From the NCBI GenBank assembly GCA_016793045.1, contig JAEUKZ010000123.1, positions 1-41,937 on the forward strand: DNA of 41,937 nt, in the 5' to 3' direction. Each line of letters opens with the position of its first letter. Within the stretch, counting starts at the first letter, position 1. The position numbers and the translations under genes were made by a program. Source of the DNA: Alphaproteobacteria bacterium. GTDB lineage: Bacteria; Pseudomonadota; Alphaproteobacteria; CACIAM-22H2. The notes below the pieces were generated by a model. The model worked only from the letters and a program-made list of their open reading frames with translations. It ran no database searches and had not been told where the DNA came from. Shown here piece after piece: positions 1-41,937 of this stretch.

Positions 1-755
1 TGCTCGGCGCGCGCGTCGAAGGGCAGGCGCAGGTAGCCGGCGACGGCGAAGCTCACCAGGTTGTTGGCGACATGCGCGCCGATCACGAGCTCGAGCCCGC
101 GGTCGCGCAGCGCGATCCAGGCGAGCCCCGCCCCCCAGATCGCGAAGCCGATCAGGGCGAGCACCGGACTGGCGAGCGCTTCCGGGTTGATGCCGTGCAC
201 GGCCGCGAACAGGACGGCGTTGACCCCCAGGATGACGGCGCGGCTGCGCGTGAACGATGCCGTCGCCTGCAGCAGGTAGCCGCGGAACAGGATCTCCTCG
301 GCCGCGGCCTGGATCGGCGTGAACAGCAGCAGGAAAGGCAGGATGCGCAGCATCCACGCCGTGCCGGTATCGGCCGGCACCGTCTCGTCGCCGCTGAGCA
401 GCGAGACCGCGAGCAGCGGCGCGCCGCACGCGACGAATGCGATCGCGGCGCGGCCCCAGCCGAAGCGCGGCGCCGCGGTGGCCACGCTGCGCGGGCTGCG
501 CCCGTGCCATGCCCACACGACCAGCAGGACGAGCGGGATCAGCGGCAGGAACGGCACGTTGAGGGCAAGATACTGCGCCAGCCAGGGGTCGCGGCCGACT
601 TCGTCGAGATCGGGGCCGAAGCCGAAGATCAGCGCCCCCAGCAGCACGAAGCCGCCGACGATGAACACGAGGCCCGCGAGGTAGCGCCACCAGGCGCCCC
701 GTCCGGTGCGCCCCAGCGCGGCGAAATCGGCAGCCGCGCCGGGCGCCGCGTCCAT
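1..755 (-). CDS. CPBP (CAAX/Abi) family intramembrane glutamic endopeptidase, 3' end outside window
   Basis: Reading the minus strand from the ATG at 755 gives at least 251 residues of polytopic membrane protein, open to the window edge. The CPBP signature is visible: EEILFRGYLL at about residues 149-158 (the two Glu and the Arg of the EExxxR motif), FAAVHG at about 187 and HVANNL at about 227, which supply the further conserved His and Asn residues. The family contains intramembrane proteases related to Rce1 and bacteriocin-immunity proteins; the bacterial substrate is usually unknown. The start lies 6 bases after the trpS stop on the same strand, so co-transcription with trpS is likely. Family assignment is firm; function is not. 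Confidence 0.88.
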   Translation of the reverse strand, partial: MDAAPGAAADFAALGRTGRGAWWRYLAGLVFIVGGFVLLGALIFGFGPDLDEVGRDPWLAQYLALNVPFLPLIPLVLLVVWAWHGRSPRSVATAAPRFGWGRAAIAFVACGAPLLAVSLLSGDETVPADTGTAWMLRILPFLLLFTPIQAAAEEILFRGYLLQATASFTRSRAVILGVNAVLFAAVHGINPEALASPVLALIGFAIWGAGLAWIALRDRGLELVIGAHVANNLVSFAVAGYLRLPFDARAE

Positions 756-761
756 GGCGCG

Positions 762-1760
762 CTACGGCCGCAGGAAGCCGACGATGCGCTTGACCTCGGC
801 CAGCAGCGGCGCCGACATCGCGTCGGCCTTTTCCGCGCCGCGGGCGAGGATGCCGTCGATCTCGGTCGGGTCGCTGGTCAGCTCGCGCATGCGCTGGGTG
901 ATCGGCGCCAGCACCGCGACGGCGCGGTCGACGAGGTCCCTCTTGAACGCCGAGAACTGCTTGCCGGCGTTCTCCGCGATCGCGTTGTGCATCGTCATGT
1001 CCGAGAGGGCGGCGTAGATGCCGAGCAGGTTGTCGGCCTCCGGCCGGCCGGCGAGCCCGTCCTCCGAATCCGGCAGCGGATGCGGGTCGGTCTTCGCCTT
1101 CTTGATCTTGTTGGCGATCGCGTCGGCGTCGTCGGTCAGGTTGATGCGGCTCATGTCCGAGGCGTCGGACTTGCTCATCTTCTTGGTGCCGTCGCGCAGG
1201 CTCATCACGCGCGTCGCCGCGCCGAAGATCTGCGGCTCGGGCAGTGGGAAGTATTCCATCTCGTAGCGGCGGTTGAAGGCGCCGGCGATATCGCGCGCGA
1301 GTTCGAGGTGCTGTTTCTGGTCCTCGCCGACGGGCACGTGCGTCGCCTTGTAGCCGAGGATGTCGGCGGCCATCAGCACCGGATAGGCATAGAGGCCGAG
1401 ACTCGCGTTCTCGCGGTCCTTGCCCGCCTTCTCCTTGAACTGGGTCATGCGGTTGAGCCAGCCGAGCGGCGCGAAGCAGCCGAGGATCCAGGCGAGCTCG
1501 GCATGCATGTGCACGGTCGACTGGTTGAAGATCAGGCTCTTGGCCGGGTCGATGCCCGCTGCGATGTAGGCGGCCGCGACCTCGCGCGTGGCGCGGCGCA
1601 GCTCGGCCGGGTCCTGCGGCAAGGTGATCGCGTGCAGGTCGACGATGCAGAAGATCGTCTCGAACTCGTGCTGCAGCTTCACCCAGTTGCGCAGCGCCCC
1701 CAGATAGTTGCCGAGGTGCAGGTTGCCGGTCGGCTGCATGCCGGAAAAGATGCGGTTCAT
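762..1760 (-). CDS. trpS: Tryptophanyl-tRNA synthetase
   Basis: The 332-residue product charges tRNA-Trp with tryptophan in the cytoplasm. The N-terminus [20 protein letters not shown] carries the class I HIGH-like signature (TGNLHLGNY), and [10 protein letters not shown] carries the KMSKS loop. The length is normal for bacterial TrpRS. The ATG at 1760 fits the family N-terminus, although no strong Shine-Dalgarno precedes it. A good sigma70-like promoter lies about 40-70 bases upstream. The CAAX-protease gene follows almost directly. In many alphaproteobacteria trpS neighbours murJ; here an EamA permease and an oppositely oriented oxidoreductase lie between them. Confidence 0.97.
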
Positions 1761-1801
1761 GTGCGGGATGGGCGTTTGGGGCTGGGGGTCTGAAGGCGGC
1801 C

Positions 1802-1830
1802 TTTATCGCCTTGCGGCCCCGGCCGGTCAA
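1802..1830 (-). promoter_or_regulatory. Probable sigma70 promoter of trpS
   Basis: On the minus strand a -35 element TTGACC (1830-1825) is followed by a 17-base spacer and a -10 element GATAAA (1807-1802). The predicted start near 1795 leaves a leader of about 35 bases before the trpS ATG. This is a sequence match only. Confidence 0.5.
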
Positions 1831-1942
1831 CTACTGCGGACGCCGGATCGCGATCCGCCGCGCTTTGCCCTGGATCAAGCTGCCCGGCGCCAACGCCGTC
1901 ATGCTGCCTGCACGATTGCTGCAACCGCGGGAGGCTCCAGCG

Positions 1943-2524
1943 TTGGGCAAGCGCATCGCGATCATCGATGGCCATCCCGACCCGGAGCCGGGGCGGTTCG
2001 GCCATGCCCTGGCGCAGGCCTATGCCGAGGGCGCGCTCGCGGCCGGCCACGAGATCCGTCGCGTCGACATTGCCGCGCTCGACGTCGGCTTCCTGCGGTC
2101 CGCGCGGTCATGGGAAAGCGACGCGCCGACGCCCGACATCGCCGCCGCGCAGGAGGCGATCGGCTGGGCCGAGCATCTGGTGATCGTCTACCCGCTGTGG
2201 CTCGGCGCGATGCCGGCGCTGCTCAAGGCCTTCTTCGAGCAGGCCTTCCGCCCCGGTTTCGCGATCGCCAAGGGCAAGCGCACGATGTGGCCGGGCCTGC
2301 TCAACGGCCGCTCGGCGCGCATCGTCGTGACGATGGGCATGCCGGCCTTGCTCTATCGCTGGTACTTCCTCGCCCACAGCCTGCGCAGCCTGGAACGCAA
2401 CATCCTGCGCTTCTCCGGCATCGGCCCGATCCGCGAGACGCTGATCGGCCGTGTCGAGGCGTCGGCCGAAAGGCGCGCGCGCTGGCTCGACCGCCTGCGC
2501 GCGCTCGGCCGCGCCGGGCGGTGA
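1943..2524 (+). CDS. Flavodoxin-fold NAD(P)H-dependent oxidoreductase (quinone reductase-like)
   Basis: The 193-residue product starts KRIAIIDGHPDPEPGRFGHAL, matching the N-terminal strand and phosphate loop of the NAD(P)H oxidoreductase family (MdaB/Kef-ancillary/NQO1 type, FMN- or FAD-binding, cytosolic). The segment IVYPLWLGAMPALLKAFFEQ is the family's conserved PxW region near the flavin. I chose TTG at 1943 because GGGAGG sits about 9 bases upstream and the protein then has family length; the frame is open further upstream, but that extension looks unlike the family. The gene is isolated on the plus strand and converges with the EamA gene, leaving only 4 bases between stops. Substrate unknown. 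Confidence 0.85.
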   Translation: MGKRIAIIDGHPDPEPGRFGHALAQAYAEGALAAGHEIRRVDIAALDVGFLRSARSWESDAPTPDIAAAQEAIGWAEHLVIVYPLWLGAMPALLKAFFEQAFRPGFAIAKGKRTMWPGLLNGRSARIVVTMGMPALLYRWYFLAHSLRSLERNILRFSGIGPIRETLIGRVEASAERRARWLDRLRALGRAGR

Positions 2525-2528
2525 GGGT

Positions 2529-3368
2529 TCAGCTCCGCAGCAGCACGATCCCCGCGGCGACCACGCACGACGCGACGAAGCGCCAGCGGCCGAAGGATTC
2601 CTTGAGCACGACGCTGCCGATGATCGCGGCGAAGACGACGCTGGTCTCGCGCAGCGCCGCGACCTCCGCCATCGCGCCGAGCGTCAGCGCCCACACGACG
2701 AGGCCGTAGGCGACGATCGTCAGCGCCCCGCCGGCGAGGCCGCTCACCCACTGGCCGCCCAGCAGCGCCATCAGTTCGCCGCGCCGGCGGATCGCCACGT
2801 AGGCCATCAGCGGCAGCGGGCTCAACAGGAACAGCCAGACGATGTACCCGGCGGCGCTGCCGGACCGGCGCGCGCCCATGCCGTCGACGACCGTGTAGGC
2901 GGCGATGATGCAGCCGGTGCCGAGCGCGTAGAGCACCGGTCCCGGCTGCCGGCGCAGCGCCGCCGGATCGCGCAGCGCGAGCGCGGCGATTCCGCCGGCG
3001 ATCAGCGTCACGGCGACGACCTGCGTGGCGGCGAGCGGGTCGCCCGCGAAGATGGCAGCAAGCGGCATCACGAGCACGGGCGCGACGCCGCGCGCGATCG
3101 GATAGACCTGGCCGAGATCGCCCTCGCGATAGGCGGCCGCGAGGAACACCCAGTAGAGGTTCTGCAGCACGGTCGAGAGCGCGAGATAGGGCCAGCTCGC
3201 CGGCGCCGGGAGCGCGACGAAAGGCGCCGCGCAGGCGGCGAACACGGCGGCAAAGGCGACGAACAGCGTGATCGTCAGCAGCCGGTCGGTTTCGACCTTC
3301 AGCACCGCGTTCCACACCGCGTGCAGCAGGGCGGCCAGCAGCACCAGCGCGACGACGCCCGCGTTCAT
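2529..3368 (-). CDS. EamA/DMT-superfamily permease
   Basis: The 279-residue product is almost entirely hydrophobic, with about ten predicted transmembrane segments arranged as two EamA repeats. ALRETSVVFAAIIGSVVLKE near the C-terminus is the typical EamA end-of-repeat motif with its conserved Glu. DMT-family members export amino acids, sugars or metabolites, and the substrate cannot be read from sequence. The start at ATG 3368 gives a normal N-terminal membrane helix; the frame runs further upstream into the murJ 3' end, but that part is not membrane-like. It begins 4 bases after the murJ stop, so it is probably translated from the murJ transcript. Confidence 0.88.
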   Translation of the reverse strand: MNAGVVALVLLAALLHAVWNAVLKVETDRLLTITLFVAFAAVFAACAAPFVALPAPASWPYLALSTVLQNLYWVFLAAAYREGDLGQVYPIARGVAPVLVMPLAAIFAGDPLAATQVVAVTLIAGGIAALALRDPAALRRQPGPVLYALGTGCIIAAYTVVDGMGARRSGSAAGYIVWLFLLSPLPLMAYVAIRRRGELMALLGGQWVSGLAGGALTIVAYGLVVWALTLGAMAEVAALRETSVVFAAIIGSVVLKESFGRWRFVASCVVAAGIVLLRS

Positions 3369-3372
3369 CGCC

Positions 3373-4920
3373 TCACCCGCGCCTGAGCAGCCGCACGACC
3401 TCGCGCGGGTCGGCGGCGCGCAGGGCCACCGCCGCCGCGAAGAACAGCGCGGCACCGCCGGCGATCACGGCGAACAGCGCCGCGGCGCGCGTCGGCGTGT
3501 CGCCGGCGTCGAGCCAGGTTGCCGCATAGGGCCGCGCGAACCACAGCGCCGCACCCATCGCCGCGCTGGCCGCGATCATCCGCGGCACGCGCGTGCGCAG
3601 GCTGCCGTTGGGAACGAAGGCGCCGCGGCGGTGGAGGCCGCGCGCCAGCAGCGCGGTGTTGAGCCAGGAGCTCGCGACCGTCGCGAGCGCGAGGCCGACG
3701 TGGCGGAAGAGCTGCATCGCCGCGATGCCGATCAGCGTATTGACGACGACGCATACGACGGCGATGCGCACCGGCGTCGCGGTGTCCTCGCGGGCATAGA
3801 AGCCCGGGGCGAGGATCTTCACCAGCACGTAGGCCGGCAGGCCGAAGGCGTAGACCGCGAGCGCCGCCGCGGTGGCGGCGACGTCGGCGGCGCCGAAGGC
3901 GCCGCGCTGGAACAGCACCGCGATGATCGGGTCGGCGAGCACGAACAGCCCGGCGGCGGCCGGCAGGGTGAGCAGCAGCCCCACTTCGATGCCGCGGTTG
4001 AGCGTCGCGCGTGCGGCGTCCTCCTCGCCGCCGCGAACCTGGCGCGCCAGCAGGGGCAGTATCGCGGTGCCCACCGCGATGCCGATCACCGCCAGCGGCA
4101 GCTCGTAGATCCGGTCGGCGTAGTAGAGCCAGGCGATCGAGCCGGTCGGCAGCCAGGACGCGAGCACGGTGTCGATCACGATGTTGACCTGCTGCACGCC
4201 GCCGCCGATCGCCGCCGGCAGCATCAGCACGAGCAGCTTCTTCACCTCCGGCGTCAGCCGCGGCCGGGGCAGGCGCAGGCTCATCCCGGCCTGCGCGCAG
4301 GAGGCGGCGAGCCAGACGAACTGCGTGACGCCCGCGGCGGTGACGCCCCAGGCGAGCGCGCGGCCGGGATTGGGCATGAACGGCGTGAGGAACAGCAGGG
4401 CGCCGATCATGCAGACATTGAGCAGCACCGGCGTGAAGGCGACCGCCGCGAAGCGGTCGAGCGAATTGAGCACGCCGCCCTGCAGCGAGACGAGCGAGAT
4501 GAACAGCAGATAGGGAAAGGTGATGCGGGTGAACTCGACCGCGAGCGCGTAGCGCTCCGCCTCATCGCGGAAGCCCGGCGCGATGGCTGAAATGATCCAC
4601 GGCATCGCGATCTCGGCCGCGAGCAGCAGGGCGAGCAGCACCGCGAGCAGCACGGCCAGCGCGTCCTCCGCGAATTCGCGCGCCCGTTCGCGCCCCGCGG
4701 TGGCAACCGCGCCGGCGAACTGCGGCACGAAGGCCGCGTTGAACGCGCCCTCGGCGAACAGGCGGCGGAACAGGTTGGGGAAGCGGAAGGCGACGAGGAA
4801 CGCATCCGCCACCGGCCCGGCGCCGAGATAGGCGGCGGTGAGCATGTCGCGCACATAGCCGAGCAGCCGGCTGACGAGGGTATTGCCGCCGACGGTGGCA
4901 ACGGAGCGGAAGAACGCCAT
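3373..4920 (-). CDS. murJ: Lipid II flippase MurJ (MviN)
   Basis: The 515-residue MATE-like (MOP superfamily) membrane protein flips lipid-linked peptidoglycan precursor across the inner membrane. The N-terminus MAFFRSVATVGGNTLVSRLL, followed by GYVRDMLTAAYLGAGPVADAF and FRFPNLFRRLFAEGAFNAAF, is diagnostic of MurJ and includes the conserved charged residues of the central cavity. Length and roughly 14 hydrophobic segments match the family. ATG at 4920 was chosen over an upstream in-frame Met near 5019 because it aligns with known MurJ starts. It is followed by the EamA permease after 4 bases and preceded on the same strand by the polymer-forming membrane protein. Confidence 0.96.
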   Translation of the reverse strand: MAFFRSVATVGGNTLVSRLLGYVRDMLTAAYLGAGPVADAFLVAFRFPNLFRRLFAEGAFNAAFVPQFAGAVATAGRERAREFAEDALAVLLAVLLALLLAAEIAMPWIISAIAPGFRDEAERYALAVEFTRITFPYLLFISLVSLQGGVLNSLDRFAAVAFTPVLLNVCMIGALLFLTPFMPNPGRALAWGVTAAGVTQFVWLAASCAQAGMSLRLPRPRLTPEVKKLLVLMLPAAIGGGVQQVNIVIDTVLASWLPTGSIAWLYYADRIYELPLAVIGIAVGTAILPLLARQVRGGEEDAARATLNRGIEVGLLLTLPAAAGLFVLADPIIAVLFQRGAFGAADVAATAAALAVYAFGLPAYVLVKILAPGFYAREDTATPVRIAVVCVVVNTLIGIAAMQLFRHVGLALATVASSWLNTALLARGLHRRGAFVPNGSLRTRVPRMIAASAAMGAALWFARPYAATWLDAGDTPTRAAALFAVIAGGAALFFAAAVALRAADPREVVRLLRRG

Positions 4921-4966
4921 TGCCGCCTTGGTAGCGGAAACGGCGGCGGAAAAGAAGCGGGCCCGC

Positions 4967-6076
4967 TCAGGCGCCGCGGTGGCGGCGGCGCAGCTCCAGC
5001 CACAGCGCGCCGATGCCAAGGAGTATCCCCAGGACCAGCGCGATCTCGCGCGCGACCGGGGTGTTGCGCAGCAGGCCGAGCGCGACGAGCCCGATCAGCA
5101 GCGCGAGCGCGCGACGCCAGAAGCCGCCATTCTCCCAGGCGAGCCGCAGCACGCCGTCGCCGAGCCACAGCGCGGCGACGATCCACGCCGCTATGAGGGC
5201 GAGTGCGAAGGCGATCATCAGCATGGCGGCGAGCGGCAGGCCGATCACCGTGCAGGCGAGCAGCGCCGCCACGGCCGGCGTGAGGACGAGCACGGCGATC
5301 CCCGCGCCGAGCGTCGCCCACGGCCGCGTGCCGACCATGCGCGCGGCACCCAGGCCGACGGCGGGGAACAGGCCGACCAGCACCAGGCCGAGCACGAACA
5401 ATCCGATCCGCAGCAGCCAGGCCATCACCGCGGCGCCGCGATGCATCATCTCGGCCATCGGCCCCGGGGTGCGGGCGGTCTCGCGCACGACGTCGCCGGC
5501 GATCTCCGCACCGGTGGCGATGCGCGCGGCCTGCGGGCTGCGATAGACGAGCCGCCCGCCGATCCGCGCGGTGGGCAGGATTTCGATCGTCGCGGCGGTA
5601 ATGTCGACATCGCCGTCGATCGTGCCGCCGATGATCACATTGGCCGCCGCGATCGCGGCGTTGCCGGCGACATGGCCGTCGATCTCGACCTCTGCGCCGG
5701 CGAGCCGCAGCGTGTCGGCGACGAAGGCGCGTTCGCTCAGCGTGACGATGGCGCCCGCGGCGTCGACGGTGCCTTCGAACTGGCCGTCGAGCTCGATGCG
5801 CGCGCCGGCGCTGCGCACGCGCCCGGTGACCCGGCCGCGCAAGGTCACGATCGCGCCGGCGGCCGCAAGGTCGCCGCGCACCGCGTCGCGTATCGTCACC
5901 CGCGCGCCAGCCACGCGGAGGTCGCCGGTCAGGCCGCCTTCGACGTCGACGATCGCGCCGGCCCGCCACGAACCGTGCTGCCACGGCCAGGGCGCACGCG
6001 CATCCTGGGCGGCGGCTGCCGCCGCGCCAAACCCTGCGGCGAGCAACAAGACGGCGGCCGTGAGCCATCGCGGCAT
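4967..6076 (-). CDS. Membrane protein with polymer-forming (bactofilin-like) repeats
   Basis: The 369-residue product starts with a signal peptide (MPRWLTAAVLLLAAGFG to about residue 25). About residues 35-185 are short repeats of the pattern GxVxGDLxxAGAxVxI, such as VRGDLAAAGAIVTLRGRVTG, which predict a right-handed beta-helix like bactofilin/polymer-forming cytoskeletal domains. A C-terminal half with four or five hydrophobic helices follows (about 215-360) and ends in a basic tail. ATG at 6076 has a strong Shine-Dalgarno (GGGAGGGG) 6-7 bases upstream. The signal peptide would place the repeats in the periplasm, unlike cytosolic bactofilins. It sits upstream of murJ, so a cell-wall link is possible but unproven. 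Confidence 0.8.
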   Translation of the reverse strand: MPRWLTAAVLLLAAGFGAAAAAAQDARAPWPWQHGSWRAGAIVDVEGGLTGDLRVAGARVTIRDAVRGDLAAAGAIVTLRGRVTGRVRSAGARIELDGQFEGTVDAAGAIVTLSERAFVADTLRLAGAEVEIDGHVAGNAAIAAANVIIGGTIDGDVDITAATIEILPTARIGGRLVYRSPQAARIATGAEIAGDVVRETARTPGPMAEMMHRGAAVMAWLLRIGLFVLGLVLVGLFPAVGLGAARMVGTRPWATLGAGIAVLVLTPAVAALLACTVIGLPLAAMLMIAFALALIAAWIVAALWLGDGVLRLAWENGGFWRRALALLIGLVALGLLRNTPVAREIALVLGILLGIGALWLELRRRHRGA

Positions 6077-6163
6077 AGCGAACCCCTCCCTGCCTCCGGC
6101 ACGAGTCGCGCGATTCAACCATCTTGACGCGGCGATGTCTCGGTCCGATTCGCGCGCGGTCCT

Positions 6164-6844
6164 TCAGTCCATCATGTCGATCGCGGCGAGGTATTCGCGC
6201 CGCAGCGCACCGCGCCTGCCGTCGAAGCGTTCCTCGAGCGGTTCGATCGCGGCGATGCGGTCCGCGCGGAAGGTACGGAAGTCGCGGCGCAGCTCGCACC
6301 ACGCGCCCACCAGCGCGGCCTCGCCGAGGAACGCCACGAGCAGCGGCCAGATCCGCCGTTCGGTCGCGCGCTCGGCGCCGTCGCGATAGGCGATCTTGAG
6401 CTTGCGCTCGCGGCGCACCGCGGCGCGCACCGGGGCGAGGTCGATCGGCGCCTTGCACCCGACATCGGGCGCGAACAGCGCCGTGCGCTCGAGCTCCTCG
6501 CGCAGCGCGCCGGGCAGCACGTGGGCGATCTTGGCCACCGCATCCTCGGCGGCGCGCGCGAGCATGCGGTCGCCGGTCTTGGCCACCATCTGCGCGCCCA
6601 GGACGACGGCCTCGATCTCCTCGATCGTGAACATCAGCGGCGGCAGGTCGTAGCCCGCGCGCAGCACGTAGCCGATGCCGGCCTCGCCCGCGATCGGCAC
6701 GCCGCCCGCCAGCAGCGCGTCCATGTCGCGATAGACCGTGCGGGCGGACACCTCGAGTTCCGCGGCAAGGCTGTCCGCCGTGGTCGGTCTGCGCCGGCGG
6801 CGCAGGATCTGGACGATCTGAAGCAACCGATCGGCTCGCCGCAT
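6164..6844 (-). CDS. YafY-family HTH/WYL-domain transcriptional regulator
   Basis: The 226-residue product has an N-terminal winged helix (MRRADRLLQIVQILRRRRRP, then LAAELEVSARTVYRDMDAL as the recognition helix) and a C-terminal WYL-like region (about 130-226: LKIAYRD through WPLLVAFLGEAALVGAWCEL). This is the DeoR-like YafY architecture, whose WYL domain is thought to sense a ligand. ATG at 6844 has GGAGGG 8 bases upstream. It is divergent from the GST gene, and a perfect 30-bp palindrome lies between them, just upstream of its own start, which suggests autoregulation and control of the GST. The ligand is unknown. Confidence 0.9.
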   Translation of the reverse strand: MRRADRLLQIVQILRRRRRPTTADSLAAELEVSARTVYRDMDALLAGGVPIAGEAGIGYVLRAGYDLPPLMFTIEEIEAVVLGAQMVAKTGDRMLARAAEDAVAKIAHVLPGALREELERTALFAPDVGCKAPIDLAPVRAAVRRERKLKIAYRDGAERATERRIWPLLVAFLGEAALVGAWCELRRDFRTFRADRIAAIEPLEERFDGRRGALRREYLAAIDMMD

Positions 6845-6880
6845 CGTATGACCCTCCAGGAAGACCGGTAGCATGTTCGC

Positions 6881-6910
6881 GCCCTCCTGACAGCATGCTG
6901 TCAGGAGGGC
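6881..6910. promoter_or_regulatory. Perfect 30-bp palindrome, likely operator of the YafY/WYL regulator
   Basis: The left half GCCCTCCTGACAGCA is followed directly by its exact reverse complement, with core CTGACAGCATGCTGTCAG. It lies in the divergent promoter region, 36 bases from the regulator start and 51 bases from the GST start. A CTGTCA element of the palindrome is 17 bases from TATGCG on the GST side, so it may overlap a -35 box. Operators containing TGACA-N6-TGTCA next to YafY-type genes are known to me in general, but binding here is inferred. Confidence 0.75.
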
Positions 6911-6961
6911 TGGGCTAGGGTATGCGCGTTCGTGCCAACCGAAGCCGAGAGGACGCCTCCG

Positions 6962-7681
6962 ATGATCACGCTGATCAAGTACCACCCCGCCTTCGGCCTG
7001 CCCGACCCCAGCCCGTTCTGCCTCAAGGCCGAGATCCTGCTGAAGCTGGCCGGCGTCCCTTATCGCGTCGAGCCGGTGAACGATCCCGGCCGCGGCCCCA
7101 AGGGCAAGCTGCCGGCAATCGTCGATGGCGGCACCACGCTCGGCGATTCGGAACTGATCCGCCTCCATCTCGAGCGCACGACCGGCATCGACTTCGACGC
7201 CGGGCTCTCCCCGGCGGAGCGCGCGGTCGCGCACGCCTTCGCGCGCATGCTGGAGGAGCGCACCTACTGGGTCGGCGTCTACATGCGCTGGATCGAACCA
7301 GCGGCCTGGGCGGTGGTGCGCGAGACGTTCTTCGGCGGGCTGCCGCCGGTGGTGCGCTCGCTCGTGCCGATGCTGGTCCAGCGCAGGATCCGGCGGACGC
7401 TGCACCTCCAGGGCCTCGGCCGCCACAGCCGCGACGAGATCTACGGCTTCGGCATCGCCGATTTCCGCGCCGTCGCCGCGCATCTCGCCGACAGGCCCTA
7501 TTTCATGGGCAGCCGGCCGACCGCGGTCGACGCCACGGTCTACGCCATGATCGCCGCGATCGTCGTGCCGGACTTCGCCTCGCCGCTGAAGGACGAGGCG
7601 CTGCGCCACGCCAACCTCGTCGCTTACGAACGCCGAATGCGCGCGCAGTTCTGGGGCGCGCCGGTCGCTGCGGCCGCGTAG
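6962..7681 (+). CDS. Glutathione S-transferase family protein (metaxin/FAX-like)
   Basis: The 239-residue product has an N-terminal thioredoxin-like GST domain (MITLIKYHPAFGLPDPSPFC, PKGKLPAIVDGG with the cis-Pro, then LGDSELIRLHLE with the SNAIL-like ES/DS motif) and an all-helical C-terminal domain. LSPAERAVAHAFARMLEERT and YWVGVYMRW resemble the failed-axon-connection/metaxin branch. The RPYFMGSRPTAVDATVYAMI segment is the conserved helix-6 N-capping region of GSTs. ATG at 6962 has GAGAGG about 10 bases upstream; GTG at 6932 is an in-frame alternative adding ten unlike residues. It is divergent from the WYL regulator across the palindrome, so probably its target. Substrate unknown. Confidence 0.88.
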   Translation: MITLIKYHPAFGLPDPSPFCLKAEILLKLAGVPYRVEPVNDPGRGPKGKLPAIVDGGTTLGDSELIRLHLERTTGIDFDAGLSPAERAVAHAFARMLEERTYWVGVYMRWIEPAAWAVVRETFFGGLPPVVRSLVPMLVQRRIRRTLHLQGLGRHSRDEIYGFGIADFRAVAAHLADRPYFMGSRPTAVDATVYAMIAAIVVPDFASPLKDEALRHANLVAYERRMRAQFWGAPVAAAA

Positions 7682-7690
7682 GTGCGCGCC

Positions 7691-7716
7691 GCGCCGGACG
7701 CGTTATAGTCCGGCGC
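7691..7716. promoter_or_regulatory. 9-bp inverted repeat around a -10-like element before the Crp-family gene
   Basis: GCGCCGGAC and its exact complement GTCCGGCGC flank the 8 bases GCGTTATA. The element lies between the GST stop (7681) and the Crp/Fnr-type start (7718). TATAGT at 7704-7709 could be a -10 box, which would put transcription start close to the ATG. It could equally be a weak terminator of the GST gene, but no T-tract follows. Confidence 0.4.
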
Positions 7717-7717
7717 G

Positions 7718-8317
7718 ATGAACATGCTCTCGCCGGATGCCCTGCCGCCGCGCGTCGCGCGCGGCGTACGGCGTCGCGCGCTTGACGCGGACGAGACGCT
7801 GTTCCGCCAGGGCGATCCCGCGACCGCCGTGTTCATGGTCGAACGCGGCCGGATCGCGCTGCGCCGCCACCTCGCCCATGGCGCGGCGGTGACGCTCCAC
7901 GTCGCGCGCGCGGGCGAAGGATTCGCCGAGGCGGCGCTGTTCTCCGACCGCTACCACTGCGACGCGGTTGCCGCCGCGCCGGCCACGGTCGCCGCGATCC
8001 CCAAGCGTGCCCTGCTTGACGCGATGCGCAACGATTCGGCGCTCGCGTCGGCCGTAATGGCTCAACTCGCGCGCCAGGTCCAGGCGCTGCGCGCGCAGAT
8101 CGAGCTGCGCAACGTCCGGCCTGCGCGCGAGCGGGTGTTCCGTGCGCTGCTGCTCGCCGCCGGGGGCGACGGGCGAGTGACTCTCGACCGTCCGCTCAAG
8201 GAGATGGCGGCGGAAATCGGCCTGACGCACGAGGCGTTCTACAGGGCGATGGCTGCGCTCGCCGCGCGCGGACGCATCGCGCGCGCCGGCCAAACGATCG
8301 CGATCAAGCGGATATGA
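7718..8317 (+). CDS. Crp/Fnr-family transcriptional regulator
   Basis: The 199-residue product has a cyclic-nucleotide-binding-like beta-roll (about 15-110: LFRQGDPATAVFMVERGRIA and AGEGFAEAALFSDRYHCDAV) and a C-terminal winged HTH (LKEMAAEIGLTHEAFYRAMA, about 163-182). It has no N-terminal Cys cluster, so it is not an oxygen-sensing Fnr with an Fe-S cluster. The recognition helix keeps the Glu and Arg that contact TGA half-sites in Fnr and Crp (pattern ExxYR). No Shine-Dalgarno is evident and a TATAGT box lies 9 bases upstream, so the mRNA may be leaderless. The stop codon lies inside an 18-bp palindrome of Fnr-box type. Confidence 0.9.
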   Translation: MNMLSPDALPPRVARGVRRRALDADETLFRQGDPATAVFMVERGRIALRRHLAHGAAVTLHVARAGEGFAEAALFSDRYHCDAVAAAPATVAAIPKRALLDAMRNDSALASAVMAQLARQVQALRAQIELRNVRPARERVFRALLLAAGGDGRVTLDRPLKEMAAEIGLTHEAFYRAMAALAARGRIARAGQTIAIKRI

Positions 8318-8329
8318 TCGCGATCATAT
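8312..8329. promoter_or_regulatory. 18-bp perfect palindrome, FNR/CRP-type box
   Basis: ATATGATCGCGATCATAT is a perfect palindrome containing ATGAT-N4-ATCAT, close to the Fnr consensus TTGAT-N4-ATCAA (8 of 10 positions). It overlaps the stop of the Crp/Fnr-type gene and is 56 bases before the start of the Spy-like gene, an activator-like position. It is AT-rich against a very GC-rich background. Confidence 0.6.
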
Positions 8330-8384
8330 GATGGTCGGCCGAGGCGTGGCAGCGTGCGCCGGTCGAACATGCGAGGACCTGCCG

Positions 8385-8942
8385 ATGTCGAAATCCATGC
8401 GCGCGCTCGCGCTGCTCGCCGCCTTCGTTCTGCTTTCGGCTCAGGCGCCGTCGCCCTATGCCGGCCACGCCAGCCGCGAGATCAAGGCCCTGTCGGATGA
8501 GGAAACCGCCGACCTCCTCGCGGGCCGCGGCATGGGGCTCGCGGTGGCGGCGGAGATGAACGGCTATCCCGGCCCGATGCACGTTCTCGAACTGGCCGAC
8601 GCGCTGCACCTGACGCCGGAGCAGCGCGCGGCGACCGCCGCCCTGATCGCGCCGATGCGCGAGCGCGCGCAGCAGCTCGGCCGCGACGTGGTTGCCGCCG
8701 AGGCGGCACTGGAGCGCGCCTTCGTCGCCCACACCTTGGATTCGGCTGCGTTGCAGGCGCAGGTGATGCGGATCGCCGAATTGCGCGGCCGCCTCCGCGC
8801 CGTTCACCTCGAAACCCACCTGGCGCAGCGCGCCATCCTGCGCCCCGAGCAGCTCGCGCACTACGCCGCTCTGCGCGGCTATGGCGACAGGGGTTCGCCG
8901 ACGCCGGCGCCGGCCCATCCGATGCGCGGCCACCGCCACTAG
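8385..8942 (+). CDS. Spy/CpxP-like periplasmic protein (LTxxQ family)
   Basis: The 185-residue product has an N-terminal signal peptide (MSKSMRALALLAAFVLLSAQ, to about residue 22) and a long helical body. LTPEQRAATAALIAPMRERA resembles the LTxxQ motif of Spy/CpxP and of CnrR-like metal sensors, and a second similar motif LRPEQLAHY lies near the C-terminus. Such proteins are periplasmic ATP-independent chaperones or stress/metal sensors. The C-terminus ends HPMRGHRH, rich in His. ATG at 8385 has GAGGA about 8 bases upstream; an in-frame ATG at 8328 would put 19 extra residues before the signal peptide. It lies downstream of the Crp-family gene and of the palindrome, and converges with ppk2 after 10 bases. 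Confidence 0.72.
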   Translation: MSKSMRALALLAAFVLLSAQAPSPYAGHASREIKALSDEETADLLAGRGMGLAVAAEMNGYPGPMHVLELADALHLTPEQRAATAALIAPMRERAQQLGRDVVAAEAALERAFVAHTLDSAALQAQVMRIAELRGRLRAVHLETHLAQRAILRPEQLAHYAALRGYGDRGSPTPAPAHPMRGHRH

Positions 8943-8952
8943 GAGCCGGCGC

Positions 8953-9831
8953 CTACTCGTTCTCGAGCGCGGTGCGGGCGGCGTCGAGGGCGCGCTTCTT
9001 GTCGCGCTCGATCTTGGGATAGGCGAGGTTGAGGCTCGTCAGCGTCTCGACGATCGCGTCGGCGACGACGAGGCGGGTGAACCACTTGTTGTCGGCGGGA
9101 ACGACGTACCACGGCGCGCATTCGTGCGCGGTGTTGCGGATCATGTCCTCGTAGGCGTTCATGTAGGCGGACCAGTGCTGGCGCTCGAGCACGTCGCCGG
9201 CGGCGAACTTCCAGTTCTTCTCGGGATCGTCGAGCCGTTCGAGGAACCGCTTGCGCTGCTCCTTCTTGGAGACGTGGAGGAAGAACTTGCGGATCACCGT
9301 GCCGTTGCGCGCGAGGTAGCGCTCGAAGGCGTTGATGTCCTCGAAGCGCTCGCGCCAGATCTTCTTGCCGACGAGCTCGTGCGGCAGCCGCTGGCGCGCC
9401 AGGATGTCCGGGTGCACGCGCACCACCAGAACCTCCTCGTAGTAGGAGCGGTTGAAGATGCCGATGCGGCCGCGCTCGGGCAGCGCGCGGGTGGTGCGCC
9501 ACATGAAGTCGTGGTCGATCTCCTCCGGCGATGGCGCCTTGAACGACCATACCTGGCAGCCCTGCGGATTGACGCCGGACATGACGTGCTTGATCGCGCT
9601 GTCCTTGCCCGCCGCGTCCATCGCCTGGAAGATCAGCAGCAGCGACCAGCGGTCCTGCGCGTAGAGCATGTCCTGCAGCACGGTCAGGCGCTTGACGCCC
9701 TCCTGCAGCAGCGCGCGCGCCTCCTCCTTGGAATGGGTCAGCCCGTTGATGTCGCCGGGATCGAAATCGGCGAGGCGGAACTTGCCGCCGTCGTCGACGC
9801 GGTAGCAGTCCGACAGCTTGCCCGGCTTCAT
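8953..9831 (-). CDS. ppk2: Polyphosphate kinase 2 family protein (PPK2)
   Basis: The 292-residue product is a single-domain PPK2 that transfers phosphate between polyphosphate and nucleotides in the cytoplasm. The Walker A-like loop is FQAMDAAGKDSAIKHVMSG (about residues 67-85), followed by GVNPQGCQVWSFKAPSPEE and the Walker B/lid segment RGRIGIFNRSYYEEVLVVRV. These match the short PPK2 subfamily that phosphorylates AMP or ADP. ATG at 9831 overlaps the stop of the small Trp-rich gene by 4 bases (ATGA), so the two are translationally coupled. The pair lies directly downstream of glnD on the same strand. Confidence 0.95.
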   Translation of the reverse strand: MKPGKLSDCYRVDDGGKFRLADFDPGDINGLTHSKEEARALLQEGVKRLTVLQDMLYAQDRWSLLLIFQAMDAAGKDSAIKHVMSGVNPQGCQVWSFKAPSPEEIDHDFMWRTTRALPERGRIGIFNRSYYEEVLVVRVHPDILARQRLPHELVGKKIWRERFEDINAFERYLARNGTVIRKFFLHVSKKEQRKRFLERLDDPEKNWKFAAGDVLERQHWSAYMNAYEDMIRNTAHECAPWYVVPADNKWFTRLVVADAIVETLTSLNLAYPKIERDKKRALDAARTALENE

Positions 9832-10115
9832 CGCTTCTGCGGCCCCTTGAGCCAGGGCGCCCAGGCGGCGCGCCACAGCTCGAACCACATCGTCCACGGC
9901 CACAACGGAGACCACGGCGACGGCGCGGCCCCGTGTGCGCCCGAGACGAAGGGCGGCAGCAGGCCGGGCGTCAGCTGCGCGATCGCCTTGGTGAGATCGG
10001 GCGCGCCGGCGAAGGCGAGCACGAGATACTCGCTGTCGCCGCTCTCGCTGCGCCCGCCGCGGATCTCGAGCGTCAGTCCGGGCGCGTCGGCGCGGGCGGT
10101 CCAGTCTTCGGCCAT
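9828..10115 (-). CDS. Small Trp-rich hypothetical protein coupled to PPK2
   Basis: I do not recognise this 95-residue product. The first 50 residues look like a small alpha/beta fold (LTLEIRGGRSESGDSEYLVL, then LTKAIAQLTPGLLPPF). The C-terminal third is strikingly rich in Trp and Pro (PWSPLWPWTMWFELWRAAWA), with nine Trp in about 30 residues, suggesting membrane-surface or protein docking. It is likely real: a GGAGG sits 6 bases before the ATG, and its stop overlaps the ppk2 start as ATGA. It starts 78 bases after the glnD stop. A role in polyphosphate or storage-granule binding is only a guess from its partner. Confidence 0.7.
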   Translation of the reverse strand: MAEDWTARADAPGLTLEIRGGRSESGDSEYLVLAFAGAPDLTKAIAQLTPGLLPPFVSGAHGAAPSPWSPLWPWTMWFELWRAAWAPWLKGPQKR

Positions 10116-10193
10116 GGGTCCTCCGGGCGAGGCGGTGGTCGCGTCGACAGGCTATCACGAAACCGCAATCGCCGCGCCGGAACGGCTGCCCCG

Positions 10194-12980
10194 CTACTCC
10201 GCCGCCGCGGCGCGGTCGTCCTTCGCGGTCGGCGCGTCGGGTGCTTCCGGGCCCGCGAGCGCGGCGAGCAGGCGTTCGCGCACGCGGCGCAGCTTCGCGT
10301 CCTCGTCGACTTTGTGGCCGAACACGTCCTTGACGTAGAACACGTCGACGACGCGCTCGCCGTAGGTCGCGATCTTCGCGGCGCCGATCGACAGGCCGAG
10401 ATTGGTGATCGCGTCGGTGACGTCGAACAGCAGGCCGGAGCGGTCGCGGCCGTTGATCTCGATCACGGTATGGGTGCGCGACGCGGTGTTGTCGAAGATG
10501 ACGCGCGGCGGCACGGTGAACACCGCGGCGCGGCTCTGGAAGGCCGGGCGCTTGGCCAGCTGCTCCTTGATCCGCAGCCGGCCCGACAGCGCCTGCTCGA
10601 TCCGCGTCGACAGCCGCGCCAGCCGCTCGGGCTTGTCGAAGGCGGCGGCGGCGCCTTCGCCGGCCCCGCCGGCTTCCTGGATCACGAAGCTGTCGAGCGC
10701 CATGCCGTCGGTCGTGGTGAAGATCTGCGCCGCGACGATGTTGGCGCCGGACAGCGCCATCGCCCCGGCGATGCGGCTGAACAGGCCGGGGTGGTCGGTG
10801 GTGTAGATGGTGATCTCGGTGACGGCGCGCGCGCGGTCGATGCGGGTGTCGACCGCGACGGGGGCGTCGCGACGGTCGGCGTCGCGCATGAAGCGCGCGT
10901 GGCGGGCGAGCGTCGCGGCGTCGAGCGACAGAAAATAGGCCGGGTAGCCGCGCGCCAGATGGCGCTCGATCTCCGCCTTGGGCCAGTCCTTGAGTTCCTC
11001 CGCCAGCGCCGCCTGCGCCGCCGCGACGCGCACCCTGATGCTGTCGTCCGCGGTGGCACCCAGCAGCGCTTCCTCCGCGGCCCAGTAGAGCTCGCGCAGC
11101 AGCGTCGCCTTCCAGTTGTTCCACACGTTGGGGCCGACGGCCTTGATGTCGACGACCGTGAGGCAAAGCAGCAGGCGCAGCCGCTCGGGCGACTGCACGC
11201 GCGCGACGAAGTCGCGGATCGTCTGCGGATCGTGGATGTCGCGCTTGAACGCGGTCGACGACATGGCGAGGTGATATCGCACGAGCCAGGAGACGGTCTC
11301 GGTCTCCTCCTCGGTGAGGCCGAGGCGCGGTCCCAGCTTGAGCGCGATCTCGGCGCCGAGCACCGAATGGTCGCCGCCGCGGCCCTTGGCGATGTCGTGC
11401 AGCAGCACGGCGAGGTAGAGCGCACGTCGCGACTGGATCTTGTGGATGACGTCGGAGGCGAGCGGATGCTCGGCCTTGAGCGCGCCCGATTCGATCCGTG
11501 CGAGGATGCCGATGGCGAAGATGGTGTGCTCGTCGACCGTGTACACGTGGTACATGTCGTGCTGCGTCTGCGCGACGACGCGGCCGAAATCGGGCACGAA
11601 GCGGCCGAACACGCCGGCCTCGTTCATCGCGCGCAGCACGCGCTCGCTGTCCGCGCCGGTCAGGATCTCCATGAAGATGCGGTTCGCCTCCGCGTCCGCG
11701 CGCACGCGCGCGTCGACGAGGCGGAGATTCTGCCGGATCAGCCGCAGCGCCGCCGGATGGATGGTCAGCCCGTGCGCGTGGCTGGTGCGGAAGATCCGCA
11801 GCATGTTGACGGGGTCGGCGAGAAACGCCTTCTCGTCGGCGACGTTCAGCCGGTCGTGCTCGAGCACGAAATCGTCGACGCGCTGCTGGCGCTTCAGGAA
11901 GTTGGCGAACTTCAGCTTCTGCAGCAGGCCCGGCTTGTTCTCGGTCTCGATCTCCAGCGCCGTGCAGAACACGCCCGTCAGGTGGCCGACCGTCTTGGCG
12001 ACGAGGTAGTAGTGCTTCATCAGCCGCTCGACGCCGAGCGTGCCGCGATGGTCGGTGTAGCCCATGCGGCGCGCGATCTCGCTCTGGAAATCGAAGGTCA
12101 GGCGGTCCTCGGGCCGGCCGGCGAGATAGTGGAGGTGGCAGCGCAGGGTCCACAGGAACTCCTCCGCCTTGGCGAAGTTCTCCGCCTCCTTCTGGGTGAT
12201 CACGCCCTTGGCGACGAGGCCTTCGACCTTGTCGACGCGATGGGTGTACTTGGCGATCCAGAACAGCGTGTGGAGGTCGCGCAGGCCGCCCTTGCCCTCC
12301 TTGATGTTGGGCTCGACGACGTAGCGCGAATCGCCCATCCGTTTGTGGCGCTGCTCGCGCTCGCCGAGCTTGGCGGCGACGAATTCGCGCGCAGTGCCGG
12401 ACACGACCTCGTCGAAGAAGCGCGCCCGCGCGGTCTGGTAGAGCTTGTCGTCGCCCCAGAGATAACGCGCTTCGAGGAAGGCGGTGCGGATCGTCATGTC
12501 GGCGCGGGTCTGGCGGATCGCCTCGTCGAGCGAGCGCGTCGCATGGCCGACCTTGAGGCCGAGGTCCCAGAGGAAATAGAGGATGTACTCGACGATCTGC
12601 TCCGTTCGCGGCGTTTCCTTGAACGGGTAGAGGAACAGAAGGTCGATGTCGGAATGCGGCGCAAGCTCGCCGCGGCCGTAGCCGCCGACGGCGACGATCG
12701 CCATCTTCTCGCCTGACGTCGGGTTGGCGGTCGGATAAACGTGGCGGTCGGCGTGGTCGTGGATCAGGCGGATGATCTGGTCGATCAGGAACGACGTACC
12801 GCGCACCGCCGCGGCGCCGTCCTGGCTGGCGAAAAACCGCTCCTGGATGATGGCACGGCCGCGCGCCAGCGCGTCCTTGAGCAGCGCCAGCACCGCCGGT
12901 CGCCCGTCGGCGCCGTCAAGGGCCGCGGCGACGGCGCGCCGGTCGATGATGTCGCGCTGGTGGGGGATCGGCTTGGTCAT
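10194..12980 (-). CDS. glnD: [Protein-PII] uridylyltransferase / uridylyl-removing enzyme
   Basis: The 928-residue bifunctional sensor of glutamine uridylylates and deuridylylates PII proteins, setting nitrogen control. Domains in order: nucleotidyltransferase (GGYGRGELAPHSDIDLLFLY, with G99-G100 and metal ligands D111 and D113), PII-UTase linker (to about 480), HD hydrolase domain (LLHDIAKGRGGDHS, H528-D529), then two ACT domains (about 730-790, DHPGLFSRIAGAMA, and about 840-895, DRSGLLFDVTDAI). All key residues are present and the length is normal. ATG 12980 fits the family. In many alphaproteobacteria glnD directly precedes murJ and trpS; here seven accessory genes separate glnD from murJ. 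Confidence 0.97.
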   Translation of the reverse strand: MTKPIPHQRDIIDRRAVAAALDGADGRPAVLALLKDALARGRAIIQERFFASQDGAAAVRGTSFLIDQIIRLIHDHADRHVYPTANPTSGEKMAIVAVGGYGRGELAPHSDIDLLFLYPFKETPRTEQIVEYILYFLWDLGLKVGHATRSLDEAIRQTRADMTIRTAFLEARYLWGDDKLYQTARARFFDEVVSGTAREFVAAKLGEREQRHKRMGDSRYVVEPNIKEGKGGLRDLHTLFWIAKYTHRVDKVEGLVAKGVITQKEAENFAKAEEFLWTLRCHLHYLAGRPEDRLTFDFQSEIARRMGYTDHRGTLGVERLMKHYYLVAKTVGHLTGVFCTALEIETENKPGLLQKLKFANFLKRQQRVDDFVLEHDRLNVADEKAFLADPVNMLRIFRTSHAHGLTIHPAALRLIRQNLRLVDARVRADAEANRIFMEILTGADSERVLRAMNEAGVFGRFVPDFGRVVAQTQHDMYHVYTVDEHTIFAIGILARIESGALKAEHPLASDVIHKIQSRRALYLAVLLHDIAKGRGGDHSVLGAEIALKLGPRLGLTEEETETVSWLVRYHLAMSSTAFKRDIHDPQTIRDFVARVQSPERLRLLLCLTVVDIKAVGPNVWNNWKATLLRELYWAAEEALLGATADDSIRVRVAAAQAALAEELKDWPKAEIERHLARGYPAYFLSLDAATLARHARFMRDADRRDAPVAVDTRIDRARAVTEITIYTTDHPGLFSRIAGAMALSGANIVAAQIFTTTDGMALDSFVIQEAGGAGEGAAAAFDKPERLARLSTRIEQALSGRLRIKEQLAKRPAFQSRAAVFTVPPRVIFDNTASRTHTVIEINGRDRSGLLFDVTDAITNLGLSIGAAKIATYGERVVDVFYVKDVFGHKVDEDAKLRRVRERLLAALAGPEAPDAPTAKDDRAAAAE

Positions 12981-13064
12981 GGCGCAGGCGCGGCTTCGGG
13001 CGGCTTTCGGCTATGGCGGCCTTTCGGGCGGGAAGCGCTCGACGGGTCCGGCCGTTCTCCTATC

Positions 13065-13095
13065 ATTATAGGGCGAAGCGGCGCGCCAGCGCCAA
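13065..13095 (-). promoter_or_regulatory. Possible glnD promoter
   Basis: On the minus strand a perfect TATAAT (13070-13065) stands out in a GC-rich region, with TTGGCG (13095-13090) upstream at a long spacing of 19. The predicted start near 13058 leaves a leader of about 78 bases before glnD. On the plus strand the same AT-rich patch contains TATCAT, which could serve the lipoprotein gene. Confidence 0.4.
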
Positions 13096-13146
13096 GGGCG
13101 GGCGCGGGCGGTCGCCGTGGCGGGCCGGGCAGGCGAAGGGGCAGTC

Positions 13147-13770
13147 ATGCGCAATGCGAGATCGGTTCCGGGCACGGCCGGCGCGACCCTGGCGGTCGCC
13201 GCGATGGTCCTGTCCGGCTGCCAGGGTGGCGGCTATGGCGGCGGCGCGGCGGCGCCGGCGCCCAGCCCGCCGGCGGTGAGCTATGCCGGCAGCGGCGTGA
13301 TCGAGGTCGTCGCGACCGACCGCCAGCCGATCACGGATGTGGAGATCGTCGGGCCGCGCGGCCCGCTGCCGAGCGCGCTCTCCGTCCACCGCGAGGACGC
13401 GGGCGGGACGGCCACGGCCGGCGGCGGTCCGCCCCATCCGATGTCGGGCGGCATGCAGATGCTCAATTTCCTGCCGCTGCTCAGTTTCGGCGTCGGCTAC
13501 GGCCGCTATGGCGGCGGCGTCTTCACCGGCAGCGGTGTCGCCTTCGGCGTGCCGCCGCAGGCCTTCGTGCCCGGCTACTACGGCGGCTCGGCGCTGGCCG
13601 GCGGGGCGCCATCGTCCGGCATGGTCCGCTCGACCGCGCGGGTGACCCTCGACGAGCCTGCGGCCTACCAGCGCGAGTGGCGCCAGTCGGTGGTGCGGGT
13701 CCGCTTCGGCACCGACCAGGGTGCTTCGGCGCAGGAGTTTCCGGCGCCCGATCCGGGCGCCGGCCGGTGA
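13147..13770 (+). CDS. Gly-rich putative lipoprotein of unknown function
   Basis: The 207-residue product has a lipoprotein signal (hydrophobic stretch, then lipobox LSGC at about residues 22-25), so it is probably anchored to a membrane on the periplasmic side. After a Gly/Ala/Pro linker comes a beta-rich patch (GSGVIEVVATDRQPITDVEI), a central Gly- and Tyr-rich low-complexity region (FGVGYGRYGGGVFTGSGVAF) and a C-terminal segment with several basic residues. I recognise no domain. ATG at 13147 has GAAGGGG upstream and places the lipobox correctly. It is divergent from glnD and about 180 bases before the first TSUP permease. Confidence 0.75.
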   Translation: MRNARSVPGTAGATLAVAAMVLSGCQGGGYGGGAAAPAPSPPAVSYAGSGVIEVVATDRQPITDVEIVGPRGPLPSALSVHREDAGGTATAGGGPPHPMSGGMQMLNFLPLLSFGVGYGRYGGGVFTGSGVAFGVPPQAFVPGYYGGSALAGGAPSSGMVRSTARVTLDEPAAYQREWRQSVVRVRFGTDQGASAQEFPAPDPGAGR

Positions 13771-13906
13771 ATCCGGCGCCGGCGGCGCCGAAAATCGCGC
13801 ACCCGGCCGGAAAGCGCTTGCAGCGCGCGGCGCACGGCGCGAAGGTGCGATGTATGCGGTCACGCCAGGGCGGCGCGGTCGCGGCGCGAGGAGGCCGGCG
13901 CCGGCA

Positions 13907-13927
13907 CGCGACCCGCAAGCGGTCGCG
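13907..13927. other. Intergenic inverted repeat upstream of the first TSUP gene
   Basis: CGCGACC and GGTCGCG are perfect complements separated by 7 bases, in the 181-base gap between the lipoprotein and TSUP genes. No T-tract follows, so it is not a clear intrinsic terminator. It could be an operator or simply a chance GC-rich hairpin. The rest of the gap shows nothing I can name. Confidence 0.3.
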
Positions 13928-13951
13928 GGCGGCGGCGGTCATTGTTCGTAA

Positions 13952-14875
13952 ATGCTGATCTATCTTCCAATCGCCGAAATTTCGGTCGATGCGCTCGTGA
14001 TCCTGGGCCTTGGCGCGGGCGTGGGCTTCCTCTCGGGGCTGTTCGGCGTCGGCGGCGGCTTTCTCATGACCCCGCTGCTGATCTTCATCGGCGTGCCGCC
14101 GCCGGTCGCGGTGGGCTCGGAGGCGGCGCAGATCGTCGGCTCCTCGGTTTCCGGCGTCCTCGCGCATATGCGCCGCGGCAACGTCGACTTTCGCATGGGC
14201 GCGGTGCTGCTGGTCGGCGGCCTGGTCGGATCGTCGGTCGGCGTCTGGGTCTTCGCGCTGCTGCGCACGCTCGGCCAGATCGACCTGGTGATCTCGCTCG
14301 CCTACGTCGTGACTCTCGGCGCCATCGGCAGCCTGATGCTGGTCGAGGCCATCAACACCGTCTGGCGCGCCCACCGCGGCGCCGGCACCGCCGGCACCAA
14401 GCTGCATCAGCACACCTGGCTGCACGGGATGCCGTTCAAGATGCGCTTCCCGCGCTCGCGCCTCTACATCAGCGCGCTGCTGCCGGCGCTGGTCGGCGCG
14501 CTGGTCGGCCTGCTCGCCGCGCTGATGGGCGTGGGCGGCGGCTTCATCATGGTGCCGGCGATGATCTATCTGCTCGGCATGCCGACCGCGGTGGTCGTCG
14601 GCACGTCGCTGTTCCAGATCATCTTCGTGACCTCGAACGTGACGTTCCTGCAGGCCTACGAGAACCAGACCGTCGACATCATCCTGTCGGTCCTGCTGCT
14701 GATCGGCGGCGTCATCGGGGCGCAGTTCGGCGTGCGGCTGGGCGTGCGGCTGCGCGGCGAACAGCTGCGCGGGCTGATGGCGCTGATGGTGCTCGGCGTC
14801 GCGTTCAAGCTCGCCTTCGACCTCGTGGCGACGCCGGTCGACCTGTTCTCGGTCGCTCGTCCCTACGATCTCTGA
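13952..14875 (+). CDS. TauE/SafE (TSUP) family anion permease, copy 1
   Basis: The 307-residue inner-membrane protein has two repeats of the TSUP half-domain, each beginning with the glycine motif: GVGFLSGLFGVGGGFLMTPL (about residues 22-41) and GLLAALMGVGGGFIMVPAM (about 182-200). A hydrophilic loop with TKLHQHTWLHGMPFKMRFPR separates them. TSUP permeases export sulfite, sulfoacetate, sulfonates or similar organic anions. ATG 13952 follows an in-frame TAA directly, so it is the first possible start, although no clear Shine-Dalgarno is visible. The next gene, 8 bases on, is a paralog of identical length. Confidence 0.93.
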   Translation: MLIYLPIAEISVDALVILGLGAGVGFLSGLFGVGGGFLMTPLLIFIGVPPPVAVGSEAAQIVGSSVSGVLAHMRRGNVDFRMGAVLLVGGLVGSSVGVWVFALLRTLGQIDLVISLAYVVTLGAIGSLMLVEAINTVWRAHRGAGTAGTKLHQHTWLHGMPFKMRFPRSRLYISALLPALVGALVGLLAALMGVGGGFIMVPAMIYLLGMPTAVVVGTSLFQIIFVTSNVTFLQAYENQTVDIILSVLLLIGGVIGAQFGVRLGVRLRGEQLRGLMALMVLGVAFKLAFDLVATPVDLFSVARPYDL

Positions 14876-14883
14876 ATCCGGCG

Positions 14884-15807
14884 ATGATCGACATCCACCT
14901 GCCCATCGCCGATGTCTCGCTCGACCTGCTCACGCTGCTGGCGATCGGCGGCGGCGTCGGCTTCCTGTCGGGGCTGTTCGGCGTCGGCGGCGGCTTCCTG
15001 ATCACCCCGCTGCTCGTCTTCCTCAACGTCTCGCCCGCGATCGCCGCGGCCACCGGCGCCAACACGGTGATCGCGTCGTCGGTGTCGGGCGTGCTGGCGC
15101 AGCTGCGCCGCCGCCAGGTCGACTTCAAGATGGGCGGGCTGCTGCTTGCCGGGGGCTTCGCCGGTTCCGGCGCGAGCGTGGCGCTCGTCTCCGTCCTGCG
15201 CCAGATCGGCCAGATCGACTTCGTGATCTCGCTGTCCTACGTGCTGCTGCTCGGCACCGTCGGCGCGATGATGTTCGCCGAATCGCTGCGCGCGCTGCTG
15301 CGCGTGTCGGCCGCCGGCGGGGTGCCGGCGCGCACCAAGCTGCATCAGCACACCTGGCTGCACGGGCTGCCGTTCAAGACGCGGTTTCCGCGCTCGCGCC
15401 TCTACATCAGCGCGCTGCTGCCGATCCTGGTCGGCTTCGCGGTCGGCGTGCTGTCCGGGATCATGGGCGTGGGCGGCGGCTTCCTGGTCGTGCCCGCGAT
15501 GATCTACGTGCTCGGCATGCCGACGGCGCTCGTCGTCGGCACGTCGCTGTTCCAGATCATCTTCGTCGCCGCGAACGTGACCATCCTGCAGGCCTGGACC
15601 AACCAGACCGTCGACGCGCTGCTCGCGTTCCTGCTGATGATCGGCGGCGGCATCGCGGCGCCGATCGGCGCCGACCTTGGCCGCCGCCTCAAGGCCGCCG
15701 AGATGCGCATCCTCATGGCCGCGCTTGTCCTCGTGGTCGCGATCATCCTCGCCTACGGCCTGATCGCGCCGCCGGTGGACGTGTATTCCGTGAGCGAGCC
15801 GTCATGA
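14884..15807 (+). CDS. TauE/SafE (TSUP) family anion permease, copy 2
   Basis: This 307-residue product is a full-length paralog of its upstream neighbour, with the same two glycine motifs (GVGFLSGLFGVGGGFLITPL and GVLSGIMGVGGGFLVVPAM) and the same charged central loop (TKLHQHTWLHGLPFKTRFPR). Conservation is very uneven: a 33-base stretch at 15334-15366 is identical to 14396-14428, while much else has diverged. The two may form a heterodimer or have split substrates. Its stop overlaps the start of the Alph_Pro_TM gene (ATGA), indicating one operon. Membrane location is clear; substrate is not. Confidence 0.93.
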   Translation: MIDIHLPIADVSLDLLTLLAIGGGVGFLSGLFGVGGGFLITPLLVFLNVSPAIAAATGANTVIASSVSGVLAQLRRRQVDFKMGGLLLAGGFAGSGASVALVSVLRQIGQIDFVISLSYVLLLGTVGAMMFAESLRALLRVSAAGGVPARTKLHQHTWLHGLPFKTRFPRSRLYISALLPILVGFAVGVLSGIMGVGGGFLVVPAMIYVLGMPTALVVGTSLFQIIFVAANVTILQAWTNQTVDALLAFLLMIGGGIAAPIGADLGRRLKAAEMRILMAALVLVVAIILAYGLIAPPVDVYSVSEPS

Positions 15808-16547
15808 GGGCGCGCGCCTTCGCCCTCGTCGCGGCGCTGCTGCTCGCGCTGCAGCCCGCCGCGGCGCGCGCCCAGCAGCTCGTCGCCGACCTTTCCGAGC
15901 ATCTGATCGCGATCACGACCGGTTTTTCCGGGACCGACGTGCTGCTGTTCGGCGCGACCGAGGGTGAGGGCGACGTCGTCGTGATCGTGCGCGGACCGGA
16001 GAGCAACGCCGTCGTGCGCCGCAAGAGCCGCGTCTTCGGCATCTGGATCAACACCAACCAGGTGACGTTGACCGGCGTGCCCGCCTTCTATCGCGTGGCG
16101 TCGAGCCGACCGCTCGGCGAGGTCGCGCCGCCGCAGATCCGCACCCGCCACCAGCTCGGCATCGAGAACCTGCGATTCGGCACGCAGCGCCAGCGCACCC
16201 CGGCGGAGATCGCCGAATTCCGAACCGGGCTGCTGCGCAACAAGGAGCGCGCCGGCCTGTTCTCCGCCGATGTCGGGCGCGTGACATTCCTGGGTCCGCG
16301 CCTGTTCCGTGCGCGCTTCCAGCTTCCGGCGAACGTGCCCACCGGCACCTACACGGTCGAGACGCTGCTGGTCCAGAACGGCCAGGTGGTGGCGGCGCAG
16401 ACGACGCCGATGCTGGTCAGCAAGATCGGCATCGGGGCGGAGGTTTTCGACTTCGCCCATCGCCATGCCGCGATCTATGGCATACTCGCGGTGCTGGTCG
16501 CCGTCGCCGCGGGTTGGGGCGCGAGCGCGGTGTTCCGCAAGAGCTGA
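15804..16547 (+). CDS. TIGR02186/Alph_Pro_TM family protein
   Basis: The 247-residue product has a signal peptide (ALVAALLLALQPAAARA, to about residue 23), a periplasmic beta-rich domain starting LVADLSEHLIAITTGFSGTD, and a single C-terminal transmembrane helix (AIYGILAVLVAVAAGWGASA, about 222-241). GPESNAVVRRKSRVFGIWIN matches the Alph_Pro_TM (TIGR02186) family, which is restricted mainly to alphaproteobacteria and, as I recall, is commonly found next to TauE/SafE permeases. It overlaps the second TSUP gene by 4 bases, which supports a joint role, for example a periplasmic accessory subunit of the exporter. No biochemical function is established to my knowledge. Confidence 0.88.
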   Translation: MRARAFALVAALLLALQPAAARAQQLVADLSEHLIAITTGFSGTDVLLFGATEGEGDVVVIVRGPESNAVVRRKSRVFGIWINTNQVTLTGVPAFYRVASSRPLGEVAPPQIRTRHQLGIENLRFGTQRQRTPAEIAEFRTGLLRNKERAGLFSADVGRVTFLGPRLFRARFQLPANVPTGTYTVETLLVQNGQVVAAQTTPMLVSKIGIGAEVFDFAHRHAAIYGILAVLVAVAAGWGASAVFRKS

Positions 16548-16583
16548 ACGGCAAAGATCCTTTTCGCCCGGGGACGAGATGGC

Positions 16584-17096
16584 ATGAGCACCGAGCCCGC
16601 TGCGCCGCAAGCTGGACCGCCGCCGGCGAAGCCCGCGCAGCGTGTGTTCCTCCTGGTCGTCGACCAGAGCCCCGAGCTCAAGATCGCGCTGCGCTACGCC
16701 TGCCGGCGCGCCCGCGCGACCGGCGGGCGCATCGCGATGCTCTACGTCACCGAGCCGGCCGATTCGACCGAATGGCTCGCGGTCGGCAAGCTGATGCAGG
16801 AGGAGCGCCGGCAGGAGGCCGAGCAGCGCCTGCAGGAGCTTTCGGCCTACGTCCGCTCGGTCAGCGGCGACATGCCGATGCTCCACGTCCGCGAAGGCGC
16901 CGTGCGCGACGAGTTGTTTGCGCTGCTCGACGAACACCCGGAGATCTCGGTGCTCGTGCTGGGTGCGGATTCGGGGCCGAAGGGTCCGGGCCCGCTGGTG
17001 ACCGCGCTCGCCGGCAAGTTCTCCAACAAGCTTCGCATTCCGATGATGATCGTTCCCGGCTCGCTCACCGAAGCGCAGATCGACGCGATCAGCTGA
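16584..17096 (+). CDS. Universal stress protein (UspA family)
   Basis: The 170-residue single Usp domain begins after a 20-residue Pro/Ala-rich leader (VFLLVVDQSPELKIALRYAC). It shows the ATP-binding pattern near the end: LVLGADSGPKGPGPLVTALA followed by GKFSNKLRIPMMIVPG. Usp proteins are small cytosolic nucleotide-binding stress factors. A usp gene near trpS and nfuA is part of the conserved alphaproteobacterial backbone as I know it. Its 3' end overlaps the 3' end of the convergent cyclase gene by 8 bases. Upstream of it on the same strand is the TSUP cluster, 36 bases away. Confidence 0.92.
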   Translation: MSTEPAAPQAGPPPAKPAQRVFLLVVDQSPELKIALRYACRRARATGGRIAMLYVTEPADSTEWLAVGKLMQEERRQEAEQRLQELSAYVRSVSGDMPMLHVREGAVRDELFALLDEHPEISVLVLGADSGPKGPGPLVTALAGKFSNKLRIPMMIVPGSLTEAQIDAIS

Positions 17097-18372
17097 GCCC
17101 GGCCGGCGCCCGCCCGCCCTGGCGTGGCGTGAACAGCGCGCGCGCGCCGGCGAGTCCGCGCAGCCTGAATTCCCCCAGCCTTTCGACGCCGCCGCCATAG
17201 GCCGCAGCGAGCGCCTCGGTCAGGATGAGGTCGACGTCGAGCGTCTTCGCCGCCTCGGCCGCGCGGCTGACGAGGTTGACCGCCGGGCCGATCACGGTGA
17301 AGTCGAGCCGCTGCGACGACCCGATGTTGCCGTAGAACACCTCGCCGACGTGAAGCGCGATCACCACGCGCAATGGCGGCTCGCCGGCCAGCAGCGGCGT
17401 GTCGTGCAGCGCCTCGACCGCCGCTAGTGCTTCGCCGGCGGCGGCCACCGCGGCCGCGACGGCGCCGCGTTCGTCCCCGCTTCCGGGAATCGGGAAGATC
17501 GCGAGCAGGCCGTCGCCGATGAACTTCAGGACCTCGCCGCCGTTGCCTTCGATGGCCGCCCCTTGCGCCTCGAAGCAAGCGTTGAGCAGCGCGACCACGC
17601 GCTCGCCGTCCAGCCGCTCCGAGCGCTCGGTGAAGCCGCGGATGTCGGATGACCAGATCACCGCGTGCAGCCGCTCGCCCGAGCCGCGGCGGATCTGGCC
17701 GGCGAGCACGCGCGGGCCGGTGGTGGCGCCGAGATAGGCTTCGACGACGTTGCGCGAGATCTGCTCGAGCACGTAGTGGTCGACGAGGATGCCGAAGATC
17801 GCCGCGACCCTTGCGAGGGCGGCGACGTCGGCATCGGTGAACCCGCCGGACCGGTCGGTGGCAAAGGTGCCGACGTGGCGCCGCCGGCGGGCGCCGCGGA
17901 TCGGCAGCACCAGATAGTCGGTGATGCCCTGCTCCCGCAGGTCGGCGAGGATCGGGAAGTCGTCGGCGTCCGCCGTGCCGGCGATGCGCCGCCGGATCGG
18001 CAAGCCGTCCTCGATGCAGCGCGCGACCGGGCTGTCCAGATACAGCGGCGTCTTGCGCATCTCGTGCCGCGCCATCGCGTACTCGGTGCGCCGCTGTGCC
18101 CGCCACCAGCGCAGCCCGTAACCGAAGAACAGCGGGTGCAGGGTTTCGCCGTTGATCGACATGCGCGCGAGCGGCAGTCCGGCGCCGACCAGGCGCCAGC
18201 ACAGCTCGTCGAAAGCCTCCGCCGCGCGCGCGAAGTCCCGCGCCGGGCCGAGCAGCCAGGCCACGACGTCGTCGATCGTGCCGGCAGGCGGCTGCCAGTC
18301 GGCCGGCCGTTCGAAGACGGTTCCGATGCGGGCGAGCGCCGCCGTCACGGCGCGGTCGGGGGCGTCGTTCAT
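17089..18372 (-). CDS. Class III adenylate/guanylate cyclase, copy 1
   Basis: The 427-residue product has an N-terminal helical and GAF-like sensory region (about 1-205) and a C-terminal CHD cyclase domain (about 235-415). The catalytic set is complete: metal-binding D243 (SSDIRGFTE) and D287 (KFIGDG), purine-selecting K283 and T359 (DFTVIG), and transition-state N366 and R370 (VNLVSR). Thr rather than Asp in the purine site is the class IIIb pattern and points to ATP as substrate. No membrane segment is evident, so it is probably cytosolic. It overlaps copy 2 upstream by 4 bases (ATGA). The cAMP could reach the Crp-family regulator nearby, but this is inference. Confidence 0.92.
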   Translation of the reverse strand: MNDAPDRAVTAALARIGTVFERPADWQPPAGTIDDVVAWLLGPARDFARAAEAFDELCWRLVGAGLPLARMSINGETLHPLFFGYGLRWWRAQRRTEYAMARHEMRKTPLYLDSPVARCIEDGLPIRRRIAGTADADDFPILADLREQGITDYLVLPIRGARRRRHVGTFATDRSGGFTDADVAALARVAAIFGILVDHYVLEQISRNVVEAYLGATTGPRVLAGQIRRGSGERLHAVIWSSDIRGFTERSERLDGERVVALLNACFEAQGAAIEGNGGEVLKFIGDGLLAIFPIPGSGDERGAVAAAVAAAGEALAAVEALHDTPLLAGEPPLRVVIALHVGEVFYGNIGSSQRLDFTVIGPAVNLVSRAAEAAKTLDVDLILTEALAAAYGGGVERLGEFRLRGLAGARALFTPRQGGRAPAGLS

Positions 18373-19658
18373 CCGGACTCCGCGGTGCCGTCGGACGGCA
18401 GGGTGAACAGCTCGTGCGCGCCGGCGAGGCCGCGCAGGGTGTGGGGGCCGAGCGACTGCAGCGGCCCGTCATAGGCGGCGGCGAAGGCGGCGCTGGTGAT
18501 CAGCTCGATCTCGCGCTGCTTGCCGACCGCCTCCATGCGGCTGGTCAGGTTGACTGCGGGGCCGATCACCGTGAAGTCGAGCCGGTCGGCCGCTCCGATA
18601 TTGCCGTAGACGACCGGGCCGAGATGCAGCGCCACAACCATCTGCAGCGGCGGCTCGCCGGCAAGCGCGGGGTGGCGCACCAGGCGGCGCACGGCGGCCG
18701 TTGCCTCGTAGGCGGCCGCGAGCGCGCTGCGCGTCGCGTGGCCGGTGAAGAGCGCGTCCTCGACCGTGAAGATCGCCAGCAGGCCGTCGCCCATGAACTT
18801 CAGGATCTCGCCGTCGTGGGCGGCGATCGCCTGCGCCTGCGCCTCGAAGAAGGCATTGAGCAGCGTGATCGTCTGCTGCCCGGAGAGCCTGTCCGACCGT
18901 TCGGTGAAGCCGCGCAGGTCGGACGACCAGATCACCACGCGGATCTCCTCGCCCTGGCCGCGGCGGACCTGACCGTCGAGCACGCGCTCGCCCGTGCGCG
19001 CGCCGAGATAGGCGCCGAGCAGGTTGCGGGCGATGCGCGCCTGCCCGTGGCTGGCGAGCAGCATCGCAAGCAGGTCCGACAGCCGGCGCAGGTCGTCGAG
19101 TTCGCGCTCGGCGAAGCCGCCCGGCCGGTCGGTGACATAGGTCAGCGCGAAACGCCGTCCGCGCACGCCCTCGACCGGCAGCGCCAGATAGTCGGTCCCG
19201 CCCTGCGCGCGCAGTTCGGCGAGGACGGGGAAGTCGAGACCGTCCGGCGGGCCGTCGAGGCGGCGGCGGATCGTCTCGCCGAACTCGATGCAGCAGCGGA
19301 TCGAGTTGGCGAGATAGCCCGGCGTGTCGCGCACCTCGTGCAGGATCGCCGTGTCGGTCGTGTAGCCGGCATCGCGCCACCATTGGACGCCGAAGCCGGT
19401 GAACTGCGGATGGAGCGTGCCGACATGGGCGGTCAGCCGCATCGCCGGGATGCCGGCCGCCACCAGCCGCCACGCGTACTCGTCGAACAGTTCCGCGAGC
19501 CGCTCGATCTTGCGCGCGGGTCCGGTCAGCCACTCGGCCAGCTCGCTGATCGTTCCCGCCTGCGGGCGCTGCCTGGCCGGGCGCTCGAACCGGTCTTCAA
19601 TACGAAAATACCGCTCCGGGATGGGAATTGATGGCTGTCTGGGGGTGGAGTCGGGCAT
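18369..19658 (-). CDS. Class III adenylate/guanylate cyclase, copy 2
   Basis: This 429-residue paralog of copy 1 has the same layout: GAF-like N-terminal half (WLTGPARKIERLAELFDEYA and VRGRRFALTYVTDRPGGFAE are shared patterns) and a CHD domain with D247, K287, D291, T363, N370 and R374 all present, so it should be active. Both copies share a distinctive N-terminal region (GTIxxLAEWLxGPAR, TLHPxFxGxGxxWW) that I do not recognise as a named domain. ATG 19658 is about 36 bases from a divergent promoter region. The two genes form an operon read toward the universal stress protein. Confidence 0.92.
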   Translation of the reverse strand: MPDSTPRQPSIPIPERYFRIEDRFERPARQRPQAGTISELAEWLTGPARKIERLAELFDEYAWRLVAAGIPAMRLTAHVGTLHPQFTGFGVQWWRDAGYTTDTAILHEVRDTPGYLANSIRCCIEFGETIRRRLDGPPDGLDFPVLAELRAQGGTDYLALPVEGVRGRRFALTYVTDRPGGFAERELDDLRRLSDLLAMLLASHGQARIARNLLGAYLGARTGERVLDGQVRRGQGEEIRVVIWSSDLRGFTERSDRLSGQQTITLLNAFFEAQAQAIAAHDGEILKFMGDGLLAIFTVEDALFTGHATRSALAAAYEATAAVRRLVRHPALAGEPPLQMVVALHLGPVVYGNIGAADRLDFTVIGPAVNLTSRMEAVGKQREIELITSAAFAAAYDGPLQSLGPHTLRGLAGAHELFTLPSDGTAESG

Positions 19659-19693
19659 GAGAGGTTCCCAGATACCGCGTAATTCGAAAAATT

Positions 19694-19723
19694 GTTGACG
19701 AGGGCGGTCAACCGAACCATGTA
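19694..19723. promoter_or_regulatory. Inverted repeat with back-to-back TTGAC elements (nfuA/cyclase divergent promoter)
   Basis: GTTGAC and GTCAAC lie 7 bases apart (19694-19712). The left copy reads as a plus-strand -35 (TTGACG at 19695-19700) followed by 17 bases and CATGTA (19718-19723), suitable for nfuA. The right copy reads as TTGACC on the minus strand toward the cyclases. The arrangement is either two overlapping -35 boxes or an operator. Confidence 0.4.
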
Positions 19724-19761
19724 AACCGGGTCCCGGCCATCAACAATGACGAGGTGGAGCC

Positions 19762-20310
19762 ATGTTCATCCAAACCGAACAGACGCCCAACCCCGCCACG
19801 CTCAAGTTCCTGCCCGGTCGCACGGTCATGCCGAGCGGCACGGCGGACTTCCCGTCGCGGGAGAGCGCAGGCCGGTCCCCGCTGGCCGACCGGCTGTTCG
19901 CGGTCGAGGGGGTGAAGGGGGTGTTCTTCGGCGGCGACTTCGTGACCGTCACCAAGGGCGGCGACGTCGACTGGCACGTGATGAAGCCGTCGATCCTCGG
20001 CGCGCTGATGGAGCACTTCACGTCCGGCGAGCCGATCGTACGCGAGAGCGGCGCGGCGGCCGAACCGGTCGAGGAAGACGATGAAATCGTCGCCCAGATC
20101 AAGGAGTTGATCGACACCCGCGTGCGCCCGGCCGTGGCCCAGGACGGCGGCGACATCATCTTCCACCGCTTCGAGGACGGCATCGTCTACCTGCAGATGC
20201 AGGGCTCGTGCTCGGGCTGCCCGAGTTCGACGGCGACGCTGAAGGCGGGCATCGAGAACATGCTCCGCCACTACATCCCCGAGGTCACGGAAGTTCGGCC
20301 CGTCCTCTAG
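19762..20310 (+). CDS. nfuA: NfuA-type Fe-S cluster carrier (NifU family)
   Basis: The 182-residue product has an N-terminal Nfu_N domain (MFIQTEQTPNPATLKFLPGR, about 1-88) and a C-terminal NifU-like domain (about 105-182) with the cluster-binding CxxC at C150 and C153 (GSCSGCPSS). Two such monomers share a 4Fe-4S cluster and deliver it to target enzymes in the cytoplasm; MiaB, also in this window, is a plausible client. ATG 19762 has GAGGTGGAG upstream. It is divergent from the cyclases and followed after 44 bases by the glucosaminidase gene. Confidence 0.95.
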   Translation: MFIQTEQTPNPATLKFLPGRTVMPSGTADFPSRESAGRSPLADRLFAVEGVKGVFFGGDFVTVTKGGDVDWHVMKPSILGALMEHFTSGEPIVRESGAAAEPVEEDDEIVAQIKELIDTRVRPAVAQDGGDIIFHRFEDGIVYLQMQGSCSGCPSSTATLKAGIENMLRHYIPEVTEVRPVL

Positions 20311-20354
20311 GGACGCGGCGGAAACTTCCTGGCCGTTCGCGCGTTTTCTCGATC

Positions 20355-21314
20355 ATGCTCGAGATCGCCCTGGCGCGTCCGCGAATGCGGGCGCTCTTCG
20401 CCGCCGGATCCGGCTTGGCCTTCACCGGCCTCGTAGCCGTGCTCGGCTTTCAGCCCACCCCCGCCCGTTCGGCCCTCGAGGTCGTGGCCGACATCCCCGG
20501 GGTCTATCCCATCGACATGATCGACGCTCTGCCGGTGACGGTCGCGACCGACCGTACCGTCAATGTCGCCGACCGCGTGACGGTGGCGTCGCTCGCCGAC
20601 GACTTCCAGGCGCGCGGCTACTCGATGCTGCGCGTGCGCGCGACCGAGAGTTCGGTGCCGCGCGTGATCCTGGCGCAGCTGCCGCACGACATCCACACGA
20701 TCGATTCGATCGACCAGCGCAAGGAGATCTTCATCGCGACCCTGCTGCCGATTCTGCTCGCCGAAGGCGAGCGCATCGCGCGGCTGCGGGCGCGGCTCGA
20801 GGACGTCGTGCGGCTGGCCGAATCGGGCGCGACGCTGAGCGAGAGCGATCGCGACTGGCTGGCGCGGCTCGCCCAGCAGTTCAAGGTCGACGCCGGCGAT
20901 TTCGACGAACTGCTGCTGCGCGTCGATTCGGTGCCGCCGTCGCTCGCGCTGGCCCAGGCGGCGCTCGAATCGGGCTGGGGCACGAGCCGCGTCGCGCGCG
21001 TCTCGCAGGCGCTGTTCGGGCATACGACCGGCGTGTGGCGCGACGGCGCCGACCAGCCGGACCTGCGGCGTTTCGCGACGCTGGCGGACGCTGTGGCCGC
21101 CTATGTCGACAACCTCAACACCAACCGCGCCTATGCGCGCTTCCGCGCCGCGCGCGCGGCGATGCGGCGCAACGGCGGCGAACTCGACGCCCACGCGCTC
21201 GCCAATCACCTCCTGCGCTATTCGGAGCGCGGGGCCGACTATGTGCGCGACGTGCGGGCGCTCATCCGCACGAACGAACTGCTCGCCTTCGACGGCGCGC
21301 GCTTCGTCGATTGA
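20355..21314 (+). CDS. Bax-like glucosaminidase-domain protein
   Basis: The 319-residue product has a basic N-terminus and a hydrophobic signal or anchor (FAAGSGLAFTGLVAVLGFQP, about 14-33). The C-terminal half is a glucosaminidase domain of the Bax/FlgJ type: LALAQAALESGWGTSRVARV carries the catalytic Glu in the ALESGWG motif, and ALFGHTTGV plus FATLADAVAAYVDNLNTNRA match the Bax family. Members cleave peptidoglycan glycan strands in the periplasm. ATG 20355 was chosen because it gives a normal signal region; the frame is open upstream into nfuA. It converges with a VanX-type dipeptidase, so both neighbours act on cell wall. Confidence 0.88.
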   Translation: MLEIALARPRMRALFAAGSGLAFTGLVAVLGFQPTPARSALEVVADIPGVYPIDMIDALPVTVATDRTVNVADRVTVASLADDFQARGYSMLRVRATESSVPRVILAQLPHDIHTIDSIDQRKEIFIATLLPILLAEGERIARLRARLEDVVRLAESGATLSESDRDWLARLAQQFKVDAGDFDELLLRVDSVPPSLALAQAALESGWGTSRVARVSQALFGHTTGVWRDGADQPDLRRFATLADAVAAYVDNLNTNRAYARFRAARAAMRRNGGELDAHALANHLLRYSERGADYVRDVRALIRTNELLAFDGARFVD

Positions 21315-21318
21315 CCCG

Positions 21319-21344
21319 GGCGCGGGACGGCTCAGTCCCGCGCC
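21319..21344. terminator. Hairpin between convergent glucosaminidase and dipeptidase genes
   Basis: GGCGCGGGAC and GTCCCGCGCC form a perfect 10-bp stem with loop GGCTCA, and the dipeptidase stop codon lies in the loop. It is well placed to end both convergent transcripts, but neither side has a T-tract, so intrinsic termination is uncertain. Confidence 0.4.
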
Positions 21345-21892
21345 AACATCCGTTCCGGCAGCACGCTGTCCGACAGCACGGGCAGGCGGCGCGCCTGGAA
21401 GAGTTGATAGTGCCACCATTCGTTGCGGTAGAAGTCCCAGCCGGCGGCAGTCATCAGGCCGAGCAGCGTCAGGCGGTTGCGCTGCGCGGCCGGCGCGATT
21501 GCCGTCGCGCCGTGATGTGACAGCGGGGTGAAGGCGTCGAACGCGGTCCCCATGTCGAGCGGGCGTCCGGCGCCGTCGAGCAGCGTCAGGTCGACCGCGG
21601 CGCCGCGCGAATGCGGCGAGCCGCGCCGCGGGTCGGCCAGGAAGTCCGGGTCCGGCGTGTGGTTCCACAGCGCCCATTGCGCCTCGCTCGGGCGGAACGC
21701 GTCGAAGATCTTCAGCCGCAGGCCGATCGCGGCGGCGAGCGCGATCGCCCGGCGCAGGCGGTCCGCGGCTTCGGGATGGAGCCAGGCCGCGGCGCGGGCA
21801 TAGACCGGCTTGCCGGTGAAATTCCGGGCGGTCGCGTAGGCGATCTCGAGGTCGACGTCGAATTCGGGCGCGGCGATGCGGACGAGGGTCAT
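21332..21892 (-). CDS. D-alanyl-D-alanine dipeptidase (VanX/DdpX family)
   Basis: The 186-residue product is a VanX-type zinc dipeptidase that splits D-Ala-D-Ala. Visible motifs are KIFDAFRPSEAQWALWNHTP (the Arg that stabilises the transition state), SPHSRGAAVDLTLLDGAGRP (zinc ligands His and Asp of SRGxxxD) and NEWWHYQLF (catalytic Glu and zinc His of ExxWH). No clear signal peptide is seen. I chose ATG 21892, which aligns with DdpX; an upstream in-frame ATG at 21949 has a better Shine-Dalgarno (GGGGAG) and would add a Pro/Ala-rich 19-residue leader. No vanH or vanA partner is nearby, so a role in wall recycling is more likely than glycopeptide resistance. Confidence 0.9.
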   Translation of the reverse strand: MTLVRIAAPEFDVDLEIAYATARNFTGKPVYARAAAWLHPEAADRLRRAIALAAAIGLRLKIFDAFRPSEAQWALWNHTPDPDFLADPRRGSPHSRGAAVDLTLLDGAGRPLDMGTAFDAFTPLSHHGATAIAPAAQRNRLTLLGLMTAAGWDFYRNEWWHYQLFQARRLPVLSDSVLPERMLARD

Positions 21893-22039
21893 GGCAGGGG
21901 CGGGGGGCTTTGGGGCGGCGGGTGCGCGGGGTGCGGGATTTGGCCGCATGGCTCCCCGCGGCGTCAAGCATCGGGCCCGCGGTGCGCGCCTGCCCTTGAC
22001 GGCGGCTGCCAAGCCGGCAGGATCGGGCACGGCACGCCC

Positions 22040-22708
22040 ATGAGAATTCTCGCCTTCGACTGTGCGACTGCGCATCTGTCCATCGCCGTCGCGATCGACG
22101 GCAACGTGGTCGCGCGCCATGACGAGCCGGCCGCGCGCGGCCACGGCGAACGGCTGCTGCCGCTGATCCGCGCGACGCTCGACGCCGCCGGGCTCGATGT
22201 CCCGGCACTCGACCGCATCGGCGTCACCGTGGGGCCGGGGCATTTCACCGGCCTGCGCGTCGGGCTCGCCGCGGCGCGCGGGTTTCGCGCCGCCACCGGC
22301 CTGCCGGTGATCGGCGTCACGACGCTGGAAACCCTCGCGCACCAGGTGCCGGCGGCGCAGCGCGCGGGGCGCCGCGTCCTCGCCTGCGTCGATTCGAAGC
22401 GCGCAGAGCCGTATTTCCAGCTTTTCGATGACGAGCTCAGGCCGCTCGGGTCCGCCGCGGCGATGCTGCCCGTGGCGTTCGCGCTCGACCTCCCGCACGG
22501 CGCCCCGCTGATCGTCGCGGGCGATCACGGCGTGCTGCCGGCGCTGCGGCTGCACGGTCACCAGGCCGAAGCGGCGGCGGCGACCCATCCCGATGCCGCA
22601 TTCGTCGCCGCCCTGGCGGCCGGCCGCGACGCGGGCGAGGCGCTGACGCCGTTCTACCTGCACCCGGCGCTCGTCACCGGCGCCGCGGCCGCCGGGAATG
22701 CGCCATGA
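22040..22708 (+). CDS. tsaB: tRNA threonylcarbamoyladenosine biosynthesis protein TsaB
   Basis: The 222-residue ASKHA-fold product begins MRILAFDCATAHLSIAVAID and contains VTVGPGHFTGLRVGLAAARG, both diagnostic of TsaB. It scaffolds TsaD and TsaE in forming t6A at position 37 of ANN-decoding tRNAs. The length is normal. ATG 22040 aligns with the family start; no strong Shine-Dalgarno is visible. It overlaps rimI by 4 bases (ATGA), the usual alphaproteobacterial pairing. The dipeptidase gene is divergent upstream. Confidence 0.94.
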   Translation: MRILAFDCATAHLSIAVAIDGNVVARHDEPAARGHGERLLPLIRATLDAAGLDVPALDRIGVTVGPGHFTGLRVGLAAARGFRAATGLPVIGVTTLETLAHQVPAAQRAGRRVLACVDSKRAEPYFQLFDDELRPLGSAAAMLPVAFALDLPHGAPLIVAGDHGVLPALRLHGHQAEAAAATHPDAAFVAALAAGRDAGEALTPFYLHPALVTGAAAAGNAP

Positions 22709-23217
22709 TCCAGATTGCGCCGGCCGGCCTCGCCATGGTCCCTGTAATCGGCGCGCTGCACATCGAATGCTTCGACGATCCATGGTCGGAGAAGTCGATC
22801 GCCGAGGTGCTCGCCTCGCCGGGGGTCTTCGCCTATCTCGCAGTGACGCCGGGGGAACGCGACGGATCGCGTCCCACGGGCGGCAGCATGCCCTGCGGCT
22901 TCGCGATCGCGCGGGTTTCGGGCGACGAGGCGGAGCTGCTGTCGATCGGAGTCGGCCAGGACTGGCGGCGTCGCGGCATCGCCCACCGCCTGATCGACGC
23001 GGTGCTCGCGGCGATCGAGATCCGCCGCGTCCGCCGGCTCTATCTCGAAGTGGCGGAGGACAATGAAAGCGCCCGCCGGCTCTACGCCACTTACGAATTC
23101 GTCCAGGTCGGCCGACGCGACGGCTACTACCGGCGGCGCGACGGAAGCGTCGCCGCGCTGACGATGTGCAGGCCGGTCGGACGGGCGCAGGCGGGCTGGA
23201 CCGCCGCGTCGTTGTAG
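22705..23217 (+). CDS. rimI: Ribosomal-protein-alanine N-acetyltransferase, RimI-like GNAT
   Basis: The 170-residue GNAT-fold product has the acetyl-CoA loop LSIGVGQDWRRRGIAHRLID (motif A, about residues 77-96) and the RimI-type C-terminal core LEVAEDNESARRLYATYEFV followed by GRRDGYYRR. RimI acetylates the N-terminal alanine of ribosomal protein S18, and broader activity is known for homologs. An insertion relative to E. coli RimI (PGERDGSRPTGGS, about 50-62) and a short C-terminal tail are lineage features. It is coupled to tsaB by a 4-base overlap. Confidence 0.9.
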   Translation: MIQIAPAGLAMVPVIGALHIECFDDPWSEKSIAEVLASPGVFAYLAVTPGERDGSRPTGGSMPCGFAIARVSGDEAELLSIGVGQDWRRRGIAHRLIDAVLAAIEIRRVRRLYLEVAEDNESARRLYATYEFVQVGRRDGYYRRRDGSVAALTMCRPVGRAQAGWTAASL

Positions 23218-23275
23218 GCGCCGGAGAATTACGGCTTACACCCAAAATACTTTGGTCGATTCCAGTTTTCCGCGG

Positions 23276-23303
23276 TTGCAATTTGCCGATGCGGATGTAA
23301 TGT
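23276..23303 (+). promoter_or_regulatory. Possible mucR promoter
   Basis: TTGCAA (23276-23281), a 16-base spacer and TAATGT (23298-23303) form a sigma70-like pair in the most AT-rich stretch of the local intergenic region (23218-23391). A 10-bp palindrome GGTCCGGACC (23338-23347) lies in the predicted leader. MucR-type proteins bind AT-rich DNA and often repress themselves, so this region may also be its own target. Confidence 0.35.
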
Positions 23304-23391
23304 CCCGTCGAAACAAGAAAAGATCGAACAGGGTGGTGGTCCGGACCGCGCGTTAGTCGCCTCTGTTGCTCAATGTAGGAATAAGGAAATC

Positions 23392-23805
23392 ATGCCCGAC
23401 GCCGAAAAGCCGCCTGCGCTCTTGTCATTGACGGCGGAAATCGTTGCCGCCCACGTGTCGAACAACACCGTGGCGCTCGCCGACCTGCCGCAGCTCATCC
23501 AGAACGTCTACCAGACGCTGTCCGGCGCTGGGGAAACATCCGGCGCCGCGCCGCGTCCGCAGCCGGCGGTCACGGTCAAGAAATCGGTGACGCCGGACTA
23601 CATCGTCTGCCTTGAAGACGGTCGCAAGCTGAAGATGCTCAAGCGGCATCTCAAGACCGCCTACAACATGACGCCCGAGCAGTACCGCGAACGCTGGGGC
23701 CTGCCGCACGACTACCCGATGGTGGCGCCCAACTACGCCAAGCAGCGCAGCCAGCTCGCGCGCGATCTCGGCCTCGGCACGAAGGCCAAGCGCCGCCGCG
23801 GTTGA
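23392..23805 (+). CDS. MucR/Ros-family zinc-finger-type transcriptional regulator
   Basis: The 137-residue product is a prokaryotic Ros/MucR DNA-binding protein, an H-NS-like repressor of surface polysaccharide, motility and cell-cycle genes in alphaproteobacteria. The core reads IVCLEDGRKLKMLKRHLKTA, then YNMTPEQYRERWGLPHDYPM and VAPNYAKQRSQLARDLGLG, all family hallmarks. Potential zinc ligands are C73, D76 and H86, but the second His expected 4-5 residues after H86 is Ala90/Tyr91. Some family members fold without zinc, so it may still function. ATG 23392 has AAGGAA upstream. It sits between rimI and fur. Confidence 0.93.
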   Translation: MPDAEKPPALLSLTAEIVAAHVSNNTVALADLPQLIQNVYQTLSGAGETSGAAPRPQPAVTVKKSVTPDYIVCLEDGRKLKMLKRHLKTAYNMTPEQYRERWGLPHDYPMVAPNYAKQRSQLARDLGLGTKAKRRRG

Positions 23806-23935
23806 TCGTCCGGCCGCACCGGCCGTCAGCCTTGCCGGAAGCGGTCCCCGCTACGGCCGGTGTGCCCGAAAAACCGTAACACTCAACCGATAGTGTCCCT
23901 GCGCAATCCGATAGGCTTGCCGGGGCGCCATGGTT

Positions 23936-23941
23936 TATAAT
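23936..23941 (+). promoter_or_regulatory. Perfect TATAAT -10 box before fur
   Basis: A consensus TATAAT ends 8 bases before the ATG at 23950. The expected transcription start would fall at or next to that ATG, so a leaderless mRNA is possible; otherwise translation starts at ATG 23980. No well-spaced -35 element is seen (TTGCCG is only 13 bases away). Confidence 0.4.
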
Positions 23942-23949
23942 CCGGATCG

Positions 23950-24432
23950 ATGCCACAGACCCGCAAACACGGCGAAATCATGTCGCGCCTCGAACGCCTC
24001 TGCGTCGAGAAGGGCCTGAAGATGACCGAGCAGCGCCGCATCATCGCGCGGGTGTTGTCGGAGGCCTCCGACCATCCGGACGTCGAGCAGGTCTATCATC
24101 GAGCGACCGCGGCGGACCCGCACATCTCGCTCGCCACGGTCTACCGGACCGTACGGCTCCTCGAAGAGGCGAACATCCTGGCGCGCCACGATTTCGGCGA
24201 CGGGCGGGCGCGCTACGAGGAAGCCGAACGCGACCACCACGACCACATGATCGACGTGCGCACGCGCAAGGTGATCGAGTTCCAGAACGGCGAGATCGAA
24301 GAACTGCAGCGCCGGATCGCGCGCGAACTCGGCTACGAGTTGCTGGGCCACCGCTTGGAGCTCTATGGAATTCCGCTGGCCGAGTCCAAGGCCGCGACGG
24401 GCTCCAAGAAGGCCAAGAACGGTCGGTCATGA
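23950..24432 (+). CDS. fur: Fur-family metal-responsive repressor
   Basis: The 160-residue product has the Fur winged helix (GLKMTEQRRIIARVLSEASD, then HISLATVYRTVRLLEEANIL) and the dimerisation/metal domain with HHDHMIDVRTRKVIEFQN. It lacks the structural CxxC of E. coli Fur, as many alphaproteobacterial Fur/Mur proteins do, so iron, manganese or haem-linked control cannot be told apart. The start is uncertain: ATG 23950 fits a leaderless transcript, while ATG 23980 (MSRLERLCVEKG) aligns best with family N-termini. It overlaps olsB by 4 bases (ATGA). Confidence 0.93.
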   Translation: MPQTRKHGEIMSRLERLCVEKGLKMTEQRRIIARVLSEASDHPDVEQVYHRATAADPHISLATVYRTVRLLEEANILARHDFGDGRARYEEAERDHHDHMIDVRTRKVIEFQNGEIEELQRRIARELGYELLGHRLELYGIPLAESKAATGSKKAKNGRS

Positions 24433-25295
24433 ACGCCGCCGCCGCCGGGCCGCTGTTTCTTGCCAGCGCACCCGATGGGATCAGGGCGGGGACGCTCGAA
24501 GTCAGGCTCGCCCGCACGGCCGCCGACATCGACGCCGCCCAGGCGCTGCGCTACCGGGTCTTCTACGACGAGCTGGGTGCGCGGCCGTCGCCCGAGGTGG
24601 CGTTGCGCCGTCGCGACGTCGACCGCTTCGACGCCTACTGCGACCATCTGCTGGTGATCGATCACCGCCGCGGCGACGGCGCGAGCGGCGTGGTCGGAAC
24701 CTATCGGCTCAATCGCCGCTCGGTCGCTGAACGCCATGGCGGGTTCTACACGGCGACCGAATTCGACATCGACCCGCTGCTGGCCCAACCCGGCGAAGTG
24801 CTCGAGCTGGGCCGCTCCTGCGTCGACGTCGCCTATCGCAATCGCGCGACGATGCAGCTGCTGTGGCGCGGCATCGCCGAGTACGTGACGCGCCACCAGG
24901 TCAGCGTGATGTTCGGCTGCGGCAGCCTGCCGGGCACCGATCCGCAGGCCCTCGCCGTACCGCTGTCCTATCTCTACTACAATCATCTCGCGCCCGAATC
25001 GCTGCGCGCCCGCGCCCGGCCGGGCCGCTATGTGCGCATGGACCTGTTGCAGCCGGGGGAGATCGACGCCGACGCTGCGGTCGCCCAGCTCGACACGCGC
25101 TCCGCGCTCGCGGCCCTGCCGCCGCTGATCAAGGGCTATCTGCGCCTTGGCGGACTGGTCGGCGACGGTGCGGTGATCGATCACGAGTTCAACACGACCG
25201 ATGTCTGCATCATCGTCGTGACCGACCGGATGACCGACAAGTACTTCAACCACTACCGGCTGAAGGGCAGCGCCCCGGGCGACGACGCGGCGTGA
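24429..25295 (+). CDS. olsB: L-ornithine N(alpha)-acyltransferase OlsB
   Basis: The 288-residue GNAT-like product matches OlsB, which transfers a 3-hydroxyacyl group from ACP to the alpha-amine of ornithine, making lyso-ornithine lipid. Family features seen: AQALRYRVFYDELGARPSP near residue 38, VVGTYRLNRRSVAERHGGFY, LELGRSCVDVAYRNRATMQL, and the C-terminal PPLIKGYLRLGGLVGDGAVI with EFNTTDVCIIV. It is translationally coupled to fur upstream and to olsA downstream (GTGA). Ornithine lipids are phosphorus-free membrane lipids often made under phosphate limitation; linkage to fur raises the possibility of other control. Confidence 0.92.
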   Translation: MNAAAAGPLFLASAPDGIRAGTLEVRLARTAADIDAAQALRYRVFYDELGARPSPEVALRRRDVDRFDAYCDHLLVIDHRRGDGASGVVGTYRLNRRSVAERHGGFYTATEFDIDPLLAQPGEVLELGRSCVDVAYRNRATMQLLWRGIAEYVTRHQVSVMFGCGSLPGTDPQALAVPLSYLYYNHLAPESLRARARPGRYVRMDLLQPGEIDADAAVAQLDTRSALAALPPLIKGYLRLGGLVGDGAVIDHEFNTTDVCIIVVTDRMTDKYFNHYRLKGSAPGDDAA

Positions 25296-26113
25296 GATCG
25301 GTGTCCGGATCGGGGCTGCGCTCGGCGATCTTCATCACGATCTGGCTGGCCTTCACCGCGGCGCTGATGCCGCTGCAGTTGATCGCCCTCTGCACCAGCC
25401 GCCGCCTCGCGCGCGCGATCCCGCGCTTTTATCACCGCAACTGCGCCCGCCTGCTCGGCGCGCGCATCGAATGCGTCGGCACGCCGTCGGCGGCGCGGCC
25501 GACATTGTTCGTCTCGAACCACGTCTCGTGGGTCGACATCATCGTTCTCTCGGCCGTGCTCGACGTCAGCTTCATCGCCAAGCGCGAGGTCAGGTCCTGG
25601 CCGCTTTTCGGCTGGCTCGCCCAGCTTCAGCGCACCGTCTTCGTCGCCCGCAATCCGCGCAAGGTGACGCAGGAGCGCGACGACATCGCGCGCCGACTCG
25701 CCGACGGCGACGACCTCGTGCTGTTCGCGGAGGGCACCAGCAGTCCCGGCACCGGCGTGCTGCCCTTCAAGAGCGCCCTGTTCGCGGTGGCCCATGCCGG
25801 GCCGGAGACGCGCGGCCTGACCGTCCAGCCGGTGTCGATCAGCTATGTCCGCCTCGCCGGGATGCCGATCGGGCGGCAATGGCGCGACAGCTTCGCCTGG
25901 TATGGGGATATGGATCTGCTGCCCCATTTCTGGCAGGTGTTCGGCATCGGCCGCTTCATCGTCCGGCTGTACTTCCACCCGGCCGTGCAGGCGGACCAGT
26001 TCAAGACCCGTAAAGCCTTGGCACAGCACTGCGAATCCCTGGTTGCAGCGGGCGTCGCGGCGGCCCATGGTGGGGTCGCCACGTTGCCCACCGACCTTCC
26101 CCGGGCGGCTTGA
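25292..26113 (+). CDS. olsA: Lyso-ornithine lipid O-acyltransferase OlsA (PlsC family)
   Basis: The 273-residue product has an N-terminal membrane anchor (AIFITIWLAFTAALMPLQLI) and PlsC acyltransferase motifs: NHVSWVD (the HX4D catalytic motif), FVARNPRKVTQERDD, FAEGTSSPG (motif III) and LTVQPVSISY (motif IV). PlsC itself makes phosphatidic acid, but the direct overlap with olsB makes OlsA the best reading; the two genes together would suffice for ornithine lipid. The start is GTG 25292, with GTG 25301 as a close alternative. The stop overlaps the -35 of the putative miaB promoter. Confidence 0.88.
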   Translation: MRSVSGSGLRSAIFITIWLAFTAALMPLQLIALCTSRRLARAIPRFYHRNCARLLGARIECVGTPSAARPTLFVSNHVSWVDIIVLSAVLDVSFIAKREVRSWPLFGWLAQLQRTVFVARNPRKVTQERDDIARRLADGDDLVLFAEGTSSPGTGVLPFKSALFAVAHAGPETRGLTVQPVSISYVRLAGMPIGRQWRDSFAWYGDMDLLPHFWQVFGIGRFIVRLYFHPAVQADQFKTRKALAQHCESLVAAGVAAAHGGVATLPTDLPRAA

Positions 26114-26137
26114 CAGGGGGCGGGGGGGTGCTAGTTT
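26110..26137 (+). promoter_or_regulatory. Probable promoter of the miaB-phoH-ybeY-corC-lnt operon
   Basis: A consensus -35 TTGACA (26110-26115), a 16-base G-rich spacer and TAGTTT (26132-26137) lie directly after olsA, and the TGA of the -35 is the olsA stop codon. The predicted start near 26144 leaves a leader of about 30 bases. The -10 is weak. Confidence 0.45.
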
Positions 26138-26173
26138 CCCCGCGACCGCGCTGCCGCATGGAACCAAGCGCGC

Positions 26174-27538
26174 TTGAAAAAGCTTTTCATCAAGACCTAC
26201 GGCTGCCAGATGAACGCCTATGACTCCGCCCGCATGGCGGAGCTCCTGGCGCCGCACGGCTATGGGGTGACCGACCGCGCCGACGATGCCGACCTCGTCA
26301 TCCTCAACACCTGCCACATCCGCGAAAAGGCTGGCGAAAAGGTCTATTCGGAGGTCGGCCGGCTGCGCGAGATCAAGCAGGCGCGGCCGGGCATGACGAT
26401 CGCCGTCGCCGGCTGCGTCGCCCAGGCCGAAGGCGCCGAGATGCTGCGGCGCGCGCCGACGATCGATCTCGTGGTCGGGCCGCAGTCCTATCATCGCCTG
26501 CCGGAGATGCTGGCGCGTGGGCACGCTCGCCAGGTCGCGACCGATTTCCCGGCCGATTCGAAATTCGACCACCTGCCGGAAGCGGCGGACCGGATCGGGC
26601 CGTCGGCCTTCCTCACCATCCAGGAGGGCTGCGACAAGTTCTGCACGTTCTGCGTCGTGCCTTACACGCGCGGCGCCGAGCAGTCGCGCCCGGCGGCGGA
26701 TGTCGAGCGCGAGGCGCGCGCCCTCGTCGCGCGCGGCGCGCGCGAGCTGACGCTGCTCGGCCAGAACGTCAACGCCTATCGCGGCCCCGAAGCCGGCGGC
26801 GAGCCGGTTGGGCTCGGCGCGCTGGTGCGCCGCCTCGCGCGCATATCGGGGCTCCTGCGCATCCGCTATACGACCTCGCATCCGCGCGACGTCGACGACG
26901 CGCTGATCGCCGCCCACGCCGAGGAGCCGGCGCTGATGCCGTTCCTGCACCTGCCGGTGCAGTCCGGCGCCGATCGCGTGCTGGCGGCGATGAATCGCGG
27001 CCACAGCGCCGACGACTACCGCCGCATCGTCGCGCGGCTGCGCGCGGCCCGGCCCGACCTCGCGCTGTCTTCGGATTTCATCGTCGGGTTCCCCGGCGAG
27101 ACCGACGCCGAGTTCGCCGCGACGCTGGCATTGATCGCGGAGATCGGCTTCGCCCAGGCGTTCTCGTTCAAGTACAGCCGGCGGCCTGGCACGCCCGCCG
27201 CGGCATCGCCGGACCAGATCCCCGAAGACGTCAAGGATGCGCGGCTCGCCGCGGTGCAGGCGCTGCTGCGCCGCCAGCAGGACGACTTCGCCGCCGCCCA
27301 GGTCGGCCGCACCCTGCCGGTGCTGATCGAACGGCCCGGCCGCCACGAGGGCCAGGTCGTCGGGCGATCGCCTTACCTGCAGGGCGTGCATCTGCGCGCG
27401 CCCGTTGCCGCCATCGGATCGGTGATTCCGGTGACGATCGAAAGCGCCGGCCCCAACAGCCTCGCCGGGCGGCGCGCGTCCATGGTCGCGGAATCCGGGG
27501 CCGCCGCCGTTCAGGCGCCCGAAAGGATGGCGGTGTGA
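26174..27538 (+). CDS. miaB: tRNA-2-methylthio-N6-dimethylallyladenosine synthase MiaB
   Basis: The 454-residue radical-SAM methylthiotransferase converts i6A37 to ms2i6A37 in tRNAs reading UNN codons. Order of domains: UPF0004 with three cluster Cys ([25 protein letters not shown]), radical SAM with CxxxCxxC in [20 protein letters not shown], and a C-terminal TRAM domain (about 375-440). All six Cys are present. TTG 26174 starts [20 protein letters not shown] exactly where the family begins; the only Shine-Dalgarno-like sequence is a weak GGAACC. It overlaps phoH by 4 bases (GTGA). Confidence 0.96.
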
Positions 27539-28545
27539 GATCGGCCAACGACACCAGCGCTCCGATCCATCTCGAATTCGACGACAACCTGCTGCTGCCG
27601 CCGTTGTTCGGCGAGCATGACCGCCACATCGCGCGGATCGAACAGCTGCTCGGCGTCTCGCTTTCGTCGCGCGGCAACCGCGTGCTGATCGCCGGCGCGC
27701 CGTCGCGCGCGGTGGCGGCACGCGACGCGCTGATGGCGCTTTACGGCCGCCTCAAGCGCGGCCACGGCGTCGACCTCGGCGACGTCGACGCCGCGGTGCG
27801 CTTCGCGGAGGCGGGGGAGCGCGACGGCGCCGACCTGTTCGGCGACGGCGACCTGTCGATTCGCACGCGCAAGCGCGTCGTTGGTCCGCGCAGCGCCAAC
27901 CAGGCGCTCTATCTCAAGACGCTGCGCGACCAGGAGCTCGTGTTCGCGCTCGGCCCTGCCGGCACCGGCAAGACCTATCTCGCCGTCGCCATGGCGGTGC
28001 AGATGCTGACCGGCGGACACGTCGACCGCATCATCCTGTCGCGTCCGGCGGTGGAGGCCGGCGAACGGCTCGGCTTCCTGCCCGGCGACCTGCGTGAGAA
28101 GGTCGACCCCTATCTGCGCCCGCTCTACGACGCGCTGCACGACATGCTGCCCGGCGACCAGGTCGTGAAGCGCATCGCCGCGGGCGAGATCGAGATCGCA
28201 CCGCTTGCCTTCATGCGCGGGCGCACCCTCGCCAACGCCTTCGCGATCCTCGACGAGGCGCAGAACACCACGCCGGTGCAGATGAAGATGTTCCTCACCC
28301 GGCTCGGCGAGAACAGCCGCATGGTCGTGACCGGCGACCTGAGCCAGGTCGACCTGCCGCAGGGCACGCGTTCGGGCCTCGCCGACGCGCTGGAGACGCT
28401 CGACGGCGTTTCCGGCATCGGGGTCGTCCGCTTCGATTCGCGCGACGTCGTGCGCCATCGGCTGGTGACGCAGATCGTCCAGGCCTACGATGCCCGCGAC
28501 GCCCGCGAGCGCGGCCAGCGCCGCCCGCCCAAGGGGGGCACGTGA
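27535..28545 (+). CDS. ybeZ: PhoH-like ATPase (YbeZ)
   Basis: The 336-residue product is a PhoH-family P-loop ATPase with Walker A in [20 protein letters not shown] and Walker B in [35 protein letters not shown] is also family-specific. An N-terminal KH-like region (about 30-70, [19 protein letters not shown]) fits RNA binding. YbeZ works with YbeY in rRNA maturation and ribosome quality control, and the two genes overlap here. The start is GTG 27535 within the miaB stop. Confidence 0.95.
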
Positions 28546-29072
28546 CGCACGCGGCCGAATCCCCGCATGTCGTCGTCCGCATCGCGTCACCGTCGTGGCG
28601 CCGCGCGGTGCCGGCGGTCGCGGCAAAGACGCGGCGCTGGGCGGCTGCCGCGATCGCGGCTGCGCGCAGCCCCGCGCGGGGTGAGATCACGGTCGTCCTC
28701 GCCGACGACCGCACCGTCCATCGCCTCAACCGGACCTTCCGCGGCAAGGACAAGCCGACCAACGTGCTGTCCTTTCCGGCCGGTGCGCCGATCGCCGGCG
28801 CCGGCGCCGATCACCCCCTGGGCGACGTGGTGATCGCGCTCGGCACCGCGCGCGCGGAGGCGCGCGCCGCCGGCCTGACGCTCGAGGATCATCTCGCCCA
28901 TCTCGCGATCCACGGCGTGCTCCACCTGCTCGGCCACGACCACGAGCGTGCGGCGGAGGCGCAGCGCATGGAGCGCCTCGAGGTGCGCATCCTCGCCGGT
29001 TTCGCCATCGCCGATCCCTATGCCCCGGCGGCGCCGTCGGCTCCCCCGGCCGCCCGGAGACGGCGCGCATGA
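28542..29072 (+). CDS. ybeY: Endoribonuclease YbeY (rRNA maturation factor)
   Basis: The 176-residue metalloprotein carries the zinc motif [12 protein letters not shown] (H-x3-H-x5-H) and the upstream family signature [20 protein letters not shown]. It takes part in 16S rRNA 3'-end processing and 70S quality control. An Ala/Pro/Arg-rich C-terminal tail (about 160-176) extends beyond E. coli YbeY. It starts at GTG 28542 in the phoH stop and ends overlapping the corC ATG. Confidence 0.95.
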
Positions 29073-29962
29073 GCGACGATCGCCACGCCACCGCGCTCGA
29101 CCGGCTGCGCGAGCGCATGCGCGGCCTGCTGCGCCGGCGCACCCCCGAATCCGATCTGCGCGACACGATCGAGGAGATCATCGAGGAGACCGCCGAAAGT
29201 CCCGAGGCGGCGATCGGCCAGCAGGAACAGACGCTGCTGCGCAACATCTTCAAGCTGCGCGACCTCACCGCCTACGACGTGATGGTGCCGCGCGTCGACA
29301 TCGTGTCGATCCGCGCCGATATCGGCCTCGCGGACCTCGTGACGATGCTGGAACGCGAGGCGCATTCGCGCGTGCCGGTCTACCGCGAGTCGCTCGACGA
29401 TGCCTTCGGCATGGTCCACATGAAGGACCTGCTGCGCTTCTGGGACAAGCGCGAGCGCTTCAAGCTCGACGAGATCGTGCGCAAGGTGCTGTTCGTGGCG
29501 CCGTCGATGCGCGTGCTCGACCTGCTGCTGGAGATGCGCAAGACGCGCATCCACATGGCGCTGGTGGTCGACGAATACGGCGGCGTCGACGGCCTCGTCA
29601 CCATCGAGGACCTGGTCGAGGAGATCGTCGGCGAGATCGAGGACGAGCACGACGTCGACGAGGGCCCGCGGCTGTTCGCCCAACCCGACGGCACGATGAT
29701 CGCCGATGCGCGCCTGCCGATCGAGGATTTCGAGCGGCAGGTCGGCCCGATCATGACCGCGGAGGAACGCGAGACCGCCGACATCGACACGATCGGCGGG
29801 CTGCTGACCGCGCGCACCGGCCGCGTGCCCGGCCGCGGCGAGGTCGTCGCCGACGCGGCGGGCTTCGAGTTCGAGGTTCTCGAGGCCGATCCGCGCCGGC
29901 TCAAGCGGCTGCGCCTGCGCCGCCGCCCGCCTGCGCCCGCGGACGCGGAGGGCAGCGCGTGA
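29069..29962 (+). CDS. corC: CorC/HlyC-family CBS-domain protein
   Basis: The 297-residue product has a coiled N-terminus ([20 protein letters not shown]), two CBS domains (about 70-190, from [20 protein letters not shown] to [20 protein letters not shown]) and a C-terminal CorC_HlyC transporter-associated domain (about 205-285, [14 protein letters not shown]). It lacks the membrane DUF21 domain, so it is the soluble CorC type linked to magnesium/cobalt efflux. It overlaps ybeY and lnt by 4 bases each. Confidence 0.94.
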
Positions 29963-31539
29963 TCGTCGCCGTCCTGGCGCGCGCCGCGGCGGGCGTCAAC
30001 GGCATCGCCCAGGGCGTGCGCGCCCTCACCGGCTGGCGCCGCTACGCCGTCGCCGCGCTGCTCGGCGTCGCCGCGACCTCGGCACTGCCGCCGACCCATC
30101 TCGTCCCGCTGGTCATCGTCTCGTTCACCGGGCTGATCTGGCTCATCGAAGGCAGCAAGGGCATCCGCGGCGCCTTCGCGATCGGCTGGGCCTTCGGCCT
30201 CGGCCATTTCGGCACCGGCTTCTACTGGATCGCCAATTCGCTGCTCGTCGACGCCGCGCGCTTCGGCTGGGTCTACCCGTTCTGCGTCCTGTTCTTCGGC
30301 AGCGCCTTCGCGATCTACATCGCCGTCGCGGCGGCGGCGCTCAAGGCGACGCGTGCGCGCGGGCTGTCGGCGGTGTTCGCCTTCGCGGCCTTGTGGACCG
30401 CGGTCGAATGGCTGCGCGGCCACCTGTTCACCGGCTTCCCCTGGAACCTGATCGGCACGGTCTGGGCCGGCAGCGAGACGATGATGCAGTTCGCCTCGAT
30501 CGTCGGCGCCTACGGGCTCGGCACGCTCACCGTGCTCGCGGCCGCGATGCCGGCGACGCTTGCCGGCGGCGCGCAGCCGGTCGCGGAGCGCTGGGGCGGG
30601 ACCCTCGCGGTGGTCGCGATGATCGCGGCGATCTGGGTCTTCGGCTGGGTGCGGCTCGGCGGCGTGGGCGATGCCGTGGTGCCCGGCGTCGTCGTGCGGC
30701 TGGTCCAGCCCGACATCGCGCAGGACCTCAAGTGGAACCCGGCCCAGCGCGAGCGCAATTTCGAGCAGACGCTGGCGATCTCGCGCGGACCCGGCTTCGA
30801 GCGCGTGACCCACGTCATCTGGCCGGAGACGGCGATTCCCTTCGCGATTTCCGACGATCCGGCACGGCGGGCCGCGATCGCCGCCGCGGTTCCGCCGCGC
30901 GGCTTCCTGATCGCCGGCGCTCCGCGCGTCGAGCGCGCGCCGGGCCGGCCGCCGCGGGTGTGGAACTCGCTCTTCACCTTCGATCCGTCCGGCGCGATCA
31001 CCGCGACATTCGACAAGTTTCATCTCGTCCCGTTCGGCGAGTTCATGCCGCGGCCGTTCCGCTGGGCGCTCGACTGGCTGCGCCTGACCGAAGGCATGGG
31101 CGATTTCGATTCCGGCCCCGGGCCGCGCACGCTCGCACCCGGCGGCTTCCCGTCGTTCAGCCCGCTGATCTGCTACGAGGTGATCTTCCCGAACGAGGTC
31201 ATCGATCCCGCACGCCGGCCCGATCTGCTGCTCAACATCACCAACGACGCGTGGTTCGGCATCTCGCCGGGCCCGTTCCAGCACTTCGCCGCGTCGCGGT
31301 TCCGCGCCATCGAGGAAGGGCTTCCGCTGGTCCGCGCCGCGAACAACGGCATTTCAGCGGTGGTCGATTCCTACGGCCGGGTTCTGGCGCAGCTTGGACT
31401 CGGGCGCGAAGGCACGCTCGACTCGACGCTGCCACGGCCGATCGCCGCGCCGCTCTATGCGCAGATCGGCGACCTCGCCCTGGCAACTTTGCTGCTTGCC
31501 ATGACGTTGCTTGCTGTGCTCTTACGAAGGCGCGGATAG
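29959..31539 (+). CDS. lnt: Apolipoprotein N-acyltransferase
   Basis: The 526-residue inner-membrane enzyme adds the third acyl chain to lipoproteins. An N-terminal multi-span domain (about 25-230) includes [15 protein letters not shown] and the [13 protein letters not shown] motif. The periplasmic nitrilase-like domain (about 245-490) has the catalytic triad E290 (IWPETAIPF), K353 ([12 protein letters not shown]) and C405 ([12 protein letters not shown]). A final transmembrane helix closes the protein. GTG 29959 sits in the corC stop (GTGA). A client may be the lipoprotein encoded at 13147. Confidence 0.96.
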
Positions 31540-31583
31540 TGAAATTCGGTCGCAAATCCGTGCAGGAAATGCGTCAAAACCGA

Positions 31584-31613
31584 TTGACCGACTACCGACG
31601 TATGTCCTATTGC
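31584..31613 (+). promoter_or_regulatory. Probable promoter of the xre-type regulator
   Basis: TTGACC (31584-31589) is followed at 17-18 bases by CTATTG/TATTGC (31607-31613), close to alphaproteobacterial sigma70 promoters. The remaining leader (31620-31695) is unusually AT-rich for this genome; otherwise I see nothing in the 156-base gap after lnt. Confidence 0.5.
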
Positions 31614-31695
31614 TATGCGGCTTCAAGCTCGCGCACGCACGATAAGTGCTTGGGGGTGCTCGGGTGGTTGATTAGACAGGCTTCAGAGGATTCCC

Positions 31696-32169
31696 ATGGC
31701 ACCTACCGGTCGTCGCAGAGGCCGCCCGCCCGCGGGCAAGCCCAATCCTGTTGATATTCACGTCGGCCAGCGCATCAGGCTGCGCCGCACGCTCCTCGGC
31801 ATGAGCCAGGAGAAACTCGGCGAGGCGCTCAACCTCACCTTCCAGCAGGTCCAGAAGTACGAGCGCGGCGCCAATCGCGTCGGCTCCTCGCGGCTGTTCC
31901 AGCTCGCGCGCGTTCTCGACGTTCCGGTGTCGTATTTCTTCGAAGAGATGACGGCGGAAACGACCGCCCGCGCCAAGGCGGTGTCGGCGGCGGCGCCGGG
32001 CTTCGAGGAAGGGGCCGGCGAAGGCTACCAGGCCGATCCGATGACGAAGCGCGAGACGCTCGAACTCGTCCGGGCCTATTACCGCATCTCCGATCCCAAG
32101 CTGCGCCGCCGCCTGTTCGACATGACCAAGGCGCTGGCCGCGGCCTCCCAGGCCAAGTCCAAAGAATAG
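31696..32169 (+). CDS. XRE-family HTH transcriptional regulator
   Basis: The 157-residue product has a basic N-terminus (RRRGRPPAGKPNP), a Cro/C1-type HTH (about 22-78: GQRIRLRRTLLGMSQEKLGE, LTFQQVQKYERGANRVGSSR, LFQLARVLDVPVSYFFEEM) and a C-terminal helical region ending DPKLRRRLFDMTKALAAAS. This regulator type is highly conserved before metK in alphaproteobacteria. The ATG has GAGG about 6 bases upstream. It is monocistronic, with its own promoter and an intrinsic terminator directly after the stop. Confidence 0.93.
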   Translation: MAPTGRRRGRPPAGKPNPVDIHVGQRIRLRRTLLGMSQEKLGEALNLTFQQVQKYERGANRVGSSRLFQLARVLDVPVSYFFEEMTAETTARAKAVSAAAPGFEEGAGEGYQADPMTKRETLELVRAYYRISDPKLRRRLFDMTKALAAASQAKSKE

Positions 32170-32175
32170 GCGTCG

Positions 32176-32203
32176 CCGTCCCGCCGTTTGCGGGACGGGT
32201 TTT
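32176..32203 (+). terminator. Intrinsic terminator of the xre-type gene
   Basis: CCGTCCCGC and GCGGGACGG form a perfect 9-bp stem with loop CGTTT, followed by GTTTT. It begins 6 bases after the stop codon. The short T-tract makes it moderate in strength. Confidence 0.8.
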
Positions 32204-32247
32204 CCCCCGCCGGGTGCGGGAAGAATCCATCGCGGCGGGCGTTGTGT

Positions 32248-32323
32248 GCCTTGAGCGCGGCTTTTGCCGCGTTCAAGGCGAAGCCCATTGACGGCCCGGG
32301 CAAAGCTTGCCACAAACCCGGCC
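32248..32323 (+). promoter_or_regulatory. Structured metK leader, candidate cis-regulatory RNA
   Basis: CCTTGAGCGCGGC (32249-32261) and GCCGCGTTCAAGG (32266-32278) pair over 13 positions, counting one G-U, around a TTTT loop, and the outer bases at 32248/32279 also pair. A second structure follows: GGCCCGGG (32293-32300) with CCCGGCC (32317-32323), or alternatively GGCAA (32299-32303) with TTGCC (32307-32311), which would compete. I cannot match this to the SAM-I, SAM-II, SAH or SAM/SAH consensus patterns I know. It ends about 55 bases before the metK start; no promoter was identified. Confidence 0.45.
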
Positions 32324-32378
32324 GGTCGCGTCCCCGCTTCCCCCTTTCATTCTTGGCGTTCATCGCTGGAGGTCTGTC

Positions 32379-33587
32379 GTGCGCAAGGGCGATTTCGTAT
32401 TCACGAGCGAATCGGTTTCCGAAGGTCATCCGGACAAGGTGTGTGACCGGATCTCGGATGCGGTCGTGGATGCGTTCCTGGGCCTCGACCCGCAGGCGCG
32501 CGTCGCCTGCGAAACCCTGGCGACGACCAATCGCATCGTCATCGCCGGCGAAGTCCGCATGGACAAGAAGAAGTGCGGCGCCAAGGCCCCGATGCTCAAG
32601 AGCGGCGAGATCAACAAGAAGCTGATCGAGAAGATCGCGCGCGAGGCGGTGAAGGACATCGGCTACGAGCAGAAGGGCTTCCACTGGCAGAAGGCAAAGG
32701 TCTCGATCTACCTGCACGGCCAGTCCGCCGACATCGCGCAGGGCGTCGATGCCAAGGGCAACAAGGACGAGGGCGCGGGCGACCAGGGCATCATGTTCGG
32801 CTATGCGTCGAACGAGACGCCGGAGCTGATGCCGGCGCCGATCCAGTACGCCCACAACGTGCTGCGCCTGATGGCCGAGGCCCGCCACGCCGGCAAGGAG
32901 AAGATGCTGGAGCCCGACGCCAAGAGCCAGGTCACGCTGCGTTATGTCGACGGCAAGCCCGTCGGCTGCACCGCCTTCGTCATCTCGACCCAGCACAGCG
33001 CCAAGGTCGACCAGGACGCGGTGCGCGAGATCGTCCGCCCCTACGTGCAGAAGGTGCTGCCGGCCGGCTGGTTCCCGCCGGAGGAGCACTTCTACGTCAA
33101 CCCGACCGGACAGTTCATCATCGGCGGCCCGGACGGCGACACCGGCCTCACCGGCCGCAAGATCATCGTCGACACCTACGGCGGTGCCGCCCCGCACGGC
33201 GGCGGCGCCTTCTCGGGCAAGGACCCGACCAAGGTCGACCGCTCGGCCGCCTATGCCGCGCGCTACCTCGCCAAGAACGTCGTCGCGGCCGGCCTCGCCG
33301 ACCGCTGCACGATCCAGCTCTCCTATGCGATCGGCGTCTCCCACCCGCTGTCGGTCTATGTCGACACGCAGGGCACGGGCAAGGTCGACGAGGAGCGGCT
33401 GTCGAAGGTGCTGCAGGAGCTGATGAGCCTCAGCCCGCGCGGGATCCGCGAGCACCTCAAGCTCAACAAGGCGATCTACGCGCGCACGTCCTCCTACGGG
33501 CACTTCGGCCGCATGCCGCACAGCGACGGCGGCTTCTCGTGGGAGAAGACGGACCTCGTCAAGGACCTGAAGAACGCGTTTGCCTGA
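32379..33587 (+). CDS. metK: S-adenosylmethionine synthetase
   Basis: The 402-residue product makes SAM from methionine and ATP. Signatures: [20 protein letters not shown] at the N-terminus, [15 protein letters not shown], and [20 protein letters not shown] with the phosphate-binding Lys and Asp residues. Length is slightly above E. coli MetK (384), as usual in alphaproteobacteria. GTG 32379 is preceded at 6 bases by GGAGG and aligns with the family; the frame is open for 24 more codons, but these look like leader. SAM made here is used by MiaB and TrmB, encoded nearby. Confidence 0.97.
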
Positions 33588-33608
33588 GCGCGGGGTCCGC
33601 GGATTTGC

Positions 33609-33643
33609 GTAGGGGCCGGCCCCCTGGCCGGCCCGGGCGGGCC
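33609..33643. repeat. Dispersed GC palindrome, copy A
   Basis: GTAGGGGCCGGC begins a nested palindromic stretch (core GGGGCCGGCCCC) between metK and trmB. Its first 11 bases and the preceding context (G-rich, then GCGTAGGGGCCGG) recur at 40060 in the infB downstream region, so it looks like a member of a dispersed REP-like family. Confidence 0.5.
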
Positions 33644-33683
33644 GCCCTTGCGGGAACTTGCGGTGCGCTTCGCGCGGTCCGCC

Positions 33684-34385
33684 ATGTCTGACGACCCGTC
33701 CCAACCGTCGCCGTTCCTGCGTTCCTACGGGCGCCGGCGCGGGCGCAAGCTGTCCGAGAACCGCATGCGCACGCTCGACGGCGGGCTGGCGCGCTGGTCC
33801 GTTCCGCCCGGCGACGCGCCGCTCGACCGGCGCACGCTGTTCGCCCGGCCGCTCGACGCGCTGTGGCTGGAGATCGGCTTCGGCGGCGGCGAACATCTCG
33901 CCGCCCAGGCGGCGGCCAATCCCGACGTCGGCCTGATCGGCTGCGAGCCCTTCGTCGACGGCGTCGCGGCGCTGTGCGCGCGCCTCGACGCGGCCGGCCG
34001 CGACAATGTCCGCATCTGGCCCGACGATGCGCGACCGCTGATCGCGCGCCTTCCCGATGGCAGCGTCGCGCGCGCCTTCATTCTCTTCCCCGATCCGTGG
34101 CCCAAGGCGCGCCACCACAAGCGCCGGCTGATCCAGGCGGACTTCCTCGATCTGCTGGCGCGCGTATTGGCACCGGGCGCCGAGCTGCGCGTCGCGACCG
34201 ACGATCCGGCCTATCTCGAGCACATCGTCGCTGTGTTCGCCGCGCACCCGGCCTTCGCGCTGCCCGCCGGGGCGGAGGGTCGGCGCCCCGCCGATGCCCC
34301 GGAAACGCGCTATGAGGCGAAGGCGCGCGCCGCCGGACGCAGCGGCACGTATCTGCGCTACCGCCGCCTCGCGCCGTCGGCGTAG
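33684..34385 (+). CDS. trmB: tRNA (guanine-N7-)-methyltransferase
   Basis: The 233-residue product methylates G46 of tRNA using SAM. Family motifs: FLRSYGRRRGRKLSENRMR at the N-terminus, LEIGFGGGEHLAAQAAANPD (SAM-binding motif I), ILFPDPWPKARHHKRRLIQA (the TrmB-specific PDPWPKxRHxKRR catalytic segment) and ELRVATDDPAYLEHI. ATG 33684 was chosen because MSDDPSQPSPFLRSYGRRRG is a typical start; GTG 33663 is an alternative. It lies about 96 bases after metK, beyond the palindromic repeat. Confidence 0.95.
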   Translation: MSDDPSQPSPFLRSYGRRRGRKLSENRMRTLDGGLARWSVPPGDAPLDRRTLFARPLDALWLEIGFGGGEHLAAQAAANPDVGLIGCEPFVDGVAALCARLDAAGRDNVRIWPDDARPLIARLPDGSVARAFILFPDPWPKARHHKRRLIQADFLDLLARVLAPGAELRVATDDPAYLEHIVAVFAAHPAFALPAGAEGRRPADAPETRYEAKARAAGRSGTYLRYRRLAPSA

Positions 34386-34474
34386 CGGATCGCGGCGGCG
34401 AAAAATTTGCGCCTTGCGCGGCGCGAAAAGCCCGGAAATGCGCCGCGCGCCGCCTTCATAGGAACCAAATCCTC

Positions 34475-34502
34475 TTGCCAGCGCGCCACGCAGGGGTATA
34501 TA
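34475..34502 (+). promoter_or_regulatory. Promoter of the rimP-nusA-ylxR-infB operon
   Basis: TTGCCA (34475-34480), a 16-base spacer and TATATA (34497-34502) stand in an AT-rich island after trmB. The predicted start near 34510 gives a leader of about 115 bases containing two hairpins and a T-tract. Confidence 0.6.
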
Positions 34503-34520
34503 TCGTCGCGCAGAATATAA

Positions 34521-34581
34521 GGCCTTGGACAGCCGTCCGGGCCGGCACCACGAAGTGGGCCGCTGAGGCCCACTTTTTTTT
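34521..34581 (+). ncRNA. rimP leader with intrinsic terminator (candidate attenuator)
   Basis: Two consecutive hairpins lie in the predicted 5' leader. The first pairs GGCC (34521-34524) and GGAC (34527-34530) with GTCC (34535-34538) and GGCC (34540-34543). The second pairs AAGTGGGCC (34553-34561) with GGCCCACTT (34567-34575) around GCTGA and runs into eight T (34574-34581), a textbook terminator 43 bases before the coding start. Its place, after the promoter and before the first gene, implies attenuation. I recall a described alphaproteobacterial rimP-leader family of this kind; membership needs a covariance search. Confidence 0.75.
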
Positions 34582-34623
34582 GGTTCCGGCTCAGGGCCGT
34601 CTATCGCCTTTGGAGGATCGACG

Positions 34624-35133
34624 ATCGCGACCGACCGTGAAAACGCGCTCGAAGCCCTGGTTGGGCCCACCCTCGACGGGTTGGGCTACGACCTCGTGCG
34701 CCTGACGGTGTCGGGGAGCCGCGCGCCGGTGCTCCAGGTGATGGCGGAACGGCGCGACGGCGTGGCGATGACGATCGACGACTGCGAGCGCATCAGCCGC
34801 GCGCTGTCGGCGAAGCTCGACGTCGAGGATCCGATCGCCGGGTCCTACACGCTTGAGGTGAGTTCGCCGGGCCTCGACCGGCCGCTCACGCGGCCGAAGG
34901 ATTTCGCGCGCTTTGCCGGGCAGGTCGCCCGGGTCGAAACGCGGCTGCCGCAGGACGGCCAGCGGCGATTCAAGGGCCGCATCGCGCGCGCCGACGAGGC
35001 GGTCGTGACGCTCGCGGTCGCGGACGAAGGGGCGGCGGAACGGGAAGTGTCGATCGCCATCGCGAACATCGCGAAGGCGCGGCTTGTATTGACCGACGAA
35101 ATGCTGCGCGCCGCTGCGCGCGCCGGAAGGTGA
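34624..35133 (+). CDS. rimP: Ribosome maturation factor RimP, probable ATC start
   Basis: The product, 169 residues if it starts at ATC 34624, aids 30S assembly. The body is clear: [40 protein letters not shown] and [20 protein letters not shown] are RimP signatures. The conserved N-terminal helix ([20 protein letters not shown]) lies before the first usual start, TTG 34681. In frame upstream there is no ATG, GTG or TTG back to the stop at 34564. A strong GGAGG (34612-34616) is 7 bases before ATC 34624, which I take as the start; ACG 34621 is possible. nusA begins 3 bases after the stop. Confidence 0.85.
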
Positions 35134-35136
35134 AAG

Positions 35137-36711
35137 ATGGCCTCGCGAAAAGCCGCTGTCAGTGAAGAAGCGAAGATCGAGAACACGACGGCGTACAACC
35201 GCATCGAGATGCTGCAGGTCGCCGACGCGGTGGCCCGCGAAAAGGGCATCGAGCGCGAGCAGGTGCTGGAGGCGATGGAGCAGGCCATCCAGAAGGCCGG
35301 CCGCGCCAAGTACGGACACGAGCACGACATCCGCGCCCACATCGACCGTTCGACCGGCGAGATCGCGCTGATGCGCTACCGCCAGGTCGCGGAGGAGATC
35401 GAGAACGAGGCGACGCAGATCCGCATCGCCGACGCGCAGGCGCAGAACCCCGACGCGAAGGTCGGCGACTTCCTCAGCGAATCGCTGCCGCCGATCGATT
35501 TCGGCCGCATCGCGGCGCAGACCGCCAAGCAGGTGATCGTCCAGCGCGTGCGCGAGGCCGAGCGCGAGCGCCAGTTCAACGAGTACAAGGACCGCACGGG
35601 CGAGATCGTCAACGGCATCGTCAAGCGCGTCGAATTCGGCAACGTCACCGTCGATCTCGGCCGCGCGGAGGCGATCCTGCGCCGCGACGAATGCATTCCG
35701 CGCGAGAGCTTCAAGGCCTCGGACCGCGTGCGCGCCTACATCTACGACGTGCGCAAGGAAACCCGCGGGCCCCAGATCTTCCTGTCGCGCACGCATCCGC
35801 AGTTCATGGCCAAGCTGTTCGCGCAGGAAGTGCCGGAAATCTACGACGGCATCATCGAGATCAAGGCCGTCGCGCGCGATCCCGGCAGCCGCGCCAAGAT
35901 CGCGGTCGTGTCGAACGACAGCTCGATCGACCCGGTCGGCGCGTGCGTCGGCATGCGCGGCAGCCGCGTCCAGGCCGTCGTCGCCGAACTGCAGGGCGAG
36001 AAGATCGACATCATCCCGTGGTCGAACGATCCCGCGACCTTCGTGGTCAATGCGCTCGCCCCGGCCGAAGTCTCCAAGGTCGTGCTCGACGAGGAGGCGC
36101 GCCGCATCGAAGTCGTCGTGCCCGACGACCAGCTTTCGCTCGCGATCGGCCGCCGCGGCCAGAACGTCCGCCTCGCGTCGATGCTGACCGGCTGGGCGAT
36201 CGACATCCTGACCGAGAAGGAAGAATCGGAGCGCCGCCAGGAGGAATTCCGCACCCGCTCGGCGCTGTTCGTCGAGGCGCTGGACGTGGACGAGGTCATC
36301 GCCGGCCTGCTCGTCACCGAAGGCTTCAGCAAGGTCGAGGATCTCGCGGCCGTGCCGCTCGACGAGCTCTCGGCCATCGAAGGCTTCGACGACGGCGTGG
36401 CGCACGAACTCAAGGCCCGCGCCGAGGCGTGGGTCGAGAAGCGCGACGAGGAGCTGACCTCGCGCTTCCACGAACTGGGCGTCGCCGAAGACGTCGCGGC
36501 GATCGAGGGCATGAACCCGGCGCGGCTGGTCAAGCTCGGCGAGAAGGGCGTCAAGACGCTCGACGACCTCGGCGATCTTGCCGGCGACGAGCTGCGCGAG
36601 ATCCTGGGCGCCGACGACATCGACCTCGACAGCGCCAACGCCATGATCATGGCGGCGCGCGCGCACTGGTTCGCCGACGAACAACCCGCTGAGGAGCAGA
36701 AGCAGGCGTGA
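35137..36711 (+). CDS. nusA: Transcription termination/antitermination factor NusA
   Basis: The 524-residue product regulates pausing, termination and antitermination by RNA polymerase. Domains in order: N-terminal domain (about 15-130), S1 (about 140-205, [20 protein letters not shown]), two KH domains (about 225-350, including [20 protein letters not shown] and [20 protein letters not shown]), then two C-terminal acidic repeats (about 370-515) with helix-hairpin-helix character, as in the long proteobacterial forms. ATG 35137 has GGAAGGTGA upstream. It overlaps ylxR (GTGA). Confidence 0.97.
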
Positions 36712-37370
36712 TCGGATCTGCCGCCATAGACGCCGCGCCCCCGACCGGGCCGGTCCCGACGCCTTCACGACGCGAGCGCGAGCGCCGCTGCGTCGTGACC
36801 GGCGCCGTGGAGCCGCGCGACGGGCTGGTGCGCTTCGTCGTGGGGCCGGACGGCGCGATCGTGCCCGACATCGACGAGCGGCTGCCGGGGCGCGGCATCT
36901 GGGTCGAGGCGAAGCGTGACGTGCTGGACAAGGCGGTCGCCAAGAATGCCTTCGCGCGCGCGGCCGGGGCGAAGGTCGCGGTGCCGGCCGACCTTGCCGA
37001 GCGCGTGGCGTCGCTGCTGGCGGCGCGGGTGATCGCGCAGGTCGCGATGGCGCGCCGCGCCGGGGCCGCCCTCGCCGGGTTCGAAAAGGTTCAGGCGGCG
37101 CTGCGCGAAGGCCGCGCCGCGCTGCTGCTCGAGGCGCGCGACTGCGGCGCCGATGCGCCGCGGCGCATCGCCGGCGCGCTCGGCGCCAGGCCGGTGCTGC
37201 GCACGCTGGCCGGCTTCGAGCTGGCGTCGGCCTTCGGGCGCGACGTCGTGGTGCATGTGGCGATCGCCCCCGGGCGCTTCGCCGAGACGATTGAACGCGA
37301 ATGCCGGCGGCTCGCCGGGTTCCGGCCGGATGCGGCCGGGGCAACTGACACGGAACTGGACAGGCGATGA
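36708..37370 (+). CDS. ylxR: YlxR (DUF448) RNA-binding protein with C-terminal L7Ae-like domain
   Basis: The 220-residue product has an N-terminal YlxR domain (about 20-100: [40 protein letters not shown]) with the conserved GRGxW motif, fused to a C-terminal region (about 110-200) resembling L7Ae/L30e-like RNA-binding folds, as in other alphaproteobacterial YlxR proteins. It is always tied to nusA-infB; the exact role is unsettled, with nucleoid or RNase P association reported in other bacteria. It starts at GTG 36708 and overlaps both neighbours by 4 bases. Confidence 0.92.
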
Positions 37371-40012
37371 GCGATACGACCGACACCAAGGACGAAGCCA
37401 AGAAGCGCCTGGGGCTCGCGCGCCCCGGTGGGCGGCTCGAGCTGCGCTCCGATGCGGGCCAGGTGCGCCAGAGCTTCTCGCACGGCCGTTCCAAGACCGT
37501 GCAGGTCGAGGTTCGCAAGAAGCGCGTGCCCGGCCCGTCCGGCGCAGCGGCCCCGGCGGCCGCGCCGTCGCCCAGCCCGGCCCCGGCGCCTGCCGCCCCC
37601 GCGCCCCGCCCGGTCGAAGCGCGCGCGCCGGCGCCGGCGGAAGCGCCGCGCCCGCAGCCGCGCACCGATCTGCCCAAGCGCCCGCAGGTCCTGCGCGCGC
37701 TGACCGAGGAAGAGCGCGCCGCGCGCGTGCGCGCCCTCCAGGGCGCGATCCGCGACCAGTCCGCGCGCGCCAAGGATGCCGAAGCGCGCCGCGTCGAGGA
37801 CGAGGCCCGCCGCCAGGCCGACGAGGACCGTCGCCGCCAGGAGGAAGAGGACCGCCGCCGCGCCGAGGACGAAGCCAAGCGCCTCGCCGAGGAAGAGTCG
37901 AAGCGCAAGGCCGAAGAGGAAGCGCGCAAGAAGGCCGCCGAGGACGAAGCCAAGCGCCGCAAGGCCGCCGAGGTTTCGGGCCAGTCGGCAGCCGCCAAGC
38001 TCGCCGCCGTCGCGCCGGAGGAGGAAGACCGCGGCGACGCGCGTCCGCGCCGCCCCGGCGTGGTGATGCCGCCCAAGCGCCCGACGATCGGGCCGCGCCG
38101 CGACATGGGCCGTCGCCAGGGTGCGGGCCGCGTCAACGTCACCGCCGCGCTCGAAGGCGACGACACGATGCGCGCCCGTTCGCTCGCGGCGATGCGGCGC
38201 GCGAGCGAAAAAGAGCGCCGCCGGATGTTCGTCGACCAGGGCCCGGCGCAGAAGATCCGCCGCGAGGTCGTGATCCCCGAAGTCATCACCGTGCAGGAAC
38301 TCGCCGCGCGCATGGCCGAACGCGGCGCCGACGTCATCAAGGCGCTGATGAAGATGGGCGTGATGGCGACGATCAACCAGAACATCGACGCCGACACGGC
38401 GGAGCTGGTGGTCGGCGAATTCGGCCACACCTTCAAGCGCGTGTCCGAAGCCGACGTCGAGGTCGGCCTGTCGGGCGAAAGCGACACCGACGAGAGCCTG
38501 GTGCCGCGCGCCCCCGTGGTCACCATCATGGGCCACGTCGACCACGGCAAGACCTCGCTGCTCGACGCGCTGCGCGACACCGACGTCGCCAAGCACGAGG
38601 CCGGCGGCATCACGCAGCACATCGGCGCCTACCGCGTGCTGCTGAAGTCCGGCAAGACGATCACCTTCCTCGACACGCCCGGCCACGAGGCCTTCACGGC
38701 GATGCGCGCGCGCGGCGCGTCGGTCACCGACATCGTGGTCCTGGTGGTCGCGGCCGACGACGGCATCCAGCCGCAGACCGTGGAGGCGATCAACCACGCC
38801 AAGGCGGCGCAGGTCCCGATGATCGTCGCCATCAACAAGATCGACAAGCCCGACGCCGATCCCGACAAGGTGCGCCGCGGCCTGCTCCAGCACGGCATCG
38901 CGCTCGAGGAAATGGGCGGCGACGTGCTCGCGGTCGAGGTCTCGGCGCTCAAGAAGATCGGCCTCGAGAAGCTCGAGGAGACGATCCTGCTGCAGGCCGA
39001 ACTGCTCGACCTCAAGGCCAACCCGGACCGCACCGCCCAGGGCATCGTCGTCGAGGCGAAGATGGAACGCGGCCGCGGGTCGGTCGCGACGGTGCTGATC
39101 CAGAAGGGCACGCTGCATGCGGGCGACATCTTCGTCGCCGGCGCCGAATGGGGCCGCGTGCGCGCGCTGATCGACGACCACGGCCGCCAGGTCGAATCCG
39201 CCGGGCCGTCGGTGCCGGTGGAGGTGCTCGGCCTCAACGGCACGCCGTCGGCCGGCGACGAGCTGTCGGTGGTCGAGGACGAGGCGCGGGCGCGCGAGGT
39301 CACCGCCTTCCGCCAGCGCAAGAAGCTGTCGGAGCGTCACGCCGCCGGCGCGCGCGGCACGCTCGAGCAGATGTTCACCAAGATCACCGAGGGCACGGTC
39401 AAGGAACTCGGCGTGGTCGTGAAGACCGACGTGCAGGGTTCGCTCGAGGCGATCACCGGCACGCTCGCCAAGATCGGCACGGAGGAGGTTGCGGTGCGCC
39501 TGCTCCACGGCGCGGTCGGCGCGATCACCGAGGGCGACGTGGCGCTCGCCAAGGCGTCGAACGGGCTGATCGTCGGCTTCAACGTGCGCGCCTCGCCGCA
39601 GGCGCGCGACATCGCGCGGCGCGATGGCGTCGAGATCCGCTACTACTCGATCATCTACGACATCATCGACGACATCAAAGCGGCGCTCTCGGGCATGCTC
39701 GCGCCCACCTTGCGCGAGCGTTTCCTCGGCTACGCCGAAATCCGCGAGGTCTTCGACGTGTCGAAGGCGGGCAAGGTCGCGGGCTGCCGCGTCACCGAAG
39801 GCATGGTCAAGCGCGGCGCCAAGGTGCGCCTGCTGCGCGACAACGTGGTCATCCACGAAGGCACGCTCAAGACGCTGCGCCGCTTCAAGGACGAGGTGCG
39901 CGAGGTCCAGGAAGGCTACGAATGCGGCATGGCGTTCGAGAACTACCAGGACATCCGCCAGGGCGACCGCATCGAGTGCTTCGACGTGGAATCGGTCCAG
40001 CGGGCGCTTTAG
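37367..40012 (+). CDS. infB: Translation initiation factor IF-2
   Basis: The 881-residue GTPase brings initiator fMet-tRNA to the ribosome. A small N-terminal IF2-associated segment ([19 protein letters not shown]) and a long charged Ala/Glu/Arg/Lys-rich linker (about 60-250) precede the IF2_N domain (about 300-350, [20 protein letters not shown]). The G domain follows with G1 [10 protein letters not shown]3 DTPGHEAF and G4 NKID, then domains II-IV to the end. All nucleotide-binding motifs are intact. Shortly after the stop, a near copy of the last 19 bases recurs. Confidence 0.97.
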
Positions 40013-40059
40013 CCCGCTGAACCTCGTCCAGCGCGCGCTGTAGGGCAACGCGATCTCGC

Positions 40060-40106
40060 GTAGGGGCCGGGCGCCCGCCCGGGCCGGCCGGGAGGCCGGC
40101 CCCTAC
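40060..40106. repeat. Dispersed GC palindrome, copy B
   Basis: GTAGGGGCCGG (40060-40070) and CCGGCCCCTAC (40096-40106) are exact complements flanking a GC-rich, itself self-complementary middle. It lies in the 118-base gap between infB and the isochorismatase gene and shares its 5' end with copy A at 33609. It may act as a REP-like element or a transcript-end hairpin. Confidence 0.55.
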
Positions 40107-40130
40107 GGCCCATCCGCGGGGGGACTTCGA

Positions 40131-40772
40131 ATGGCAGCCACCAGCCCCGACTACGCGACCCGCTCCTACGGCGCCGAGACCATCGGCTTCGGCGCGCGTC
40201 CCGGCATCGTCGTGATCGACTTCCAGAAGGCGTTCACCGAGGCGAAGTATCCGCTCGGCGGCGCGCCGATGGTGATGAAGGCGCTTGCCAACACGGCCAA
40301 GCTGCTTGAAGTCGCGCGGGCGCAGAACATCCCGGTCGCGAGCTGCTACACCGCCTACAAGTCGGTGCGCGACATGCCGCACTGGAAGGTCGGCATGGTG
40401 CGCGAGCAGTTCATCCACGGCCATCCCTGCACCGAGCTCGACCCCGCGATCCACGACCCGGACTACGACGTGGTGGTGTGCAAGTCCGGTCCGTCGATCT
40501 TCTTCCAGACGCCGGTCGTGCCCTATTTCGTCAAGGAGCGCGTCGACACGGTGATCGTCACGGGCTGCATCACCTCGGGCTGCATCCGCGCCTCGACGAT
40601 CGATTCGTTCCAGAACGGCTTCCGCACCATCGTGCCGGAGGACTGCGTCGGCGACCACGAAGAGGGGCCGCACCGCGACAACCTGCGCGACGTCGGCCGG
40701 CGCTATGCCGACGTCTCGTCGCTCGCCGAGGTGCTCGCCTATCTCGACGACCTGCGCAAGCGCAACGCGTGA
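40131..40772 (+). CDS. Isochorismatase-family cysteine hydrolase (N-carbamoylsarcosine amidase-like)
   Basis: The 213-residue product has the family's catalytic triad: D30 (GIVVIDFQKAF), K118 (VVVCKSGPSIFF) and C151 in VTGCITSGCIRASTIDSFQN, including the cis-peptide region before the nucleophile. The TSGC form of the nucleophile motif and the overall length resemble N-carbamoylsarcosine amidase and maleamate amidohydrolase rather than isochorismatase or nicotinamidase. The substrate is unknown. ATG 40131 has GGGGGGA about 7 bases upstream. It is an unusual insertion between infB and rbfA, 11 bases before the latter, so it may share a transcript with rbfA. Confidence 0.9.
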   Translation: MAATSPDYATRSYGAETIGFGARPGIVVIDFQKAFTEAKYPLGGAPMVMKALANTAKLLEVARAQNIPVASCYTAYKSVRDMPHWKVGMVREQFIHGHPCTELDPAIHDPDYDVVVCKSGPSIFFQTPVVPYFVKERVDTVIVTGCITSGCIRASTIDSFQNGFRTIVPEDCVGDHEEGPHRDNLRDVGRRYADVSSLAEVLAYLDDLRKRNA

Positions 40773-40783
40773 GGAGCTGAACC

Positions 40784-41212
40784 ATGCGCGCGCGCGATGA
40801 ACGTCCCTCGCAGCGTCCGCTTCGCGTCGGCGAGGCGGTGCGCCATGCGCTCGTCGAGGTGTTCGCGCGCGGCCACATCCGCGATCCCGATCTCGCCGCG
40901 GTGATGCTGACGATCAGCGAAGTCCGCATGAGCCCCGATCTGCGCCACGCCACGGTGTTCGTGACCCAGCTCGGCGGCGGCGAGATGGCGCCGGTGCTCA
41001 AGGCGCTCAAGCGCGCCGGACCCTATCTGCGCGGCGAGGTCGCGCGCCTCGTCGACCTGCGCTACGCCCCTGATCTGCATTTCCAGGCCGACACCTCCTT
41101 CGAGGTCGCCGGCCGCATCAGCGACGTGCTGATGCGCCCCGAGGTCCGCCGCGACCTCGAGCCGCCGCAAAAGCCCAAGCGCGCCCGCCGCAAGCCCGCG
41201 CGCGATTCCTGA
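40784..41212 (+). CDS. rbfA: Ribosome-binding factor A
   Basis: The 142-residue KH-like protein assists late 30S maturation. Family features: RPLRVGEAVRHALVEVFARG, VMLTISEVRMSPDLRHATVF and LRYAPDLHFQADTSFEVAGR, plus a basic C-terminal tail (KPKRARRKPARDS). Length is normal. ATG 40784 has GAGGAGC about 6 bases upstream, immediately after the isochorismatase stop. truB starts 13 bases downstream. Confidence 0.95.
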   Translation: MRARDERPSQRPLRVGEAVRHALVEVFARGHIRDPDLAAVMLTISEVRMSPDLRHATVFVTQLGGGEMAPVLKALKRAGPYLRGEVARLVDLRYAPDLHFQADTSFEVAGRISDVLMRPEVRRDLEPPQKPKRARRKPARDS

Positions 41213-41225
41213 TCGCGCGCATCCC

Positions 41226-41937
41226 GTGAAACGAAAAGGGGAGGCGATCGACGGCTTCGTCGTGCTCGACAAGCCGCTCGGCCTCGGTTCGACCCAGGCG
41301 ATGGCACAGGTGCGCCGCGCGCTGGGGGCCGCCAAGGCGGGCCATGGCGGCACGCTCGACCCGCTGGCGACCGGGGTGCTGGTGATCGCGCTCGGCGAGG
41401 CGACGAAGCTGGTGCCCTTCGTGATGGACGCGGTCAAGGAGTACGAATTTACCGTCCGCTGGGGCGAGGCGCGCTCCACCGACGACGCCGAGGGCCCGAT
41501 TACGGCGACCAGCGATGTCCGCCCGGACCGCGCCGCGATCGTGGCGGCGCTGCCGCGCTTCCTTGGGGTGATTCAGCAGACACCGCCCGCCTTCTCGGCC
41601 ATCAAGGTCGCCGGCGAGCGCGCCTATGACCGCGCGCGTGCCGGCGAAGTGGTTGAACTGAAAGCACGATCAGTCGAGATCAGGGCGCTGGAGCTGGTCG
41701 CCTGCGACGATACGGACCACGCCAGCTTCCGGGTCGTCTGCGGCAAGGGCACCTATGTCCGCAGCCTGGCGCGCGACCTTGCGGCGGCCCTCGGGGCGGT
41801 CGGCCATGTCAGCGCGCTGCGCCGCCTCGCGGTCGGGCGGTTCCGCGTCAATGACGCGATTTCGCTGGATAAACTGGCATCGCTTGGGCATAGTCCCGCC
41901 CGCTCCGCTGCCCTGCGGCCGGTCGAGACCGCGCTGG
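41226..41937 (+). CDS. truB: tRNA pseudouridine(55) synthase TruB, 3' end outside window
   Basis: The frame from GTG 41226 gives 237 residues of TruB up to the window edge. It reads KRKGEAIDGFVVLDKPLGLG at the N-terminus, then GHGGTLDPLATGVLVIALGE with catalytic D44, followed by QQTPPAFSAIKVAGERAYDR and GKGTYVRSLARDLAAAL, all typical. TruB makes pseudouridine 55 in the T-arm of tRNAs and acts as a tRNA chaperone. GTG 41226 lies 13 bases after rbfA. A strong GGGGAGG sequence occurs inside the first codons, so a slightly later start cannot be excluded. Confidence 0.95.
   Translation, partial: MKRKGEAIDGFVVLDKPLGLGSTQAMAQVRRALGAAKAGHGGTLDPLATGVLVIALGEATKLVPFVMDAVKEYEFTVRWGEARSTDDAEGPITATSDVRPDRAAIVAALPRFLGVIQQTPPAFSAIKVAGERAYDRARAGEVVELKARSVEIRALELVACDDTDHASFRVVCGKGTYVRSLARDLAAALGAVGHVSALRRLAVGRFRVNDAISLDKLASLGHSPARSAALRPVETAL

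Follow-up and report, generated by a model that had tools for sequence, protein, structure and literature searches.

The rimP gene of an alphaproteobacterial draft genome appears to begin at a non-canonical ATC codon. The gene lies in a window of 41,937 nt (the whole stretch of DNA that was analysed), which is contig 76 in a 5.3-Mb draft genome of 462 contigs, and on balance its genuine start is probably the ATC at 34624. Starts of this type are already known; their use by rimP adds a new gene, in one genome so far, and no report of an AUC start for rimP was found in the literature searched. Outside infC, few natural non-canonical starts have been documented, and rimP, if its ATC start is real, would be a further such example, in a ribosome-assembly gene. 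Standard gene callers would then mis-annotate rimP, dropping the first helix of the protein.

The rimP start region and the RimP N-terminus

The gene order in this part of the window is metK, trmB, rimP, nusA, an RNA-binding protein gene, infB, an unassigned gene, rbfA and truB. All genes from metK through truB are open, and all except the unassigned gene match family models. The apparent start of metK (window 32368-32381) is GTG 32379, with GGAGG 6 nt upstream, and its mechanical ORF begins at TTG 32307. Elsewhere in the window, ARAGORN predicts a tRNA-SeC gene (anticodon tca) at 7531-7621 on the reverse strand. The features that bear on the rimP start are as follows.

34552-34579, + strand: hairpin resembling an intrinsic terminator, with a T run after its 10-pair stem, immediately 5' of the rimP ribosome-binding site; fold z -4.4
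34564-34566, + strand: in-frame TGA closing the rimP frame upstream, read directly from the sequence
34612-34616, + strand: Shine-Dalgarno core GGAGG, 7 nt before ATC 34624 and 4 nt before ACG 34621
34621-34623, + strand: ACG, alternative and less likely near-cognate start; GGAGG spacing 4 nt, coding signal starts there, central base other than U
34624-34626, + strand: ATC, proposed rimP start codon; GGAGG spacing 7 nt, infC precedent in the same genome
34624-35133 (from ATC; from ACG 34621), + strand: rimP, 169 codons and stop
34627-34683, + strand: codons of RimP helix 1 (residues 2-20), lost or nearly lost with a start at TTG 34681
34681-34683, + strand: TTG, earliest canonical start codon of the frame but an unlikely start; its use would delete helix 1 and the invariant P15
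35137-36711, + strand: nusA, following rimP in the operon (TIGR01953)
37367-40012, + strand: infB (IF-2), in the same operon as rimP (TIGR00487)

An earlier note on this DNA had observed that the rimP frame is free of ATG, GTG and TTG between the stop at 34564 and TTG 34681, and that GGAGG stands exactly 7 nt before ATC 34624. Both statements hold on the sequence, with zero such codons in frame across 34567-34680 and the GGAGG core at 34612-34616, so that a conserved N-terminus is encoded where no usable ATG, GTG or TTG precedes it. The predicted GGAGG duplex, for which the 16S tail was assumed, has an energy of -9.3 kcal/mol, and the duplex and accessibility computations made under the same assumption gave modest values. 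The distance from GGAGG to the start is normally 4-8 nt in this genome, and by this survey the 7 nt to the rimP ATC fall within the usual range for a strong Shine-Dalgarno sequence. As GGAGG occurs at a frequency of 8.4e-4 per base per strand (359 sites in 214 kb), it would be expected 5-8 nt ahead of a given codon about 0.3% of the time. The hairpin upstream of the ribosome-binding site has the layout GAAGTGGGCC-GCTGA-GGCCCACTTT, followed by the T run. Elements of the form GTGGGC..GCCCACTTTTT, which resemble it, occupy the same position in other alphaproteobacterial rimP leaders (L106, L131, L027), and an Rfam search of the rimP leader, hairpin included, returned zero families above threshold.

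The protein read from ATC 34624 is an ordinary RimP. Pfam places RimP_N (PF02576, 1-73/73, E 4e-23) from residue 12 and the C-terminal SH3 domain (PF17384, 1-69/70, E 8e-17) behind it, NCBIfam NF000932 is matched above its cut-off, and the predicted structure resembles the E. coli RimP seen in 7afi, a 30S assembly complex (7afi_X, E 1e-12, TM 0.75). Identity to 25 aligned relatives is 49-63%, and in many of them the alignment extends to residue 3-4; P15, G21, V25 and R26 are invariant. Similarity begins at residue 4 (GAC 34633), and the conserved N-terminal helix is thus encoded 5' of TTG 34681, as the earlier note had proposed. In the AlphaFold model (mean pLDDT 88.6) helix 1 comprises residues 2-20, with a mean pLDDT of 95 over residues 11-20 and 77 over residues 1-10. 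Translation from TTG 34681, which would give this species a RimP devoid of helix 1, would employ the first canonical start codon in the frame. However, such a start corresponds to residue 20, dropping residues 1-19 with P15 and nearly all of the helix, and both the codon-usage signal and the homology extend upstream of it, making this reading highly improbable. The other frames of the region do contain canonical start codons (e.g., TTG 34580, TTG 34610, and GTG 34637), from which RimP could be reached by frameshifting or across an undetected indel. However, the in-frame homology from 34633 would confine any shift to at most a few dozen bases, and neither a slippery site nor a Shine-Dalgarno sequence for these three codons was noticed; an out-of-frame start accordingly has very little probability.

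The apparent non-canonical start of infC, and the rarity of such starts in the draft genome

A precedent for the ATC start is found in infC of the same genome (L053, 1450-1500), which reads AAGGAGA-gtctcg-ATC GCT CGA CCG ATG ATG and has an apparent ATC start. Because an in-frame ATG ATG lies four codons downstream of this ATC, its use is deduced from relatives in which no ATG occurs there. ATA or ATC stands at the infC start in 22 of 22 readable alphaproteobacterial genes, this genome included, and in eight of them the codon is ATC. Given this uniformity of AT(A/C), AUC very probably functions as a start codon in this lineage. AUU, AUC, and AUA are bacterial non-canonical starts, and IF3 discriminates against starts that lack a 3' G (PMC4611024); the earlier note had mentioned AUU and AUC as infC starts that put this gene under IF3 control. 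In Staphylococcus aureus, infC, cvfC1, and ccpN have non-canonical starts with strong Shine-Dalgarno sequences, and the AUU/AUA starts of cvfC1 and ccpN give reduced output (PMC13009471). The rimP gene shares with infC a near-cognate AT(H) start, a strong Shine-Dalgarno sequence, and a place in a translation-factor operon, and in this genome both genes have Ala (GCN) as second codon. However, the infC start is AT(A/C) in all 22 genes read, whereas ATC in rimP occurs in one genome only.

The infC precedent also bears on ACG 34621, one codon upstream of ATC and 4 nt from GGAGG. The rimP coding signal begins at 34621, which favors ACG, and the genome has 8 counts of a 4-nt GGAGG spacing. Since spacings of 4-8 are equally common in a larger sample, ATC and ACG are not separable by spacing. 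However, ACG has no central U, which PMC4611024 describes as the one base conserved universally among bacterial start codons, and in the statement cited in PMC12350097 the seven strongest E. coli start codons include AUC and not ACG. From the central U and the infC precedent we infer that ATC is to be preferred, and a start at ACG is decidedly unlikely.

The rarity of such starts within the draft genome was assessed with a codon-usage gene caller that is blind to start codons, applied to 0.58 Mb of the genome, in which it called 497 genes. This caller replaced one based on ORF length, which was overwhelmed by antisense ORFs in the GC-rich genome, and was also used in place of raw GGAGG-to-codon distance counts, which were mostly codon-phase noise. 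It begins rimP at 34621. In 14 of the 497 genes the coding signal precedes the first canonical start by at least 10 codons, and the three strongest of these are a probably spurious antisense call, rimP, and an uncertain heptosyltransferase-like gene. A Shine-Dalgarno sequence followed by ATA, ATC, ATT, or CTG occurs at 946 sites in the 0.58 Mb, and as rimP is the only convincing gene start among them, ATC starts are not general in this genome. Similarly, a pattern search of the whole genome returned 136 matches to GGAGG..ATCGC, most of which are expected to be intragenic; among the 30 that were examined, rimP only had the features of a start.

The heptosyltransferase-like gene (RILVIKTSSLGDVVHALP; L247, contig 108, 16153-17208, reverse strand) has no ATG, GTG, or TTG ahead of its first strand. 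It may start at a CTG with GGAG 6 nt upstream, or may contain an indel, as an out-of-frame ATG lies upstream; a close family ortholog was not found.

rimP starts in other genomes

The 5' region of rimP was compared across 135 genomes or records, nearly all of them alphaproteobacterial, in which the draft genome is the single representative of its genus. The window gene is the only one of the 135 in which no canonical start lies within 30 codons of the conserved region. The earlier note had suggested looking for ATC, ATT, or ACG at the same place in relatives; none of the other 134 rimP genes has any of them at the aligned position, and each has a canonical start candidate in range. The 22 relatives from the same family have canonical starts, mostly an ATG at the codon aligned with ACC 34630, two codons downstream of ATC 34624, so these relatives do not share the exact ATC. 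Judged from these sequences, the ATC is confined to this genome and is no regulatory feature that rimP genes conserve.

As the genus is represented by one genome, a base-call error is the main rival to the ATC start. A true G at 34626 (ATG GCG ACC GAC CGT) or a true T at 34622 would provide an ordinary ATG, and a single changed base would thus give a textbook rimP start with perfect Shine-Dalgarno spacing. The draft state of the assembly and the absence of ATC from the other 134 rimP genes point the same way. However, indirect evidence speaks against an error: consensus substitution errors are generally known to be rare in short-read assemblies, and none of the neighbors metK, trmB, nusA, infB, rbfA, and truB has a broken frame, each fitting its family model. 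A sequencing or assembly error may therefore be regarded as a minority explanation, albeit one of real weight. The ATC start put forward by the earlier note is thus retained as the best reading of the sequence, with the infC precedent in its favor and a base-call error still as its rival.

One further rimP in the comparison (L182, G345:C1:629726-630126) has an apparent CTG start (CTG aac ccg atc), where its congeners (L160, L168, L174) have TTG (TTG gac ccg), and near-cognate rimP starts may thus occur elsewhere.

Possible control of RimP synthesis by IF3

Taking ATC 34624 as the start allows a model of rimP translation. This model proposes that the initiator fMet-tRNA would decode the AUC, held in place by the strong GGAGG 7 nt upstream, to yield fMet-Ala-Thr-Asp-Arg-Glu-Asn and the full-length RimP fold. 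As the AUC lacks a 3' G, IF3 would be expected to disfavor it in the way it disfavors the AUU/AUC/AUA start of infC, such that RimP synthesis would be slow and would drop further when IF3 is plentiful. On what is known of the biochemistry of initiation, and with infC as precedent, rimP translation is probably weak and IF3-sensitive. A broader proposal, which is possible but rather doubtful, is that in this lineage rimP, as first gene of the rimP-nusA-infB operon, has gained an infC-like AUC start through which IF3 levels directly set RimP synthesis, coupling the supply of an initiation factor to 30S maturation. Autocontrol by IF3 is proven for E. coli infC, whereas for rimP we infer a response to IF3 from the identity of the codon only. 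Any effect of the AUC start on the downstream nusA and infB is a matter of speculation. If real, the rimP start would suggest that single point changes can create IF3-sensitive starts in other translation genes.

Single genes other than infC in which a near-cognate start lowers expression include E. coli pcnB (AUU) and S. aureus cvfC1 (AUU) and ccpN (AUA) (PMC13009471, PMC1780047). These starts have been shown experimentally, and those of ccpN and cvfC1 are conserved, whereas the rimP ATC is known from the sequence of one draft genome. E. coli rimP, an ortholog that likewise stands in a rimP-nusA-infB operon, also opens with a weak start codon, TTG. However, that TTG is canonical and escapes discrimination by IF3, whereas the ATC of the present rimP is non-canonical.
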